Program-made: the position numbers and the translations under genes | Notes under the pieces: generated by a model | Seen by the model: only the letters and a program-made list of their open reading frames with translations | Database searches by the model: none | What the model was told of the DNA's origin: nothing | Part shown: piece after piece, positions 1 through 64,000 of the stretch | Layout of the letters: each line of letters begins with the position of its first letter | How positions within the stretch are numbered: the first letter of the stretch is position 1 | Assembly: GCA_029564595.1 (NCBI GenBank) | Contig: JAKQPS010000019.1 | Span: forward strand, 1 to 64,000 | Reading direction: 5' to 3' | DNA length: 64,000 nt | DNA from: a bacterium | Lineage (GTDB): Bacteria; UBP15; UBA6099

Positions 1-72
1 GATGCTCTTGCCTTCACGCGCTTCGCTCAGTATTCGCACTATCTGCTCTTCGGTGTACCTTTTCTTCTTCAT
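1..72 (-). CDS. IS3-family transposase OrfA, 5' fragment cut by window edge
   Basis: Reading the minus strand from base 72 to the window edge gives MKKKRYTEEQIVRILSEA followed by REGKSI. This is the typical start of the helix-turn-helix OrfA of IS3-family elements (IS3/IS911-type, Transposase_8). Only about 24 codons are inside the window. The preceding gene reads through this sequence in another frame before stopping at base 14, so the element end probably lies somewhere between about 70 and 135. I could not define the terminal inverted repeat or a target duplication because the other end is outside the window. Confidence 0.75.
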   Translation of the reverse strand, partial: MKKKRYTEEQIVRILSEAREGKSI

Positions 73-607
73 TCCATGCTACCCCCGTTAGGCTATATTT
101 TACTGCTTTCCTAACTTTCCGGGTGGTACTGTTTTCGGGGCGCATGTCCGAACTCTTAACAAATTCTTTGATCTTCCGCTTTTTATCACTATCGCGATAA
201 GAGCCGAAATGTTTGTTCACAAACTTTACCGGATCTCCTTCCAACTGCTTTTTGTTAATGCCCATTTCCTTCTTTGCTTTCTCCTTGTCTGCTACTATCC
301 AACATTCAATATTCCTGTCTGCTACCGCATAAATCGTCATGGCACGATAATTATCAGGTATCCATTCTGATTCATTTCTTTTCACAATTTTATAATCGCG
401 GTTATTGGAATCAGTAAAAAATATAATCAATGAAGCATTTTTTTCAAAAAGTTCTATACACGCCTTCCTGATTTCATGCTTTCTTCTACTTCCTGTGGCT
501 CCCCTCCATTGCGCAACTTCAACTCGCGCTTCAGGACACCACATTTCCTGAAGGGCCTCAATTACGAAAGCATCGTTAGAGCCTTCTCCTGAATAACCGA
601 TAATCAT
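14..607 (-). CDS. DUF4276/RloB-like Toprim-fold protein, C-terminus probably replaced by IS sequence
   Basis: A 197-residue ORF. It has the acidic pattern expected of a Toprim-like DUF4276/RloB protein: GEGSND near residue 7, FFTDSN near residue 64, and ADRNIECWIVAD near residue 95. Proteins of this type are encoded beside AAA/OLD-like ATPases in defence-type modules and may be nucleases; that role is inference. Its start overlaps the stop of the upstream ATPase gene by one base (TAATG), so translation is probably coupled. The last 30 or so codons run into the IS3 OrfA region in a different frame, so the native C-terminus is probably lost or altered. The gene is AT-rich compared with the genes after base 2000. 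Confidence 0.6.
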   Translation of the reverse strand: MIIGYSGEGSNDAFVIEALQEMWCPEARVEVAQWRGATGSRRKHEIRKACIELFEKNASLIIFFTDSNNRDYKIVKRNESEWIPDNYRAMTIYAVADRNIECWIVADKEKAKKEMGINKKQLEGDPVKFVNKHFGSYRDSDKKRKIKEFVKSSDMRPENSTTRKVRKAVKYSLTGVAWNEEEKVHRRADSANTERSA

Positions 608-1881
608 TATTTGCCGAGTATCCCTCTAAAATGCATTTCTCCTAGTGGCATTTCCTCTAATATATTCTTGATTCTTTTTTTATCTAATTTGATCAGTTTT
701 GTTTCGTTATTCACTTTTTTGAAACATTTGACTCCATCAAGATTATCTTCGAACAGGTCAATTAGATAAGGAGAATGCGTTGTTAGAATATATTGTCCTG
801 TTGATTTTTCGAAACCATCATATAGCATTCTCAATAACCCGACGTGAATACCATTCTCGGGTTCTTCAATGGACACAGTAGGCGTTACTCCGATAGTCAT
901 TCTAATTTTTTCTGCCCTGATTGACGCAACTAGTATCCCCATTGCTCTCAGAGTTCCGCTCGAAAGACTATCGATGCCATATCTATTACCTTTTCCATTC
1001 GTAAAAACCGGAATCGTGATATTTTGACGCAATGCTTCTTCGTTCAATTCAATATCGCAGATATTCTCATCCAGCAAGCGTATTCGTTCTATGAAACCCT
1101 CCCACAGTTCATTTGTGTCTTTTCTATTTGACTTTGTCTTGGAAGCGATGGCTGTTCCTGAAGAGTTAGCGTTATTATATTCTTGATATTTATCGTTCTT
1201 GATCTGGTTAATTGAGTAGAATAGATTTTTCCCTCTGCATTCAATAAAAAAAACAGAAGGATAAAACGTCATGTCTTTCAAATGTTCTAACATAGGATCA
1301 AAATGAAATATCGTGGAAAGAAATCTTTTGAATAGATTCGCCGATATGTATTCTTCGCTGTCAATGACCTCTGATAACATTGTTCTGTTATTGTAGATTT
1401 TTTCAGTTATGTAATCAGGGCGTCTCTTAGTTGATGATTTTTCTCTTAGGATTGTTGCCAAGCCGTCTAAATTCTCGAAAAGAATCACTTCCTCCTTTTT
1501 AGTTTTTTTTCTTAATGTGAGTTTCTCGCGCACAACAGATAACTCAGTCCCGATAAGGCGGTTCCCCCCCCTTTTAATTTCTAAATCATAAGTGTATAAT
1601 AGTTTTTCTCCATTATGAGGAATCACGCACTCGACATTAAAATGTGAATTGTTTTTTTCTGGATCAATGTCAATATGATTAAACATGGCGTTTGCGCCTG
1701 CCGCTCTTAAAAATGCTTCGGATAAGTCACCGACCATTGGAGACAGCGATAAAAATTGCAGGATATGGCAAAGGTTGGATTTTCCGGATGCATTCTCACC
1801 GACCAGAACATTAAGTCGACTGAAACGAATGGTCAAATCCTTGAATGATAAGCAGTTTTGAATTCTTAATTTTTTGATCAT
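607..1881 (-). CDS. AAA family (AAA_21/OLD-like) ATPase of a two-gene defence-like module
   Basis: A 424-residue SMC/ABC-type ATPase. It has a Walker A GENASGKSN near residue 28, an ABC-like signature LSSGTLRAMG near residue 307, a Walker B SIEEPENGIH near residue 338, and a switch-type TTHSPYLIDL near residue 367. There is no obvious C-terminal Toprim domain; that part appears to be supplied by the next gene (14..607), overlapping by one base. This split arrangement resembles OLD-like and Septu/RloB-type anti-phage pairs, but I cannot assign a named system. Base composition is clearly AT-richer than the metabolic genes to the right, which suits horizontal acquisition. Confidence 0.8.
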   Translation of the reverse strand: MIKKLRIQNCLSFKDLTIRFSRLNVLVGENASGKSNLCHILQFLSLSPMVGDLSEAFLRAAGANAMFNHIDIDPEKNNSHFNVECVIPHNGEKLLYTYDLEIKRGGNRLIGTELSVVREKLTLRKKTKKEEVILFENLDGLATILREKSSTKRRPDYITEKIYNNRTMLSEVIDSEEYISANLFKRFLSTIFHFDPMLEHLKDMTFYPSVFFIECRGKNLFYSINQIKNDKYQEYNNANSSGTAIASKTKSNRKDTNELWEGFIERIRLLDENICDIELNEEALRQNITIPVFTNGKGNRYGIDSLSSGTLRAMGILVASIRAEKIRMTIGVTPTVSIEEPENGIHVGLLRMLYDGFEKSTGQYILTTHSPYLIDLFEDNLDGVKCFKKVNNETKLIKLDKKRIKNILEEMPLGEMHFRGILGK

Positions 1882-2026
1882 AGGGCATCCCCAGCCTTTA
1901 ATGCTTCATCATAACATCAAACAGAAGCTGCTGTCAGCAACACCATTAATCACAGGTCAATTAACTAAATTATTTCGCTGTGATATTATTCTCAATAATC
2001 AATACGACCAAACTTCAAATAATCAT

Positions 2027-2440
2027 TCAGTTCCAGTCGGTAATCTTGTCGGCCTTGCCGATTTCTTTCAGGTATTCCTCGTACATCGCATAGGAATTCT
2101 TGATAATCGGCAGAAGCTTCATGATGGCCGGGATGGGGCCTTTGGCGACGATATCGCGTTTGGTTATGGCCACCATCAGGGACACTTTTCCGAGCCAGAA
2201 CTTGTGGGCGGTGAGCGACTTCATGCTCATGGTCACAGTCGGCTCGCCCTCAAGCTCGCCCTGAATTATCACTTCTTTCGGGCAATCGATTGTGATTACG
2301 GCGTCGGGGTCGGTGTACCTGAACTGAATGACCAGCCCGCTGGCCATAATCTTCGGCCCGATGTCCGGGTGGTCTTTCAGTTTGTTGAAAAACGGCACGA
2401 GCGTTGCGTACATGTCATCCGTGTCTTTGAATACCGGCAT
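2027..2440 (-). CDS. SCP2 sterol-carrier-domain protein
   Basis: A 137-residue protein made almost entirely of an SCP2-type lipid-binding domain. Visible features are the strand-rich stretch VIQFRYTDPDAVITID, the VTMSMKSLTAHKFW segment and the hydrophobic helix near the end. Such domains bind acyl-CoAs or other lipids in a central tunnel. AAAGGATGG lies about nine bases before the ATG. It is the last gene of a likely minus-strand operon with the Fe-alcohol dehydrogenase (24-base gap) and the aldehyde oxidoreductase upstream, so it may hold the hydrophobic substrate or product of those enzymes. That link is inference from position only. Confidence 0.7.
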   Translation of the reverse strand: MPVFKDTDDMYATLVPFFNKLKDHPDIGPKIMASGLVIQFRYTDPDAVITIDCPKEVIIQGELEGEPTVTMSMKSLTAHKFWLGKVSLMVAITKRDIVAKGPIPAIMKLLPIIKNSYAMYEEYLKEIGKADKITDWN

Positions 2441-2464
2441 AATATTCCATCCTTTAATAAAGTT

Positions 2465-3631
2465 TTAGAAAGCTTTTTTAAGCAGTTCCACGACCTCTTC
2501 CATATCTTCCACAGGTCGCGGATTAGTGAAAAGCGAGCCGTCGCCCATAGTCAGAGCCGCGATATCCTCGAAACTGTCTTCGGAGACGCCGACGTCGCTC
2601 AGTTTGATGGGCAGCCCGGTTTGGGCCACCAGAGCGCGAACTTTCTCCACGCCCGCTAGCGCGTCCGCCCTGTCGTCGCCTGTCAGCGCCACGCCCATTG
2701 CCTGCGCGGCCAGCGCGAATTTCTCCGCAGCGGCGTCCACGTTGAACTCCATGCACCACGGCAGAAGAATAGAATTTGCCAGCCCGTGAGGCACGCCCGC
2801 CACAGCGCCCACCGAATGCGCCACCGCGTGGACTATCCCCACCAGCGAGTTGGCAAAAGCGAGTCCGGCCATGCAGGACGCAAGCAGCATCTGCCCGCGC
2901 GCCTCAACGTTTTCCCCATCCTTCACCGCCACAGGCAGCCACTTGTTTATCATCCGTATCGCGCCGAGCGCCAACGACTCCGTGACCGGGTTGGCTTCAG
3001 TGCTGACCAGCGTCTCAACGGCATGAGTCAGGGCGTCCATCCCTGTAAACGCGGTTATCTTGGGAGGCATGGACAGAGTAACCATCGGGTCGAGTATCGC
3101 CGTGTTCGGCCCGAAATAATGGCTGACGTAACTCAGTTTCATCCCTGCCTCATGGTCCTTGATGACAGCCGCAAAAGTTATCTCGCTTCCTGTTCCCGCC
3201 GTCGTCGGAACAATGAGCATCGGGGTGATAGGCCGTTCCTGAACGTAAGCGCCCTGATGGTCCGCCAGCAGGTCTCCGCCCTCTTTCAGAAGGAGCGCCA
3301 CCATCTTAAGCGTATCGATGACGCTGCCGCCGCCTATGCCTACGCAAACGTCCGGCGCGGCCCCCTTCACCTTCTCATAAATATTCTGGATGTACTGCGC
3401 CCCGGAATCCTGCGGCACGTCGTCGATTATTGCGACGACTTCCACGCCCGCCGACTTCAAACTGCTGATCGCCGTGTCCACATACCCAAGCTTCCTGATT
3501 ATGGCGTCAGTCACTATCAGCGCCTTCGTGCCGCCGAGCAGCCGGACTTCATCTCCCGCGCTTTCGAGAGTTCCCGGCCCGTATATCACTTTCGTCCTGT
3601 CAAGAAACTGAAAATATTCCGCAAGAGCCAT
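2465..3631 (-). CDS. Iron-containing alcohol dehydrogenase
   Basis: A 388-residue group III alcohol dehydrogenase, normal length for the family. It shows the NAD(P)-binding GGGSVIDTLK near residue 100, TTAGTGSE near residue 143, and the metal-site blocks DALTHAVE near residue 200, GIVHAVAHSVGA near residue 263 and GVPHGLANS near residue 277, which contribute His ligands. The enzyme interconverts alcohols and aldehydes in the cytoplasm. GAGAGGTG precedes the ATG by about six bases. Pairing with an aldehyde:ferredoxin oxidoreductase 75 bases upstream suggests an alcohol-aldehyde-acid interconversion route. The substrate cannot be read from sequence. Confidence 0.88.
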   Translation of the reverse strand: MALAEYFQFLDRTKVIYGPGTLESAGDEVRLLGGTKALIVTDAIIRKLGYVDTAISSLKSAGVEVVAIIDDVPQDSGAQYIQNIYEKVKGAAPDVCVGIGGGSVIDTLKMVALLLKEGGDLLADHQGAYVQERPITPMLIVPTTAGTGSEITFAAVIKDHEAGMKLSYVSHYFGPNTAILDPMVTLSMPPKITAFTGMDALTHAVETLVSTEANPVTESLALGAIRMINKWLPVAVKDGENVEARGQMLLASCMAGLAFANSLVGIVHAVAHSVGAVAGVPHGLANSILLPWCMEFNVDAAAEKFALAAQAMGVALTGDDRADALAGVEKVRALVAQTGLPIKLSDVGVSEDSFEDIAALTMGDGSLFTNPRPVEDMEEVVELLKKAF

Positions 3632-3706
3632 TGTGTCACCTCTCCCGCCTTTTTCGGCGAACTCCTCTTATTCTATTGCATTTGCCATTATCTCTCGCAT
3701 TTTTCT

Positions 3707-5575
3707 TCAAATACTCAGCGCGTCCGCCAACTTGTTAAGTCCGATTTTTTCGAGCGAAGCGCGGGACGGTCTGCCCTGCTCGTCGATGTCCCTCAACCTA
3801 TAAAAATCGGCCAGCATGGTTTCTATGTCCGGAACCATTCCCGCTGCCGCTCCGTCTTCCACCGGTGTCAGGAATTTCTTCGGCAGATAGTCGTCCGCCC
3901 TTGTGGCTCCCAGCAGATTGTTTATGCCGCGCTTGAGCAGCCATATCCTGTCTCCCGCCTCCATAAGGGTTTCCAGCGAGTATCCGAACCCGGTGGCGGT
4001 GTTTGCCATATCCAGATAGTCCTGCTCGTCGAACGGTATTGAAGGGAAATGGCATGTGCAGAAAGCGTTGAGCAGCGCGCCCAGCTTTTGAGTCTGAATA
4101 TTCGCGAACGCCTTTCCCTCCGTCTCGTACTGAGGCATCTCGTCATTGAGACCGAGTTCCGGGTAGAAAGCGAATCCGTGTTCGGCGAACATCTGGGCGG
4201 TGTTGACATGGCACGCGCCCCTGCTGCCCACAGCGTAGTTCAGCCCCATGCCCCAGTACGGGCGCGGGTCGTGCATCGGAGCCTCAAGCCCTTTGACCTC
4301 AGCCAGAAGGTCGCCGCCCTTGCCCAGCCTGCGCGCGATTTCCCGGCTGCCCTCCGCCAACAGGTCTCCGAAGCCCTCGCGGCGCGCTATCATCGGCAGA
4401 ACCGCCTTGACCTGTTCGGCCCCGCCCCACTTGAACTCCAGCCCGCCTGTGTCTTCGGCGGTGATTATCCCCTGCTCCATCGCGTCCATCACGAACGCTA
4501 TCGAGCCGCCGCAGGATATCGTGTCCATGCCGAGCTTGTTGCATATCTCGTTGCATTTGGCGATATGCTCAAGGTCGGGCACGAGCATCATGGAGCCGAA
4601 CATGCCGACCGTTTCATACTCCGGCCCGGCGCCTTCAAGCATCGCGTTCGGCCCCGCGTCAATCTTCACAACGCGTTTGCAGCCCACAGGGCAACCGAAA
4701 CACGCCGCTGTCTTCGTCAGTATGGTGTCGGCCATCGTCGGGCCGTTAATCTTCTCCGCGCCCTCGTCCCATGTGCCCTGAGACCAGTTCTTGATGGGCA
4801 GGTCGCCCACCATCGAGCCAAGGTCAACCGAGCCTGCCGTTCCGAAAGCGCTCATCGACTGCACGGCCACGCTTTCCTTTATCTTTTCAGACGTTCTCGC
4901 TCTCGTCGCCTTCATCCCTTCAGGGTCGGCAAAAGCCACTCTCAAATTGCCGGAAGCTGTAATCGCTTTAAGTTTTTTGCTGCCCATGAGCGCGCCGAGG
5001 CCGCACCGGCCCGCCGCGTTTCCGTCACCGTTCATGATATTGGCGAATTTGACGAGGTTCTCGCCCGCCGGGCCGACGCACATGACAGCAGGCTTCTTTC
5101 CGCCTGCGGCCGTCGCCCGAGACGCAATCTCATCTTGCGCTTCGTAGGTGTCCTTCCCCCACAAGTCAGCCGCGTCCTTTATCTCGCATTTGTTCTCCGT
5201 TATCTCAAGCAAAACAGGGCCGGAAGCCGCTCCGGTGATAATCATGCCGTCGAAACCGCACCTTTTCAGCGTCACGCCGAAATTCCCGCCATTGCTCGAC
5301 TCGCCGAAAAGCCCTGTCAGCGGAGACCTGCCCACCACCGAATAGCGCGTGACCGAGCCGGGGAAAGTCGAGCCGGTCAACGGCCCCGTTGTGATTATCA
5401 GCGGACTCTCTGCCGCAAGCGGGTCCAGCGCCGGGTCGAGACGCTCGAACAACAGCTTTGCCCCCATCCCCGACCCGCCCACAAACGCTTTATAATCATC
5501 GTCGGGAACGGCAATCTCGCGTATTTCTCCGCTCGACAGATTGATATCAAGTATCTTATTCCAGTATCCAGCCAT
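3707..5575 (-). CDS. Tungsten-type aldehyde:ferredoxin oxidoreductase
   Basis: A 622-residue member of the AOR family, which oxidises aldehydes to acids with ferredoxin using a tungsten bis-pterin and a 4Fe-4S cluster. The N-terminal AOR domain begins MAGYWNKILDINLSSGEI. The cluster ligands are visible as CFGCPVGC near residue 290, with a further Cys in CTCHFPS near residue 500. The pterin-binding PEYETVGMFG block follows the first motif. I start at the second in-frame ATG because GAGGTG sits seven bases before it; an ATG five codons upstream lacks a site. It heads the likely operon with Fe-ADH and the SCP2 protein. A candidate W-AOR radical-SAM maturase is encoded at 32307..33611. Confidence 0.9.
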   Translation of the reverse strand: MAGYWNKILDINLSSGEIREIAVPDDDYKAFVGGSGMGAKLLFERLDPALDPLAAESPLIITTGPLTGSTFPGSVTRYSVVGRSPLTGLFGESSNGGNFGVTLKRCGFDGMIITGAASGPVLLEITENKCEIKDAADLWGKDTYEAQDEIASRATAAGGKKPAVMCVGPAGENLVKFANIMNGDGNAAGRCGLGALMGSKKLKAITASGNLRVAFADPEGMKATRARTSEKIKESVAVQSMSAFGTAGSVDLGSMVGDLPIKNWSQGTWDEGAEKINGPTMADTILTKTAACFGCPVGCKRVVKIDAGPNAMLEGAGPEYETVGMFGSMMLVPDLEHIAKCNEICNKLGMDTISCGGSIAFVMDAMEQGIITAEDTGGLEFKWGGAEQVKAVLPMIARREGFGDLLAEGSREIARRLGKGGDLLAEVKGLEAPMHDPRPYWGMGLNYAVGSRGACHVNTAQMFAEHGFAFYPELGLNDEMPQYETEGKAFANIQTQKLGALLNAFCTCHFPSIPFDEQDYLDMANTATGFGYSLETLMEAGDRIWLLKRGINNLLGATRADDYLPKKFLTPVEDGAAAGMVPDIETMLADFYRLRDIDEQGRPSRASLEKIGLNKLADALSI

Positions 5576-5722
5576 CTTTTCACCTCGCATACGTTTTGAA
5601 CAATTCTACCAGAAATCCAAATAATCATCATCTGTAAAGTATTTGCGGAAAAGCTTCTGAAAAAAATTATATAAAATTAATTAGTTTCAATACATCGTTT
5701 GTGATTAGCTTCTCAGAACGAA

Positions 5723-5833
5723 TTATTTACCTGTTTTTCCTTTAGCCTTTACCGCGATATAAATAAAAGCTGAGAGGCCGCCGACGAGAATGACTGATAT
5801 TGAGCAAAGCATCGCCCATGCTGAGATAGGCAT
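5723..5833 (-). CDS. MetS-like small subunit of SNF transporter (36 aa)
   Basis: A 36-residue ORF beginning MPISAWAMLCSISVILVGG, with a single hydrophobic helix and a Lys-rich tail. It starts one base after the stop of the sodium:neurotransmitter symporter gene. Its ribosome site (GAGGAGGAA) is the last three Glu codons of that gene, so the two are tightly coupled. Short one-helix partners (MetS-type) are known beside SNF/MetP-type transporters of bacteria, and position plus architecture support that assignment. I cannot prove homology from so short a sequence. Confidence 0.6.
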   Translation of the reverse strand: MPISAWAMLCSISVILVGGLSAFIYIAVKAKGKTGK

Positions 5834-5834
5834 A

Positions 5835-7316
5835 TTATTCCTCCTCTGTCTGTTTCGCTCTGACGAGCGAGAGCGCCACCGCTATTATCAACACTAGGGC
5901 CAACAGTCCCCAGCCGCCCGCGAACTGCGCCCATCCGGGATATCCTTCGTAGGGCTTTTTTACAAGCTGTATCAGGTTTTGTATGAACATGGCTGTGAGC
6001 GCGGCGGGGGTTATGATTTTTATGCAGATGTCCCACCACGGTCCGACTTTGAAATCTGATGTGGCGTTGACGTGGTCTCTGAGTTTTTTTGCGCCGAACA
6101 CGTATCCGACGATGAGGCATTCGAGCACGCCCACCACCGCAAGTCCGTATTGGGTGAAGTAGTAATCTATGATGTCCAGCCAGTACAGGCCCGCGTGTGT
6201 GGTGTAGATGACGCCGACGGCGAACGCGATGAAGGAAATGACAGCGTTGACTACGATGCGGGCGTTTTTCCATTTGTCCATCGCGCCGGCCACTCCGGCT
6301 TCTACGAGAGAAAACGCTGAATCTATGCCAAGAGTGAGAAGGAGAAGGAAAAAAAGCACGCCGAACGCCGACGCCCAGAAAGGCAGCATGCCGATTATGG
6401 CGGGGAATGTGACAAAGGCGAGTCCGGGGCCGCTCGACACTACTTCGGTGACGGGTTTGCCTGTTGAGACGGCCAGATATCCGAGCGCGGAGAAAACCGC
6501 CAGCCCAGCGATGAAACTGATGAGCGCGTCCGCGAAACTGCTGATGAACGCGTTGTTGACGATGTCGCTGTCTTGCGGCAGAAAACTGGCGTAGGCTATC
6601 ATGACGCCGAACCCTATGCTCAGGGAGAAGAACACCTGTCCGTATGCGGCAAGCCAGACTTTAGGATTTGCCAGAGCGGAAAAGTCGGGGGTGAGAAAGA
6701 ATTTCAGCCCTTCCACCGCGCCGGGAAGCGTGACGCCTCTAACGATGAATATAACTAACAGCACGATTGGAACGGGAACTGTTAACAGAACAACTTTGCC
6801 GACGGTTTCAACGCCTTTGTAGATACAGAAGAAGACGCACAGCCAGCAGAGGAAAAGTCCGAATAGCGCTATCGGCACGATTCCGCCGATTTCTCCTATG
6901 CCTCCTGACAGATTCAGGAAATCTTTAAAGAAGAAAGCGTTTGAATCTGCGCCCCACGCTAAATCTATCGAGTAATACAGGTAGCTGAAACACCATCCCA
7001 TGACCACGCCGTAATATGTCATGACCATGAGACCTATCAGAACGGCGAATCAGCCTATCCACTCGTACTTTTTCCTGATTTCGGCGAACGCCATAGGAGC
7101 GGATTTTCCCATTTTATGGCCGAGACCGAACTCTAGAATGAGGAGCGGGACGCCTGCGGTGAGCAATGCCACCATGTAGGGGATGAGAAACGCGCCGCCG
7201 CCGTTTGAGTAGCATACGTAAGGAAAGCGCCAGATGTTGCCAAGCCCTACGGCGGAGCCGACTACGGCCATGATGAAAACGATTCTGTTGTCCCAGAAAC
7301 CGCGTTTTTCCGTCAT
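5835..7316 (-). CDS. Sodium:neurotransmitter symporter (SNF/NSS family) interrupted by one in-frame TGA
   Basis: The frame encodes a full 493-codon NSS-family sodium-coupled amino-acid-type transporter if the TGA at 7050..7052 (codon 89) is read through. Codons 1-88 include the diagnostic [18 protein letters not shown] of helix 1 and [10 protein letters not shown]. Downstream come [15 protein letters not shown] and the remaining helices to [11 protein letters not shown]. The start is the ATG four bases after CGGAGG. The rest of the frame is intact, and the small MetS-like partner is kept. Related transporters, as I recall them, usually have Trp here (G-W-W), so a TGG-to-TGA nonsense change or assembly error is the simplest reading. 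A hairpin that fits bacterial SECIS rules follows the TGA, so Sec insertion is the alternative. Confidence 0.8.
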
Positions 7317-7596
7317 ACCGCCTCCGAATGTCGGATGTTCCCGCGCGGGCGGCAAAGCGCGCCGCAATCATCCCCCGCCCGTTTTTCTTCTCCCTGATGA
7401 CGGCATTTTACATTGAACGAAAGAAAAATCAAACTGAAGATGAAAGCTCATGGGCGAAAAGCGGGTACATGCATCGCTGAGAGGCGCGCTACAAGTCCCC
7501 GTTTTTCGCTTAGCGTTAAAGGATTCGGGAAACACGTAGGCACAGAGGGAGATTCAGCGTGGCTTTTCTGTTCTGATTCTATTCTGTCTTTATGCC

Positions 7597-7670
7597 GTAG
7601 GGGCGACTCGGCGGGTCGCCTTAATACGATGGCGTCACTCCATCCGGGCGACCCACCGGGTCGCCCCTAC
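7597..7670. repeat. Palindromic repeat, GTAGGGGCG...CGCCCCTAC type
   Basis: A 74-base unit with perfect nine-base outer ends (GTAGGGGCG / CGCCCCTAC). Each end also folds on its own: GGCGACtcggcGGGTCGCC on the left and GGGCGACccaccGGGTCGCC on the right. This resembles REP/BIME-like intergenic double hairpins. It shares its outer ends with the units at 7748..7811 and 38930..38995 but has a different core. Confidence 0.7.
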
Positions 7671-7747
7671 GAAAGAGAAATTCGGCACACCGTGAATTCC
7701 ATTGCGTGGTATATGCAGTTGGAATAATCGGAAATAAGATAGATTCG

Positions 7748-7811
7748 TAGGGGCGCGGTCTCCGCGCCCTATAACGGAGACAATTTGGGGCGGGGCAACC
7801 CCGCCCCTACA
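7748..7811. repeat. Palindromic repeat, same family, 64-base copy
   Basis: Begins GTAGGGGCGCGG and ends GGGGCAACCCCGCCCCTAC. It contains a left hairpin GGGCGCGGtctCCGCGCCC and a right hairpin GGGGCGGGgcaaCCCCGCCCC. Its reverse complement closely matches the unit at 38930..38995, including the inner ACAATT between the hairpins. Confidence 0.75.
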
Positions 7812-7920
7812 GCGCGGGTGCGCCTTGCGGTCTGCTCTTCATCCGCTCTATCCCGGATTTTCACGGCAAAAAATATGCGCTAAACAATCACCCCCGATTC
7901 AAATGAAGAATCTGGAATGT

Positions 7921-7948
7921 AAAAAGCCCGGAGGGGATTGCTCCGGGC
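7921..7948 (-). terminator. Rho-independent terminator of aspartokinase gene
   Basis: On the minus strand GCCCGGAG and CTCCGGGC form a perfect eight-base stem with a seven-base loop, followed by a run of Ts. It lies about 30 bases after the aspartokinase stop codon. Confidence 0.8.
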
Positions 7949-7979
7949 TTATTGGGTTTCGATGTGAGGGGCAAATATT

Positions 7980-9383
7980 TTATGCAAAAAATGTCTTGTA
8001 TAGGGAACGGACGGCGTCGCCGACTCTGCTTTCCATGACGCCGAAGACGATGCTGATTTCCGAGGCTCCCTGAGAAATCATTTCGATGTTGGCTGAAGCG
8101 GAGGCGAAAGCGGCTGTGGCCTTGGCGGCAGTGCCGACGCTTTCCTTCATGCCCTCTCCCACTATGGCGATCATAGCCAGCCCGGTGTCCGCCTTCACGA
8201 TGTCCGGAGCGGGGTTCAGTTTTGTTTTGATGTCTTCCAGCAACCCGGCGACAGTGGCTTTGTTGGCTGCCACTATCTCTTGGTTGATGGATTTTGTTTT
8301 CGGGTCGTATTCCTTGGGGAGCCTGATGATGACCGATATGCTGTCGATGCTGGAAGGAGTGTGCTCGAAAGACAGACCTTTTTTCTCGATGATGTGAAGC
8401 AGCTTGCGGCCGTAGCCGATCTCGCGGTTCATCAGGTGCTTTTCAACGTTGAAGCTGACGAAGTTCGTGTCCGCCGCGATTCCGACCACGCAGTTGTCGT
8501 CCTGCTTTCTGTCATTGACGATTTTAGTAAAAGTGTCTCTGCCGTCAGAATGTCTGACGAGGATTGGAATGTCCGGCGCGTGTTCGACGAGCGGGCGAAT
8601 GGCTTCGTCGTGAAAAACGGAGAAACCGGAATAAGTCAGTTCGCGGAGCTCCCTGAAAGTAAGCTCGGAGATAAGGCGCGGGTTATCGACTATTCCGGGA
8701 TCAGCCGCGCAGATTCCGGGCACGTCCGAGAAATTCTCATAAGCTTCCGCTTTCACTGCGGCGGCGATGATGGAGCCTGAAAGGTCGGAACCGCCTCTGC
8801 TGAACGTGGCGATAGAGCCTCTGCTGGTTCCTCCGTAGAATCCGGGGACTACAGTTATGCCGTCGTAGTTGGCCAGCTTTGACAACTTTTTATAGCAACC
8901 GTTAGTCTGCCGGGCGTTGCCGTATTCGGTGGTGACGGACATGCCCGCCTCGCGCGGGTCGATAAACTTCGCTTTCTTGCCTCTCGCCGAGAAAGCGGCG
9001 GCCATAACGCGCGCGCACCATTCTTCTCCGAACGCCTTCACCGCGTCGAGGCGCATTTCCTTCTGCGAGGCGTCCATCGCCAGACGGCCCATTAGGTCGG
9101 CTTCCGCCCCGGAGACGCATTGCGTTCCGGCGCCGACGCCTTCGGCAATTTCAGCCAGCCGCGCGCAAATGTCTTCGACAAAGCCCTTGGCCTCTGAAGA
9201 GCCGGGGGTCGCCCTTGCGGCTTTAATCAAAAGGTCCGTCACCTTGGTGTCGCCTTTGAATCTTGCGCCGGGGGCGGACACCACGATAATCTTCCGCCTG
9301 TCGTCGCTTTCTATGGTGTTCATCACCATGTTGAAGTTCGCCGCGTTAGCCAGCGAGCTGCCGCCGAATTTCGCCACTATCAT
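7980..9383 (-). CDS. lysC: Aspartate kinase
   Basis: A 467-residue aspartokinase, which phosphorylates aspartate as the first step towards lysine, threonine and methionine. The kinase domain opens with MIVAKFGGSS and includes FSRGGSDLSGS near residue 200 and FSDVPGICAADP near residue 225. The C-terminal third is a pair of ACT regulatory domains (SVIIRLPKEY, then LAMIAIVGEGM). I chose the ATG at 9383, which has GGGAG ten bases upstream and matches the usual family start; a GTG three codons earlier has only one base of spacing. It is monocistronic with its own terminator and is divergent from the thiolase gene. The allosteric effector cannot be told. Confidence 0.88.
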   Translation of the reverse strand: MIVAKFGGSSLANAANFNMVMNTIESDDRRKIIVVSAPGARFKGDTKVTDLLIKAARATPGSSEAKGFVEDICARLAEIAEGVGAGTQCVSGAEADLMGRLAMDASQKEMRLDAVKAFGEEWCARVMAAAFSARGKKAKFIDPREAGMSVTTEYGNARQTNGCYKKLSKLANYDGITVVPGFYGGTSRGSIATFSRGGSDLSGSIIAAAVKAEAYENFSDVPGICAADPGIVDNPRLISELTFRELRELTYSGFSVFHDEAIRPLVEHAPDIPILVRHSDGRDTFTKIVNDRKQDDNCVVGIAADTNFVSFNVEKHLMNREIGYGRKLLHIIEKKGLSFEHTPSSIDSISVIIRLPKEYDPKTKSINQEIVAANKATVAGLLEDIKTKLNPAPDIVKADTGLAMIAIVGEGMKESVGTAAKATAAFASASANIEMISQGASEISIVFGVMESRVGDAVRSLYKTFFA

Positions 9384-9534
9384 TTCCGCCACGCTCCCAC
9401 ATTTAAACTTCCGATATTATGAATGATGGAAGAACTTTTTTAAATAGCGCGGCAACGCGAAACCGGCGCGGGCCTGAGAGCCAAACTTCGATAATGATTT
9501 ATGTTTATGCGCCGATGAGCCGCAAATATTTTAT

Positions 9535-9564
9535 TTGCTTCTATAACGCGCGTTTTGATATAAT
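9535..9564 (+). promoter_or_regulatory. Candidate sigma-70 promoter for thiolase/DUF35 operon
   Basis: TTGCTT, an 18-base spacer and a perfect TATAAT, about 70 bases upstream of the thiolase start. No other gene lies between. Confidence 0.55.
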
Positions 9565-9635
9565 GGCTTTCGTTCCTCCGGCGAACGGAATGAACGAAGA
9601 CTCTTTCGACGCAAAAAAATGAAAGGAGCGCATAG

Positions 9636-11063
9636 ATGATTAAATTCAGTAAGCAGCAGTTGAAGATTCCGAAGATGATGCGGCCGGTGTATCTGGTGAC
9701 GGGCGGTATGTCCGAGTTCCGGCGCGCGTTTCCGGAGAAAAGGACAGAGGAATTGTGCGTGGAAGCGCTGACAATGGCGGCGGAGATGATAAACATGACG
9801 CCCGCCGAGTTGAAGAGCTACATCCACACATGCTATTACGGGCACTTCGCGGATCACTTCGGGGATCAGTTGCTCGGCGAATCCGTGATACACGACAGAC
9901 TCGGGCTTGATCCGCTCGGGAATATCGGAGTAAAAACAGGCGGCGCCACCGGCGGCTCCACTTTGTGGGAAGCTGTCAAAGCCGTCGCTTCGGGATATTC
10001 GGACTGCGCGCTGGCTCTCGGCTGGGAACGCATGGACGAAGTGCCGACGGACGAAGGAAACCACCTTATTTCCTGCGCCGCGGACAAAGACTGGGAAACC
10101 CCGCTAGGCCACATCTACACAGGCTATTACGCCGTCATGGCGCAGAAATACTGGCAGGTTTATGGCAAGTCGGAAGATTCATTCAGAAAGACAATGGCCG
10201 AAATCGCGGTCAAAAACAGAGGCTACGCATGCCATAATCCTTTCGCGCACGGCGGAATGAGAATAACAGTGGAAGATGTTCTCAAATCTCCGGTTATCGC
10301 CGATCCGCTTCGCGCGCTCGACGCCTGCCTGATGAGCGTCGGCTCGGCGTGCTGCATAGTGGCGGACGAGAAAACGGCGTTCAAGATGTGCAAAAACCCG
10401 TTGTTGGTATATGTCGCCGCCGGAACTCACACTTTGAGACCCGCCGACCGCAGAGATATGGAAATCCCTCTGCTTCCCAACGAGACCAAGAACACTTACA
10501 AAGACCTCGACAAGCGGTTCCCCGGCGGAGAACTGTATCCGGGATTCACCGGATTCTTGGCCGCGCGAATGGCTTGTTACTATGCGTACAGGATGGCCGG
10601 CGTATACGATCCGTGCGAGGATCTCGACCTTGTGGAACTGCACGACGCTTTCACCATCAGCGACATCCAGAGCTACGAAGACGTGGGGATCAGGCCGTAC
10701 GGCGAAGGCCGAACGTACGTCGAATCCGGCGACTGCTATGTGACCAATCCGAATACCGGCAAGCCCGGAAAACTCCCGGCGAACCCCTCCGGCGGCCTCA
10801 TCGGCTGCATGCACGCCGTCGGCGCCACCGGCCTGATGCAGGTGTGCGAGTTGATGCTTCAAATCTGGGGCAGGCACGCCGAAGTTCACGGCGACGCCAA
10901 ACGCTGGAAGTCATTCGGCAAGACCAAGCCCAAAGACTGGAAAGACCTTCAGGTCAAAGGCGCGAAACGCGGTCTGGCAATCAGCCACGCCGGCGTAGGC
11001 TCTCACGTCACCGCCACCATCGTCGTTGACCCGAAACACCAGTTGAAAGGAGGCAAAGCCTGA
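9636..11063 (+). CDS. Thiolase-superfamily (SCP2-thiolase-like) protein
   Basis: A 475-residue thiolase-fold protein encoded with a DUF35 partner. Recognisable blocks are VASGYSDCALALGWERM near residue 125 (sG-x-x-D-x-vla-G-x-E-x-M), the C-terminal catalytic-loop match NPSGGLIGCMHAVGATG near residue 390 with its His, and AISHAGVGSH near the end. In the place where thiolases carry the nucleophilic Cys (C-x-S-G) this protein reads TGGATGGSTLW, so I see no acyl-accepting Cys there. The start follows AAAGGAG with normal spacing. Stop and next start overlap (TGATG). Acyl-CoA condensation or cleavage is the family role; BbsAB-type and archaeal acetoacetyl-CoA thiolases also need a DUF35 partner. 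The substrate is unknown. Confidence 0.75.
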   Translation: MIKFSKQQLKIPKMMRPVYLVTGGMSEFRRAFPEKRTEELCVEALTMAAEMINMTPAELKSYIHTCYYGHFADHFGDQLLGESVIHDRLGLDPLGNIGVKTGGATGGSTLWEAVKAVASGYSDCALALGWERMDEVPTDEGNHLISCAADKDWETPLGHIYTGYYAVMAQKYWQVYGKSEDSFRKTMAEIAVKNRGYACHNPFAHGGMRITVEDVLKSPVIADPLRALDACLMSVGSACCIVADEKTAFKMCKNPLLVYVAAGTHTLRPADRRDMEIPLLPNETKNTYKDLDKRFPGGELYPGFTGFLAARMACYYAYRMAGVYDPCEDLDLVELHDAFTISDIQSYEDVGIRPYGEGRTYVESGDCYVTNPNTGKPGKLPANPSGGLIGCMHAVGATGLMQVCELMLQIWGRHAEVHGDAKRWKSFGKTKPKDWKDLQVKGAKRGLAISHAGVGSHVTATIVVDPKHQLKGGKA

Positions 11064-11662
11064 TGAGCTGCGCACACGAACAGAACAGAGGAAAAGTAAA
11101 AGTTGACAACAATCGCTACATTGTCAAAGGCGACTTTTCCGTTATCTACCCGAACACTCCCATCTTTAACAAGCAGGGCAAGCTCTGCGGAGTGACCAAT
11201 CCGCGCGACATGACGTACATTCACTCGTACGGCGCGGAAGCCCCCTTCTTCGAGGGCCTGTCGAAAGGTTCGCTGAAGGGAACCAAGTGCGAAAACCCGG
11301 CCTGCGAATATAAAGGCTCGGTGTACATTCCTTTCAGGATTTACTGCCCGGACTGCCTGAAGAAAATGAAGATCGTCGATCTCACGGCGGCAGCTAAGAA
11401 AACCGCCCGCATATACACCTATATGGTGTGCGAGAGAAGCGGAGCTTTCAACACTCTGGACAAACCCATCAAATTCATCAACGTGAAGATTGAGGGAACG
11501 GCGACGATTCTGATGAGCTACCTGTATCTCGGCGAGCCGTCGATGGGAATGCGGGTCGTGCCCATATTCAGAACGAAGAACCCGACCTACACGATAACCG
11601 ACCTTTCTTGGGTTCCCGAAGGAACTCCCCAGAGCAAGCTTCCGAAGGGTTTCTCTTTCTGA
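11063..11662 (+). CDS. Zn-ribbon/OB-fold DUF35 protein, thiolase partner
   Basis: A 199-residue protein with a rubredoxin-like zinc ribbon, CENPACEY then YCPDCLKKM near residues 75-105, followed by an OB-fold region (ARIYTYMVCERSG onward). Such proteins form complexes with SCP2-type thiolases, for example BbsA with BbsB and archaeal thiolase/HMG-CoA synthase assemblies, and channel CoA esters. The ATG overlaps the thiolase stop by one base, and GGAGG lies in the end of the thiolase gene, so equimolar synthesis is likely. The usual DUF35 is about 130 residues; here the N-terminal 70 residues are extra. Confidence 0.8.
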   Translation: MSCAHEQNRGKVKVDNNRYIVKGDFSVIYPNTPIFNKQGKLCGVTNPRDMTYIHSYGAEAPFFEGLSKGSLKGTKCENPACEYKGSVYIPFRIYCPDCLKKMKIVDLTAAAKKTARIYTYMVCERSGAFNTLDKPIKFINVKIEGTATILMSYLYLGEPSMGMRVVPIFRTKNPTYTITDLSWVPEGTPQSKLPKGFSF

Positions 11663-11696
11663 TAAAAAGCGGCTCAGCCGCGACGTTAAGCAATCC

Positions 11697-11723
11697 AAAA
11701 CGGGCCGCAAGGCCCGTTTTTTT
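11697..11723 (+). terminator. Rho-independent terminator after thiolase/DUF35 operon
   Basis: AAAACGGGCC and GGCCCGTTTT form a ten-base stem with a GCAA loop, followed by more Ts. It lies 35 bases after the DUF35 stop codon. Confidence 0.85.
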
Positions 11724-11799
11724 ATATCCGCGCGCGCCGCTGTTTCGGCGCCACAAAAAACTCCGCTTTTTAAGGATATTGTTAAATATTGAATTTTTA

Positions 11800-13182
11800 A
11801 TGGATATTGATATAGATTATGGTGGCAACTACATTCAGAGCGCAGAAACTGGCGGGCGGACATATCACATGGACGAGTTGCACGGCAGAACAGAATTCAT
11901 AGCCCATCTGCTTGAAGGCAACAACGCGATGGTCCGCGGCGACGTTGACGACGCCATTGCCGCATACCACCGCGCCATATCACATAAGCCCGACTTCTCG
12001 CTCGCATATTCAAAACTCGGCGAGGCTTACTATAGAAAGAAAGACTTCGCTCAGGCCGTGTCATATTTCAAGAAGTCTTTGGATTTGAACCCGCTGCAGA
12101 CCGAAACGTTGTACAGGCTTGGGAAAGCTTACGGAGAACAGGGAATGCTAGTGCAATCGGCGGTGGCTTTCGACCTCGCCAAGGAAAGAGACCCGGAAGG
12201 GGACTTTTCAGATAGAATCGATGACAGCCAAAGACGCATCAGGAAAAAATCCTCAAAGAAGTCCGTTCAACATGCCTCTTTCCGCAAGGCGGCTGTTGAA
12301 GCATTAAAAGACATTTTCTCGCGCCCTGTCATAATCCTCCCCATTGCCGCCGCTATCGCCATTTTGTTTGCCGCAGACGCTTTTTTAGGCTCTTTTCTCG
12401 CGCGTTTCATGCCGGACATGCGGACTGTCCCTATTACTCAATTCTTCATATCGTCCGACGCCGCATTCAACGAAGCCGCGATTTATTATTACTCGTCTCA
12501 ACTGGCGCTATTCGCGTTGGTCTGTTCTCCGTTCTACGGCCTCTGCGCTATTATGGTCAAGCAGAACGCGCGCGACGGACGAATATCCCCGGCGGAAGCC
12601 ATTGCCGAGATTATTGAGCGATACTCGGCGCTTTCAGGCGCGGTTCTGCTCATCCTCATTGCAATGTTCGGGACCGGAACCCTGTTTCACTTTCTGTTCG
12701 AAGCGTTTCGCCGGCTGGCGGCTGAGCTCGGTTTCAAATTGTTCTTCATTAAACCGATTATTCCTTTTATCGCGCTTTGCGTCCCCGCTTACTTTGCCTT
12801 TACTTTTACGGTAATCGCCTTGGACAAGAACAACATGGAAAAAGGATTCGTCAGAGCGACCGCTTTCGGAGCAAGGCATTTTCCCAAGACGTTTCTTCTA
12901 TTATGCGTTTTCGGCGCGATTCTGGTTTTTGCCGCATTGTTACCGCCTTCCGGCGCTTTTTTCAGCGCGGCGAAGTTCGTGTTTTTCACTCTGATCAACG
13001 TTTTTGCCGTTGCATTGCTTGCCCATGCTCATTTACAATCCCGCGGTTCCCACAGAAAAAAACACTCAAAACCAGACAGCGGAACGCCTTCTTCTGAAAC
13101 TCAGGAAACCGAAGACGGCTTTGAGCCGATTGCCTACCCCGACACCTCGGATTTATACGAATACACAGAAGAAGACAAATAA
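11800..13182 (+). CDS. TPR-repeat membrane protein of unknown function
   Basis: A 460-residue protein that I do not recognise as a family. Residues about 35-135 are two to three tetratricopeptide repeats (AIAAYHRAISHKPDFSLAYS, then AVSYFKKSLDLNPLQTETLY). From about residue 180 there are five or so hydrophobic helices (IILPIAAAIAILFAADAFL; LALFALVCSPFYGLCAIM; LLILIAMFGTG; FIALCVPAYFAFTFTVIAL; ILVFAALLPPSG). The tail is acidic and polar. The N-terminal TPRs are probably cytoplasmic. I start at MDIDIDYGG because upstream codons overlap the previous terminator region; no clear ribosome site precedes it. The membrane half resembles DUF4013/YIF-like membrane domains only loosely. Confidence 0.6.
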   Translation: MDIDIDYGGNYIQSAETGGRTYHMDELHGRTEFIAHLLEGNNAMVRGDVDDAIAAYHRAISHKPDFSLAYSKLGEAYYRKKDFAQAVSYFKKSLDLNPLQTETLYRLGKAYGEQGMLVQSAVAFDLAKERDPEGDFSDRIDDSQRRIRKKSSKKSVQHASFRKAAVEALKDIFSRPVIILPIAAAIAILFAADAFLGSFLARFMPDMRTVPITQFFISSDAAFNEAAIYYYSSQLALFALVCSPFYGLCAIMVKQNARDGRISPAEAIAEIIERYSALSGAVLLILIAMFGTGTLFHFLFEAFRRLAAELGFKLFFIKPIIPFIALCVPAYFAFTFTVIALDKNNMEKGFVRATAFGARHFPKTFLLLCVFGAILVFAALLPPSGAFFSAAKFVFFTLINVFAVALLAHAHLQSRGSHRKKHSKPDSGTPSSETQETEDGFEPIAYPDTSDLYEYTEEDK

Positions 13183-13309
13183 CTCTCCGATCCAATCAAA
13201 CCAACAAATTAAAATCAATCAAAACGCCGCAATGTTGCTCTTCAGTGATATAATCAATGTCAGGCTGCAGGTCGTTGAAAACTATTTTTTAGATTATGAT
13301 TGCGGCATA

Positions 13310-13338
13310 TTGAGCGGCGGGCGCAAACAACGGATAAT
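13310..13338 (+). promoter_or_regulatory. Promoter for leaderless asparagine-synthetase-like gene
   Basis: TTGAGC, a 17-base spacer and GATAAT. The ATG at 13348 is nine bases after the -10 box, so the mRNA would start within about three bases of the start codon. No Shine-Dalgarno sequence is present. Confidence 0.6.
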
Positions 13339-13347
13339 ATGTCACTT

Positions 13348-15153
13348 ATGAGCGGCATTTGCGGTTTTATAGGCGCGAGGGACGAGACTCTGATAGACAG
13401 AATGCTCGACCGCATGAAATGGCGCGGCGGGTTTCCTCTGAAATTCTACCGTGGCGGCGATTTCGGCCTCGGCGTCTGTCAGGACGCGCCGCCGCAAGGC
13501 GACCCCTCGACGCCCCTGCTCGCATTCAACGAAAATAAAAGCGTGTGCGTCGTCTGCGACGGCAACATTTCCGACGAGGCTGATATCCGCGACAGGCTTC
13601 TCGCCGCCGGACACGCTTTTAAAACCGATTCTCCGGCTGAAACTATCGCGCACGCTTACGAAGAACACGGGCTAGGTTTCTTAGATGTTTTTCAAGGGGT
13701 TTTCGCTTTCGCCCTCTGGGACGAGTCCGAATTCCTTCTTGTCTTGGGACGCGACAGGTTCGGCGTCAGGCCTTTGTGTTTCAGCGTCTCACAGGACAAA
13801 CTTCTTTTCGCGTCAAGCTCCGCCGCATTGCGCGCCTGCGACCCCGAACACGCCGGATTGGACGTCAGAAGTCTCGACGCTCGCGTTGCATTCGGATATG
13901 TCCCCGGCGAAAGAACTATGTTCGAGAACATCACCAGACTTGCGCCCGGACATCTGATGATATGCCGTCGTGGAGCGGTCAGAGTGTCAAAGTATTGGGA
14001 ACCTGCCCCCGAGACGGACTCCGACGCGGAACCGGATTGGCTTGAGAATGCGGTTGAAAAGCTTGGCGGCTCTTTTTCGCAGCAGAAATCCGATGGAGCA
14101 GCGCCACCGGTCTGCATAATCGAGCCGCCTTACGGCTCCTCGCCAAACCCCGCAGCCGCTCTCACGTTCGCGCTTGCCGGCGGCCATGTGGATATCATTG
14201 AGCCTGACCCTGCATCCGTTGCCTTCTTCGAATCACCCCTCTCGCCCGGCGCCCCAGATTTCTCTAGAATTCCGTCGCTCCTGAAAATAATGGACGCGCC
14301 CCCATCAGACTTCTCTTTTTTGCTTCTCGACACCGCGATTTCAAGTTCCGCCGCGGCAGGCTCTCGAATATTGTCCGCCGCCGGGTTATCGGAGGCGCTG
14401 GAAGCTGCGGCAATTTTCAGTTTTATCGCATCGATAAAGTCTGTCGCCGGCATTCGCCCGCAATGGGCGCGCGCCGCGACCGCCGCCTTTCTACGGCGCG
14501 CGCCCCGCTTCATGCCCGGATTGAATTCCCTCCCGGTCTCAGGAATCCGCGTCGCGGCGGCGCTCTCAGGTTGCGGAAATGTTCCCGACATTTTCGACGC
14601 TCTCTTCTGCGTCATTCCCTCAAATGTTAGAGAAGAACTGTACTCCGCCCAAGTCTCGACCGCGTTGTCAGGTTTTCTTGCGTCCCATTCCAGCGTCATA
14701 GCGAACAATTCTCAAGCAGGTTCCTCGCGCGCGACAGCCTCGGTAGCCGCTTTTCTTTTCGACACGTTGATGCCGTCTTGCGTTCTGCCGAGACTGGACG
14801 CCGTGTCGGCCCTGAACCGGACGCGCGTAGAGTTCCCATTTCTTAATGAGAATATAATCCGGTCAGTTCCTCGCGGACGCGAGGGAGCGCGCGGCTTTCG
14901 GGATATCGCCGACTCTTACGCTCTGGAAACAAGAGACGGAAAGAAGGCCCGCCGCTTCCGCGCCCGCCGAGTTCCGTCCGAAGTCATATCCTTCATCGAA
15001 CAATACCTAACCGAGGAACGGACGCGCGCGCGAGGTTTTTTCAAATGGGAACAGACGCTCGCCTTGAAGAACGCCGCAGACAAAACTCCCGCTGTCTCGC
15101 TCGCCCTGCTTGAAGCGTGGTGCGATTGCCACGCGCGCGGCTCGGTTCGCTAA
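13348..15153 (+). CDS. Asparagine synthetase-like protein with both active sites degenerate
   Basis: A 601-residue AsnB-type architecture. The N-terminal class II glutaminase fold is clear (MSGICGFIG, then LLAFNENKSVCVVCDGNISD near residue 58 and LVLGRDRFGVRPL near residue 133), but residue 2 is Ser, not the catalytic Cys. In the synthetase half the ATP-binding SGG-x-D-S loop is missing; the equivalent stretch reads IIEPPYGSSPNPAAA. A late block SALNRTRVEFPFLNENII matches the E-x-R-x-P-F-L-D region of AsnB. It may therefore be a non-catalytic or altered-function homologue. Its last bases touch the creatininase-like gene, suggesting an operon. The start is set by the 13310 promoter and by family N-terminus. 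Confidence 0.7.
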   Translation: MSGICGFIGARDETLIDRMLDRMKWRGGFPLKFYRGGDFGLGVCQDAPPQGDPSTPLLAFNENKSVCVVCDGNISDEADIRDRLLAAGHAFKTDSPAETIAHAYEEHGLGFLDVFQGVFAFALWDESEFLLVLGRDRFGVRPLCFSVSQDKLLFASSSAALRACDPEHAGLDVRSLDARVAFGYVPGERTMFENITRLAPGHLMICRRGAVRVSKYWEPAPETDSDAEPDWLENAVEKLGGSFSQQKSDGAAPPVCIIEPPYGSSPNPAAALTFALAGGHVDIIEPDPASVAFFESPLSPGAPDFSRIPSLLKIMDAPPSDFSFLLLDTAISSSAAAGSRILSAAGLSEALEAAAIFSFIASIKSVAGIRPQWARAATAAFLRRAPRFMPGLNSLPVSGIRVAAALSGCGNVPDIFDALFCVIPSNVREELYSAQVSTALSGFLASHSSVIANNSQAGSSRATASVAAFLFDTLMPSCVLPRLDAVSALNRTRVEFPFLNENIIRSVPRGREGARGFRDIADSYALETRDGKKARRFRARRVPSEVISFIEQYLTEERTRARGFFKWEQTLALKNAADKTPAVSLALLEAWCDCHARGSVR

Positions 15154-15169
15154 CGGAGGTCTCGAAATA

Positions 15170-16012
15170 TTGAAACCCGGAAAGAACGTCAGATTTGAAA
15201 CGATGACTCCCGGCGAACTGGAGAGGGCGGTTCTATCAACGCCCGTAGCTTGGGTTCCCGTGGGCACGCTGGAATGGCACGGGAGACATTTGCCCGTCGG
15301 ACTCGACGCCATCAAAGCGCGCGCCCTTTGCCTTCGCGCGGCGGATGTCGCGGGCGGCGTCGTTCTTCCCGCCAACTATTGTTCAATACTCGGAATGCGG
15401 TTCCCATGGACATTCAGGCAGAACCCCGCCGTATTCGCACGAAACTACTTTGACATCCTCGTGTCGCTCAAAAAATACGGATTCAAATCAATCATCATAC
15501 TAACCGGCCACTACCCTGTCGAACAGGTTCTTGCTCTCATGGCGCTGTCGGAAACATTTACGGCTCTATACCGCGCGCCAGTGGTCTCTATACCTGAGTT
15601 TGCTATGGCTGAAGGCACAGGCTATGCGGGAGACCACGCCGCAGTCTGGGAAACTTCTCTGATGATGGCTCTGTTCCCGGAACTCGTCGACGCCGGAGAG
15701 CTTGAACAATTAAGCGGCCTCAGCTCTTTTGATTTATGGAAGAAAGGAATTCAAGGCAAAAACCCGGCGGACGGCGCTTCCACTGAGCTTGGGGAGAAAA
15801 CCGTCGATATAATAACAGACAATCTCGCTTCTCTCGCCTCAGAAATGTTGTCCTCCCGAAGCGTCGCCGTTCCGGCCCGCGTTCACAGAAACGCGCTCTC
15901 CTATTTCATACGGGAAAATATCAAACAGGCTCCCGGCTTTTTCAGCGAAATCGCAGCTTCAGCCGGATTGGGCCGTTTATCGCTGTTTAGCTTCAGAGAG
16001 AAAAAGGAATAA
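15170..16012 (+). CDS. Creatininase/MftE-family metal amidohydrolase
   Basis: About 280 residues. The creatininase metal-site motif is visible as GTLEWHGRHLPVGLDAIKA near residue 26 (Glu, His, Asp), followed by ILTGHYP near residue 112 and GDHAAVWETSLMM near residue 155 with the conserved Glu. Family members hydrolyse cyclic or peptide amides; MftE and ArfB-like enzymes are examples. I chose a TTG start ten bases after GGAGG, which lies right behind the stop of the asparagine-synthetase-like gene; a longer ORF start overlaps that gene. Co-transcription with that gene suggests an amide-related pathway, which is inference. Confidence 0.72.
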   Translation: MKPGKNVRFETMTPGELERAVLSTPVAWVPVGTLEWHGRHLPVGLDAIKARALCLRAADVAGGVVLPANYCSILGMRFPWTFRQNPAVFARNYFDILVSLKKYGFKSIIILTGHYPVEQVLALMALSETFTALYRAPVVSIPEFAMAEGTGYAGDHAAVWETSLMMALFPELVDAGELEQLSGLSSFDLWKKGIQGKNPADGASTELGEKTVDIITDNLASLASEMLSSRSVAVPARVHRNALSYFIRENIKQAPGFFSEIAASAGLGRLSLFSFREKKE

Positions 16013-16057
16013 ATGCTATTTCTTATGCGACTAATGTAAAAAAGGAGAATTCTTAGA

Positions 16058-17026
16058 ATGTTCCGCAGAGAATCAACGCTTCTATCGGCAACCGCCGCGA
16101 TTAAGATTTTATTATTTTCCGTTTTGGCGCTGGTTTTAAGCGGAGGGATTGCCGCTGCCTCAATCAAAAATGATCCCACGTTCAAGGATGTCCCTTATGG
16201 GGCGCATCCGAGAGCCGTCCTTGATTTCTGGAAAGCAAACACGGAGAATCCAGCGCCGGTCGTCATATTCATACACGGGGGCGGCTTCTATCTCGGAGAT
16301 AAATCTCACGTCTCTGAAGCTGATATAAAACAATGTCTCGAAAACGGAGTGTCTTTCGCTTCAATCAGTTATCCATACTACCAAGACATGCCACTACATG
16401 AAATTATCAGGGACAATATCGCTCGTTCCGTGCAGTTTATCAGACACAAATCAGCAGATTGGAATATAGATAAAAGCAGAGTGGTCGTTTACGGCCAGTC
16501 CGCCGGAGCCGGGTCTTCTCTCTGGATAGCCTCCCACGACGACCTCGCGGATCCCTCCTCTCAGGATCCTGTTCTGAGAGAGTCGTCAAGAGTGACCGCC
16601 GCAGGGCTTATCGCCACTCAAGCCACCTACCATTTCCCCCTTTGGAAAAAACTGTTTGAGAATTCCGTCGATCCGAAGACGGTGAAAGCATGGATGATGA
16701 TACTCGACCAGACCATGCTGGATATGTATCACGCAAAGAACGCCAAGCAGTTGAAATCGAAGGAGTTTGAGCCGATGCTTCGCGACCTCGACATGCTGTC
16801 CCTGATGGACGCAAACGATCCGCCTTTGATTATGACGACATTCACCAGCAAACTGCCCGGCGGAGACATCCTTCATCATGAAAGACACCCTCAGGCGGTA
16901 AAAGAGAAATGCGACGCCGTCGGAATGAAGTGCGTCATCAATTTGGACTCCACTCCAGACGAAAAGCGCGTTGGAACACTCGATTTTCTCCTTGAACAGT
17001 TGTCGCCGGATTCTACGCTTAAATGA
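16058..17026 (+). CDS. Exported alpha/beta-hydrolase (esterase/kynurenine formamidase-like)
   Basis: A 322-residue protein with a signal peptide (hydrophobic IKILLFSVLALVLSGGIAAA, cleavage around residue 35). It has the HGGG oxyanion motif IHGGGFYLGD near residue 72 and nucleophile elbow VYGQSAGAGSS near residue 148. The likely acid is in DANDPPLIM and the His in HHERHPQAV near residue 275. This is the BD-FAE/hormone-sensitive-lipase-like group. AAGGAG precedes the ATG by about ten bases. It probably acts in the periplasm on small esters or amides. The substrate is not predictable. Confidence 0.8.
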   Translation: MFRRESTLLSATAAIKILLFSVLALVLSGGIAAASIKNDPTFKDVPYGAHPRAVLDFWKANTENPAPVVIFIHGGGFYLGDKSHVSEADIKQCLENGVSFASISYPYYQDMPLHEIIRDNIARSVQFIRHKSADWNIDKSRVVVYGQSAGAGSSLWIASHDDLADPSSQDPVLRESSRVTAAGLIATQATYHFPLWKKLFENSVDPKTVKAWMMILDQTMLDMYHAKNAKQLKSKEFEPMLRDLDMLSLMDANDPPLIMTTFTSKLPGGDILHHERHPQAVKEKCDAVGMKCVINLDSTPDEKRVGTLDFLLEQLSPDSTLK

Positions 17027-17045
17027 ATTTTTCGAATAGCGCGGT

Positions 17046-17789
17046 CTATTGATAATAGATTCTAACTCGAATGGCGCGAGTTTGCTTCGTGGATGAAACC
17101 CTGATTCCGAATCTCTCAATCAACTTGTTGGCCGATGCAAGCTCCTCAGCCACTGAACCTGCTGGAATCAGTTCGGTTGAGTAAGCCGAGGCGCGGGTCG
17201 CGACATTTGCCGCAGACGCGTCGAAAGTTACAGGGCAATCAGGGCACAACATCAACCAAGAATCTGCTTCTCTCTTCAAAGGCGCGCCGGATTCAGACGG
17301 TGGCAGCGACCATGTTTTAGCCGTTGTGTCGAACTCGTCCTCTGATGTCGCGTGCATGATTAAGCCCTTCAGTCCCGAGTTAATCTCTGTCGGTTCTATC
17401 TTGTGTTCGAGAGACATTCTTGCGCGCGAAGTGTTGGAAATCTCGTACTGCGGCGAAACTACAATCAAGATATCTCGGAATCTTTTTGAATCCGGCTCGA
17501 CAAAAGGAGGCGCATCCAAAACATCCAGAAAACGCCGGACTACGGCGTCGCGTTGAGCTTGCGGCAACCCCAAATCCGTCTCGCTTGGGATATCTGCGCT
17601 ATTGAACAATTTTACATAGCTCAAGCCTGTCTCGACCGTCTGCCGAGCATCAGATGCCGACTGTTGTTGGCCTGACTGCTGTCCCAACGGGACGGCGCGT
17701 TTAGCGCCTCAAGCGCCCAACGCTTTCGCGCAAGGAAGCATTGCCAAGACTGCGGCAAATAATGCCGCCGTTATAGTTCTCGCCCTCAA
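17046..17789 (-). CDS. Secreted protein of unknown function with in-frame TGA after the signal peptide
   Basis: The minus strand has AGGAG, seven bases, then TTG opening a typical signal peptide (RARTITAALFAAVLAM, ending PCAKALGA). Codon 27 is TGA (17709..17711). The same frame then continues without stops for 220 codons from GAKRAVPLGQQSG to RVRIYYQ. Signal peptide and body in one frame argue for a single gene. The mature part has no domain I recognise; it contains a CPDC pair near codon 180. The TGA could be a nonsense mutation, a sequence error or a Sec codon. LGA before it makes a lipobox-like L-G-A-(C) if the codon were Cys, although AKA also fits signal peptidase I. It is a near neighbour of 17865..17939 on the same strand. 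Confidence 0.55.
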
Positions 17790-17864
17790 CTTGCATCTCC
17801 TATCATCTATGTTTCACAATCGTTAATTCTTGATCGATGTCTTCACGAGACATCAACAGGAACT

Positions 17865-17939
17865 TCAGCCTCCGGGGCGTTTTCTTATGTAAATAATCAC
17901 CGCCACGGCTATTGCCACAAGAATAAGCGCCTTTATCAT
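17865..17939 (-). CDS. Candidate 24-aa single-helix membrane peptide
   Basis: ATG, then MIKALILVAIAVAVIIYI, a hydrophobic helix, and a short RKRPGG tail. GAGGGA lies nine bases upstream. It sits 48 bases after the stop of the tagaturonate epimerase gene on the same strand. The clean helix, basic end and ribosome site make it plausible, but so short an ORF can arise by chance. Confidence 0.35.
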   Translation of the reverse strand: MIKALILVAIAVAVIIYIRKRPGG

Positions 17940-17987
17940 ATTCTCAATCCCTCGCCGACTCTATTTGAGTCGCAATCCTTCACAAAA

Positions 17988-19586
17988 CTACTTCACGTTC
18001 AGCCTGCCTGCCCCCAACGATTCCATGTGACGCCTGAAATGCGCTTCCAACTCAGAATAATGCTCTTCTTCATGTTCGTCCAGAGTATCCATTATGCGGT
18101 CATAAAAAACGAGAGAGCCCGCCTCATTCCGATATGTGAGAACCGACCCGTAAGTGATATGGATAAGCTGCCTAGCGTCTATGGAGTCGAACAAATATTC
18201 CAGATGATCGTCCGCGATATTGTTAACATTCGGAATCATATCAAGCTTGGTTGTCACATGGTAAGAAGCGCGGTCGGTTTCGAACCTTTCAAGCGCAAAT
18301 CCATGTATTTCGCGATACAGCGAAGGGTTTCTTCGCGCGACGACTCTAATCGCCGCGAGGTAACTTGTCCCGGCGGTTTTTTCGTGATACAGTCCGCGCG
18401 TTGTTTTTCCTACTATCGGGAATATCGAAAACTTGTCGCTGCCGGAATGTATGCTCAATTTGTAAGGCCCCATGCAGCGCGCAATCAGCGCATGACTCTC
18501 AAGCCCTTGTTTAAACTCGTCTCGATCTCCTATGAAATCTATGCCCTTTTGAAACTCGCCGGGATACCTCGGAGCCAAACTCTGAACCGGAACGCCCGCG
18601 CGCTTGAGTTCGACTGCCACAAAAAGATGCTCTTTCGGAGTCGTAGGCGCAGGCGTTTCGTCGACGGACATCTCAAAATCAAACCTGTCGGCGTCAATAA
18701 ATATCTCCAGCAACAATCTATACATTTTGACCGTGTGGCGAACGGCGGGAAGGAATTTTACCGCTATTCGGCGCAACTCGTTAGAATCATATTTGAACTG
18801 TTCAGTCGCGCCGCTCTCCGGATCCCGCAACATGAATGGCTCGGAGTATCTTTCAATCAAAAAACTCTTAATCTCCGAATCAGAGAAGAGAGCGTCAAAC
18901 GCCGCGGCCAATTCCGAGCCGGACAGAGAATCGGCGGCGAAGTTCAGATGGTCTGAAGGATCAATTGTGAAAAAAGTAAAACCCGCCGCCGCGGTGGCCC
19001 GGACATCTTTCTCTGTCTTCAAGTGGTCCGCGTCTGCGCCGAATGGCCTTGTCCATCCTTCCTGAAACACCGCCCAGCACGCGTCATCCATCACATTTTC
19101 CGGGGTTCTTCCCGTCCGTTCCATCTCTCGTATCGACTGCTGCGCGTATATGGGAAATATATTGAAACCGCGAGTCGCGCGTATATGACCGGGAGTCGCT
19201 ATCCCCATTCTGTCCCCCATCCCGAAGCTGGTCTTGAGTCCCAGAGGACGAGGTTTTGTGAAAGGAAAAACTTCTCTCAATCTTTTTGCGTTCTCTTCTG
19301 TCGCTTCGCAAACCCTGAATTTTACAGCTTTTCCTTCGAAATTTTCCTGCGAAATCTCTCCGGCAAATCCTTTTCCCGGTTCCCCTCCATCGACAGAAAA
19401 AACCAGTAGCCGTCGCCCTCTCCCTACTCTTTTCAACAGGAATATCTCGCCGACGTTCTTTCTCGCCGACCGCTCGTAAATGTCCGAATCTATTTTTTTT
19501 AACGCCGCCGCGATATCAGGCTTTATCTGTCCATCTTCCATTTTGAAGCACTCATTCTTCAGAAGCAGTTCCGCAAGTTCCCTCAT
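17988..19586 (-). CDS. uxaE: Tagaturonate/fructuronate epimerase (UxaE-like)
   Basis: A 532-residue protein matching the tagaturonate epimerase family, which interconverts tagaturonate and fructuronate in hexuronate breakdown. Recognisable stretches are TSFGMGDRMGIATPGHIRA near residue 118, MDDACWAVFQEGWTRPFGAD near residue 165, FTFFTIDPSDH near residue 205 and the late IHSGSDKFSIFPIVG near residue 385. I start at MRELAELLLKNE because AGGAGG lies seven bases before it; the longer ORF begins 39 codons upstream without a site. No other uronate genes are adjacent. Confidence 0.8.
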   Translation of the reverse strand: MRELAELLLKNECFKMEDGQIKPDIAAALKKIDSDIYERSARKNVGEIFLLKRVGRGRRLLVFSVDGGEPGKGFAGEISQENFEGKAVKFRVCEATEENAKRLREVFPFTKPRPLGLKTSFGMGDRMGIATPGHIRATRGFNIFPIYAQQSIREMERTGRTPENVMDDACWAVFQEGWTRPFGADADHLKTEKDVRATAAAGFTFFTIDPSDHLNFAADSLSGSELAAAFDALFSDSEIKSFLIERYSEPFMLRDPESGATEQFKYDSNELRRIAVKFLPAVRHTVKMYRLLLEIFIDADRFDFEMSVDETPAPTTPKEHLFVAVELKRAGVPVQSLAPRYPGEFQKGIDFIGDRDEFKQGLESHALIARCMGPYKLSIHSGSDKFSIFPIVGKTTRGLYHEKTAGTSYLAAIRVVARRNPSLYREIHGFALERFETDRASYHVTTKLDMIPNVNNIADDHLEYLFDSIDARQLIHITYGSVLTYRNEAGSLVFYDRIMDTLDEHEEEHYSELEAHFRRHMESLGAGRLNVK

Positions 19587-19688
19587 TGTCTGACCTCCTA
19601 AATTGACATATGCAAATAATTCTATATCCACACGCTCCGCCCAGTCCACATCCCATCTCAAAACCTGCACGATAAATATTCCACAAAC

Positions 19689-19716
19689 TTTACATTTTTT
19701 CATCTTCGCCTATAAT
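19689..19716 (+). promoter_or_regulatory. Flagellin promoter
   Basis: TTTACA, 16-base spacer, TATAAT: a strong sigma-70 match. The -10 region also reads GCCTATAA (19708..19715), one base off the sigma-28 -10 consensus GCCGATAA, so flagellar sigma control is possible. It is about 190 bases upstream of the flagellin ATG and directly before the leader ORF. Confidence 0.5.
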
Positions 19717-19739
19717 AGAAACAAGTAGGAAAGGAGGCG

Positions 19740-19781
19740 ATGCGATTAATCAAATTAAAGCAGCGAGCATTAATACTATGA
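19740..19781 (+). CDS. Candidate 13-aa leader peptide upstream of flagellin
   Basis: AAAGGAGGCG directly precedes ATG, an unusually good ribosome site, and opens MRLIKLKQRALIL then TGA. The peptide is basic and Leu/Ile-rich. It lies in the long 5' leader of the flagellin gene, between its promoter and a perfect hairpin that starts at the stop codon. This suggests translational or attenuation control, which is inference. Confidence 0.4.
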   Translation: MRLIKLKQRALIL

Positions 19782-19803
19782 TTCATCCGCTTTGACGGAT
19801 GAA
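19782..19803 (+). promoter_or_regulatory. Perfect hairpin in flagellin leader
   Basis: TTCATCCG and CGGATGAA form an eight-base stem with a CTTTGA loop, beginning at the base after the leader-peptide stop codon. It has no following T run, so it is not a simple terminator; it may affect mRNA stability or flagellin translation. Confidence 0.5.
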
Positions 19804-19907
19804 CAAAAACGCTTAAAGTACAAACAAAAACACCCGGGATAAAACTTAATATTGCTATGTTGTCGGCATGGATGTCGGCATTGGTCAGAACAGGGAGGAA
19901 CGAACTA

Positions 19908-20786
19908 ATGACCATAAGCGCTAACTTCAACTCGGATTTTTGGTCGTCTCAAATCAATTGGCTCGAGCGGCAACTCAACTCGACCATACACAGAATAGCG
20001 ACCGGGCAACGCATTATCACCGCAGGCGACGACCCCATAGGAGTCGGCATTGCCTTGCACCACTCCGCGAGAATCGGCGGCATACAAAGCGCGGTGATCA
20101 ACGCTGAAACTTCTCTGTCCATTCTAGAGACAGCGGACACCGCTCTTGTGGAGATAAGCGATCTATTGTTGGAAATGAGAGATCTTGCCGTGAACGCCGC
20201 GAACGACGCGACATTGACCACAGCCAATCTACAGACTTTGAACTCAGCCTTTGAATCCTTCAGGGATTTGATAACCTCGACTGCTGAAGCGGCAAAGTTC
20301 AACGGCATCTCTCTGCTAGACGGCACATACGCGACGCCCGGAAAGGATTCTCAAGTCGGCCCCGACAGCGGCGGAGGCAATGTAATGTCCATAATCATGC
20401 CCGAAATAACGGCAGACACCATCGCGGGAGGCACGAACGCGCTAGCGGGCGTCACTTTAAGCACATCCGCGGACGCGCTCGATGCTCTGAGCGCCATCGA
20501 TGACTCCATCGACTACCTCGATGAAGTTTTTGCCTCCATAGGCTTTCAAGAACAGCGTCTAAACACGATCATCGACAACCTTTATGCGGCTCAAGTCAAT
20601 ATAGCATCCGCCAAGTCAATCATCGTCGACGCCGACTTGGCGTCTGAAATCTCAAGATTCGCTTCGCTTCAGATAATCGCACAAGCCGCGTCGTCAACGT
20701 TCGGAACTTTCGACGCCATCAAACAGCGCGTGATTGAAATTATGGATAAGATCGGAGCAAACTCTTTCGCGAATTCAAATAATTGA
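19908..20786 (+). CDS. Flagellin
   Basis: A 292-residue flagellin with both conserved ends and a short middle, so probably D0-D1 with little D2/D3. The N-terminal block has the pattern GDDPIGVGIALHHSARIGG and LETADTALVEISDLLLEMRD. KFNGISLLDG occurs near residue 138. The C-terminal block is DADLASEISRFASLQIIAQA. Flagellins are exported by the flagellar type III system and form the filament. GGGAGG precedes the chosen ATG by nine bases; a longer ORF start lies 17 codons upstream without such a site. No other flagellar structural genes are adjacent; motAB is 19 kb away. Confidence 0.85.
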   Translation: MTISANFNSDFWSSQINWLERQLNSTIHRIATGQRIITAGDDPIGVGIALHHSARIGGIQSAVINAETSLSILETADTALVEISDLLLEMRDLAVNAANDATLTTANLQTLNSAFESFRDLITSTAEAAKFNGISLLDGTYATPGKDSQVGPDSGGGNVMSIIMPEITADTIAGGTNALAGVTLSTSADALDALSAIDDSIDYLDEVFASIGFQEQRLNTIIDNLYAAQVNIASAKSIIVDADLASEISRFASLQIIAQAASSTFGTFDAIKQRVIEIMDKIGANSFANSNN

Positions 20787-20970
20787 CGTCCGGAAATTCC
20801 ATCCGTCGCCGCGCGCTTGATTTATATCGGCGCAAGATTTTTGATATTTTTTGCGAAACAAGTTTGTCAAGCCTAGAAAACAGCCTCCGCTAAGGCTGAC
20901 TTTGCGCGCAAATCCTAACGATGCGTTTGGGTTTGTTTTTTACGCGATAAGTCGCGCATATGCGAATGAG

Positions 20971-22398
20971 TCAATCCGATTCGCCGATTCGGTGAATTTT
21001 CATAAGGTTTGTCGAGCCGCTTGCGCTTATTGGCACTCCGGAAGTTATTACGACGATATCGCCTTTTTTGAACATCTTAGTCTGAATAAGTTGTTCATCG
21101 ACATCGGCCACCAGTGATTCAATCTTATGAACCTTGTCAAAAACCACGGGGACCACTCCCCACAAAAGACTCATCCTGTAAGCCACGTCTTCCTTCAACG
21201 TGGCGCCTATCACCGCGCATTCAGGCCTGAACTTGGAGACGAGCTGAGCGGTCGTCCCTGACTGAGTAAAAGCGACGATCCCTTTTGCTCCCAGTTCTCT
21301 AGCAGTCCGGGCGGCGGAATAAGCGACTGCTCCGCTGAAACCAGCCGCTGAAAACAAGAATCTGGACGGCTCTATCATAAGCTTGTTCAAAATATGCCGT
21401 TCGGATTCGCCGCATATTCTGGACATCATATCGACAGCCTCGACAGGATAAGCGCCAACGGCGGTTTCCCCGGATAGCATGACGGCGTCCGTGCCGTCCA
21501 TAACCGCGTTGGCCACATCCGAGGCCTCTGCTCTTGTAGGTCTCGGATTGGCAATCATCGATTCGAGCATCTGAGTGGCCGTTATCGCCACCTTGCCTCT
21601 CTCATTTGCTTCCCTGATTATCGTTTTTTGCAAATCAGGCACTCTTTCGGGGGGCATTTCCACTCCGAGGTCTCCTCTGGCGACCATCACCGCGTCAGCT
21701 TTATCCAGTATCTTCTTCAGATTCTTTATTGCTTCAGGCCTTTCTATTTTTGCGATTACTGGGATATCGGCTCCCGCTTTTCTGATATGCGCCCGCGCGT
21801 CGTCGATATCCTCAGGTTTTCTCACAAATGAAACGGCGACCATGTCAACACCGAGTTCCAACCCCAATTTCAAGTCGCTTATATCCTTTTGAGTCAAAGA
21901 TGGCGAACTTACCGCCACGCCCGGCAGGTTAATGCCTTTTTTTGATTTTAGAACTCCGCCGTCCACCACAACGCACTTCACGCTTTCTTTCGACGTCTGC
22001 AAAACCTTCAACTCCAGATTGCCGTCGTCCAGCAATATTCTGTCGTTCTTTTTTACATCTTTAGGCAGATGCTTGTAAGTGGTTGAAATAACCTCGCTGT
22101 TGCCTATCACTTCTTTTGTTACGATTGTCACTTCCGCACCGGAAGTCAGCTTAGCGCCTCCGTTCTCCATAGTTCCGACCCTTATCTTAGGGCCTTGCAA
22201 ATCCTGTAGAATGCCCACATATTTCCCTCTGTTTTTTGCCTCTCGGCGTATGGAGCGAAAAATCTTTTTGTGCGTCGAATGATCGCCGTGAGAGAAATTC
22301 ATCCTGAAGACATCAACTCCCGCGTTTATCAGTTTTCCGATCATTTCCGCAGACTCAGTGACAGGCCCTATCGTGGCAATAATCGTCGTGTGTCTCAT
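20971..22398 (-). CDS. pyk: Pyruvate kinase
   Basis: A 475-residue pyruvate kinase, normal length. It converts PEP and ADP to pyruvate and ATP. Visible motifs are TIIATIGPVTES at the N-terminus, RMNFSHGDHSTH near residue 33, the active-site signature IAKIERPEAIKNL near residue 220, MVARGDLGVEMPPERVPDLQ near residue 245 and ATQMLESMIANPRPTRAE near residue 275. GAGG lies seven bases before the ATG. It is not in an operon with glycolytic neighbours. Confidence 0.93.
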   Translation of the reverse strand: MRHTTIIATIGPVTESAEMIGKLINAGVDVFRMNFSHGDHSTHKKIFRSIRREAKNRGKYVGILQDLQGPKIRVGTMENGGAKLTSGAEVTIVTKEVIGNSEVISTTYKHLPKDVKKNDRILLDDGNLELKVLQTSKESVKCVVVDGGVLKSKKGINLPGVAVSSPSLTQKDISDLKLGLELGVDMVAVSFVRKPEDIDDARAHIRKAGADIPVIAKIERPEAIKNLKKILDKADAVMVARGDLGVEMPPERVPDLQKTIIREANERGKVAITATQMLESMIANPRPTRAEASDVANAVMDGTDAVMLSGETAVGAYPVEAVDMMSRICGESERHILNKLMIEPSRFLFSAAGFSGAVAYSAARTARELGAKGIVAFTQSGTTAQLVSKFRPECAVIGATLKEDVAYRMSLLWGVVPVVFDKVHKIESLVADVDEQLIQTKMFKKGDIVVITSGVPISASGSTNLMKIHRIGESD

Positions 22399-22458
22399 AA
22401 CAAGCCTCGCAATAGTGTTTTATGTTTCAAATATTAGTCTTTTGTTCTGCGCAGTCTT

Positions 22459-22914
22459 TCATGGCGAAAGCTCCGGTCCGTACAGTTTCCATTTTCCGAC
22501 TTCCCGTATAAGCTCGAATGTTCGAGTCATTTCAATCGGTCTCGCGCTCCAATTCGCCATGTAATGAACGACAAAATCAATTGAGACATTGTCGCCGTGG
22601 CGCCTTACGGCAATGAATTTTTTCACTTCGACAGAAGAGAATTCCTTTGCCGCCCTGTCGCAAACGCTTTCCCTGAAACGATCAAGAGAACCGGCTTCGG
22701 GAATGCTCTTTTTTGCGCTGTAGGAAAGCATCGCATATGCTCTGTCGCATTTCCCTGCTCCGATCGCCGCGACATACGAATTGACGAACTTCTCCGGAGA
22801 TCTATCCGGTTTCAATAAGATATATAATACCGCGACAGCCAGAATCGCGACCGCTACGGACGTGATATATAACAAATATGGAGTTTTATCGGCATTTATG
22901 CTCTTGTTCGCCAT
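22459..22914 (-). CDS. Membrane-anchored NTF2/DUF4878-like protein
   Basis: A 151-residue protein with one N-terminal helix (YLLYITSVAVAILAVAVLYILL) and an extracytoplasmic domain. That domain resembles the small lipoprotein-like DUF4878/NTF2 fold (SPEKFVNSYVAAIGAGKCDRAYAML, then FELIREVGKWKLYG at the end). Function unknown. I start at MANKSINADK, because a TTGACA-N17-TATCAT promoter overlaps the 5' end of the longer ORF and ends ten bases before this ATG. No ribosome site is present, so the mRNA is probably leaderless. Confidence 0.6.
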   Translation of the reverse strand: MANKSINADKTPYLLYITSVAVAILAVAVLYILLKPDRSPEKFVNSYVAAIGAGKCDRAYAMLSYSAKKSIPEAGSLDRFRESVCDRAAKEFSSVEVKKFIAVRRHGDNVSIDFVVHYMANWSARPIEMTRTFELIREVGKWKLYGPELSP

Positions 22915-22924
22915 CTTAGGACGG

Positions 22925-22953
22925 ATGATAGCCGCGATGTTCATTCGTGTCAA
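22925..22953 (-). promoter_or_regulatory. Promoter for leaderless membrane-protein gene
   Basis: On the minus strand a perfect TTGACA, 17-base spacer and TATCAT. The start codon at 22914 is ten bases further on, about four bases from the expected transcription start. Confidence 0.65.
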
Positions 22954-23082
22954 TTTGGACAATCGCAGCTCTTTGAATAAAAAATTGAATTTCTCGCCGC
23001 AAGGTTGTTTGAGAAGACAACCGCATTCATGTTATATTTATGTGGCGCACAGTTATTGCCGTTGAATGAAGAGGTGAAAAAC

Positions 23083-23370
23083 ATGGCCTTGGTTAGAATG
23101 CTTGAGGGTGAAAACGATTTCGCGGGCGGCGTTGAATTCCACAAAAGAGCTAAACGGGCCTTGGACTCTCTTCCGAGCGGCGAATCCATCACGCTTGATC
23201 TTGGCGGTTTTTACCTTGACTCCTCGCTCGTCGGAACCCTGCTGGCGATTCACGTTTCATGCGCAAAAAGAAACGTTAAGATGGAAATCACAAACATTTC
23301 TCAGCAGACTCTCAAAATATTGGAATTGAGCGGATTAAGCCGCGCGCTGGGCTTAAACGCTCAACAATAA
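23083..23370 (+). CDS. STAS-domain protein
   Basis: A 95-residue single STAS domain, as in anti-sigma-factor antagonists. SITLDLGGFYLDSSLVG near residue 48 corresponds to the strand and phosphorylatable-Ser loop of SpoIIAA-type proteins. GAGGTG is six bases before the chosen ATG. No kinase or sigma factor is adjacent; a complete RsbV-RsbW-sigma set is at 51391..52932. It could act in that or another partner switch, which is inference. Confidence 0.65.
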   Translation: MALVRMLEGENDFAGGVEFHKRAKRALDSLPSGESITLDLGGFYLDSSLVGTLLAIHVSCAKRNVKMEITNISQQTLKILELSGLSRALGLNAQQ

Positions 23371-23445
23371 GAGAGCGAATAATCATCGGTTATCCATCAG
23401 AATTGTCCCGAACGAATTTAATAAAACTCAGCCGATCTGATAATA

Positions 23446-24243
23446 TTACTTGCCATAAGGATTCGGCTCATCAAGGGCTTCAAACCACTTGGCCGGAAAT
23501 TCTTCCTGAAAAACCGATTCGTCAAGAGGCATATTGAAGCTATAATTATCGAACACCGATTTATGAACAAAAATATAGGGAAGAATGCTCACTTTAGTTC
23601 TCCAAGTGGCGTTGGACGCCAGATAGCGCCCGTTAATATTTTCGTAGAAAAGCTCTCCGGAAGATCGTATGTTTCGATTGTTGGCGTCTCTTATCATGAA
23701 CACGAACTTCAAAACCACGAAGTTCACGGAGTCCACATACCACGTCATTGTATATAGGTTTTCAGGCGCGCCGGGTTTCGGGATCAGAACTAGCTTATGG
23801 CATTTCACGTTTCTGTAAGACTCGTCAGGGGCGCGGTGAATATCAAACCATTTCAGCACTTTGTCCAGCCAGTTGCGGTCCATCGGCAAAGCGCCGGGCT
23901 GATTGGGACTGCCCGCCCAATAGTTTTCAATAGGAGCCGATATCACTCTGTAACCATGCTTGTCTGGAGCCTGAAAAAAATATCTCGTCTTTAATGTCGC
24001 GGTGTTCATCGGATCAATCTTCATCGAGCCGGGCTGTTTTCCTCCGGTTTGCTCGTGAGATGTGACGCGAGTCTCGTCATAAGTCATTGTCTTAATGTCG
24101 TATGAGATGAATTTATCATAAATAGCTTTGACTATATCTTCGGGCAGCTTTGTTTTAGTCTGCGCGCGAGAGACTGCCGGAACGCATATTAAAGCGACGG
24201 CAATCAATGCCAAATATCCTTTGACGCTTCTTTTCTTATCCAT
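23446..24243 (-). CDS. Exported DUF1571/LolA-like protein
   Basis: A 265-residue exported protein with an N-terminal signal peptide (GYLALIAVALICVPAVSRAQ). The body is beta-rich (MTYDETRVTSHEQ, LKTRYFFQAPDKHGYRV, YTMTWYVDSVNFVVLKF) like the LolA/DUF1571 fold, which binds lipids in the periplasm. I start at MDKKRSVKGY, nine bases after GGGAGG; an earlier ATG would overlap the end of the upstream lipoprotein gene. It probably forms an operon with 24288..25244 and 25241..26755. Confidence 0.6.
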   Translation of the reverse strand: MDKKRSVKGYLALIAVALICVPAVSRAQTKTKLPEDIVKAIYDKFISYDIKTMTYDETRVTSHEQTGGKQPGSMKIDPMNTATLKTRYFFQAPDKHGYRVISAPIENYWAGSPNQPGALPMDRNWLDKVLKWFDIHRAPDESYRNVKCHKLVLIPKPGAPENLYTMTWYVDSVNFVVLKFVFMIRDANNRNIRSSGELFYENINGRYLASNATWRTKVSILPYIFVHKSVFDNYSFNMPLDESVFQEEFPAKWFEALDEPNPYGK

Positions 24244-24287
24244 AATCTCCGCCCTCCCGGAATAACAACCATGTCGAGACGGTATAG

Positions 24288-25244
24288 TCAGTTTGCGCAT
24301 GCCGGAGGTCTAGCGTCCCTCGGATAAAGCGCGCAGATGTGGGGTTTAGCTTGCGGATAAGGAACCGCGCCGCCCTGAAATCTCATGGAGCAGTTGAAAA
24401 CCGAGCTTGGAGATCCGCTTGTCCTCCAACGCTGAACCAGCTCCGCGTCTTTCTTGAGATAATCAACGGACCTGCCGGAAACGCACTTCATTGTTTCCGC
24501 GTAATTTATGCCGGCTTGCTCGGCGCACATCCTTGTCGAGCGTTCCTGCTGTTCCTGTCTTCCTGTCCTCTGAGCCGCCGCTTTTTCCGAGCTGTAAGCG
24601 TCTGCATAGCATTTTGCGTATTCATGCCATTTTGCCGGACTTTGCTCTCGCGCGACGCACACTTGGAACTTGTCCTCTTCCGCTTCCGCGTCTCCCCGCA
24701 TTGAAACCACTTTTCCCGCCGGGTCTATCCTCACTATAAAATGAGGCTCCCATGTGATTCGCTGTCCGAGGTCTGCGTTTATTGCCGGAAGGATGTCCGT
24801 CACATATCTGGAGGTGTACGGACAGTGGCTCATTAGGAAAAAATCCAACTTAAGAGTGCCGGGAGCGGGCGCGCAGCCGACCTCTCCGGGAATCATAGCC
24901 ATCGGCGTTCTTCCCTGCCTGAAAAGAGCCACCGTGTCCTCGATTTCTTCAACAGTCCATCCGGTGTCAAGCATCCTGTCGATGGCGGATATGGCGCTCC
25001 TTCTGAAAGGACATTCCGGGTTTCTCTGCTCGTCTACGACCAAGCTGACATTGTGTTCAGGGCACACAATCATAGAAGCGAAGTGGTCTTTAACCTCGAC
25101 CCGGCTTTTGAATCTGGACTGGTTTTGAAGAGCCACCGGGTCGCTTTTCGCTCGAATGACGTTTCCATCCTTGGAATCCCTCGCGCATCCCGCAATCGCA
25201 ATCATTATCGCGACAGCCGCCGCGCAGGCAATATGCCTTTTCAT
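24288..25244 (-). CDS. Lipoprotein with thioredoxin/GILT-like domain
   Basis: A 318-residue lipoprotein: signal peptide and lipobox IAGC with Cys20. The middle has a redox-like motif LDFFLMSHCPYTSRY, with one Cys of the usual C-x-x-C, and WEPHFIV, like GILT/DsbA-fold proteins. There are many further Cys (CPEH, ECPF, CAREQ, KCYADAY, MCAEQA, KCVSG, FNCSM), spaced as in GILT-like seleno/thiol oxidoreductases. It is likely a cell-envelope protein. Its 5' end overlaps the 3' end of the glycosyltransferase gene by four bases, so they are co-translated. Confidence 0.6.
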   Translation of the reverse strand: MKRHIACAAAVAIMIAIAGCARDSKDGNVIRAKSDPVALQNQSRFKSRVEVKDHFASMIVCPEHNVSLVVDEQRNPECPFRRSAISAIDRMLDTGWTVEEIEDTVALFRQGRTPMAMIPGEVGCAPAPGTLKLDFFLMSHCPYTSRYVTDILPAINADLGQRITWEPHFIVRIDPAGKVVSMRGDAEAEEDKFQVCVAREQSPAKWHEYAKCYADAYSSEKAAAQRTGRQEQQERSTRMCAEQAGINYAETMKCVSGRSVDYLKKDAELVQRWRTSGSPSSVFNCSMRFQGGAVPYPQAKPHICALYPRDARPPACAN

Positions 25245-26755
25245 CCGTTAGTCCTCCTGCAAGCCCTGCATTCTTTTCTCAATCTGAACACCAGCAGAAC
25301 CGCCTCTTTAATTATGTTAGTGTCCATTTTAGACTCGCCCCGGCTCCGGTCAAGAAAAATTATGGGAGTCTCGACTATTCTCAGCCCCATCGCGGCCGCC
25401 CTGCACGTCATCGCCGTGAGATAACCGTACCCCTTGGCTTCAATATCATCAAGGCAAAGCTCCGGCGCGCGAGCCAAACTAATAAGCCTGTAACCCGTCG
25501 TGAGGTCTCTAACGGGCGCTCCCGTCATGAATCGCGCGAACAGATTGGCCCCCCTGCTCAGAATTTTCCTGTGCAATCCCCAGTTGACGGTTCCGCCGCC
25601 TCTGACATATCTGGAGCCTATCACATAATCGGCAACGAAAGCCTTGCTAACAAAATCCGGCAGAACGGCGGGATCATGCGAGAAATCCGCGTCCATGTTT
25701 ATAACGCGCTCATATCCATTCTCAATCGCCCATTTGACTCCGGAAGAAATCGCGGTGGCAAGCCCCAACTTTCCGGGCCTTGTAATCAGATGAAGCTTTT
25801 CATATTTCATTTTCAATTTTTCGACTATTCGGCCCGTGCCGTCCGGGGAAGAATCATCCACCACAAGAACGGAAGCTCCGGGAAGAAAATAGAATATTCT
25901 GCCAATAAGCCTCTCGATATTGTCGGCTTCATTGTAAGTGCAAGTAAGCACGAGTGTTTTTGAGGCGTCCGGGGGCGAGGAAACGACGGCGGAACGAAGC
26001 TTGGCCTCAAGAACCGCTGCTCGTTTTATGCCGCGAAGCTTGAAATAGCCCATTATCGTTGTTGTCATCCGCAACTTGCTTGGGCCGCGCTTCAGGTCGT
26101 ATCTAAGCGTGAACGGAATCTCGACAACCTTCGCGCCCAACGCCTGAAGCTTCACAAGCAACTCAGCCTGAACCGAACCGCCTATGGTTTGAATTATGCG
26201 TTCGCCGTAAACTCTCAACGCTTTCTCAAGCGCAGGTTTCGCGTACGCTCGATATCCGCAGGAAATGTCTTTCACGCCGGATACCGGAGCGATCAAGTCC
26301 ATGAACACCTTTGCGCCCCGGCTCAGAAGCTTACGGAACGCGTTCACCCCCACCTCGACTCCGCCCTCCGCGAATCTCGAACAGATGGCGACATCCGCGC
26401 CCGCGCTCACAGCCTTTTGAAGCCCCTCTATGTACTTGGGATCATGGGTGTCGTCCGCGTCCATCGTCACCATTATGTCGTCGTCGGAATCCGAGCGCGA
26501 CAGGAACGCTTCTATCCCCGTTCTTACAGCCGCCGCAAGCCCTTGGTTGACTCTGTGAGGTATCGTCTCAAGCATACCGCGAGCGGCTAAAGGGTGAGAC
26601 ATCGCCACAGACGCCGTGCCGTCCGAGCTTCCGTCGTCCACAACGATGACCTTAAACGGCGCGCTTAATGAACCTGCGGCGGTCGCGGCTTTGTCCAGAA
26701 GAGGGACGAGCGACTCCGACTCGTTGTATGCCGGTAAAACAAGATAGATGGTCAT
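25241..26755 (-). CDS. Tandem GT2 (dolichol-phosphate-mannose-synthase-like) glycosyltransferase
   Basis: A 504-residue protein made of two complete GT-A domains of the DPM1 type. Domain one starts YLVLPAYNESESL, with VVDDGSSDGT near residue 40 and VTMDADDTHDP near residue 97. Domain two starts LVLTCTYNEADN near residue 268, with VVDDSSPDGTG near residue 297 and INMDADFSHDP near residue 350. Both keep the D-x-D-type metal site and the downstream SGYR/TTGYRL elements. They would transfer sugars to polyprenyl phosphate at the inner membrane face. No transmembrane helices are obvious. A fusion of two such domains in one chain is unusual. Confidence 0.82.
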   Translation of the reverse strand: MTIYLVLPAYNESESLVPLLDKAATAAGSLSAPFKVIVVDDGSSDGTASVAMSHPLAARGMLETIPHRVNQGLAAAVRTGIEAFLSRSDSDDDIMVTMDADDTHDPKYIEGLQKAVSAGADVAICSRFAEGGVEVGVNAFRKLLSRGAKVFMDLIAPVSGVKDISCGYRAYAKPALEKALRVYGERIIQTIGGSVQAELLVKLQALGAKVVEIPFTLRYDLKRGPSKLRMTTTIMGYFKLRGIKRAAVLEAKLRSAVVSSPPDASKTLVLTCTYNEADNIERLIGRIFYFLPGASVLVVDDSSPDGTGRIVEKLKMKYEKLHLITRPGKLGLATAISSGVKWAIENGYERVINMDADFSHDPAVLPDFVSKAFVADYVIGSRYVRGGGTVNWGLHRKILSRGANLFARFMTGAPVRDLTTGYRLISLARAPELCLDDIEAKGYGYLTAMTCRAAAMGLRIVETPIIFLDRSRGESKMDTNIIKEAVLLVFRLRKECRACRRTNG

Positions 26756-26939
26756 ATATTGCGCCGTTTATCGAACCGCAATAAAACGCGGACAGTTCGA
26801 ATTGATATTAAGTTTATCAGAAAGAACCATCCCTGTGAACTTTCCCGGTCCGATAACATAAAAGATAAGATGACGGGCAAAATGCGCATACGTGGTAGAA
26901 GCCGTCTGCGCGCTTGAATAGGGCAGTTTTAAAGAGAGC

Positions 26940-26983
26940 TTGAAAAACGAGCGCGGGCAGCTTATATTAGCTTATGCGAATAT
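26940..26983 (+). promoter_or_regulatory. Promoter with overlapping ArsR-type operator
   Basis: TTGAAA (26940), 17-base spacer and TATATT (26963..26968). Overlapping the -10 is an inverted repeat ATATTAGC-TTAT-GCGAATAT (26964..26983; seven of eight positions match), the size and AT-rich character of ArsR/SmtB operators. Binding would block RNA polymerase, as expected for autoregulation of the ArsR gene starting at 27000. Confidence 0.6.
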
Positions 26984-26999
26984 GCTATCGGAGCGCGAC

Positions 27000-27458
27000 A
27001 TGAAGGATATTTTAAACTTCGCAAAACTTATCTCTGACGACAACAGACTCAAAATCATACGCCTGCTGGCAGAAAGAGACATGTGCGTGTGCGAACTGAT
27101 GGAAGTAATGCGGGTTCCTCAAGCTAGGATTTCCCAGCATCTGCTCCGGCTCCGCTCAGAAGGAATCGTTTCGGACAAGCGCGAAAGCCAATGGGTCATA
27201 TACGCCCTTAATAAAGATTTACTTGAACAAAAGCTAATAAGCCTTGAGAAGTTCATGCGGGGGTCTGCTTCCGAACTGGATTGCATGAAGGATGAATTCG
27301 ACAGATTGAATCATATTGAAAATAGGGGACTGTTAAGCGAAAAACTGACAAAAGGATGCCGCAAGAACCCGCAATCGAAAAAGACTTCGAATAATTCAAA
27401 GAAAAAAATGCCTCAAATAAGGTCAAGTGGAAGAGTCGGAAAAGAGGCGCGAGTATGA
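27000..27458 (+). CDS. ArsR/SmtB-family metal(loid)-responsive repressor
   Basis: A 152-residue winged-helix repressor. After the N-terminal helix (AKLISDDNRLKIIRLLAERD) comes DMCVCELMEV, the Cys-x-Cys of ArsR-type alpha-3 metalloid sites, then the recognition helix QARISQHLLRLRSEGIV. A basic, Lys/Ser-rich tail of about 35 residues is extra; typical ArsR proteins have about 100-120 residues. GGAG lies six bases before the chosen ATG; the ORF could extend upstream, but the operator and promoter occupy that DNA. It overlaps the permease gene by four bases, so it heads the cluster. Confidence 0.85.
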   Translation: MKDILNFAKLISDDNRLKIIRLLAERDMCVCELMEVMRVPQARISQHLLRLRSEGIVSDKRESQWVIYALNKDLLEQKLISLEKFMRGSASELDCMKDEFDRLNHIENRGLLSEKLTKGCRKNPQSKKTSNNSKKKMPQIRSSGRVGKEARV

Positions 27459-28756
27459 TGGACTGGAAAAGCGAATGGAAGTCTTTGTCGGTAATCGTCG
27501 CGGTTTTTCTCGCAAGCTTTTACCTTCCGGTCGGAACCGGAAGGTTCGACGGCGCGGTGATGGAATCTCTGCATCTGGTGAAATGGTATGCGCGCGAACA
27601 CGTAATTTTATGTTTGTTGCCCGCCTTTTTTATTGCCGGCGCGATAGCCGTGTTCATAAGTCAGGCGGCGGTGATGAAGTATCTGGGCGCGAAAGCGAAT
27701 AAAGTTCTCGCTTATGGCGTCGCTTCCGTGTCAGGCAGCATACTGGCGGTTTGCTCATGCACCGTTCTTCCTTTGTTTTCAGGGATATATCGGATGGGAG
27801 CCGGACTCGGCCCGGCGTCGGCGTTCCTCTATTCAGGGCCTGCGATTAATATTCTTGCAATAATCCTGACGGCAAGGATTCTTGGGTTCCAACTAGGAGT
27901 AGCCCGTGCTGTGGGAGCGGTGTTATTCAGCATTATTATAGGTTTGCTGATGGCGCTGATATTCAGAAAAGAAGAAATGGAAAAGGCCGCCGTGGCGGCG
28001 GCAATGCCTGAGACCGAGCCTTCGAGACCGCTCTGGAAAAACGCAGTGTTCTTCGGATTCATGGTAGCCGTGTTGGTGTTTGCGAATTGGAGCGGAGCGG
28101 AAACCGGCGGAACGTGGGGAGCAATTTTCAGATATAAGTGGATGATAACTGGAGTTTTATCCGCCGCATTAGGAGTCATATTTATTGTATGGCTCAAGAT
28201 GTCATGGTGGAAAATCGCTCTGGCCGCGATTCCTACCGCTGTGTCGGCTTTTCTTATTCCAAATCACCCGATTGTGGCATTTACAGTTGGAATTGCTGGG
28301 CTTTCAATAGTAATGAATACGGAACAAGGAGAGCCTGCTGATTGGTTCTCATCGACGTGGAGCTTTGCCAAGCAAATACTGCCACTGCTGTTGTTCGGAG
28401 TTCTCGTAGCCGGTCTGCTTCTCGGGCGACCCGGTCAAGAGGGTCTTATTCCATCCCAATGGATTAGCGGACTGGTCGGCGGGAACTCGCTTTGGGCGAA
28501 TTTGTTTGCTTCCGTTGTCGGCGCATTCATGTATTTCGCCACATTGACTGAGATACCTATACTTCAGGGATTAATCGGCAATGGAATGGGGAAAGGGCCC
28601 GCGCTTGCCCTTCTTCTTGCCGGCCCGGCGCTGAGCCTGCCCAACATGCTAGTAATTAAAAGCGTTATGGGAACGAAAAAGACGGTGGTCTTCGTATCTT
28701 TGGTAATCGTCATGGCGACTATCAGCGGCCTGATTTTCGGCGCCATAGCGGGATAG
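27455..28756 (+). CDS. COG0701 (ArsP-like) permease
   Basis: A 433-residue polytopic membrane protein of the DUF318/COG0701 permease family, with about ten hydrophobic helices. Diagnostic pieces are AVCSCTVLPLFSGIYRMGAG near residue 98, LYSGPAINILA near residue 128, a second TEIPILQGLIGNGMGKGPAL near residue 370 and LAGPALSLPNMLVI near residue 390. Relatives export trivalent organoarsenicals (ArsP) or related compounds. The CSC motif is a probable metalloid or thiol site. It overlaps arsR by four bases (ATGA). The substrate is inferred from the ArsR and thiol-protein neighbours. Confidence 0.82.
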   Translation: MMDWKSEWKSLSVIVAVFLASFYLPVGTGRFDGAVMESLHLVKWYAREHVILCLLPAFFIAGAIAVFISQAAVMKYLGAKANKVLAYGVASVSGSILAVCSCTVLPLFSGIYRMGAGLGPASAFLYSGPAINILAIILTARILGFQLGVARAVGAVLFSIIIGLLMALIFRKEEMEKAAVAAAMPETEPSRPLWKNAVFFGFMVAVLVFANWSGAETGGTWGAIFRYKWMITGVLSAALGVIFIVWLKMSWWKIALAAIPTAVSAFLIPNHPIVAFTVGIAGLSIVMNTEQGEPADWFSSTWSFAKQILPLLLFGVLVAGLLLGRPGQEGLIPSQWISGLVGGNSLWANLFASVVGAFMYFATLTEIPILQGLIGNGMGKGPALALLLAGPALSLPNMLVIKSVMGTKKTVVFVSLVIVMATISGLIFGAIAG

Positions 28757-28766
28757 GAGAAAAGCG

Positions 28767-28967
28767 ATGTTGAGAATGGATAGAGCCTCAATCAGTCTTG
28801 AACCCGCGCAACTAATGGAGCTTGAAGCGATAATTACCGACGAAGACGAACATCTGGCGCTGAAGTTTGTCAGAAAATATGTGTACAACGCAATATTGAA
28901 ATCCCAACAGGGACAGCTAAAGTCTCATCTGGACGGAAGCGCCGATCCTGTCGGAGATTTCAAATGA
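28767..28967 (+). CDS. Small uncharacterised protein in the ArsR-permease cluster (66 aa)
   Basis: A 66-residue acidic, helical protein starting MLRMDRASISLEPAQL, with AGGAG eight bases upstream. It has no Cys, no signal and no transmembrane helix. I do not recognise a family. It lies ten bases after the permease stop and 28 bases before the thioredoxin-like gene, so it is part of the same transcription unit. Confidence 0.6.
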   Translation: MLRMDRASISLEPAQLMELEAIITDEDEHLALKFVRKYVYNAILKSQQGQLKSHLDGSADPVGDFK

Positions 28968-28995
28968 CGCAAATAAAGCAACGGAGGATTGAGCT

Positions 28996-29238
28996 ATGAA
29001 AATCGAAGTGCTTGGAACAGGATGTCCTAAATGCAAGAAGACTTACGAGAACGCGGTGGCGGCGGCGGGAGAAACAGGACGAACTGACATCGAGATCGCC
29101 AAAATCGAAAACATCATGGATATCACGGCAAGAGGAGTGATGATGACGCCCGCTCTTTCCATCAACGGGGAAGTGAAGTGCGCTGGCAAAGTCCCCACCC
29201 CCAAAGAAATCGCCGAATGGATCAAAGTCGCTTCCTGA
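28996..29238 (+). CDS. Small thioredoxin-like protein (TM0996/MTH895 type)
   Basis: An 80-residue redox protein with the active site GTGCPKCKKTYENAV at residues 8-20 and the cis-Pro region MMTPALSINGEVKC near residue 52. It is normal length for the TM0996/MTH895 family, which often accompanies COG0701 permeases. It probably acts in the cytoplasm as a disulfide reductant or thiol carrier for the permease or metalloid. GGAGG lies seven or so bases before the ATG. Confidence 0.85.
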   Translation: MKIEVLGTGCPKCKKTYENAVAAAGETGRTDIEIAKIENIMDITARGVMMTPALSINGEVKCAGKVPTPKEIAEWIKVAS

Positions 29239-29270
29239 GAATTGCAGCCAAAAACTGAGAGGGTGAGTCA

Positions 29271-29993
29271 ATGAAGACTAAAAAGATAGCGACATACGCG
29301 CTGCTGGCTTTCGTGGTTGTAAGCATCGCATATTTTGTTTCCGCAGAGATGGGAAAGAACGGTTCCGTCGTCGAACACATTTCTGAAGAAGCAAAGATTG
29401 AGCAAGCTGATACGGCTCGACCTGACGCGCCTGCGGCACAGGAGCCTAATGTAAAAAAGACGACAGAAGAGGCTGCGGCGCCTGCCGACAGCCCAAAAGG
29501 CGAACAGGAGCGCCCGAAAACTCCCGCGAAAGCGCAAGATACTAAAAGCGCGGCGGCAAAAAGCTCCCTGTCCCCGGCTTCTTCGTCCAAAACCTCCGTC
29601 CCGACTCAAGCTGCGAAACCTCAATCAACCGCCGAGCCGGAGAAGAAGGCTCCACAGAAGAAAATTATCGTTTATTACTTTAAGACAACAAACGGTTGCG
29701 CTTCCTGCACTTACATTGAGAACTATACTGGCGAAGCCCTCAGAGCCGGTTTCAAAAAACAGATGGACGACGGAACCATCGATTGGAATGTAGTCAATTT
29801 AGACAATCCTGAAAACAAACATTACATTCAGGACTACCAACTATCTTTTAAATCGGTGATAGTCGCCGAGTTCGAGGACGGCAAGCAAACAAGATGGAAG
29901 AACCTCGAAATGGTCTGGAGGCTTTATAAGAATAAACCCGAATTCCTGACTTTCGTCCAAGACGAAGTCAAAGCCTATCTGGAAGGAAAGTAG
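29271..29993 (+). CDS. Membrane-anchored thioredoxin-fold protein with Ala/Lys/Pro-rich linker
   Basis: A 240-residue protein. An N-terminal hydrophobic segment (IATYALLAFVVVSIAYFV) is an uncleaved anchor or signal. About 100 residues of Ala, Lys, Pro, Ser and Glu-rich linker follow. The C-terminal 110 residues are a thioredoxin-like domain with KTTNGCASCTYIENYTGEA (C-x-x-C) and LSFKSVIVAEFEDGK. The domain resembles the nitrophorin-annotated proteins found with ArsG-like transporters. The domain is likely periplasmic and exchanges electrons with the CcdA-like protein seven bases downstream; that is inference from the shared operon. Confidence 0.75.
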   Translation: MKTKKIATYALLAFVVVSIAYFVSAEMGKNGSVVEHISEEAKIEQADTARPDAPAAQEPNVKKTTEEAAAPADSPKGEQERPKTPAKAQDTKSAAAKSSLSPASSSKTSVPTQAAKPQSTAEPEKKAPQKKIIVYYFKTTNGCASCTYIENYTGEALRAGFKKQMDDGTIDWNVVNLDNPENKHYIQDYQLSFKSVIVAEFEDGKQTRWKNLEMVWRLYKNKPEFLTFVQDEVKAYLEGK

Positions 29994-29999
29994 CGCTAT

Positions 30000-30695
30000 A
30001 TGCCTGAAACTATGCTCCTCGGCGCGGCGACCGCTTTGTGGATTGGCATTATGACATCCATAAGCCCGTGCCCGCTGGCGACGAACATCGCCGCCATCTC
30101 ATACATATCGAGAGACATAGGGAACTCTCGTCAAGTATTTTTCTCCGGATTGTCTTACACGGCCGGAAGAACTATTATTTATCTGATTATCAGCGTGATT
30201 ATCGTGGCCGGACTTCTTTCTGCTCCCGGCATATCAATGTTTCTACAGTTATACCTCAACAAGATTGTCGGCCCGATACTGATAATCGTCGGCATGTTTC
30301 TGCTGGGACTTGTGTCGCTCCCATCGATGGGAGGCGGCATGAGCGAAAACGCGCAGAAAGCGGCCGCGCGCGGAGGAACTGTCGGAGCCGGGCTCCTCGG
30401 AATGCTTTTCGCCCTTTCTTTCTGTCCTATCTCGGCGGCGTTGTTTTTCGGCGCGCTTATTCCTCTAGCCGTTAAGTTCCACTCAAGCGTTATATTTCCT
30501 GTGCTTTACGGCATAGGAACAGGTCTCCCAGTGGTTGTTTTCGCAGGAATAATCGCTTTCAGCGCCGGGTCTCTGGGAAAAGCTTTTGACGCTCTCGTAA
30601 AGATCGATTTGTGGATGCGCAGGATAGTAGGCGCGGTTTTCATAGGCGCCGGCATATATATGACTCTCAAATACGTTTTTTATTTCTTTGGTTAA
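30000..30695 (+). CDS. CcdA/DsbD-beta-like six-helix membrane protein (ArsG-like)
   Basis: A 231-residue protein with six transmembrane helices. It carries the two membrane Cys of the CcdA/DsbD type: SISPCPLATN in helix 1 near residue 22 and LSFCPISAALFFGAL in helix 4 near residue 140. CcdA-like proteins pass reducing equivalents across the membrane; a subgroup in arsenic clusters is annotated ArsG. It sits between the anchored thioredoxin-like protein and the DGC protein, so electron transfer to the periplasmic domain is a good guess. Weak GGAAAG precedes the ATG. Confidence 0.78.
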   Translation: MPETMLLGAATALWIGIMTSISPCPLATNIAAISYISRDIGNSRQVFFSGLSYTAGRTIIYLIISVIIVAGLLSAPGISMFLQLYLNKIVGPILIIVGMFLLGLVSLPSMGGGMSENAQKAAARGGTVGAGLLGMLFALSFCPISAALFFGALIPLAVKFHSSVIFPVLYGIGTGLPVVVFAGIIAFSAGSLGKAFDALVKIDLWMRRIVGAVFIGAGIYMTLKYVFYFFG

Positions 30696-30709
30696 AAGAG
30701 AGAATCGAT

Positions 30710-31078
30710 ATGAGCGAAAAATGCGAATGCGAAGCGAAAAAAGTCATTGTGTTGCCGTGTTCGGGCGGTAGCAATGTCGGGCAACTTTCAAATGCGGCCG
30801 CAGTCAAAATGACTCAAGCCGGAGTCGCCTCCATGTTCTGCCTTGCCGGCATCGGAGGGCATGTCAGCGGAATGATCGCTTCCTGCAAAGGCGCTGACGC
30901 AATCATCGCGATAGACGGATGCTCTGTGGCCTGCGCTAAAAAAACGCTTGAACATGCCGAGATTCCAATCGCGAAATATATCGTCGTTACCGAACTCGGC
31001 ATTGAGAAGAATAAAAACTTCGACTTGAATGAAAGCGATATCGCAAAAATTATCGACGCGAGTTCCATGCGAGCATAA
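30710..31078 (+). CDS. DGC-domain putative zinc-binding protein
   Basis: A 122-residue Cys-rich protein of the DGC family. Motifs are CECEAKKVIVLPCSGGSNVGQ at the N-terminus, MFCLAGIGGH near residue 42, and the name-giving DGCSVACAKKTLE near residue 67. It lacks a signal peptide and is probably cytoplasmic. The family is associated with metalloid and thiol gene clusters; its biochemical role is not established. I start at MSEKCECEAK, which follows AGAGAG and lies 14 bases after the CcdA-like gene. Confidence 0.82.
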   Translation: MSEKCECEAKKVIVLPCSGGSNVGQLSNAAAVKMTQAGVASMFCLAGIGGHVSGMIASCKGADAIIAIDGCSVACAKKTLEHAEIPIAKYIVVTELGIEKNKNFDLNESDIAKIIDASSMRA

Positions 31079-31199
31079 AATAATCGTGTGGCAAAACGCG
31101 GCGGTCTTTCTTTCGGCGCCGCAAATAGCAAGAATTCGCAATCATACTGAAAGTTCGCGAAGATCGCGTCTATTAGTGTTAAGAGAAAGGGAAATGATT

Positions 31200-32234
31200 A
31201 TGAGGAAGAATATGATTGTTTTAGCGAAAACGGCGGCGCTTCTTCTAGCCTTATGCGTTTATATTGCAGGTTCGGCAACGGCGCAGATAATGCCCGGCTC
31301 GCCTTTAGGCGACCTTAAAATAAAAGCCGATCCCTCCGGCGAGATACATCTCGGCAAGTTCGGCTCCCCTTATGTTTTATGCTTTTTCATTCCCGGCGAT
31401 GAAACGACAGCCACTGAGATTAAAGCTCTTCAAAAAATCATATCCGACGACAAAAAACTTTCTAAGTTCAAGATTATTATGGCGACGCGAGGCAAGGACG
31501 ACAACGAACGAGAACTTGCTCGCTCTTATGTGAAGAAAAACGGTTTTAAAGCAACTCTGGCATACGATCCTGAAACGACAGCCGCCCGAGCGTTCACCTC
31601 ATTTCAGTTCCCTTCGTTTTATATTGTCGACGCGAAGGGAGAACTGAAAACAATGCGCGTCCCATCAGTCACTAAACCTGTTCGCAGGCTCGGATTCGAA
31701 GAGTTTCTCAAGATTGTCGCAGACGGCGGCGACATCCCCATGATAGACCTTGTTCAGGAAACCAGCGCAACCAAAGACCAATTGAATTTGATCGGAAATA
31801 AAGCCCCGGATTTCACTCTGACCGACTTGAACGGCAAATCCTACAAGCTCGCGTCTCTGAGAGGGAAAAATGTGATAGCTGTTTTCTGGAACGAGGGTTG
31901 TCCGCACTGCCGCGCGGATATCCCGCTTCTTAACGACTATTACATCAAGAACAAAAAGAAATTCAACTTTGAGATTCTTTCAGTGTCTAGAAAAGGAGAC
32001 GCTGGCAGCGTCAAAAGAACAACGGATTTCATATCCGATAAAAAAATCGCGTTTCCTGTGCTAATGGACAAAGAAGAGCCTGTGTCGAACGATTATAAAA
32101 TCATGTACATTCCCACCGCTTTTTTCATAAGCGCGGATGGAATCATAGTCGAGCTAATGGTCGGCACTCCTCCCAATTTTGACAAGACTCTCGATTCGAT
32201 ATTCACTGACCCATCAAGGCTAGGCTCGAAATAA
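31200..32234 (+). CDS. Exported protein with two thioredoxin-fold domains (TlpA/peroxiredoxin-like)
   Basis: A 344-residue exported protein, signal peptide VLAKTAALLLALCVYIAG. Domain one (about 35-190) has an AhpC/redoxin-like fold but no Cys at the active-site position (CFFIPGDETTATEI). Domain two (about 200-335) is TlpA-like, with APDFTLTDLNGKSYKLASL and the active site FWNEGCPHCRADIPLL near residue 235. The active domain is probably a periplasmic disulfide reductase or reductant acceptor, fitting the CcdA-like gene upstream. I prefer the second of two close ATGs, with AAGGGA seven bases away. It is the last member of the cluster. Confidence 0.75.
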   Translation: MRKNMIVLAKTAALLLALCVYIAGSATAQIMPGSPLGDLKIKADPSGEIHLGKFGSPYVLCFFIPGDETTATEIKALQKIISDDKKLSKFKIIMATRGKDDNERELARSYVKKNGFKATLAYDPETTAARAFTSFQFPSFYIVDAKGELKTMRVPSVTKPVRRLGFEEFLKIVADGGDIPMIDLVQETSATKDQLNLIGNKAPDFTLTDLNGKSYKLASLRGKNVIAVFWNEGCPHCRADIPLLNDYYIKNKKKFNFEILSVSRKGDAGSVKRTTDFISDKKIAFPVLMDKEEPVSNDYKIMYIPTAFFISADGIIVELMVGTPPNFDKTLDSIFTDPSRLGSK

Positions 32235-32306
32235 TAACAGAAATATTTCTGCGAATCATATTTTGCTGTCCGCATGCCGTCTAATCACGAATGCGCTTGG
32301 GACAAT

Positions 32307-33611
32307 ATGAAGAAAAGAATAATCAAGACACATAGCTCAAAACCGCTCGCGAAAAATGCTTCAGGCGGCCGCAACCGCAGAAAGCGCGTTTTAATCGATG
32401 TCGAACTGACAAACGATGATGATTTTGCCGCCAGTTTTTCAGGCAACAATAAATTTTTCGCCAAGATGACAGCAGACGGTCTATTGTTAAAACCCGCGGA
32501 TCCTCAACCGTCGAAAATATATGTTGAGCCGACAACCTTTTGCAACCTCAAATGCCGCTCCTGTATGAGGAACTCGTGGAGCGAGCAGGAAGGCCGGATG
32601 ACGCGCGAAACATTCGGAAGGATTATCCGACAGACTAAGAAGAATCCGTCAATCAGGGAAATGGCTTTTTGGGGGTTCGGCGAGCCTTTAACCCATCCCG
32701 ATATAATCGACATGGTCGGTCAAGCTGGCAAAACCGGGGTGTCGACTGAGATAATTACTAACGCCGCTCTTCTGGACAAGAAAAAATCTTCAGACTTAAT
32801 CAAAGCGGGACTTGGGAAGCTTGTGGTGTCCATCGACGGCGTTTCACAGGATAAACATGATCACATGCGGCCCGGCGCGAATCTGGCCGCTATTATGGAT
32901 AATATCTCGAATCTTAACGCGCTTAAGATGTTGCAAGGAAACGAAAACCCTAAGATTGGCATAGAGTTCGTTCTTACACGAAGCAATCTCTCCGAGCTTC
33001 CCGGCCTCCCCGACATCGCAAAGAAACTGAGCGCGGATTTTATCATCGTTTCCAATATTCTGCCCTACACGCCCGACATGAAAGACGAGATATTATACGG
33101 CATTTCAGCGGGTCGTCCGTTTGCTATGCGGCATTCCTGCGATCTTCCGGACATTTCTCTTCCTGTGATAGACGTGAAAAGAAACACCAGCCCTTCGATT
33201 CTGAGCTTTCTTGTAAACGCCGGGGCGACAGCATCCATAGCGCGAAATAATTCTTATTATGAAGCCGACGCTTTGTGCCCATTTGTGATGAAAGGGGCTC
33301 TATGTGTGAATTGGAAAGGGGAAGTCAGCCCCTGCCCCGCTCTTATGCACTCCCACACATGCTTCATTAACAGAAGGCAGAAGAACATCCGCTCGTATCA
33401 TGTGGGCAACATAAATACCGACGACATCGGCAAAATCTGGAATAAGCCCGAATTCGTTGATTTCAGGCGGAAGGTGATAGAATTCGACTTCCCGCCGTGT
33501 GTCACGTGCGAATGCGATCTCGCCGAATCAAACGAGGAAGATTGCTTCGACAACGCATTTCCCACCTGCGGGGATTGTCTCTGGGCGCGCGGCGTCGCGC
33601 TGTGTCCTTGA
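32307..33611 (+). CDS. Radical SAM/SPASM protein, likely W-AOR maturase
   Basis: A 434-residue radical SAM enzyme with the cluster motif EPTTFCNLKCRSCMRN near residue 83 and a Gly-rich GFGEPLTHP near residue 130. A Cys-rich SPASM-like tail follows: CPFVMKGALCVNWKGEVSPC near residue 330, FPPCVTCECDL, then EEDCFDN and FPTCGDCLWARG to the end. These tail features match, as I recall them, the tungsten-cofactor oxidoreductase maturase family (TIGR04317). A W-AOR is encoded at 3707..5575, 27 kb away. Maturation of that enzyme is inference. The start codon is uncertain; an ATG 11 codons upstream is also possible. Confidence 0.72.
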   Translation: MKKRIIKTHSSKPLAKNASGGRNRRKRVLIDVELTNDDDFAASFSGNNKFFAKMTADGLLLKPADPQPSKIYVEPTTFCNLKCRSCMRNSWSEQEGRMTRETFGRIIRQTKKNPSIREMAFWGFGEPLTHPDIIDMVGQAGKTGVSTEIITNAALLDKKKSSDLIKAGLGKLVVSIDGVSQDKHDHMRPGANLAAIMDNISNLNALKMLQGNENPKIGIEFVLTRSNLSELPGLPDIAKKLSADFIIVSNILPYTPDMKDEILYGISAGRPFAMRHSCDLPDISLPVIDVKRNTSPSILSFLVNAGATASIARNNSYYEADALCPFVMKGALCVNWKGEVSPCPALMHSHTCFINRRQKNIRSYHVGNINTDDIGKIWNKPEFVDFRRKVIEFDFPPCVTCECDLAESNEEDCFDNAFPTCGDCLWARGVALCP

Positions 33612-33650
33612 GCCTTTTTCATTTTTTTATTAAGTAGTATAATCTGTCTC

Positions 33651-34565
33651 ATGATGAACAAAGCGCATCCTAAATATGATGAGAATTTCCTTGCTTTGAG
33701 ACCTGAGCCGACGGCGGGCGACGGACAGTATGAGTATTTCACCTGCAGGGACGGAGTTAAGCTTTTCGTGCAATACTGGCTGCCAGAAAAAGGGCCGGTG
33801 GAGAGAGTTCTGCTATGCATGCACGGCATGAGCGCCCACGGCTGGTATTACTCGCTCACCGCAGACGCGCTCGTTCCCCACGGTATCGCTGTTTACGTTC
33901 CGGACTACCGCAGTCACGGCCTTAGCGACGGCCATCCCGGTCACATGACGGACGGGATAATTCTCGTGGAGGACATCGCCGAGTTGTCCGAGCATATCAT
34001 GGCGAGGCATCCGGGCGCGCGGCTTTTTGTGCTAGGAGAAAGCCTCGGCGGGGCGGTAAATGTGAATTTCAACATCGATCACCCCGGCAAAGCCGCAGGT
34101 ATGATCCTGCTTGCGCCGGCCATAAAACCGGCTATGAAATTCTCTCTCCGCGATTTCATCAAAATCCCATTCTACCTTCTCGCTTTCCTTATAAGTCGTT
34201 CATGGAGGGTTGTGAAAGTGACTGGGGACGAACATCGCGGGATGCGAAATAAAGATAACATAGTGTACGACCAGAACGACCCGTTGCATTTGAAATATGT
34301 GAGCACGGCGTACATGATGGCGGTTAAGAAACTTTTAGACCGCGCGGCGAGAGTGGGAGCTGCGTCGATAAAAACTCCGGCGTTGATTTTTCAGGGCGGT
34401 ATGGACGTGGCAGTTTCGGCGGCAGCCACAAAGCAGTTTTTTGAAAATCTGGCATCCGAAGATAAAACATTCAAATTCTATCCTGAAGCTTTTCATTGCA
34501 TGCAGACCGATTCAGGTTGCGCGGACATGAGGGACATCATCAGAGACTGGCTGTTGGCGCGCTGA
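33651..34565 (+). CDS. Alpha/beta-hydrolase (monoacylglycerol-lipase-like)
   Basis: A 304-residue serine hydrolase with no signal peptide. Motifs are CMHGMSAHGWYY near residue 56 (oxyanion region), LGESLGGAVN near residue 128 (nucleophile Ser), GGMDVAVS near residue 250 (Asp) and FHCMQTD near residue 283 (His). This is the Hydrolase_4 lysophospholipase/monoacylglycerol-lipase group. A perfect TATAAT (33638..33643) ends seven bases before the ATG and there is no ribosome site, so the mRNA is likely leaderless. It is followed 22 bases on by the beta-propeller gene. Confidence 0.82.
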   Translation: MMNKAHPKYDENFLALRPEPTAGDGQYEYFTCRDGVKLFVQYWLPEKGPVERVLLCMHGMSAHGWYYSLTADALVPHGIAVYVPDYRSHGLSDGHPGHMTDGIILVEDIAELSEHIMARHPGARLFVLGESLGGAVNVNFNIDHPGKAAGMILLAPAIKPAMKFSLRDFIKIPFYLLAFLISRSWRVVKVTGDEHRGMRNKDNIVYDQNDPLHLKYVSTAYMMAVKKLLDRAARVGAASIKTPALIFQGGMDVAVSAAATKQFFENLASEDKTFKFYPEAFHCMQTDSGCADMRDIIRDWLLAR

Positions 34566-34587
34566 CCGACCGCTGAAAGAGGCATTT

Positions 34588-35490
34588 ATGAACATCGACA
34601 TGAAATGGACTCCGCATCCTTCTAATCCGTTGATTTCGCCCGTTTGGCCCGAATGGCTTGTGGGCGACCCTGTGGTCCTAACTCCGGAGGAATCCCCGGA
34701 CGGACGCTGGCACATGTTCCTGAATTCGGTGTTGTTCATATACCGCTATACGAGCGGCGACGGGATAAAGTGGCAGCGCGAACAGAGAGTGTGCCGGGGA
34801 ATGCGCGCGTGGCTTTTGCCCCGCGAGGACGATTTCATTCTTTATCATGAATCGTTCATAACGCCGTGGCGGTCGGATATCTCGGCGCGCGTGTCGAGAG
34901 ATCTGGAAAACTGGAGCGCTCCTAGAAAAGTCTTGTCCCCTTCCCTTCCGTGGGAAATGGGCGCGGCGCGAAACATGTCATGCCCATGCGTCGTGAAAGA
35001 CGGCTCAGTCTATAGGATGTACTACAGTTCTAATTCAGTTTTTCTAAAGGACTTAGGATTCGGCGAACCTAAATATATAGGCGTTGCGGAGGCGGACAAT
35101 CCGTTCGGGCCGTTCGTGAAAAGGCGCGAGCCTATATTGTCTCCCAATCCCGGCCACGCATTTCGTAACATGGGAGCAGGCGCGATTAAAGTTTATCGAG
35201 ATGATGAAAACGAAAGATGGATCGGCTTCAACAACGGCATTTTTACGGATGAAAAAAAGCGGTCCCGCTCGGCAATCATGCTGCTCACTTCTAAAGACGG
35301 GATATCATGGGAGGAACCCTTCGCAGCCCCCATTATCTCTCCCGACAAAGGCTGGAGAAAGGCGCTGGTTTACCAATTGTGTCTCGCTCCGCGACCGAAC
35401 GGGGAAATATGGGTTTATTACAACTCGCGAGACGGCTGGCGGTTCGGCTCAGAAAGAATCGGGCTGGAAATCGGCCGTCCGTTATCTTGA
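34588..35490 (+). CDS. Five-bladed beta-propeller glycosidase-like protein (GH43/GH130 type)
   Basis: A 300-residue protein with the repeating pattern of glycosyl hydrolase families 43/62/130-like propellers: HPSNPLISPVWP at the N-terminus, RDLENWSAPRKVLSP near residue 105, MSCPCVVKDGSVYRMYYS near residue 127, GVAEADNPFGPFVKR near residue 165, and LTSKDGISWEEP near residue 232. No signal peptide, so cytoplasmic. I cannot point to the catalytic acids with certainty, and the substrate is unknown. AAAGAGG precedes the ATG. It is probably co-transcribed with the hydrolase upstream. Confidence 0.7.
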   Translation: MNIDMKWTPHPSNPLISPVWPEWLVGDPVVLTPEESPDGRWHMFLNSVLFIYRYTSGDGIKWQREQRVCRGMRAWLLPREDDFILYHESFITPWRSDISARVSRDLENWSAPRKVLSPSLPWEMGAARNMSCPCVVKDGSVYRMYYSSNSVFLKDLGFGEPKYIGVAEADNPFGPFVKRREPILSPNPGHAFRNMGAGAIKVYRDDENERWIGFNNGIFTDEKKRSRSAIMLLTSKDGISWEEPFAAPIISPDKGWRKALVYQLCLAPRPNGEIWVYYNSRDGWRFGSERIGLEIGRPLS

Positions 35491-35581
35491 TATGTCTGGA
35501 AGAGTTTCATCCTGTAATCAATCGCTATTCAATTATTGACATGGAATTTAAAAACTCTATAATTAAAACGCCAATGAAAAA

Positions 35582-35668
35582 GCCGTCGTGGTGGAATTGG
35601 CAGACACGCTAGCTTGAGGTGCTAGTGCCTACAAAACGGGCGTGCCGGTTCAAGTCCGGCCGACGGCA
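35582..35668 (+). tRNA. tRNA-Leu (GAG)
   Basis: 87 bases, acceptor GCCGTCG/CGACGGC plus discriminator A. The anticodon loop is TTGAGGT with GAG in the centre on a CTAGC/GCTAG stem, and there is a class II variable arm. The T arm reads GCCGG-TTCAAGT-CCGGC. CCA is not encoded. It is followed at once by a terminator. Confidence 0.93.
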
Positions 35669-35669
35669 A

Positions 35670-35697
35670 AAAAGCTCCCCCTAAGGGAGCTTTTTTC
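35670..35697 (+). terminator. Terminator after tRNA-Leu
   Basis: AAAGCTCCC and GGGAGCTTT form a stem with a short CCTAA loop and a T run after it, directly behind the tRNA-Leu. Confidence 0.85.
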
Positions 35698-35766
35698 GTT
35701 AGACGACATGCTAAACTGCGATAAAAAACCGATTGGGTTCGCCCCTGTCATCAGTAAATTTCGGAT

Positions 35767-35794
35767 AAAAAAAACCGCCCTGTCGCGGGCGGTT
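35767..35794 (-). terminator. Orphan minus-strand terminator
   Basis: AACCGCCC and GGGCGGTT form an eight-base stem with a TGTCGC loop. On the minus strand the stem is followed by eight Ts. No minus-strand gene lies upstream of it within about 250 bases, so it may end an unrecognised small RNA. Confidence 0.5.
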
Positions 35795-35966
35795 CTCCAA
35801 GGGTGTTTATTTCTTGCTAACTCAACTCAATACATATATCGGCATAATCAGGCGATAACTTTAGCAATCTCGGCTTGTCATTGAAAAATAAGTCTTAATC
35901 ATCTGCATCAGGCGACTCAACACAGGTTAAGAGATCAGCGACTACCCGACAAAACAAGAGCCTTCG

Positions 35967-36018
35967 GGCGATGAGATGCATCGCCGGGATTGACTTGTCG
36001 CGCGCATACTGATAAATT
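35967..36018 (+). promoter_or_regulatory. Promoter and upstream palindrome of flavoprotein gene
   Basis: TTGACT (35990..35995), 17-base spacer, TAAATT (36013..36018). Just upstream is the inverted repeat GGCGATG-AGATG-CATCGCC (35967..35985), placed like a regulator site. The gene starts at 36051 after GGAGATAAA. Confidence 0.5.
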
Positions 36019-36050
36019 GCTGAAAGTTTTAGCAGTAACAAGGAGATAAA

Positions 36051-37379
36051 ATGAAAAAAACATACGATGTGGCGATAGCCGGGGCCGGAGTGGCAGGTTG
36101 CCTTATTGCGCGAAACATTGCTAAAGCCGGATATTCCGTTGCCGTCCTCGAAAAGTGCAAACGCGAAGCGATGGGCCATGACTGGTGGGACACTGTCGAA
36201 GCGCGCGTCTTCGAGGAAACCGAAGTTCCCCCGCCGCCGCCGGACGAGATAAAAGGCGCGTTCAACTTTCTTCTATACTCGCCTTTGTCCTGTGTGAACA
36301 TCAGCGCAAATATGCCGCCGACGCATCTCAACCTCGACCGCAAGAGCCTCGCGAAAAGAATGATCGACCTCGCCGAGGAAGCCGGAGCGGACCTCTTTTT
36401 CAACACAACCGTTCTCGGCCCACTGATGGAGGAAGAGATGGTCGCAGGCGTCAGATATTCGCGCGGTGAAGAACGCGGCGAGATTGCGGCAAAAATCTCT
36501 GTCGACGCTTCGGGCATGGACGGGATTTTACGATCAGCGGTTCCTGAGAAGTTCGGTTTTGCAAATAAACTGAGGAAGGACGAAACGATCCTTGCGTATC
36601 GCGAGATTAGGGAAGACCTCACGAACGGCAAAGGAAAGTCCATTCTCGTGCTCGGCAAATACGACGGCGTGCAATGGGTGAGCCGCGACACTCCCGGCCT
36701 TGTGGACATCAACGTGTGCATCCTTGCTTCGTATCCCGGCGGAGATCCTCGCAAGATACTTAATGAGATAATCGAACAGGAAGGCGGAATCGGGGACAAA
36801 GTGGTGCGCGGCGGCAAGGGGGGACGCATCCCGCTGAGGAATTCTTTCGACTCGTTTGTCGCTCCCGGACTCGTAATAGTCGGCGACGCCGCCAGCATGC
36901 CGAACCCCCTTAACGGCTCCGGGATATCATCTTCCATGCGCGCGGCCAAATTCGCATCAGCCGCCATGACAACCGCCTTGAAAGCGGGCAAAAACGACGT
37001 CGCGTCTCTATGGCAATATAACGTCGATTACAAGTTGAATCAGGACTGCAAATACATCAATCTCTATGTTTTACAGAAATACATTTTCGCCGAAGAAAGG
37101 ATATATTTGGACAAAATAATGAAGAGCGGCGCGTTTGAGATCGACTGGGACATGGAGAACAAGCTAGCGCCGAAGGACAACCTGAAAAAACTTCCGGGAT
37201 TCCTTAAACTCATCCGCTATCCGCGTTTTTTTCTCCGGCTCCTGAAGACGCTTTACCTGTCTGACGCAGCCGGCCGCCACGTGAAAAAATATCCCAAACA
37301 GTTCGATGCGGATGAATTCGAAAAATGGCGCGCAGGCCTCGAATCCATATTGAGGAAAATTCCGTTCAATCAGAAATAG
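36051..37379 (+). CDS. Geranylgeranyl-reductase-family FAD oxidoreductase
   Basis: A 442-residue flavoprotein. The N-terminal FAD Rossmann motif is VAIAGAGVAGCLIARNIAKA with VAVLEK at the end of the second strand. The third FAD motif is VIVGDAASMPNPLNGSGI near residue 277. The overall plan matches geranylgeranyl reductase/digeranylgeranylglycerophospholipid reductase-like enzymes, which reduce isoprenoid double bonds or act as halogenase/epoxidase relatives. There is no transmembrane segment. GGAG is six bases before the ATG. The substrate is unknown; quinone or isoprenoid reduction is only a family-based guess. Confidence 0.78.
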   Translation: MKKTYDVAIAGAGVAGCLIARNIAKAGYSVAVLEKCKREAMGHDWWDTVEARVFEETEVPPPPPDEIKGAFNFLLYSPLSCVNISANMPPTHLNLDRKSLAKRMIDLAEEAGADLFFNTTVLGPLMEEEMVAGVRYSRGEERGEIAAKISVDASGMDGILRSAVPEKFGFANKLRKDETILAYREIREDLTNGKGKSILVLGKYDGVQWVSRDTPGLVDINVCILASYPGGDPRKILNEIIEQEGGIGDKVVRGGKGGRIPLRNSFDSFVAPGLVIVGDAASMPNPLNGSGISSSMRAAKFASAAMTTALKAGKNDVASLWQYNVDYKLNQDCKYINLYVLQKYIFAEERIYLDKIMKSGAFEIDWDMENKLAPKDNLKKLPGFLKLIRYPRFFLRLLKTLYLSDAAGRHVKKYPKQFDADEFEKWRAGLESILRKIPFNQK

Positions 37380-37531
37380 CTTGTTCGGTATCCCTTGAAA
37401 GTAACTGCATGAAGCGATGAAAAGCTCGCAAAGATAACAAGTTCGATATATAATTTTTGTCAAAAGCAGTTATGAAGTGTAATTTTGAGCCGATGAAAAT
37501 CATTGCAATGAAAAATGCAAGGAGATGAATT

Positions 37532-38701
37532 ATGAAAAAGAGAATTGCGAACGCGATGGCGATTATGGCCGCCTTGTCGGTTCTGTGCCTCGGTCAAGCT
37601 CCCAAAGCGGCAGACGCGCTTAAAGAAAAGACTATAAAAACTCTGGACAGCGTGAATTTCGATGGGGCAACAATCAGTTATTCATACACTGTGGAAAGCA
37701 AATGCCCGGCGAACTCCCATAGCAGCTTTGTCGAGCTTTCGCCCATCACAAAAGACAAATATGTGACAGGATTCAAGATTGAAGTGATTGACGCCGCGTA
37801 CGAGGGAAAATGCTCGGCGGCGGTCGGCCCTGTGTACGTTTCCGGAAAAGAGAATCTGGCGATTATTATCGAGAGGGAATCGAACAAACAAAAAGGAAAA
37901 GGTCTTAAGATCGCCCCCGAATATACTATACAGCTTCTTCCTGTGAAACCGTCAAAGGATGGAGCGGCAAAAGCGCCGGCAAGCGTTTCTGCTCCCGTCG
38001 CGGCTGTACAGCCTAAACCGGCCATCCCTGAAAAGGTGATGGTCAACGTCGTGGAATATACAGCGGGGTGGAGATGCGAACTGTGGAAGAGAGACGGAGC
38101 GCGCAAAGACGGCTTCGTCGGCACGGGTTCGACATTGGATGAGGCAAGGAACAACGCCGCCACAAGTTGTATGTCAACGAACAACCCCTATTGCCATGAT
38201 TATTCAAAGAATCCGGCCCACACTACCTGCGACGTTCAGATAAATGAGAAAACAAAGCTTGTTGAATACGACTCCGACAAACTGCCCGCCGGCGCCGCGA
38301 TATCTTCTTGGAGTTGCAATCTTATGAAAAACGACGGCTCCTCGCGCGACGGTTTCATAGGCGAAGGAACAACAGAGCAAGAAGCGCGTACCCGAGCCGC
38401 CGGTCTGTGCAAGTCCACAAACAATCCGCTTTGCGATCAGTATTCTCAGAACGACAACCACACCAGTTGCGCCCCCGCATATCTCTATTCTGGACCGAAA
38501 CCCGCGACTCAATGGACATGCACCCTTTGGAAACGGGACGGCGCTCGCAACGACGGTTTCACCGGCACAGGCTCAACTGAAAAAGAAGCAAGGAACAACA
38601 CAGTTCCCGGTTGCCAGCGCACGAATCATCCCAAGTGTTATGACTTTTCGGTCGACCCGGCTCATACCGCATGTTCTGTAGACCTTGTCTACCCGCGTTG
38701 A
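37532..38701 (+). CDS. Secreted protein with three Cys-rich W-C-x-L repeats
   Basis: A 389-residue exported protein (signal peptide about residues 1-28; AIMAALSVLCLGQAPKAADA). Residues 30-140 form one domain of unknown type. A Pro/Ala/Lys linker follows, then three copies of a roughly 55-residue module at about 180-234, 260-314 and 328-382. Each copy has a W-x-C-x-L start, an R/KDGF-x-G-x-G/T turn, an EAR helix, C-x-x-TN-x-P-x-C, and a T/S-x-C end, giving four Cys per copy that could make two disulfides. I do not recognise the family; the module recalls small Cys-stabilised DUF4189-like domains. AAGGAG precedes the ATG. Confidence 0.6.
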   Translation: MKKRIANAMAIMAALSVLCLGQAPKAADALKEKTIKTLDSVNFDGATISYSYTVESKCPANSHSSFVELSPITKDKYVTGFKIEVIDAAYEGKCSAAVGPVYVSGKENLAIIIERESNKQKGKGLKIAPEYTIQLLPVKPSKDGAAKAPASVSAPVAAVQPKPAIPEKVMVNVVEYTAGWRCELWKRDGARKDGFVGTGSTLDEARNNAATSCMSTNNPYCHDYSKNPAHTTCDVQINEKTKLVEYDSDKLPAGAAISSWSCNLMKNDGSSRDGFIGEGTTEQEARTRAAGLCKSTNNPLCDQYSQNDNHTSCAPAYLYSGPKPATQWTCTLWKRDGARNDGFTGTGSTEKEARNNTVPGCQRTNHPKCYDFSVDPAHTACSVDLVYPR

Positions 38702-38929
38702 TACCTAGCTAAGGTTAATTAAAAAACACAAAGAAGTTATTCTCTTTTACGGCCAGTCGCGCATCTGCAGGCTGTTGGATAATTAGACCTCGAAAAACCT
38801 TTCAACCCGGTTTCTTCTATGGAGCCGACAGAATAGGATTTATACGAAGTATTACCCGAATCCTTCATTAGGATTCTATAGCGATTGTTCAGAGCAGGTG
38901 AAACGCAGAACGCAATACGCATTTTTGAA

Positions 38930-38995
38930 GTAGGGGCGGGGTTGCCCCGCCCCGAATTGTCGCAGTCATTGTGGGCGCGGAAACCGCGCCCCTAC
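38930..38995. repeat. Palindromic repeat, inverted copy of the 7748 unit
   Basis: 66 bases starting GTAGGGGCGGGGTTGCCCC and ending GCGGAAACCGCGCCCCTAC. Its reverse complement matches the unit at 7748..7811 nearly base for base at both hairpins and shares ACAATT between them. So the same element is present 31 kb away in the opposite orientation. Confidence 0.8.
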
Positions 38996-39338
38996 AGAAA
39001 AACAAGGATGGCAACCGAAACTCGTTCCCGATTACCACTGAAACTCAGTTAGTCCAGCCAGCAAATTTGTTTATTTGTTTTAAGGAATATTTAGCGCACG
39101 AAGCGTAATTTTGGAGTGCGTTTTTCACTGGCTGAGTATTCGTGTAATCAGGAACTCGTTTGAGGGTGAGTAGCATTACTCCGCTATGAAAATCGCCCCG
39201 GTTCATCGGCTCTATCGGCGAATCTGGAATTAAATGGTTGTACCCATAGCTCCGGGCGGCGACCGCAACTCTTCGTGGGTGTGCAACGGGTAAAACCGAT
39301 TAAGAATTGGCATATTGCTCTAATAGGCGGCGACAAAG

Positions 39339-39367
39339 AAAAAAGCGGGCCTTGCGGCCCGCTTTTT
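39339..39367. terminator. Terminator after motAB (bidirectional)
   Basis: AAAAAGCGGGCC and GGCCCGCTTTTT form a perfect twelve-base stem with a TTGC loop. On the minus strand it lies 25 bases after the motB stop. It reads as a terminator in both directions. Confidence 0.8.
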
Positions 39368-39391
39368 ATTGTCTTAACGGTTAGTCTATTA

Positions 39392-40189
39392 TTATTCGAA
39401 ATCGCCGCCGAAAATCTCCCGCGCTTTCAATGCTGTGGATTCTCCTCCGGGAGTCTTGTCGGTGGGCTTCAACACAATCTCAATGCGCCTGTTCTTCTCG
39501 CGGCCCTGCTGAGTCTCATTTGAGAAAGCGGGCCTTTTATCAGCGTATCCTGCGGCCTGCAATAAAGCCGGGTCTATCCCATGTTTTTCTATGAGATACC
39601 TGACCACCGAAGACGCGCGGCCTGAAGACAGCTCCCAGTTCGAAGGATATACCGCAGTGCTTATCGGCATAGGATCGGTGTGCCCTTCGACAACGACCGC
39701 CAAGTGATTGTCTTTAATAAACTGCGCTATTTTGTCAAGAGAAGGCCTGAACTGCTCTTTTACAGAGGCGGAACCTGAATCGAAGAGAGCTTGGCTGCCG
39801 ACGGTAACCCGCACCTCTTTGCCCTGTTTCAATACGTCCAGATAGCCTTTGCCCATATCCTGCATTTTTTCAACTTCTTTGCGAAGCCTTTTTTCAAGGT
39901 CTTCCAACTGTTTTTCGGGGCCGAAGAAATCTTTCGTGCCTCTTTCCTTCGGGACAAGAAGAACTTCGTCCGGCCGCAGAACCGATATCGAGCTTGGAAA
40001 AACGCCGAGCGACTGCCTGAAGGACGAGATGGCGTTCCGTATTCTAGCTTCGGTGTCGTATTTGCCTGCGTTGAAAAGGAATATGAAGAAGCACATCATG
40101 AGCGTTGTCATGTCGCCATATGTCAACATGTACGCCGGCGTGCCCCGAGGTGGCTCTTCGGGCTTCTTTCCAGTGCGAACTTTTCCCAT
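39392..40189 (-). CDS. motB: MotB flagellar motor stator protein
   Basis: A 265-residue MotB. One N-terminal transmembrane helix contains the proton/sodium-binding Asp (AYMLTYGDMTTLMMCFFIFL, Asp about residue 26). A plug/linker and a C-terminal OmpA-like peptidoglycan-binding domain follow (ALFDSGSASVKEQF; VVVEGHTDPMPIS; SGRASSVVRYL; KNRRIEIVL). It pairs with MotA to form the stator anchored in peptidoglycan. The motA stop is three bases upstream. A strong terminator ends the operon. Confidence 0.92.
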   Translation of the reverse strand: MGKVRTGKKPEEPPRGTPAYMLTYGDMTTLMMCFFIFLFNAGKYDTEARIRNAISSFRQSLGVFPSSISVLRPDEVLLVPKERGTKDFFGPEKQLEDLEKRLRKEVEKMQDMGKGYLDVLKQGKEVRVTVGSQALFDSGSASVKEQFRPSLDKIAQFIKDNHLAVVVEGHTDPMPISTAVYPSNWELSSGRASSVVRYLIEKHGIDPALLQAAGYADKRPAFSNETQQGREKNRRIEIVLKPTDKTPGGESTALKAREIFGGDFE

Positions 40190-40192
40190 CGC

Positions 40193-41008
40193 TTAAGCCG
40201 CCCTTCTTTCTCCCGCAGCCTCTGCCGCTTCAAGCTCTCGGCGCAGCTTCGGAGCCAAGAAGCTCATCAGTTTCTGTCGCACTATTCGCGGGTTATTGCC
40301 TTCCTGAATGCAGATAATGCCCTGAATCATAACCTGTTTCAGAGTCATCTCCTCTAAGCTTCTAACTTTGAGTTTTCCTGATATCGGCAGACAGATGAAG
40401 TTTGCGAATACCGAGCCGTATAGAGTGGTGACGAGCGCGACGGCCATCATGGGGCCGATGAGAGCTACGTCGCCGCCTAATTTGTCGAGCATGGCTATAA
40501 GTCCTATGAGCGTCCCGATCATTCCGAACGCAGGAGCGTAGTATGACATAGCCTCGTACAGCCCGACGCCAACTTTGTGTCTTTCTTCGAGATATTCAAG
40601 CTCGATTTCCATGATTTCGCGGACAAGTTCGGGATCCGTGCCGTCGATAACAAGCTGGATGCCTTTTTTGAGGAAATCGTTTTCCTGCATCTCCACATCG
40701 GACTCAAGAGAGAGAAGACCTTCGCGTCTCGCTTTTTCGGCAAGGCTGACAAGAATCTCTATCGCCTGCGTCGGGGTCTCGCTTGTTGTCGTGAAAATGT
40801 TTTTTGTTATAGGGATGATGCTCAAAACCTGAGGAAGCGGATAGTGGATCAGCGTCGATGCCACAGTCCCTCCGAGGGTAATGAAAATGGAGGGCCCGTT
40901 GATAAACAGCCGGAACAACGCTTCAGGGCTGTAGTTGACCGTCATAAACGCGCCGAATCCAATACAGAACATACCGAATAGCACTCCGGCCAGCGACGCA
41001 ATATCCAT
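40193..41008 (-). CDS. motA: MotA flagellar motor stator protein
   Basis: A 271-residue MotA with four transmembrane helices: residues about 1-25 and 35-55, then 150-175 and 185-210. The conserved cytoplasmic loop contains EKARREGLLSLE near residue 90, including the charged residues that touch FliG. PAFGMIGTLIGLIAML near residue 160 is the typical third-helix Pro-containing block. GGAGG precedes the ATG. With MotB it converts an ion gradient into flagellar torque. Confidence 0.92.
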   Translation of the reverse strand: MDIASLAGVLFGMFCIGFGAFMTVNYSPEALFRLFINGPSIFITLGGTVASTLIHYPLPQVLSIIPITKNIFTTTSETPTQAIEILVSLAEKARREGLLSLESDVEMQENDFLKKGIQLVIDGTDPELVREIMEIELEYLEERHKVGVGLYEAMSYYAPAFGMIGTLIGLIAMLDKLGGDVALIGPMMAVALVTTLYGSVFANFICLPISGKLKVRSLEEMTLKQVMIQGIICIQEGNNPRIVRQKLMSFLAPKLRRELEAAEAAGERRAA

Positions 41009-41095
41009 CTATATTTCCTCCAACGCTTTCGATTGTTTTATCATACGACCCGAAATTGTATCAAGTGATTCTTTTTTTTGCAACCCGCAATAATT

Positions 41096-41650
41096 CTATT
41101 CGGGCATCTCTCGCTGCTCGGACACTATTTCTCCCTGCATTTCAAGATATCGCGAGGTTTTAGGCTTGATTTCAAGCGCTTTCTCTATGCTCATCTCCGC
41201 CATCAGATACTGTTCTCTCGCTCCGGGGAAATCCATGAGCTCCTTCTTCTGCCGTGCCAAGCTCTGATGAATCGCCGCCTTGTTCGCGAAAGCTTCGTGA
41301 AACTGCGGGTCAAGTTCCACCGCTTTGTCGAGATGCTCAAGCGCTTTTTCCACTTTGCCTGTTTTTGCGTAGCTTACCCCAAGCTTGCCGTGAGCTATGG
41401 CGTTGTCAGGCCGCATCTCCACCAGTTCTTCAAACATGGGTGTGGCCGTCGCGAATTCGCTCGCAAAATAATACAGATCAGCCTGCTCCATTTTGTGATT
41501 AAACTCAAAGGATTTCGGCTTTAAAAAGTAATTTAATGGTCCTCCCTTGTGCAGAAAAAACACCCACACAAGTAAAAGAGCCACCACAAGAACCACCACA
41601 GATGACAACGTCGTCATTACAACGCTTCTGACTTTGCCTCTTTTTTTCAT
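41096..41650 (-). CDS. Membrane-anchored TPR protein
   Basis: A 184-residue protein with one N-terminal helix (VVMTTLSSVVVLVVALLLVWVFFL) and three or so TPR units (ADLYYFASEFATATPMFEEL; NAIAHGKLGVSYAKTGKVEK; HFNKA-like FHEAFANKAAIHQSL). Such repeats bind other proteins. The TPRs are probably outside the cytoplasm. It follows motAB's upstream side on the same strand, but about 90 bases away, and need not be motor-related. Ribosome site weak. Confidence 0.65.
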   Translation of the reverse strand: MKKRGKVRSVVMTTLSSVVVLVVALLLVWVFFLHKGGPLNYFLKPKSFEFNHKMEQADLYYFASEFATATPMFEELVEMRPDNAIAHGKLGVSYAKTGKVEKALEHLDKAVELDPQFHEAFANKAAIHQSLARQKKELMDFPGAREQYLMAEMSIEKALEIKPKTSRYLEMQGEIVSEQREMPE

Positions 41651-41949
41651 ATCGGTTCTCGACTACAGCCTTCCCTTGTTTTCCTTCGATATGCTTTATT
41701 GATTGGTCATTTTAGAATAAAGATAATAATATTGCAACATACAATATTTATTTTCCTCTGTTGTGACATTCCTCACTCGCGGCAAAAAAACAGGTTCAGC
41801 CAAAAATCCATGTCAAATTCTATGTCGAAGAGCGAAAATCCATATCACTCATAAATCAAAACCTACATGATTTTGCCTATTTGGCTGATAGACACTCTAA
41901 AAAGCACTGATAATTCTTTGGTTGCCACATAATACTATATAGATATTGT
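41651..41949. other. AT-rich intergenic region
   Basis: About 300 bases of AT-rich sequence between two minus-strand genes. I see promoters only as loose AT-rich boxes and no gene, RNA fold or repeat that I can support. Confidence 0.5.
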
Positions 41950-42687
41950 TTAGAAGCCGGAAGCCAAGATTCTTGCTATCGCCAATGAAGTCGGCGCGAT
42001 TTCATAGGATTTGCGTTTGACAATGTTCTTTAGTTCCGATTCGCGCACAGTCACCACTTCCGAATACCCGCCTGACGACGCTTCGATGAATGAACTGCTG
42101 AATCTTTCGCTCCATTCGATATCTATGGCGGCGCAGATGTCGTATACCCCGCCGCCTGTGTCATGCACGAGCGCGAAAGGCTCGATATCCTTGATCTCCG
42201 CAGCCGAGATGCCGGATTCATCCTCAAAACCGCGACTAATCTGATGCGCAAAATCCACGTTTCCATCTTCTCCAGCCGAGCCGCAGTCAATCCCGGTTGA
42301 AGGGAAGAATTCAAGACAATTCTTATAGAAGCCGACCTTTTTCGAGCGGCGCGCCATTACATAAGAACAGCCTTTTCCGTCCTGAATTCTGACAACGCCG
42401 CTTACAGCCAAAGGAGCGAGCGCGGCCCCTATGTCAATCGCGGACATGCCGACGTAATAGTATTTATATTCGGCTTTCAGACAATTTATTCTTGTCCTGT
42501 GCGGCCCTTTTTCAATTGATTTGACCGCAAGGATAACGCCATTTGTAAGCGATGGATTCTTCCGAACGGCTCGAGTCCATTGCTCGGCAACAGAAGCCTC
42601 TTTTTGAGGATCAGGAAGCGCGAAATCGCCCGCCACAACTACTTCATAGTCCTTATGCCTGCTTAAAATTTCCCATTTCTCGCCCAT
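41950..42687 (-). CDS. Nudix-like domain protein (weak assignment)
   Basis: A 245-residue cytoplasmic protein. SLTNGVILAVKSIEK near residue 60, followed by a Tyr-rich YKYYYVGM, recalls the N-terminal part of NUDT22-type Nudix proteins. ISRGFEDESGISAAEIKDIE near residue 150 loosely follows the Nudix box order (R-E-x-x-E-E-x-G), but the Glu residues do not line up fully. A nucleotide-sugar or other phosphohydrolase role is therefore tentative. The chosen ATG follows GGGGGA with about nine bases spacing; an upstream start has no site. Confidence 0.4.
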   Translation of the reverse strand: MGEKWEILSRHKDYEVVVAGDFALPDPQKEASVAEQWTRAVRKNPSLTNGVILAVKSIEKGPHRTRINCLKAEYKYYYVGMSAIDIGAALAPLAVSGVVRIQDGKGCSYVMARRSKKVGFYKNCLEFFPSTGIDCGSAGEDGNVDFAHQISRGFEDESGISAAEIKDIEPFALVHDTGGGVYDICAAIDIEWSERFSSSFIEASSGGYSEVVTVRESELKNIVKRKSYEIAPTSLAIARILASGF

Positions 42688-42845
42688 AATGCTGTTTCCC
42701 CCATGCAATCCGCCCCGCCATCGTAACAGCGGCAACGCGCTATGTCAAACGGCCATCCTTTCAAAAACAAGGTTCTGTTGAGCCGCCATCGTTTTCGTAG
42801 TAGAATAAGAATGTGTCATTTCATTCAGTATTTTTGGCGGTTTGC

Positions 42846-43064
42846 ATGAAGGACAAGAAAAATTCAAAAAAATGGGTCGAGCAATTCGACATGAAGGAAG
42901 TCGAACAAGCGGCCGCTGATTGGAATATGCCGGAGATAAGAGAGCCTGATTTCTCCAGCGTTAAGAAAAAGATATTTCATCCTTTGAAAGTAATACTTTT
43001 CGCCATCATCGCAGCCGGATTCTGGGTGGGACTGTACTGGCTGGCCGGCGCTTTCAGAAACTAA
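42846..43064 (+). CDS. Small single-helix membrane protein
   Basis: About 72 residues. A polar, acidic N-terminal half (KWVEQFDMKEVEQAAADW) precedes one C-terminal transmembrane helix (VILFAIIAAGFWVGLYWLAG), so it is probably tail-anchored. I do not recognise it. The start is uncertain: the ATG at 42846 has only a weak GGCGG upstream, and a GTG at 42813 lies behind a TAGAAT box and might be leaderless. Confidence 0.45.
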   Translation: MKDKKNSKKWVEQFDMKEVEQAAADWNMPEIREPDFSSVKKKIFHPLKVILFAIIAAGFWVGLYWLAGAFRN

Positions 43065-43133
43065 CTCAGATTACACTATTGAGATTTCAAGACGCTCAAA
43101 ATACAAACCGTTAAGTCCAGTATCATTCTGAAA

Positions 43134-43207
43134 TGGGTGATAGTGGAGTCGAACCACCGACCTCATCCTTATCAGGGATGCGCTCTAACCAACTGAGCTA
43201 ATCACCC
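43134..43207 (-). tRNA. tRNA-Ile (GAT)
   Basis: 74 bases on the minus strand, acceptor GGGTGAT/ATCACCC and discriminator A. D arm AGCTCAGTTGGTTAGAGC, anticodon GAT in the loop CTGATAA, T arm with GGTTCGACTCC. CCA is not encoded. Confidence 0.95.
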
Positions 43208-43234
43208 TAGGGCAAAGATAGTGTAGCAACGAGG

Positions 43235-44467
43235 CTAATTGATGTCAAGACGGATAAACCGTCGTTTTCCGACGCGCAGAGCGGCTCCGGGCGCGATTTT
43301 CACGACCGCCATTTCATCGTCGAGAATCTCTCCGTCGATAGTGACCGCTTTCTGTCTGATCATCCGCCGGGCGTCAGCTTTTGTGGCCACCAACCCCGAC
43401 GCGAAAACAAGTTCCACCGCAGGCATTTCCTCGCACGGCAACTTGCAGGTTTCCATGTCGCTGGGAAGTTCTTTTCTGGCAAAAACCCTGTCGAATTCCG
43501 CTTCGGCTTCGTCTGCTGCTGCTGCGCTGTGGAAGAATGACACAATCTCCCGCGCCAGCCTGACTTTGAATTTGCGGGGATTCTCGCTTCCCCACCAGAT
43601 TTCCATCGCTGCTCCGTTTATCTCCTCTTCGGAGATATCGGTCAGGAGCAGCATATAGCGCGCTATCAGCGTGTCCGGTATCGACATAAGTTTGCCGAAC
43701 ATATCGTTGGGCGGGTCTGTGACTCCGACATAGTTGCCGAGGCTTTTGCTCATTTTCTGAACGCCGTCAAGCCCTTCGATGATAGGCATGGTCAGAGCCA
43801 CTTGAGGGGTCTGTCCGGCGTCTTTCTGAAGCTCGCGCCCGACCAAAATGTTGAACAACTGGTCGGAGCCGCCGAGTTCGACATGGGAGCCTAGGGCAAC
43901 TGAATCATGGCCCTGAAACAACGGGTAGAGAAACTCGTGAATCCTAATGGGAATATTCTCCCGGAATCGTTTGCTGAAATCGTCCCGTTCGAGCATCCTT
44001 GCGACAGTGTGAGAGGCGCAAAGTTTCACAATGTCGTGCGGCGTCATTGCGCCTAGCCAGTCATTGTTAAACACAACCTCGGTTTTTTCAGGCATCAGAA
44101 CCTTGAACACTTGTTCTTTATATGTGGCGGCGTTGGCGCGCACCTGTTCTTCCGTTAAAGGCGGACGGGTCGCCGATTTGCCGCTGGGGTCTCCTATGCG
44201 CGCCGTAAAATCTCCTATTAAAAACTGAACTGTGTGCCCCAATTGTTGAAACTGTCTCAATTTCCTAAGTATAACGACATGGCCTAGATGGATATCCGGC
44301 GCGGAAGGGTCGCAACCGAACTTGACTTTGAGAGGAGCGTTTGTTTGCGCGCTCTTTTCCAGAACCGCTTTGAGGTCGTCCTCGGTCACGATGTCTTTGG
44401 CGCCCCGCTTGATAATTTCCATCTGGCTGTTTATATCCACTTGCCCGTCCTCGCAGTCGCTATTCAT
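43235..44467 (-). CDS. tyrS: Tyrosyl-tRNA synthetase
   Basis: A 410-residue TyrRS of the TyrZ type. PLKVKFGCDPSAPDIHLGH near residue 36 holds the HIGH motif (HLGH), GDFTARIGDPSG near residue 70 is a family mark, and VQKMSKSLGN near residue 235 is KMSKS. The C-terminal S4-like domain binds tRNA (SGLVATKADARRMIRQKAV). TATTAT on the minus strand ends six bases before the ATG and no ribosome site exists, so I infer a leaderless start at MNSDCEDGQ; the longer ORF extends 34 codons upstream across this box. It charges tRNA-Tyr with tyrosine. Confidence 0.9.
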   Translation of the reverse strand: MNSDCEDGQVDINSQMEIIKRGAKDIVTEDDLKAVLEKSAQTNAPLKVKFGCDPSAPDIHLGHVVILRKLRQFQQLGHTVQFLIGDFTARIGDPSGKSATRPPLTEEQVRANAATYKEQVFKVLMPEKTEVVFNNDWLGAMTPHDIVKLCASHTVARMLERDDFSKRFRENIPIRIHEFLYPLFQGHDSVALGSHVELGGSDQLFNILVGRELQKDAGQTPQVALTMPIIEGLDGVQKMSKSLGNYVGVTDPPNDMFGKLMSIPDTLIARYMLLLTDISEEEINGAAMEIWWGSENPRKFKVRLAREIVSFFHSAAAADEAEAEFDRVFARKELPSDMETCKLPCEEMPAVELVFASGLVATKADARRMIRQKAVTIDGEILDDEMAVVKIAPGAALRVGKRRFIRLDIN

Positions 44468-44594
44468 AGTGAGATAATATAAAACAGAGATGATTCCGGC
44501 GCAAGCTTGCCCGAAGCGACGAAACACGGCAACCGGCAGAACAGTTCGCGCCGCCCGGCCTGCCCGCAACTCGCGGGATTCAAGACACGCGCTT

Positions 44595-46916
44595 TCAGAA
44601 CGTCAGTTTTTCGAAGAAGATCGTTCTCTCTATCCGGCGTTCGGCGGTAAACCTTTCCCGCGCGTCTAGGTTCAGATTCAGGGCCGCGCGATAGATTTTC
44701 TCCGCCTCGTCGTATCTGCGCGCGTCGGTCAATTTATCGCCAAGATTTATCAGCGTTTTCAATTTGAGCGCGTCGTAGCCGGGAGTGTTATCAGCAAAAC
44801 GCAAAGTCGTCCTTTTTAGGTTCTTCAGAAACTCATCCTCCGAAGCGAAGTCTTTCGCTTTCATGCTAAGCGCGAGTTGACTGTATAAAGATATGAAATC
44901 AGGCTCGGCTTCAATTGCGCGGCGAACGGCTCCGGGTTCGAAATCAATGCCTGTTATCATAGCCGGCAAAAGAGCCTCCCTCGCTGCGGGACGGCTCATC
45001 GCTTCAATGAGAATCGAGACGTGTCCGGGTTTGGCATAACCGAAAGACTCGCGTTGCTGAAGAGCGGCAGTAGCCGCGTCAAACCTTCCTGTTGCGGCAT
45101 GAGCCGCCGCTAGCGCGGCCATCGCGCTGTCTTTCGCCTCATTGGTGGCTTTTTCCGACGCAACGGCGCGCGAAGCTGATTCAGCCGCTTCGGCATATTT
45201 TCCAGCTTTCAACAAAGCTCTTGCTCTCTTTACCAACCAGTCGGCATTCCCGTCCTTAGTGTACATCTCTTCGCAAAGTCCTGCTGATTTCAGGTTCTCG
45301 CCGTCTTCCATCAAAGAAGCGACCGCCGCCCACGGCTCTTCCGTTCCGGGCAACGGACCTATGCGCGGGCATCTCTTTTTGTAGAAGGCGGGGAATTTTT
45401 CGTCGTCATACCTCATCTGCGCGAGGCGCAACGCATAAGCAGAAACATCCACCCCGCTCAGCCATTCTATCCACTCGTCATTCAGTTCAGAGATTGTTTT
45501 CCCATACACTTTTTCGGGTTTGGGAGAAGCATAATATTCCGTGTATTTCTCCTGCCCGTACTTATAGATAAGAAAACCTGTGAAAGCTCCCGCCATTTCA
45601 TAGGATTTCCACATGCTTGACGAGCCGAAACCGGCGGTGCTCATAGTTTTCGAGGCGGGGGCGATGGCCCCTGCTTTCACAGCGGCGGCGAAATTCTCCT
45701 GAAATTCCGGGCCTCTGAAAAAATCCTGCTCAACCGCTTCCGCAATGCCTTCGACAACGCCCATGTTGTAAGGAGTCCCGAAAACGCCTTTGCCGTAAGC
45801 CGACATCAGAGCGTGAGTCAGCTCGTGCTTGAACACCGAATCGTCCACCCTGTCTTCTGTCATGTGAGCTTCGACGCGCCACGGGGCTGAAAACAAATAG
45901 TCCGCCGCTCCGGTGAGGCGAAGCTTCTGATCGTTGTCGGCATAGAGCATAACGCGCGCGCGTCGCGATTCAGGCATCGGCACGGCTTCGTTGATTTCGT
46001 GGATGTACCATTCCGCAAACCTCGCGGCTCTTTCCGCGCGTCCCTTCGTCAACGAATGAGGGTCATAAAATATCACCGCGTTGGGAGTCTCGACTTTAGC
46101 CGACATTACAGACGAAACGAATCTTTTGTTCGATCCCGCGCCTGTCTGATCGGGGAAGAATATGAAACAGAACAGAAAAACGGCGGCGGCGGACAGCATT
46201 GCGCGGCGGGAAAAATAAAAATCCGATTCCAACCGGGATGAGTGAGCCTGCGGATTTGCCGCCGCCGCTGCGCCTATGAAAAACAGGGATGTGAAAACCA
46301 CCAGCAGACGGGACGGAATGAATCCCGGCGGGGGTATCAATGCGAGACCGTAAAACCCGGCGTCCGTGAAAAGGCCCACCGTCAGGTTCGGCATTGTCCA
46401 TCTGGAACCGTCCATGAAAACAGCGAAAGAGTGAGCGCAAGTTAAAAGAAAGTATAGGAGGACTAAAGCTCCGGCGGCGATTTTTCCGCGACACGCCCGC
46501 CCGGCGGCAATCCCGACAGCGGCATAATGCAACGCGGTTGGTATGGTTATCCAGAAAAAAAGATACGCGCCTGCAGCAAGATTGCATTTCTGAACGACTA
46601 TCGTGCTGTACGCGGATATGGCGTAAACAATCGCAAGAACCGCCAAACCCGCAAAAACCGCCTGAGAATATTTCACGTTCGCCAGATGCCAAGTTGAATT
46701 GCGAGGGCTGATGCCGGGATCGCGAGTATCCGCGCCCGCCACGATGCCCAATGCTCCGCAAGCGACCGCCAGAAACAGGGCGGAGACCGCCGCCAACTCA
46801 TAGCCCGCCACATTCAAGAGCGGTATCCGGGTCGAGCACGCCGCGAGAGCAGCCCCTGCAATCGCAAAAAACAGCGCGGTCATTTTAAATCCGCGACTGG
46901 CCTTGAAATGATTCAT
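44595..46916 (-). CDS. Polytopic membrane zinc metallopeptidase with TPR tail
   Basis: A 773-residue protein. The N-terminal third is a membrane domain with about seven helices. Next is an extracytoplasmic gluzincin peptidase domain with VFKHELTHALMSAY and, further on, GVVEGIAEAVEQ, which supplies the downstream Glu (HExxH...E). After that comes a peptidase-MA-like substrate region (YKYGQEKYTEYY). The C-terminal 250 residues are TPR-like helices (RARALLKAGKYAEAAESA; LTDARRYDEAEKIYRAAL). I start at MNHFKASRGF, five bases after GGAGG. The substrate is unknown. Membrane, protease and TPR in one chain is not a common arrangement. Confidence 0.72.
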   Translation of the reverse strand: MNHFKASRGFKMTALFFAIAGAALAACSTRIPLLNVAGYELAAVSALFLAVACGALGIVAGADTRDPGISPRNSTWHLANVKYSQAVFAGLAVLAIVYAISAYSTIVVQKCNLAAGAYLFFWITIPTALHYAAVGIAAGRACRGKIAAGALVLLYFLLTCAHSFAVFMDGSRWTMPNLTVGLFTDAGFYGLALIPPPGFIPSRLLVVFTSLFFIGAAAAANPQAHSSRLESDFYFSRRAMLSAAAVFLFCFIFFPDQTGAGSNKRFVSSVMSAKVETPNAVIFYDPHSLTKGRAERAARFAEWYIHEINEAVPMPESRRARVMLYADNDQKLRLTGAADYLFSAPWRVEAHMTEDRVDDSVFKHELTHALMSAYGKGVFGTPYNMGVVEGIAEAVEQDFFRGPEFQENFAAAVKAGAIAPASKTMSTAGFGSSSMWKSYEMAGAFTGFLIYKYGQEKYTEYYASPKPEKVYGKTISELNDEWIEWLSGVDVSAYALRLAQMRYDDEKFPAFYKKRCPRIGPLPGTEEPWAAVASLMEDGENLKSAGLCEEMYTKDGNADWLVKRARALLKAGKYAEAAESASRAVASEKATNEAKDSAMAALAAAHAATGRFDAATAALQQRESFGYAKPGHVSILIEAMSRPAAREALLPAMITGIDFEPGAVRRAIEAEPDFISLYSQLALSMKAKDFASEDEFLKNLKRTTLRFADNTPGYDALKLKTLINLGDKLTDARRYDEAEKIYRAALNLNLDARERFTAERRIERTIFFEKLTF

Positions 46917-47021
46917 ATTTTCCTCCGCAATACGCTCATGCAAACTGCTAGTAATGTAACACATATTGAGGCGAGCAAGAAATACTTCCAAGGTTGAGCG
47001 GGCCGCTCCGGGCGCCGCGTC

Positions 47022-47050
47022 TTGAGGACGACATGCAAATAATATACAAT
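47022..47050 (+). promoter_or_regulatory. Promoter for leaderless methyltransferase gene
   Basis: TTGAGG, 17-base spacer and TACAAT. The methyltransferase ATG at 47061 is ten bases further on and no ribosome site is present. Confidence 0.6.
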
Positions 47051-47060
47051 CGAAAATGAT

Positions 47061-47813
47061 ATGAAGAAAGAATATAAACCGATACTTTCCACTTTCGAGA
47101 GGATGGCTGACGCATACTCGAGAAGTTCAGGCATGGAGGAAGTGAACCGGCGCTCGCTGGCTCCGATACCGAAGGAGTGGGAGGGACGTATACTCGACGT
47201 AGGGGCCGGAGCCGGAGCTTTCATAGAGAAATATGTCGATCCGGCAAAACATGAAATTTATACGGTGGATTTTTCAATGGGAATGATTCGCCAGACAGCG
47301 GCGCGGCTGGGGGAAATGGTCGGATCGTGCGTTTTCCCGACAAGAGCGCTCGCGCAGGCTCTTCCGTTTCCAAGAGACGCGTTTGACGCCGCGCTATGCG
47401 TGAACACTCTGCACAACATGCCTTCGCGGGAAGACATTAGACTAGCAGTGTCGGAAATGGCCAGAGTGATACGGCCCCGCGGAGCTTTGCTTCTGGAGTT
47501 CAGAAACAGCGAAAACCCGGCTAGAAAAAGGATTTCCGAGATGTACGACACGCCGGAACTGCCTCAGAAATCGTTCACATTCGAGGAAGTCTCAAAAATG
47601 CTCGGACAGATAGGTTTGGAGACGGTTTCAAGAATTCCTATATGGGGGGACTACGTTCCGAGCGGACCATGGGAAGACGCGATAGAAAGACTCAAAACCC
47701 CGTTTCGGAAAATGCCGCCGGAACGCGCTCCGAGGTTTGCCGCGATAGCAATAAAACCGCCCGGATTCAGATCGTCGCTCTTAGACGCATTTAATAATGA
47801 CGCCGCTGAATGA
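47061..47813 (+). CDS. Class I SAM-dependent methyltransferase
   Basis: A 250-residue UbiE/Methyltransf_11-type enzyme. Motif I is RILDVGAGAGAFIEKYVD near residue 36, motif II/III FDAALCVNTLHNMPSRED near residue 110, and the post-motif VIRPRGALLLEFRN near residue 138. The acceptor is unknown. The start has no Shine-Dalgarno, but a -35/-10 promoter ends ten bases before it. Confidence 0.8.
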   Translation: MKKEYKPILSTFERMADAYSRSSGMEEVNRRSLAPIPKEWEGRILDVGAGAGAFIEKYVDPAKHEIYTVDFSMGMIRQTAARLGEMVGSCVFPTRALAQALPFPRDAFDAALCVNTLHNMPSREDIRLAVSEMARVIRPRGALLLEFRNSENPARKRISEMYDTPELPQKSFTFEEVSKMLGQIGLETVSRIPIWGDYVPSGPWEDAIERLKTPFRKMPPERAPRFAAIAIKPPGFRSSLLDAFNNDAAE

Positions 47814-47848
47814 ATCCCACAATTCTTTAAAGACGTATTTGTCGGACG

Positions 47849-48970
47849 TTATTGTTTGATGTCTTCTTGTGACGCGGAATCCGATTCGCTTTCGAGAGCC
47901 TTCTGTTCAATAGGCGAGGAAAGAGGAACTCGCGGCGATGTCTGCTCCAGATAGTATTCGCCCATGATTTTCAGAGCTGCCACCACAGGAACCGACAGGA
48001 CCATGCCGCCGACGCCGGCGAGATTGCTTCCTGCCAGAAGCGCGAGTATGACAACCAAAGGATGCAGTCCAGTGTCTTTGCCGACGATTCTCGGAACGAA
48101 GAAAGCGTTTTCCAACACCTGAACAGTTATTGATATCAAACCGACGACAAGAAATTGGTCGGATATGTACCCTACCACCAGAGCGGGGATCACGCCGACA
48201 ATCGGCCCTACATAAGGCACAAACTCGCATACTCCGGAAAAAATACCCAGCACGACCGCATACGGAACCCTGAACACAAGGAGCAACGCTATCATTCCGA
48301 CCCCGACGACCAAACACAATTTCAATCTGCTCCTTATAAAACCGCCGAAAGCAATATCGATCTTGGAGATAACTCCGTCAATGCCAGCTCTTTTTTCAGG
48401 ACTAAACAGTTCCACAAACCTCTTCCTGAAATCCGGCGCGTCCTTCAACAAATAAAAAATGGCGAGGGGAATAATAATCACGGCATAAAGCTTCGATATA
48501 GAAGCGATTATCCACTTGAGACTCGACTGCATCATGTTGAGGCTGTACTCTTCAAAACCGTTCCAAGCCTTCCCCGGCATGTCTTTAAGTTCGTCAGGCA
48601 GTTTGGACGCCTGTATTAAATCATTAAATCTCTGCAGACTGACTTGAGCTTCGCTGATAAATCTGGGGAACTCATCAACGAACTGATTTACTTGCGCCGC
48701 AAGCGAAGGCATAAGGAACAGAATAGAAAGCGCGGTCGCGAAGCAAACTATCGAGAAAATTATAAGTATTGAAATAGACCTCGGAACGCCCTTTTTCTCA
48801 ATAAGATTCACAGGGCCGCCCAACAAATATGCTAATCCCGCGGCAACGATGAAATATCCCCAGACAACCATCGTCTTATAAAACATCCATCCGACGCCAA
48901 CCGCGACCGCAATTATAATCGCGACCGCCATAGGGGATCTTGTCTTCATCAAGTCGCCGAACTGTTTCAT
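47849..48970 (-). CDS. AI-2E family (PerM/TqsA-like) permease
   Basis: A 373-residue membrane protein with about eight transmembrane helices in the AI-2E transporter pattern: two pairs at the N-terminus (MAVAIIIAVAVGVGWMFYKT; VVWGYFIVAAGLAYLLGG), an amphipathic central region (QVNQFVDEFPRFISEAQ), and the signature LLLVFRVPYAVVLGIFSGVCEFVPYVGP split near residue 230, then LAGSNLAGVGGM near residue 320. Members export small molecules or are sodium/proton antiporters; function here is not predictable. AGGAAGG precedes the ATG. Confidence 0.85.
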   Translation of the reverse strand: MKQFGDLMKTRSPMAVAIIIAVAVGVGWMFYKTMVVWGYFIVAAGLAYLLGGPVNLIEKKGVPRSISILIIFSIVCFATALSILFLMPSLAAQVNQFVDEFPRFISEAQVSLQRFNDLIQASKLPDELKDMPGKAWNGFEEYSLNMMQSSLKWIIASISKLYAVIIIPLAIFYLLKDAPDFRKRFVELFSPEKRAGIDGVISKIDIAFGGFIRSRLKLCLVVGVGMIALLLVFRVPYAVVLGIFSGVCEFVPYVGPIVGVIPALVVGYISDQFLVVGLISITVQVLENAFFVPRIVGKDTGLHPLVVILALLAGSNLAGVGGMVLSVPVVAALKIMGEYYLEQTSPRVPLSSPIEQKALESESDSASQEDIKQ

Positions 48971-49396
48971 TTCAACGCCTTCCTACTTTGAGCCGCAGAA
49001 TCCGCCATGCTTATCCCACAGCCATGTTGAAGATATTATCATTAATCGAGATAGAAAATCATAGACGCGGCACAGAATATTGTTGATTAAACCGGTTCAT
49101 GCCAAGATGTGTAAATGCGCCAATTATGCTATTCATTCAGTCTTGCCTATTCAAATTCGCGATAGTGAAACTCATCCTTTGCGCCGCGTGTAAAAACGGA
49201 AGGAGTGGGAATCGAACCCACCTCGACCATGCATCCATGACCGACAACGGTTTTGAAGACCGCGGGCGCCACCAGACACCATTCGCTTCCAATCGCTTCT
49301 TCGTATTTCATAACGTCTTTCGCAAAGGCTGTCAACGCGGCGCGGATATCGGTTCTGCCGCCGGACTCATAGGCAGAGATATCAATTCGATTGGTT
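48971..49396. other. Intergenic region carrying tRNA-Sec
   Basis: About 425 bases between two minus-strand genes. The tRNA-Sec lies at 49197..49290. I see no protein gene in the rest; a short minus-strand ORF in this region is the tRNA read through. Confidence 0.6.
49197..49290 (-). tRNA. selC: tRNA-Sec (UCA), selC, with unusual acceptor stem
   Basis: 94 bases on the minus strand, ending in discriminator G. It has the bacterial tRNA-Sec plan: a six-base D stem GGTGTC/GGCGCC with a four-base TGGT loop, anticodon loop CTTCAAA (UCA), and a long variable arm (CGGTCATG/CATGGTCG, eight pairs including two G-U, GATG loop). The T arm is GTGGG-TTCGATT-CCCAC. The acceptor 5' strand is GGAAGCGA, but the 3' strand is only TCCTTCC, so it pairs as seven base pairs with C6 bulged, not as the usual eight. 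CCA is not encoded. It reads UGA with SelB and a SECIS; selA and selD are 12 kb away. Confidence 0.92.
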
Positions 49397-50014
49397 TTAT
49401 TTATTGCACTCTACTATCAAAGCAGCGCACTTGGGAATCCATAAAAGGTCGAATCTCACTTCGGTTTTAACTATGTCGAACACCTGTGAAACAAGCGCCT
49501 CGGTCTCCTTCGGAGTTCTCACATTGCGCCCCCTGTCTCTTGAAGCGATGAAATGGCCGATTCTCGACTGGCCTTCCGCGAAACAGGGGTCGCATGTCAC
49601 CAGCTTCCCGCCCGGCTTTAAAACTCCGCGCGCAAGCTCGCACAGTTTGACGACCTCGTCGTCATTCAAATGATGCAGCACCCCGTAGGCCATAGCCACA
49701 TCGAAATCGGGCAGGTCTTCTATGTTTTCGGAAACGTCAAGGCACATAAAGACGCCTCTGTCGCCCCAACGATTTTTCGCGTCTCTTATATAGTCGGGAT
49801 TGGAATCAAAACCGTAATAATGCGCTCCGTTGGCGTACTCCAGAGCCTGAGCAGGGCCGCACCCTATGTCCAGTAAGTAATCGCCCGGAGCGGCTTTTGC
49901 GTATTTCTCTACGATTTCTTTCCTTGCCTTCTTCACTCCCATGAAACTTGTGAAGACGGAATAAACCAAAGGATTTTTCAATATCGCTTTTATCCCTGAT
50001 TCAGTTTGAGCCAT
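49397..50014 (-). CDS. Class I SAM-dependent methyltransferase
   Basis: A 205-residue methyltransferase. Motif I is YLLDIGCGPAQALEYANG near residue 47, followed by YYGFDSNPDYIRDAK, then MAYGVLHHLNDDE near residue 105 and LKPGGKLVTCDPCF near residue 130. The substrate is unknown. I start at MAQTESG, with GAGG about eight bases upstream; the longer ORF start has no such site. It lies upstream of tRNA-Sec on the same strand and just downstream of the glycosyltransferase gene. Confidence 0.78.
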   Translation of the reverse strand: MAQTESGIKAILKNPLVYSVFTSFMGVKKARKEIVEKYAKAAPGDYLLDIGCGPAQALEYANGAHYYGFDSNPDYIRDAKNRWGDRGVFMCLDVSENIEDLPDFDVAMAYGVLHHLNDDEVVKLCELARGVLKPGGKLVTCDPCFAEGQSRIGHFIASRDRGRNVRTPKETEALVSQVFDIVKTEVRFDLLWIPKCAALIVECNK

Positions 50015-50110
50015 ATTGGTTGCCTCGTTTATGCTTGAATGATAACGGCCTGAAAACATTCCGCGTTTTTTAACACTAAGACGAAAGCCTTGGGACGACG
50101 GAACCGCCCC

Positions 50111-51223
50111 TTAAAGCGCAGAGTAAATCCTTTGTAACGCCTCGGCGTGCCGTTCGGCCGAGAAAAAGTTTTCCGCGCGCTCCGCGCCCGCCTGCCCCAT
50201 AGATTCTCGAAGCAAAGAATCTTCGGCAAGCCTGCCTATTGCTGAAGCCAACGACAGCGAATCTCGGGGAGGGATCAGCAGCCCTGTTTCACCGTCAACC
50301 ACGATTTCGGGAACTCCTCCCGCGTTTGTGGCCACCACAGGTTTGCAGCATGCCATAGCCTCTATGAGAACCCGCCCGAAGTGCTCTCTCAAACTTGACA
50401 GAACCAATATGTCCAAAGCGTTCATCACTTCAGGCATGTCGGAGCGTTGTCCGGCAAAAACGATTCTTTTTCCAGCCGGGCTTGATGAGGCCTGCTTCTC
50501 CAGTTCGGAGCGAAGAGGCCCGTCCCCGACAATTACGAATTTGATATTTGCTTTATCCGCGAGATTAGCCGCGGCATCGATGAAATATTGATGTCCTTTG
50601 AATTCGTGCAACCAACCTACGACTCCGGCGAGTATGTCGCCCTCCCCCGCCCCTAACGAAGCTCTGACATCTCTGTTCAAAGGCATCCTCTTGAATTTCG
50701 TCGTGTCAACAGGATTATGGACAACAGAGACTTTTACGTCTGCGCCCATGAGTCCGGAAAATCTTTCGGCAGTTGCTTTTGAATTTGCGATGACGCGGGG
50801 ATAGAGACGCAGAAGCATCCTGTCCAGAAGTCCGTCTGAATCAATGATACGAACGTGTAGTATGGCAGGAATACGGGAGATTTGGGCGGCGACTCCAGCG
50901 CAGAGCGCCCTTCTCGCGGTGGCGTTCACATGAACGATGTCGGCTTTTTCTGCTTTGAAGATCGCGCTGAATCCGCCCACGGCGGATGCCAGCCTATAAG
51001 GGGCGGCCGGGTGTTTCAAAGATTCGACGCCAACGATTCTCACGGGAATATCCAGTTCTGAGGCGGACTTTTCCATCCCGCCCCGCTCAGGCAGAATAAG
51101 AACTGGTTCGAAGAGTGTCCGGTCGATTTTTTCCAGTAGATTAAGCAAGCTGATCTCGCCGCCGCCACGGATATCGCCGAAATTCGACACATAAATTATT
51201 TTTTTTCTTGCAGTCGCTCTCAA
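50111..51223 (-). CDS. Glycosyltransferase family 4 (GT-B fold)
   Basis: A 370-residue GT4 enzyme. The N-terminal half starts IIYVSNFGDIRGGGEISLL, with ADIVHVNATARRALC near residue 92. The C-terminal half has the donor-site series VGWLHEFKGHQYFIDAA near residue 205, VIVGDGPLRSELE near residue 232, and the E-x7-E type EHFGRVLIEAMACCKPV near residue 290. Members transfer sugars in envelope polysaccharide or glycolipid synthesis. The TTG start follows GGAG by about five bases; no nearer ATG exists. Confidence 0.82.
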   Translation of the reverse strand: MRATARKKIIYVSNFGDIRGGGEISLLNLLEKIDRTLFEPVLILPERGGMEKSASELDIPVRIVGVESLKHPAAPYRLASAVGGFSAIFKAEKADIVHVNATARRALCAGVAAQISRIPAILHVRIIDSDGLLDRMLLRLYPRVIANSKATAERFSGLMGADVKVSVVHNPVDTTKFKRMPLNRDVRASLGAGEGDILAGVVGWLHEFKGHQYFIDAAANLADKANIKFVIVGDGPLRSELEKQASSSPAGKRIVFAGQRSDMPEVMNALDILVLSSLREHFGRVLIEAMACCKPVVATNAGGVPEIVVDGETGLLIPPRDSLSLASAIGRLAEDSLLRESMGQAGAERAENFFSAERHAEALQRIYSAL

Positions 51224-51390
51224 AGGATCTCCACCGCCGTCCGGTTTATCATATTATTTGTCACAGACGACCCGATGTCAAAGAGATAGCGGGATGCCTG
51301 AAACGGTTGCAAAACATATATTTGAAATATATACTACTCGCAAGCAATGTCTAATCTGATAGTTTTGCTGAGCTTGAAAGGAGAATTCCA

Positions 51391-51738
51391 ATGGATCTGA
51401 AGCTGGAAGTTAAGAGAGAGAAGGATTACTCATACGTCACAGTCAATGGCGAAATCGACCTTTACAACGCTCACAAACTGAAAGAAAAGATAGGTCAGAC
51501 GATGGACGGGATGGATTCGCCGAACATGGTTCTCGACCTGAAGGATGTCGATTACATCGACAGCACCGGGCTTGGAATCCTGATAGGAATCAAGCGAAGA
51601 GTGTCTGAAAACAAGGGAGAACTGGCGCTAGTGCTCCGCTCCGACCGGATTCACAAACTCTTCGAGATAACCGGGCTGATAAATATTTTTGCAATCGCGC
51701 GGTCCAGCGAGGAAGCGATAGCGCGGCTTTCCAAATGA
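51391..51738 (+). CDS. Anti-sigma-factor antagonist (RsbV/SpoIIAA-like STAS protein)
   Basis: A 115-residue STAS protein with the phosphorylation-site block DVDYIDSTGLGILIG near residue 52 (Ser in DST/STG). Unphosphorylated it would bind the anti-sigma kinase and release the sigma factor. AAAGGAG precedes the ATG by about seven bases. The kinase-like gene is ten bases downstream, then the sigma factor gene: a standard partner-switch operon. Confidence 0.88.
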   Translation: MDLKLEVKREKDYSYVTVNGEIDLYNAHKLKEKIGQTMDGMDSPNMVLDLKDVDYIDSTGLGILIGIKRRVSENKGELALVLRSDRIHKLFEITGLINIFAIARSSEEAIARLSK

Positions 51739-51748
51739 GGGGGAGAAG

Positions 51749-52159
51749 ATGAATATCGACACGAAAGCTCATTCGCTTGTCGAGCTGAGAATACCCAGAA
51801 GGCCGGAGTACCTGCGGGTTGTGAGGTTGCTTGTGTCCGGATATGTGTCGCGTTTCCCGGCTCCGGTAGACATGGTGGAGGACATAAAGGTGGCCGTGTC
51901 GGAAGCGTGCAACTGCTCGATGAGAGGCGCGGACCCGACATGCGCGGAAGGCAGGCTTGACATATCGTGCTCCGTCGAAGACGACAGATTGTGTTTCGAA
52001 ATAAGGGATGAGAATGCGACGTCCGCGCCGGACTCCAGCTCTGACGAAGCCAGTCTGGGACTGCTTCTCATAAGAACGCTGATGGAAGATGTGGAAGTCC
52101 GCGCTGAAAAAGGCGGCGGAGTAGTTATTTCAATGAAAAAAACCATTATATCGGTCTGA
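51749..52159 (+). CDS. Anti-sigma regulatory factor (RsbW/SpoIIAB-like kinase)
   Basis: A 136-residue GHKL ATPase of the RsbW type. MVEDIKVAVSEACNCSM near residue 47 is the N-box (EACN), DDRLCFEIRDENATS near residue 75 holds the G1 region in altered form, and SLGLLLIRTLMEDVEV near residue 100 is the G2-like lid. It would inhibit the sigma factor and phosphorylate the STAS antagonist. GGGGGAG precedes the ATG. The normal GxG lid residues look partly substituted, so kinase activity is not certain. Confidence 0.83.
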   Translation: MNIDTKAHSLVELRIPRRPEYLRVVRLLVSGYVSRFPAPVDMVEDIKVAVSEACNCSMRGADPTCAEGRLDISCSVEDDRLCFEIRDENATSAPDSSSDEASLGLLLIRTLMEDVEVRAEKGGGVVISMKKTIISV

Positions 52160-52170
52160 GGCATATCAGT

Positions 52171-52932
52171 TTGACCCCCGACAGCCAAACACCCGAAAAA
52201 TCCAAGGCGTTGCTCGATATGTTCCGGGAGCTTCGAGCGGGCGGAGATTCGTCTTTGCGCGACAGGATAATCGAGCAGCATATCAACATGCCCAAGTTTT
52301 TTGCGAACAGATTCGGCAAGCATGAGCAACAGGAAGACCTTGTTCAAGTGGCAAATCTCGGACTTATCAACGCGGTCGACAGGTTCGACCCCGACCGGGG
52401 AGTCGAATTCAACACTTTTGCGACGATAACGATTTTAGGCGAAATCAAGAGATACTTCAGAGACAAAACATGGAGCCTGAAGGTTCCCCGCCGAATAAAA
52501 GACCTGAATATTGCGGTCAATCAGACAATTGAGCGTTTGAGCCAGCAACTCGACCACCAGCCGACTTATGAAGAAGTCGCCGCTGAAATCGGTTGCTCGG
52601 TTGAAGACGTAATCGAGTCCCGCGAGGCAGTGATGTCGTACCGGATGGTGTCGCTGGACAAAGAAGTCGACGGCGACGGCGGCGAGGGCGGCTCGCCTCT
52701 TATAGAGATGATAGGCGGGATAGACAAGAAGATAGACCAGTTGAGCGACCGACTGTCGCTCCAAACCGGATTGAAACAATTGAAAGACGATGAGAAATTT
52801 GTTATCTTTAACCGGTATTTTGAGAACCTGTCGCAGGCGGAAATCTCAAAGATGATGAACGTCTCGCAGATGCAGGTCTCCCGGCTTCAATCGGCCGCGC
52901 TCGAAAAGTTGAAAAAGCTTCTCGGAAATTAG
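52171..52932 (+). CDS. Sigma factor of the SigB/SigF/SigG group
   Basis: A 253-residue sigma-70 factor of group 3. Region 2 is EDLVQVANLGLINAVDRFDP near residue 53 and EFNTFATITILGEIKRYFRD near residue 74. Region 3 includes QTIERLSQQLDHQPTYEEVA. Region 4 is VIFNRYFENLSQAEISKMM with the helix-turn-helix MQVSRLQSAALEKL near the end. It starts at TTG about nine bases after GAGG. With the two upstream genes it makes a complete partner-switch module, usually for stress or envelope responses. The regulon is not visible here. Confidence 0.88.
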   Translation: MTPDSQTPEKSKALLDMFRELRAGGDSSLRDRIIEQHINMPKFFANRFGKHEQQEDLVQVANLGLINAVDRFDPDRGVEFNTFATITILGEIKRYFRDKTWSLKVPRRIKDLNIAVNQTIERLSQQLDHQPTYEEVAAEIGCSVEDVIESREAVMSYRMVSLDKEVDGDGGEGGSPLIEMIGGIDKKIDQLSDRLSLQTGLKQLKDDEKFVIFNRYFENLSQAEISKMMNVSQMQVSRLQSAALEKLKKLLGN

Positions 52933-52960
52933 CGGCAGAAATAAACGATGAATCGCTACT

Positions 52961-52991
52961 CCGCCGGATGAATACTGAAGGCGGTTTTTTT
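52961..52991 (+). terminator. Terminator of the sigma-factor operon
   Basis: CCGCC and GGCGG form a stem around a 14-base loop, followed by seven Ts, 30 bases after the sigma-factor stop. The stem is short, so efficiency is uncertain. Confidence 0.55.
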
Positions 52992-53067
52992 GTGAGAGCG
53001 CGAACGCGGGCCTGCCGCGGACGCCCGGTTATGAAAACAATCTTTTACGCTTCGAGGTGCGCCAAGG

Positions 53068-55716
53068 ATGAAATCGACAGACATCAGGGAAAAATATCTT
53101 TCTTTTTTCGAGGAAAAGGGTCATCTGCGGCATCCCAGTTCGTCGCTCGTTCCCGAAGACCCCACGCTTCTTACGACTTCCGCCGGGATGGTTCAGTTTA
53201 AGCCGTATTTCCTCGGCCTGAAAACTCCTCCCCGGACTAGGTTGACGACATCCCAGAAATGCCTGCGCGCAAAAGACCTCGACGAGGTGGGTAGAACCCC
53301 GCGGCATCACACGTTCTTTGAAATGCTCGGCAATTTCTCATTCGGAGACTACTTCAAGCGCGAGGCTATAACATGGGCGTGGGAGCTTCTGACGGAGGTT
53401 TTCGGGATACAGAAAGAGAAATTGAAGATTTCCGCGTACCACGAAGACGAAGAGGCGGCGGGAATCTGGCTTGACGAAATCGGCATTGCCAAAGAGCGCT
53501 TCTACAGGTTCGGAGAAGCTGACAATTACTGGCCTGCCAGCGCTCCCTCGCTCGGCCCCAACGGCCCCTGCGGCCCCTGCTCGGAAATATTCTACGACTT
53601 CGGCCCGGATCGCGGGTGCGGCTCTCCGGAATGCAACCCGTCCTGCGACTGCGCGCGCCACATTGAGATATGGAACCTAGTGTTCATGCAGTTCGAACGG
53701 CACGACGGCGGAAAGCTGACTCCTCTGCCGAAGAAAAACATCGACACCGGCTCCGGTCTGGAAAGGGTCGCCTCCGTGCTTCAGGGCGCGGAAACAAATT
53801 TCGAGACTGACCTGTTCATGCCGATAATTCAAAAGCTTGAGGACATGACGGGTGTCCGATACGCCGACGCCAAAGTTCCGTTCCGAGTTATGGCCGACCA
53901 CGTCAGAGGCTCGGGATTCCTTATCGCCGACGGCGTTTTTCCATCCAATGAAGGGCGCGGATATCTTCTTAGAAAACTGATTCGCCGCGCCGCAACTCAT
54001 GGCCGGGAATCAGGTTTGGACCGCCCCTTCCTCTCCGAACTGATACCGGTGGTCGCCGATATACTCGGCTCGGTGTATCCGGACATAGTTGAGAAATCAG
54101 GTTTTATTTCGACGATATTGACCAAGGAAGAGGAGCAGTTCGCCGAGTCAGTTCAACAGGGGCGGCTTTACGTGATAAACAACCGCGAAAAGCTGTCTTC
54201 TTCTTCAGGGCTGGCTGACGGCTCAATTGTGTTCACTGCTTATGACACATACGGGCTGCCCATCGAGGAGGCTGAAAAAATCGCCCGCGAGCTTGGCCTG
54301 AACGGAATCGACATGGCTGGTTTCAACGACGCAATGGAGTCCCAAAAAGAGCGTTCGCGCAAGGGAAGCAAGATGGACGGCTCGGTGTTCACCGAAGACA
54401 TCGAAAAGGTTTACCGCGACGCGGTAGAGGGCAAAGAAGCCGGGATTTTCGACGGCTACGATAACATCGTGATGAATTCCAAAGTGGTTTCAATAGTGAT
54501 AGACGGAGCGGCCTCAAAAACGGCGGAAACCGGGCAGAAGATTTCGCTCATAACAAACCGCACGCCGTTCTATGGAGAAATGGGCGGACAGGTAGGCGAC
54601 ATCGGCGAGGCTGTTTCAGAATCCGGAACGCGACTTGTCATCACAGAATCCTTCGTCGTAGAAGGCAAAACAATAGTTCACAGGGCCGTGGTGGCGGCAG
54701 GCAGCCTGAACGAGGGCGACGAGCTGACGATGAAAGTGGACGCTGAAAGGCGCGCGGCAATAGTCAGACACCACACGGCCACGCATCTTCTCCACGCGGC
54801 TCTGAGAAGCGTCCTCGGAGAGCACGTTCATCAGGCCGGATCGTATGTCGGCCCGGACAAGCTGCGCTTCGACTTCACCCACCATGCCGCCGTGTCTCCC
54901 GAAGAGCTTGCGCGCGTTGAAGAGATCGTCAACGACAGGATTCTTGCGGCGCTGGCCGTCAGGTCCGCTGTCAAGGATATCGAATCGGCGAAGAAAGAGG
55001 GCGCGATGGCCCTTTTCGGAGAGAAATACGGAGATGAAGTCCGAATGATCGACGTTGAAGGCTTCAGCAAGGAGCTTTGCGGCGGAACCCATGTCGGCAA
55101 CACAGCGCAGATAGGGTTTGTAAAAATCGTCGAGGAACGCTCTATAGGCGGCTCGATGAGAAGAATAGAGGCTCTGGCGGGCAAGCAGGCTATCGCGCAC
55201 ATAAACGAAAAACTCGACGCTTTGAAAAAGGCCGCGGCTCTCTTGAAGATTAAGGACACATTGGTTCCTCAGACCTTAGAAACGCTTATTGCCGAAAAGG
55301 AACGACTCGCGCGGGAAATCAAGAAGGCCGGCAAATCAGACTTGAAGGAAAAGTCCGGCGAAGCTCTCGCGGCGGCGGAAATGATCGGCGATGTCGCCCT
55401 CTTCGCGGCTGCTCCTGAAGGTCTGACCGTCGACGAGCTTAGAGCCATATTCGACGATATAAAAGTGAAAAACAAATCGTTCGCGGCGGTGCTAGGCTCA
55501 AGCGTGGAGGGGAAAGCCAATCTGATAACAGCGGTGTCTCAGGATGTCGCGGACAGAGGGCTGGACGCGGGTGCGCTTGTTAAGGAAATCGCAAAAATTG
55601 TCAAAGGCGGAGGCGGCGGCACGAAACTGCTCGCTCAGGCTGGCGGCAAAGACGGCTCAAAAATCGCTGACGCGGTCAAGAACGGCGCGGATATAATAAG
55701 AGGGAAACTTTCTTGA
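53068..55716 (+). CDS. alaS: Alanyl-tRNA synthetase
   Basis: An 882-residue AlaRS, normal length. The class II aminoacylation domain starts IREKYLSFFEEKGHLRHPSS, with VQFKPYFLG near residue 52 and GDYFKREAI near residue 95. The editing domain has HHTATHLLHAALRS near residue 571, and the zinc-site partner CGGTHVGNTAQIGF is near residue 672. The C-terminal C-Ala domain ends GGGGTKLLAQAGG. It charges tRNA-Ala and clears Ser/Gly mischarging. The TTG of the next gene overlaps its stop. Confidence 0.95.
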   Translation: MKSTDIREKYLSFFEEKGHLRHPSSSLVPEDPTLLTTSAGMVQFKPYFLGLKTPPRTRLTTSQKCLRAKDLDEVGRTPRHHTFFEMLGNFSFGDYFKREAITWAWELLTEVFGIQKEKLKISAYHEDEEAAGIWLDEIGIAKERFYRFGEADNYWPASAPSLGPNGPCGPCSEIFYDFGPDRGCGSPECNPSCDCARHIEIWNLVFMQFERHDGGKLTPLPKKNIDTGSGLERVASVLQGAETNFETDLFMPIIQKLEDMTGVRYADAKVPFRVMADHVRGSGFLIADGVFPSNEGRGYLLRKLIRRAATHGRESGLDRPFLSELIPVVADILGSVYPDIVEKSGFISTILTKEEEQFAESVQQGRLYVINNREKLSSSSGLADGSIVFTAYDTYGLPIEEAEKIARELGLNGIDMAGFNDAMESQKERSRKGSKMDGSVFTEDIEKVYRDAVEGKEAGIFDGYDNIVMNSKVVSIVIDGAASKTAETGQKISLITNRTPFYGEMGGQVGDIGEAVSESGTRLVITESFVVEGKTIVHRAVVAAGSLNEGDELTMKVDAERRAAIVRHHTATHLLHAALRSVLGEHVHQAGSYVGPDKLRFDFTHHAAVSPEELARVEEIVNDRILAALAVRSAVKDIESAKKEGAMALFGEKYGDEVRMIDVEGFSKELCGGTHVGNTAQIGFVKIVEERSIGGSMRRIEALAGKQAIAHINEKLDALKKAAALLKIKDTLVPQTLETLIAEKERLAREIKKAGKSDLKEKSGEALAAAEMIGDVALFAAAPEGLTVDELRAIFDDIKVKNKSFAAVLGSSVEGKANLITAVSQDVADRGLDAGALVKEIAKIVKGGGGGTKLLAQAGGKDGSKIADAVKNGADIIRGKLS

Positions 55717-56237
55717 GCGTTATTTCATACAAGAACAAAACGCCGCAGATTCCGAAATCGGTTTTTTTCGCCGACACCGCGAGGATCATCGGCGACGTGA
55801 CAATGGGCGAGCGTTCAAGCGTCTGGTACGGAGCCGTCGTCCGAGGGGATCAAGCCAGAGTCGTCATAGGCTCGGGGGCGAATCTTCAGGACGGGGTGGT
55901 GGCGCATGTGTCCGAAAACCAGCCTTGCGTAATCGGAGATTATGTGACCATCGGGCATAACGCGGTCGCGCACGCGTGCGTCATCGGCAGTTTTACTCTC
56001 GTCGGAGTGGGAAGCGTGGCGCTCGACGGCTCCGTCATAGGGGAAGGCTCGATCATCGCGGCAGGCTCGGTGGTTCCTCCCGGCAAGGAATTCCCTCCCC
56101 GCTCTTTCATTCTCGGCGCGCCCGGCAGACTTGTGCGAGAAGTGACCGAGGAAGAATACAACCGCAATATCAGAATCGCCGAATCATATATCAAGCTTGC
56201 GGCGGAGTATATGGCCGGCGGACAAGGCAGCCGCTGA
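55713..56237 (+). CDS. Gamma-carbonic-anhydrase-family protein
   Basis: A 174-residue left-handed beta-helix protein. Hexapeptide repeats run through it. The zinc His ligands are probably in VVAHVSENQPCVIGD near residue 66 and TIGHNAVAHACVIG near residue 80-87. RGDQARVVIGSGANLQDGV matches the Arg/Asp/Gln network of gamma-CA and PaaY-like proteins. It could be a trimeric carbonic anhydrase. It starts with TTG, overlapping the alaS stop (TTGA), so it is co-translated with alaS. Confidence 0.83.
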   Translation: MSVISYKNKTPQIPKSVFFADTARIIGDVTMGERSSVWYGAVVRGDQARVVIGSGANLQDGVVAHVSENQPCVIGDYVTIGHNAVAHACVIGSFTLVGVGSVALDGSVIGEGSIIAAGSVVPPGKEFPPRSFILGAPGRLVREVTEEEYNRNIRIAESYIKLAAEYMAGGQGSR

Positions 56238-56282
56238 CGCAGAAGTCTGGCAAACGCCCGCCGACTCTCTCGGAGACATCAG

Positions 56283-57335
56283 TTGACCACTGACATCCGA
56301 CTTCTCGACTACTCTCTACCGCAGCGTCTCATCGCCCAGCAGCCCGCCGAGCGGCGAGACGAATCCCGCCTGCTCATCCTGCGCCGCGACACGGGCAACC
56401 TTGAACAACGAGTGTTTCGGGATATCGCCGGGCATGCGCGGCCCGGAGACCTTTTCGTCGTGAACGATTCGCGAGTGTTTCCCGCGCGCCTGTTTGTTAA
56501 CAGAACAACAGGCGGACGAGTGGAACTTCTTTTTCTAAATCAGGCTGACGAAGGCGGATCGCGCTGGAAATGTCTCGCCAGACCCGCGCGGAGGTTGCGG
56601 GAAGGTGAAATTCTTTTCCACGGCTCGCCCCCTGCCCCCTTCTGTCGTTTTGATTCCAAGAACGATTCAGGGATCGCGCTGGTGGAGATACTCCGACCGC
56701 CCCTTTTTCCGTTTCTCGCCAAGCACGGCATTGTTCCTCTGCCTCCATATATAAACGATGAAATCGACGATCCGGAAAGATATCAAACTGTCTATGCCGA
56801 ACGAGAAGGATCAGCGGCAGCGCCAACGGCCGGGCTTCATTTCACGCCCGAACTTATTAAAAACATAAAAGCCGCGGGAGCGCGATTCGCCTCTGTCACG
56901 CTTCATATAGGGCTGGACACTTTCAAGCCTATCGCGACGCCCACAGTAGAAGCTCATGAAATCCATACCGAAATATATTTCGTGCCGGACGAGACGGCGC
57001 GGCTTGCTGCCCAAACTGTGCGAGAAGGCGGTCGCGTGATAGCTGTTGGCACAACCGCCGTGCGCTGTTTGGAGACATGGGCGGCAGGCATGTCAAGAGA
57101 AGAGCTTGCCGGCGCTGAATCAGGCTCTTCTGGCGCGACTTCGCTTTTTATCCACAACCGCTCCCAGTTCCGGATCGTCGACGCGATGATAACGAATTTC
57201 CACCTCCCGCGAACATCGCTTCTCGCTCTGGTGGCGGCGTTCGCGGGTCTGGACAATATAATGAGCGCCTACAAGTTCGCTATCGCCAACGACTACCGTT
57301 TCTACAGCTTGGGCGACGCCATGTTCATTTACTGA
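56283..57335 (+). CDS. queA: S-adenosylmethionine:tRNA ribosyltransferase-isomerase
   Basis: A 350-residue QueA, which moves the ribosyl moiety of SAM to preQ1-tRNA to make epoxyqueuosine. It has LLDYSLPQRLIAQQPAERRD at the N-terminus, FVVNDSRVFPARL near residue 60, TAGLHFTPELI near residue 180, HIGLDTFKPI near residue 203, VGTTAVRCLETW near residue 258 and FHLPRTSLLALVAAFAG near residue 308. It starts with TTG after GGAGA. It is 46 bases downstream of the gamma-CA gene, in the alaS direction. Confidence 0.93.
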   Translation: MTTDIRLLDYSLPQRLIAQQPAERRDESRLLILRRDTGNLEQRVFRDIAGHARPGDLFVVNDSRVFPARLFVNRTTGGRVELLFLNQADEGGSRWKCLARPARRLREGEILFHGSPPAPFCRFDSKNDSGIALVEILRPPLFPFLAKHGIVPLPPYINDEIDDPERYQTVYAEREGSAAAPTAGLHFTPELIKNIKAAGARFASVTLHIGLDTFKPIATPTVEAHEIHTEIYFVPDETARLAAQTVREGGRVIAVGTTAVRCLETWAAGMSREELAGAESGSSGATSLFIHNRSQFRIVDAMITNFHLPRTSLLALVAAFAGLDNIMSAYKFAIANDYRFYSLGDAMFIY

Positions 57336-57386
57336 GCAAAAAGAGCTTCTTCACAAATCGACTCAAACCGGATAATATATCCTGCT

Positions 57387-58703
57387 ATGAAGAACTTTGT
57401 TTATGACACTTCGCTGTCAGCCGCCAACATGCTTAGAAAAACTTTCACGGGCAAATGGCTGGACAGAGACAAATTTAACATCGAGACGCCAGAATCGGCT
57501 CTTAACAGTCTTTTTGACGCAACTTACGCCGAAATCGAAAAAAGGATTTCTATGCCGTTCGGCATGAAGCTGCTTAAAGAGAGATGGCTTCAGTCTTCGG
57601 CTGACCACAGCGCGGCTTCCGCGGCTGAAACATGCGCGGCTTCATCTCTAATATCCGCACTGGATTTCAACCTCGCCGTAGAAATAGTCCGGCCTTTCTT
57701 TCACAACCAGTCAGATGAAGGAAATATCCCTCTTATCGTGTATCCGATGTCGACAAGCAGGTTTCCCGCTGTCTTTTTCGTGGCCGAGGCGGTTTCCCAG
57801 CTTTCGCGCGCGGCGACAATATCCGATTTGCGGGCAATGAGCGAAAGGCTCCAGAAGTTTTCCAGTTGGATGGCGCTGCATAAACGGGAGGAAGACGGGC
57901 TGTACAGCCATGCCGACGCCCGTTGGATATCCATAGACCCGTTCCTAGAACCTCTGCGCGCCGCGATCGGCGGCAGAAAAATTCCGACATACGATTTCAG
58001 GTCCATCGCTCTCAACTCTCTGGCGCTGCAAGAAATTACGCTGTTCGAAGGAATATCCCGCAAACTCGGAGACATAGCCGAAGCCGAAAAGCGCGCCGAA
58101 CAAGCGTCAAGGCTTAGAGAAATTATTGCGACCGCCTGCTGGGATGAGGAAGCGGGCGGTTTCTTCGATCTGATAAGAGGAGAGAGAAGGCTTGTTATCA
58201 CTCCGGCGTCTTTTTTGCCGTTGCTGGCGGAAATCCCGACGATGGCTCAAGCTAACCGAATGATGGCTTACTTGCCCGACATTTATAAACAAATTGATTT
58301 TATTGAGCAGGAGCCGGGATTGGCCCACATCTTCGAATTGGCGACTCAAGGGCTGCTCAAATACAAAAAGACAAAAGAGGCCGGCGAGCTAGCGCTTGCC
58401 GTCGCCCGCAAAGCGGCGTCTCTAGACAACTCTCCAAAGTATTTCCCTGCCAGATTAGCCGGAACATCGGCTCTGATCCGTCACGTTCTGGGGTTCCATA
58501 AGTTTTCGGACAGACACGTCGTATATCCTAAACTGCCCGGCGAGTGGGCCGGACACAACATTAAGATACACGACGCTGATAAGAATAGAACTATTTTTAT
58601 GAATATGACGGGCGCTATGATAGATTGCAACGTTATCGCCCCGGCAGGCGAAACCTTAAGCTCCGAAATCGAAAATCACACTTTCAGAAATATCCCGTTC
58701 TGA
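57387..58703 (+). CDS. Six-hairpin (alpha/alpha)6 glycosidase-like protein
   Basis: A 438-residue helical protein like the C-terminal domain of amylo-1,6-glucosidases and GH63/GH37-type enzymes (MGH1-like). Typical pieces are GNIPLIVYPMSTSRFPAVFF near residue 112, KREEDGLYSHADARW near residue 172, TYDFRSIALNSLALQEI near residue 207, CWDEEAGGFFDLI near residue 250, and TPASFLPLLAEIP near residue 272. It probably acts on glucosides or glycogen-like glucans; the product is not predictable. GATAAT ends ten bases before the ATG with no ribosome site, so the mRNA may be leaderless. Confidence 0.68.
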   Translation: MKNFVYDTSLSAANMLRKTFTGKWLDRDKFNIETPESALNSLFDATYAEIEKRISMPFGMKLLKERWLQSSADHSAASAAETCAASSLISALDFNLAVEIVRPFFHNQSDEGNIPLIVYPMSTSRFPAVFFVAEAVSQLSRAATISDLRAMSERLQKFSSWMALHKREEDGLYSHADARWISIDPFLEPLRAAIGGRKIPTYDFRSIALNSLALQEITLFEGISRKLGDIAEAEKRAEQASRLREIIATACWDEEAGGFFDLIRGERRLVITPASFLPLLAEIPTMAQANRMMAYLPDIYKQIDFIEQEPGLAHIFELATQGLLKYKKTKEAGELALAVARKAASLDNSPKYFPARLAGTSALIRHVLGFHKFSDRHVVYPKLPGEWAGHNIKIHDADKNRTIFMNMTGAMIDCNVIAPAGETLSSEIENHTFRNIPF

Positions 58704-58738
58704 ACGGAAAAATCATTGCCCCGCGCCGCTCTTGTTTT

Positions 58739-59101
58739 TCAGCGTCCGGCGGCGATTTCTTCTATGACTTTCATCGCTTGCGGAGCGAGCTTGAAGAAAT
58801 CGTTTATTGTCGCGCATCCGCTGAGTTCCGGACAAAGGCCGCAGTTGTCCATTCCTTTGCCTTCTGCGCAGGCGCGGACATCGCATTCGGCGCAATGACC
58901 GCATTTGCGGCCCGGCAACGCGCATCCGTCGCACCATACATAATCAGGAGCTACGTCCGCGTTGTACATCTTGGACCACATCGCGGCTGTCTCCGCGATT
59001 TTCTGCTCGTCTCCGGCCTTTGTGGCGATATAAGCGGGACATTCAGAGCAAACAAGCCCGCATCTGGCGATTATTCTTTCGCCGCTGTCGAAATCACCCA
59101 T
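58739..59101 (-). CDS. DUF3795 Cys-rich protein
   Basis: A 120-residue protein with 12 or so Cys in the DUF3795 pattern: ARCGLVCSECPAYIAT near residue 13, VWCDGCALPGRKCGHCAECD near residue 55, RACAEGKGMDNCGLCPEL near residue 77. It probably binds zinc or an Fe-S cluster; function is unknown. GGAG precedes the ATG by seven bases. It lies 40 bases after the metallopeptidase gene on the same strand. Confidence 0.82.
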   Translation of the reverse strand: MGDFDSGERIIARCGLVCSECPAYIATKAGDEQKIAETAAMWSKMYNADVAPDYVWCDGCALPGRKCGHCAECDVRACAEGKGMDNCGLCPELSGCATINDFFKLAPQAMKVIEEIAAGR

Positions 59102-59142
59102 TCGCGCTCTCCTCGATCAGATATTTTTCAAGACTATGAATC

Positions 59143-60885
59143 TTATTTCTTGCCCATAAGCCTGTCTGCTATGGCAAGCTGTTCCCTTATCCTCGATGTA
59201 AAAATATCGTAATTCAAATCCGGAGCGCCGACCGCCTTTGAAATGTCTTCAGAACTGGGCTTGTTGCCCAACGCCCACAACTGCTTCTTCACAAACTCCC
59301 CGGCTCTCGGATCATTGAACCACTGTGGTCCGAAATCCTTTCTGAGCTTTTCCTCGATCTGCTCGGAAAGGAGGAAAGCGCGAGCGTAATCGGCGGCATA
59401 GAAGAACGAATCCACATCCGTTCTAAATCTGAGAGCTTCGTTCTCCGTCAGTTCAAACCCATAGGCTTTGCTAAAAATCCTTCTGTAAGCCTGATGCGGG
59501 TCGTTTTCGGGGCCGTCATAGTAAGGCCCGAAATATTCCGCGCCGCCGCCGTGAAGCAGCGTCTCGTATATCAGCTTCGCCCAGTTGTAACGCCTCACCA
59601 TATACATCTTCCACAAAACCCTGTTGCGTATCAGCTTGCCGATTTCCGCGTCTGACATAACGGGAACGCGTTTCGAGGCGGGCAGAGTTTTGTTGTGTTC
59701 GCGGACGATTTCCCTATACTTCAAGAGCCATTCGTAGTCGCCCCAGATGTTCTCCATGAATATCGCGTAGCCTTCGGTGACGGCGTTGTTGCCAAGTTGC
59801 TGGAACTCCCATTTGTCTAGGTTCGTATTGGCGTAATGCAACGCGTGGCCGCCTTCGTGGAAAAAAGTTTCGAAATCAGGAATCCCGCCGGAAGGTTTGA
59901 CTGTCACTCTTATATCGTCCGGAACGGATATGGAGAAACAAGCCGCGCGCGGGTTCTTTTTCTCCCGTATCTCGTCGTCGATTGTTATCTCTGTTCCGGC
60001 AATTGTTTTCAAGTCTATTCCCATTCCGGATATGAGCGATTCGAAAGCAGGGATCGTCAACTCCGCGGGAAAATACTTCTGAAAAGCCGGAACCGCCGCG
60101 AAATAAAGTATGTCCGCGCGCGTGAATTTTTCAGCCGGGAATCCCATAACTTCCTGAACTTCGGCCGCGAACAGTTCGCCGTACATTTCGTCCGTCTCGT
60201 CGAAGAACTTCTGGGTTTCCGCCATAAACTCCTTCAGATTTATCTCTCGGTACTCTTCGCTCAACTCCACAAAGCTTTTGTATCCTATCTCAACGGCCAG
60301 TTCCTGAATTCGCTCCTCTTCCTTCGCGAGTATGGGGTTCAAAGACTCTTTCCAGACAAGCGCTTCCGCCTCCTGCAGGGCGCGGCGCCGCTCCGGGTCC
60401 GTCTCATTCGCTTTCATAGAATCCAACTGCCTGTACGGAACCGGGTCTCCGACCCATTCGAGTTTTACAGTGGCGGACGCCTCCGCGTCGTTCACTTTGT
60501 CATAAAAATGCGCGGTGTCTATCGCGACGAACTCCGCCAGAAGAGCGTTCCTCATGTATTTAGCAGCGCGGCGATCATCGGCGTTCAGCCCTTCCATCTT
60601 CATGTATTCGTTGAAAAACTCGACGTTTTCTTTTGAGAAAAGAGATTCGCGGCCTTTGTACGTCTCCTCGAAAACGCTCCTCTCGCCGTTAGTCCTGACA
60701 TACCATCCGAGTATGGACTGGACGAGATACAGCGCTTTCATCTCTTCCCTTATCTTGTCGTATTTCTGAGCCGCAGCTTTTGCGTCAAGCGCGGGTTTTT
60801 CCTGTTCCGGCTTCTTTGAACATCCTGAACTTATCGCGACGACCGCCGCCAACGCGCCTACACCAAGCATTTTGATAACTTTCAT
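59143..60885 (-). CDS. M2/M3-type (thermolysin-like) peptidase lipoprotein
   Basis: A 580-residue predicted lipoprotein (ALAAVVAISSGCSKKPEQE, Cys about residue 22). The zinc site is FETFFHEGGHALHYANT near residue 355 (HExGH), with the downstream Glu in NAVTEGYAIFMENI about 30 residues later. Overall length and the FRTDVDSFFYAADYARAFLL tail fit the peptidyl-dipeptidase A/oligoendopeptidase superfamily (M2/M3). It would act outside the inner membrane on short peptides. I start 12 codons inside the longest ORF, where GGAGG is five bases away. Confidence 0.8.
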   Translation of the reverse strand: MKVIKMLGVGALAAVVAISSGCSKKPEQEKPALDAKAAAQKYDKIREEMKALYLVQSILGWYVRTNGERSVFEETYKGRESLFSKENVEFFNEYMKMEGLNADDRRAAKYMRNALLAEFVAIDTAHFYDKVNDAEASATVKLEWVGDPVPYRQLDSMKANETDPERRRALQEAEALVWKESLNPILAKEEERIQELAVEIGYKSFVELSEEYREINLKEFMAETQKFFDETDEMYGELFAAEVQEVMGFPAEKFTRADILYFAAVPAFQKYFPAELTIPAFESLISGMGIDLKTIAGTEITIDDEIREKKNPRAACFSISVPDDIRVTVKPSGGIPDFETFFHEGGHALHYANTNLDKWEFQQLGNNAVTEGYAIFMENIWGDYEWLLKYREIVREHNKTLPASKRVPVMSDAEIGKLIRNRVLWKMYMVRRYNWAKLIYETLLHGGGAEYFGPYYDGPENDPHQAYRRIFSKAYGFELTENEALRFRTDVDSFFYAADYARAFLLSEQIEEKLRKDFGPQWFNDPRAGEFVKKQLWALGNKPSSEDISKAVGAPDLNYDIFTSRIREQLAIADRLMGKK

Positions 60886-60990
60886 TGAATCCTCCGATGA
60901 TGTAGTCAGTATCAATTCCAACTGAATAATATTTATTAAAATATCTTATTGAACTGAGCCTTTTGTTTCAACTCAGAAACGCCGCCAAGG

Positions 60991-62367
60991 TTATACCGCG
61001 TCGATTTCATTCTTGATGATTTCGGCGATTGTGTCGTCCTGATTCGGCAAAACCGTTCTTAAGTCAAAACAAACCGCGCCTTCGACTATGCGCGCGACAA
61101 CAGGCGGCGACCCCGCGCGCAATCCGGCGGCAAACCGGTCCGGAGACGCTTTGGGAGACACTGAGACAAGAAATGTGGGCAGAGTTTCGCCGGGAGTCGA
61201 ACCGCCCCCGATCGTGCTTCGCCCCTCGACGATTCTAATCCTGTCGGGCGGCAACCCTGTCTTTCGGACCACTTCCTCGGCTCTCTTCAGAATATCTTCA
61301 GGACGCATCGCCACCATCTTGATAATAGGAATTTTTTCGGACGCTTCGCCTTTCAGATATATGACAAGCGTGTGTTGAAGCGCAGCAAGACAAAGCTTGT
61401 CCGGTCTCAAAGCGCGGAACAGAGGATGCTTTTTCAAAGGAGAAACATATTCGCGCTTGCCCACTATAATGCCGGCTTGTGGCCCGCCCAGAAGCTTATC
61501 CCCGCTGAAACACGCCAGATCCGCTCCGGCTTTCATCGCTTCCATAGCGGTCGGCTCATGCTGAATGCCGAGTTCCTCCATGTTTATCATCGCGCCGCTT
61601 CCGGTGTCGTAAACAAAAAGAATTCCCTTTTCGCGCGCAAGCGCCGCGAGAGCTTTGTCATCCGGGGCCTTCACAAATCCTTCCATTCTGAAATTGCTGT
61701 GATGTGCTTTGAGAATCATCCGGGTTGCCGGGTTGATCGCTTGTCGATAATCTTCCAGATTCGTATGGTTCGTCGCGCCGACTTCGCGCAGCTTCGCTCC
61801 GCTCTGTTCAAGAATATCGGGAATCCTGAATCCCCCGCCTATCTGTATCAACTCGCCTCGCGAGACGACGACTTCGCCTCCCTTGGCGTACTGCGCGAGT
61901 ATCAGAAATATCGCCCCGGCGTTATTGTTCACCACCGCGGCGTCCTCGGCTCCCGTTAACGCCGCCAGCAGTTCCTCCTGAATATCTCCCCTGAAACCTC
62001 TTTTCCCGGTTAACAGGTTAAGTTCGAGATTGCAATAACCCGAACCCATCTCGGACAACTTATCAATCACTTCGAGACTCAGAGGAGCGCGTCCCATGTT
62101 CGTGTGAATAATCACGCCGGTTGCGTTTATGGCGCTTCTCATGAACAGAGACATTTTTGAGCGGAGCGCCGCTCCGGCCTCTGCCTCGATGGTTTCGAAC
62201 GCCGGACAATCCCCTCCTGCGGCGACATCCTTTCTGATTCGATCCAGAAGCCCGCGCAGCGTTTCCGCCGCCACAACCGGCGAAACACAATCAGCGGCGG
62301 CTATCACCGCTGGAGATGAAAGCAGCGTGTCCACTCCGGGAATTTTTCTCATTTCCTCATTTTTCAT
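60991..62367 (-). CDS. selA: L-seryl-tRNA(Sec) selenium transferase
   Basis: A 458-residue SelA, the PLP enzyme that turns Ser-tRNA-Sec into Sec-tRNA-Sec using selenophosphate. Motifs are NATGVIIHTNMGRAPLS near residue 82, CNLELNLLTGKRG near residue 112, VNNNAGAIFLIL near residue 147, and the PLP-Lys block CFSGDKLLGGPQAGIIVGK near residue 290. Start and the stop of selD are one base apart (TGATATG), so the two are co-translated. The tRNA-Sec is 12 kb away. Confidence 0.95.
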   Translation of the reverse strand: MKNEEMRKIPGVDTLLSSPAVIAAADCVSPVVAAETLRGLLDRIRKDVAAGGDCPAFETIEAEAGAALRSKMSLFMRSAINATGVIIHTNMGRAPLSLEVIDKLSEMGSGYCNLELNLLTGKRGFRGDIQEELLAALTGAEDAAVVNNNAGAIFLILAQYAKGGEVVVSRGELIQIGGGFRIPDILEQSGAKLREVGATNHTNLEDYRQAINPATRMILKAHHSNFRMEGFVKAPDDKALAALAREKGILFVYDTGSGAMINMEELGIQHEPTAMEAMKAGADLACFSGDKLLGGPQAGIIVGKREYVSPLKKHPLFRALRPDKLCLAALQHTLVIYLKGEASEKIPIIKMVAMRPEDILKRAEEVVRKTGLPPDRIRIVEGRSTIGGGSTPGETLPTFLVSVSPKASPDRFAAGLRAGSPPVVARIVEGAVCFDLRTVLPNQDDTIAEIIKNEIDAV

Positions 62368-62368
62368 A

Positions 62369-63421
62369 TCAGCCCGATTTTCCCACTTTTATTGCGGCCT
62401 CGCCGCTCTCTATTAGAGAGCCGATCACGGCCGTTCGCAAATCATATCCCGCCATTTCGGCTTCAAAAACCCCCAACGAGTCAGGCGGCAGAGCTATCAG
62501 CAACCCGCCCGATGTCTGAGGATCGCACAACGCAATCCTCATGTTCTCGTCCACGCCGTCATCATATACGGCGTACTTTTTTGAGCTTTCAAAGTTGGTC
62601 AGCTTCGTGGTGATTCCCTGAGAAATAAACTCTATCACCGCCGGGTCAATCAGCGGAACGGAAAAAGCGTTAATTCGCGCTCCGACGCCTGACGCCGAGC
62701 ACATCTCGTGAAGATGTCCCAAAAGGCCAAATCCGGTGACATCGGTGCAAGCGAAAGCCCCTGCCGCCGCCATCGCCTTCGACGCCTGTTTGTTTAAAGT
62801 CGCCATAGTTCTTATTGTTTCTCTTAAAAGCTCCTCGCCGATCAATTCCGCTTTGGCGGCTGTCGTGAGCGCTCCGGTTCCAATCGGCTTAGTTAAAACT
62901 AAAAGATTCCCGGCCTTGCCTCCGTTGTTGCCGATGAATTTCGCGGGATCCGCCAGCCCGGTGACGCTTAATCCGAAGAAAGGTTCCGGAGCGTCTATCG
63001 TGTGGCCTCCGATGATAGGACAGTCCGCTTCCCTCGCCTTGTCAACCGCGCCGAGCAGTATCTTTTCCACAGTCAGGTTGTCCAGCTTCTTGCGGGGGAA
63101 TCCGAGCACGTTCATGGCCACCACCGGTCTTGCGCCCATTGCGTAAACGTCGCTCAGAGAATTCGCCGCCGCCACCGCCCCGTAATAATAAGGGTCATCC
63201 ACCACCGGCGGAAAAAAATCGACAGTCTGAACCAGCGCCGTCGAATCGTCGATGCGGTAAACGCCGGCGTCGTCGGCCGTCAGGTATCCCTGAAGGATGT
63301 TAGGGTCGTCCAAGTGCGGCAAGCGGCGCAGAACCTGCGCCAGATCGTCTCGATCCACCTTGGCGGCTCAACCCGCGCATCCGGCAAGCGTCGTCATTCT
63401 GACTGTGTCTCTGCCGTTCAT
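62369..63421 (-). CDS. selD: Selenide, water dikinase (selenophosphate synthetase), selenocysteine-containing
   Basis: A 350-residue SelD, which makes selenophosphate from selenide and ATP. The N-terminus reads MTTLAGCAGUAAKVDRDDL, where U is the TGA at 63368..63370 (codon 18). Conserved SelD pieces follow: TVDFFPPVVDDPYYYG near residue 57, ANSLSDVYAMGARPV near residue 78, GGHTIDAPEPFFGL near residue 125 and DVTGFGLLGHLHEM near residue 218. A SECIS hairpin lies 27 bases after the TGA. An automatic ORF would begin after the TGA and lose the first 21 residues. I start at the ATG with AAAGGGAG just upstream. selA follows directly. Confidence 0.93.
63325..63341 (-). promoter_or_regulatory. Bacterial SECIS element in selD
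   Basis: On the mRNA, GGCGCA and UGCGCC make six perfect pairs with loop GGUUC, starting 27 bases after the UGA and with the loop at +33. Loop G at first position, stem length and distance all fit the bacterial SECIS rules known from SelB-dependent UGA decoding. Confidence 0.85.
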
Positions 63422-63552
63422 TCCGCTCCCTTTCCGGCGGCTTCCGCGCCTGATTATTTGCTTTTGCTATAACTGCAATAAATCATTGTAATACATATAT
63501 ATCCTTCGTTCAACGCCGCCCTCTAGCCCGCGCGGCCTTGACGCGAGCGAAG

Positions 63553-64000
63553 CTAATCCGCCAGATAGATATTCGTCGCTCCCATTCCGCCCTGTCTCGA
63601 CTCGCAAAACTCGAATCTTTTGACAAACGGATTTATTGCCAGATGCTCATGAACGGCTTTCATTAACGCGCCTGTGCCTATGCCGTGAATTATCCTCGCC
63701 TCGGCGGCCCCCGCCATGTTCAGCGAACTGATTTCATTTTCCAACGACTCGATAGCCTCAGCCGCTCTCATTCCCCGAATGTCGATCTCATTGCGCGCTC
63801 TTCCCTTTGCGTTGATGATATGCGTCGCATAATCATCGGGGGCGATTGACGACGCCCTGCGTGGAATATCCCCCGCTTCTGAAAGATTAGCCAAGTCCAC
63901 GCTCATCCTGAAATCGCCCAGCATAACTTTTACCCGCCCTCTTTTATCCGGGCCTTCGAGATATCTGACCGGCGAACCGGAATCTATGAGTCTGTACCAT
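63553..64000 (-). CDS. mutS2: MutS2 C-terminal part with Smr domain (5' end outside window)
   Basis: The reading frame is open from the window edge to 63553 and encodes the last 149 residues of a MutS2-type protein. A KOW-like segment (GRVKVMLGDFRMSVDLANL) precedes the Smr endonuclease domain: IDIRGMRAAEAIESLENEI, then ARIIHGIGTGALMKAVHEHL with its HGxG motif. Smr nicks DNA or, in MutS2/RqcU-type proteins, acts on stalled ribosomes. The MutS ATPase part lies beyond the window. It is on the same strand as selD, 130 bases upstream. Confidence 0.85.
   Translation of the reverse strand, partial: WYRLIDSGSPVRYLEGPDKRGRVKVMLGDFRMSVDLANLSEAGDIPRRASSIAPDDYATHIINAKGRARNEIDIRGMRAAEAIESLENEISSLNMAGAAEARIIHGIGTGALMKAVHEHLAINPFVKRFEFCESRQGGMGATNIYLAD

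Follow-up and report, generated by a model that had tools for sequence, protein, structure and literature searches.

The 64,000-nt stretch of DNA analysed here (the window) carries a gene for a selenocysteine tRNA (tRNA-Sec) whose acceptor consists of a 7-nt 3′ strand and a 5′ strand from which C6 is bulged out. Judging from the gene and its genome, we consider it highly probable that this is the functional selenocysteine tRNA of the organism, in a bulged 7/5 form that has already been described in other bacteria. What our analysis adds is modest, the bulged form itself being known, and concerns SelA, in which one residue differs between genomes with a bulged tRNA-Sec and all others compared.

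The gene is recognized by ARAGORN as tRNA-SeC(tca) at 49196-49291 and by Rfam RF01852 over its full length (49197-49290; 66.7 bits, gathering score 47). Beyond a score over the cut-off, it has the UCA anticodon, the 6-bp D stem, the long variable arm and the G73 expected of an RF01852 member, and ARAGORN, RF01852 and free folding agree on the complete tRNA-Sec that the preliminary description had read from these elements (Table 1). That description had also proposed a covariance-model check of the region, and the RF01852 alignment fits the acceptor to a longer stem whose 3′ strand is short of one base; with a 3′ strand of 7 nt, the 8-bp acceptor stem of the canonical bacterial 8/5 tRNA-Sec is not found. 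The anticodon arm stretch reads C GCGGU CUUCAAA ACCGU on the minus strand, where C27 and G46 form a sixth anticodon-stem pair that leaves one base unpaired, a bulge of the 43a type. CCA is not encoded, and a short T-run (UUUUUAC) directly follows G73. A search for a sigma-70-like promoter for selC found none. On the antisense strand of the gene, 49197-49255 (plus strand) gave a sub-threshold Rfam match to the Plastid-psbl-rps4 3′UTR, which we rejected as a look-alike of the tRNA arms.

Table 1. Position of tRNA-Sec, its structural parts and the neighbouring sel genes in the window.
Feature	Coordinates	Strand	Remarks
tRNA-Sec (selC)	49197..49290	minus	94 nt including G73 at 49197
5′ acceptor strand GGAAGCGA	49283..49290	minus	8 nt; bulged C6 is base 49285
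3′ acceptor strand UCCUUCC	49198..49204	minus	7 nt
Linker AU		minus	between 5′ acceptor strand and D arm
D arm GGUGUC-UGGU-GGCGCC	49265..49280	minus	6 bp
Anticodon arm	49245..49264	minus	UCA at 49254-49256
Long variable arm	49223..49244	minus	9-bp hairpin
T arm GUGGG-UUCGAUU-CCCAC	49205..49221	minus	5 bp
selA	60991..62367	minus	TIGR00474, 515 bits
selD	62369..63421	minus	adjoins selA; itself a selenoprotein gene (LAGCAGUAAK, UGA at 63368-63370)

The claim that eight 5′ bases face only seven 3′ bases, with C6 bulged, is confirmed by both free folding and covariation. Unconstrained RNA folding gives five pairs, an unpaired C6, two further pairs and the 5-bp T stem (−37.4 kcal/mol). In a covariation set of six distinct bulged sequences (G000, G004, G015, G302, G169 and G163), all cells of the bulged register are paired, and changes on both sides occur at three acceptor pairs (alignment columns 4-92, 7-90 and 8-89); the two pairs below the bulge are altered on both sides yet still paired in the more distant genomes. 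The C27-G46 pair over unpaired column 45 is common to all six. An alternative without a bulge would be a 7-bp acceptor stem in which C6 and C67 are mismatched, together with a three-base linker. The strand lengths would be the same, and the geometry goes beyond what the sequence can tell; however, in this register C6 lies opposite C and G7 opposite U, position 6 is unpaired in five of the six bulged sequences and free folding picks the bulge, whereas the bulged register pairs in all six with covariation. We therefore regard the mismatch as improbable and retain the bulge.

The 7+5 helix with a bulge was correctly called, but the implication that it is an anomaly does not stand, as bulged 7/5 tRNA-Sec has already been reported in bacteria (PMC4607533; PMC5330540). 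A 7/5 tRNA-Sec was described in Epsilonproteobacteria by Cravedi et al. 2015 (PMC4607533) and, as summarised in PMC5330540, contains a bulged nucleotide. Santesmasses et al. 2017 (PMC5330540) recorded a 12-bp helix in 47 genomes of Gammaproteobacteria, Clostridiales, Spirochaetes and others; most of these are bulged (classes 3a, 4a and 5a), and the 43a bulge is usual, not universal. The window tRNA-Sec has the 7 nt between T stem and G73, the 5′ bulge at C6 (5a) and the 43a base of that form: it is class 5a with 43a, a known kind in another lineage. It shares with the published bulge-5a tRNA-Sec (PMC5330540, S2 Fig column C) the seven nucleotides from T stem to G73, the bulge after pair 5, the extra unpaired 43a base, the long variable arm and UCA. 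It differs in the lineage of its host, an order with few genomes in our sample, and in that its selC stands alone, about 12 kb from selDA, outside a selABC operon. The epsilonproteobacterial form (PMC4607533), likened here by its description, has the same 7-bp acceptor and 5-bp T stem in a different lineage. The Cloacimonetes type (Mukai et al. 2016, as cited in PMC5330540) has the same 12-bp acceptor-T helix but, as outlined in the latter source, no bulge and a shorter linker. Canonical 8/5 tRNA-Sec (E. coli selC) resembles the window tRNA-Sec in D arm, anticodon, variable arm and G73, and differs in its 13-bp helix and 8-nt 3′ strand.

The abundance of the bulged form was estimated from 144 tRNA-Sec loci drawn from across bacteria, in most cases one or two from each family. 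The 3′ strand is 8 nt long in 130 loci and 7 nt long in 11; G73 is misplaced or absent in the remaining three. A bulge is present in seven of the 11 short loci, three of which belong to the family of the window genome, and absent from four, two of them readable as longer stems. Bulged forms thus recur in genomes unrelated to the window genome. When a covariance model was built on the bulged set, bulged genomes of the sample scored 92-104 bits and all others at most 83; the gap is not absolute, as the tRNA-Sec of Photobacterium, outside the training set, scored 79 bits. Four acceptors, at L016 (G012), L225 (G299), L296 (G390) and L301 (G392), have poorly partnered bases 6-7 (UU or UC) after five normal pairs and represent a further odd form that fits neither the 8/5 nor the bulged 7/5 type cleanly.

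Sister genomes with a normal 8-bp stem, which the preliminary description had named as contrary evidence, were sought and not found. The tRNA-Sec of G001, from the same genus, is identical to that of the window, and G004, from the same family, matches it in the acceptor but has diverged in the variable arm. Loss of one 3′-strand base from an ordinary 8/5 tRNA-Sec through a sequencing or assembly error could draw on the fact that both these sister assemblies are fragmented, but an acceptor shared by two separate genomes makes a read error very unlikely. Unrelated genomes are bulged too, with compensatory changes, and an error is refuted in practice by G004, G015, G302, G163, G169 and Photobacterium, which leaves it an almost negligible probability. 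Two other genomes of the genus (G002 and G003) contain selB, and G003 has kept formate dehydrogenase (Fdh) genes with an in-frame TGA; selA, selC and selD were not detected in either. As a stretch of about 14 kb holds all three genes in the window genome, their absence is likely due to an assembly gap, probably a single one.

Several observations make it very likely that the tRNA-Sec is in use in the organism: selA, selB and selD are intact, UGA is present in SelD and Fdh genes, and only one tRNA-Sec scores above the Rfam cut-off in the whole genome. The presence of selA, selB and selD is expected for hosts of the bulged 7/5 form (PMC5330540); selA and selD lie in the window, and selB is intact on another contig (C92). 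The Fdh genes have a single in-frame TGA; for one of these genes and for its sister, the TGA was confirmed to lie at the Sec site NNVDHCARLUHA. The start codon of selD is uncertain (63421 or 63397). About 26 nt after its UGA begins a hairpin, GGCGCAG-GUU-CUGCGCC, which is a possible SECIS. The selC gene does not lie beside selA and selB, an arrangement that is usual, with exceptions (PMC5330540). Such a stand-alone position, an Rfam score below the typical range and the lack of an encoded CCA might be taken to indicate a decayed or unused pseudogene. However, the acceptor, D, anticodon and T stems are without mismatch, the sel genes are intact, UGA is kept at Sec sites and the genome has no second tRNA-Sec over the cut-off, so that decay is very improbable. 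Sister genomes, covariation and intact machinery together led us to reject both sequencing error and pseudogene.

The preliminary description had also suggested comparing the acceptor with SelA and SelB of the same genome, and in SelA a residue separates bulged from other genomes. Gln175 of the window SelA corresponds to position 168 of AaSelA. Among 28 SelAs, the seven from bulged genomes all have Gln at this position and the other 21 all have Glu (AaSelA Glu168), including those of four genomes with the unbulged 7-nt form; such unbulged forms in our sample (e.g. G046 and G036) accompany a Glu-type SelA. The same seven SelAs all have Gly at position 179 (AaSelA Ser172); we rejected this residue as a bulge-specific marker because Gly is present in some 8/5 genomes too. 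Gly127, diagnostic in the seven genomes, was likewise dropped, Photobacterium having Lys. We then turned to independent named records, 18 plasmid-borne SelAs examined after the pattern had emerged in the seven genomes. Photobacterium sp. DA100 has the only Gln among them, the 17 others having Glu, and the only bulged tRNA-Sec of the set (GGAAGUGG/UCCUUCC); for 11 of the 17 Glu SelAs, tRNA-Sec lay in the fetched stretch and was always of the 8-nt type. Four further genomes have SelA Glu168. In total, Gln168 occurs in 8/8 bulged cases with a readable SelA, a sample of eight SelAs from at least four organism lineages, and Glu in 42/42 others, for part of which tRNA-Sec was read. No SelA was found near the tRNA-Sec of G390 and G392. 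No residue of SelB separates bulged from other genomes, and an apparent domain difference in SelB of bulged genomes (a gap in the model match) was dismissed, since these SelBs proved ordinary in length and coverage when compared over their full length. A literature search, made without most subscription papers, returned none on a link between a SelA residue and the bulged tRNA.

In AaSelA, Arg174 makes a dimer-dimer contact in the ring, and ring interfaces form the tRNA pocket (PMC4607533). The Glu168/Ser172 segment sits just before this arginine, and we infer that it may sense the acceptor. These sequence data hint that SelA and bulged tRNA-Sec are matched. Of the effects that the preliminary description had proposed on discrimination by SelA, SelB and EF-Tu, the residue change lends indirect support to one on SelA only. 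It is tempting to suggest two tRNA-matched types of SelA, one with Glu168 for ordinary and unbulged tRNAs and one with Gln168 and Gly172 for the bulged 12-bp form, in which this segment would tune SelA to the acceptor, enzyme and tRNA moving between phyla as a set; we find this proposal as easy to believe as to doubt.

Phylogenies bear on whether descent or adaptation underlies the association. In an RpoB tree, bulged hosts fall in three separate places and a single clade is rejected (AU p 0.00014), although full-length SelA unites the bulged set in one clade (98/95; 99/94 with Photobacterium). Support for a single clade of bulged SelAs disappears once the 32 columns surrounding the residue are left out; two changes are then needed, though the result also accommodates a single origin. 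Given this loss of support, common ancestry may account for the association instead of adaptation. Tests of organism-like groupings in SelA were borderline (p 0.05), and for SelB a tree holding bulged rows together was not rejected (p 0.57), a result made uninformative by long branches. Bulged selC and Gln-type selA could have travelled together, by inheritance or by transfer, without being functionally matched. The single SelA clade across dispersed hosts and the selC-selA-selB clusters of at least three bulged genomes (G015, G302 and G163) make this a serious contender, to which we give slightly less than even credence: the loss of clade support without the segment is also what parallel local change predicts, and none of the 42 other SelAs departs from Glu168. 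The literature already discusses transfer of sel clusters within the Proteobacteria (PMC8124441). Two readings are at issue: joint transfer of selA and selC across phyla, or parallel change of the segment in those SelAs that encounter a bulged tRNA; under each, SelA would be tied to the form of the tRNA. As a separate observation, the SelBs of five genomes with an unbulged 7-nt acceptor (G022, G308, G388, G036 and G046) form one clade in a quick tree (SH-aLRT 97), unlike their SelAs.

In the pathway that we envisage, SerRS would charge the bulged tRNA-Sec with serine and the 6-bp D arm would present it to SelA, where serine would be converted to Sec using the selenophosphate that SelD supplies; SelB would then carry Sec-tRNA to UGA codons, among them those of Fdh and SelD. 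C6, being unpaired, probably either stacks within the helix or is flipped outward, such that the 12-bp helix would approach the length of the usual 13-bp one. The private change of SelA (Glu168 to Gln and Ser172 to Gly in AaSelA numbering) may match this tRNA. Earlier work (Baron and Boeck 1991 and Itoh 2013, as cited in PMC4607533) linked the length of the acceptor to SelB binding and to the positioning of the amino acid within SelA. Natural 12-bp forms exist and the 8/5 length rule is therefore not absolute; the window tRNA-Sec confirms and extends this known exception. If true, the link with SelA would offer a single-residue handle on how the enzyme reads the acceptor arm, as well as a simple marker for predicting the type of tRNA-Sec from the SelA sequence.
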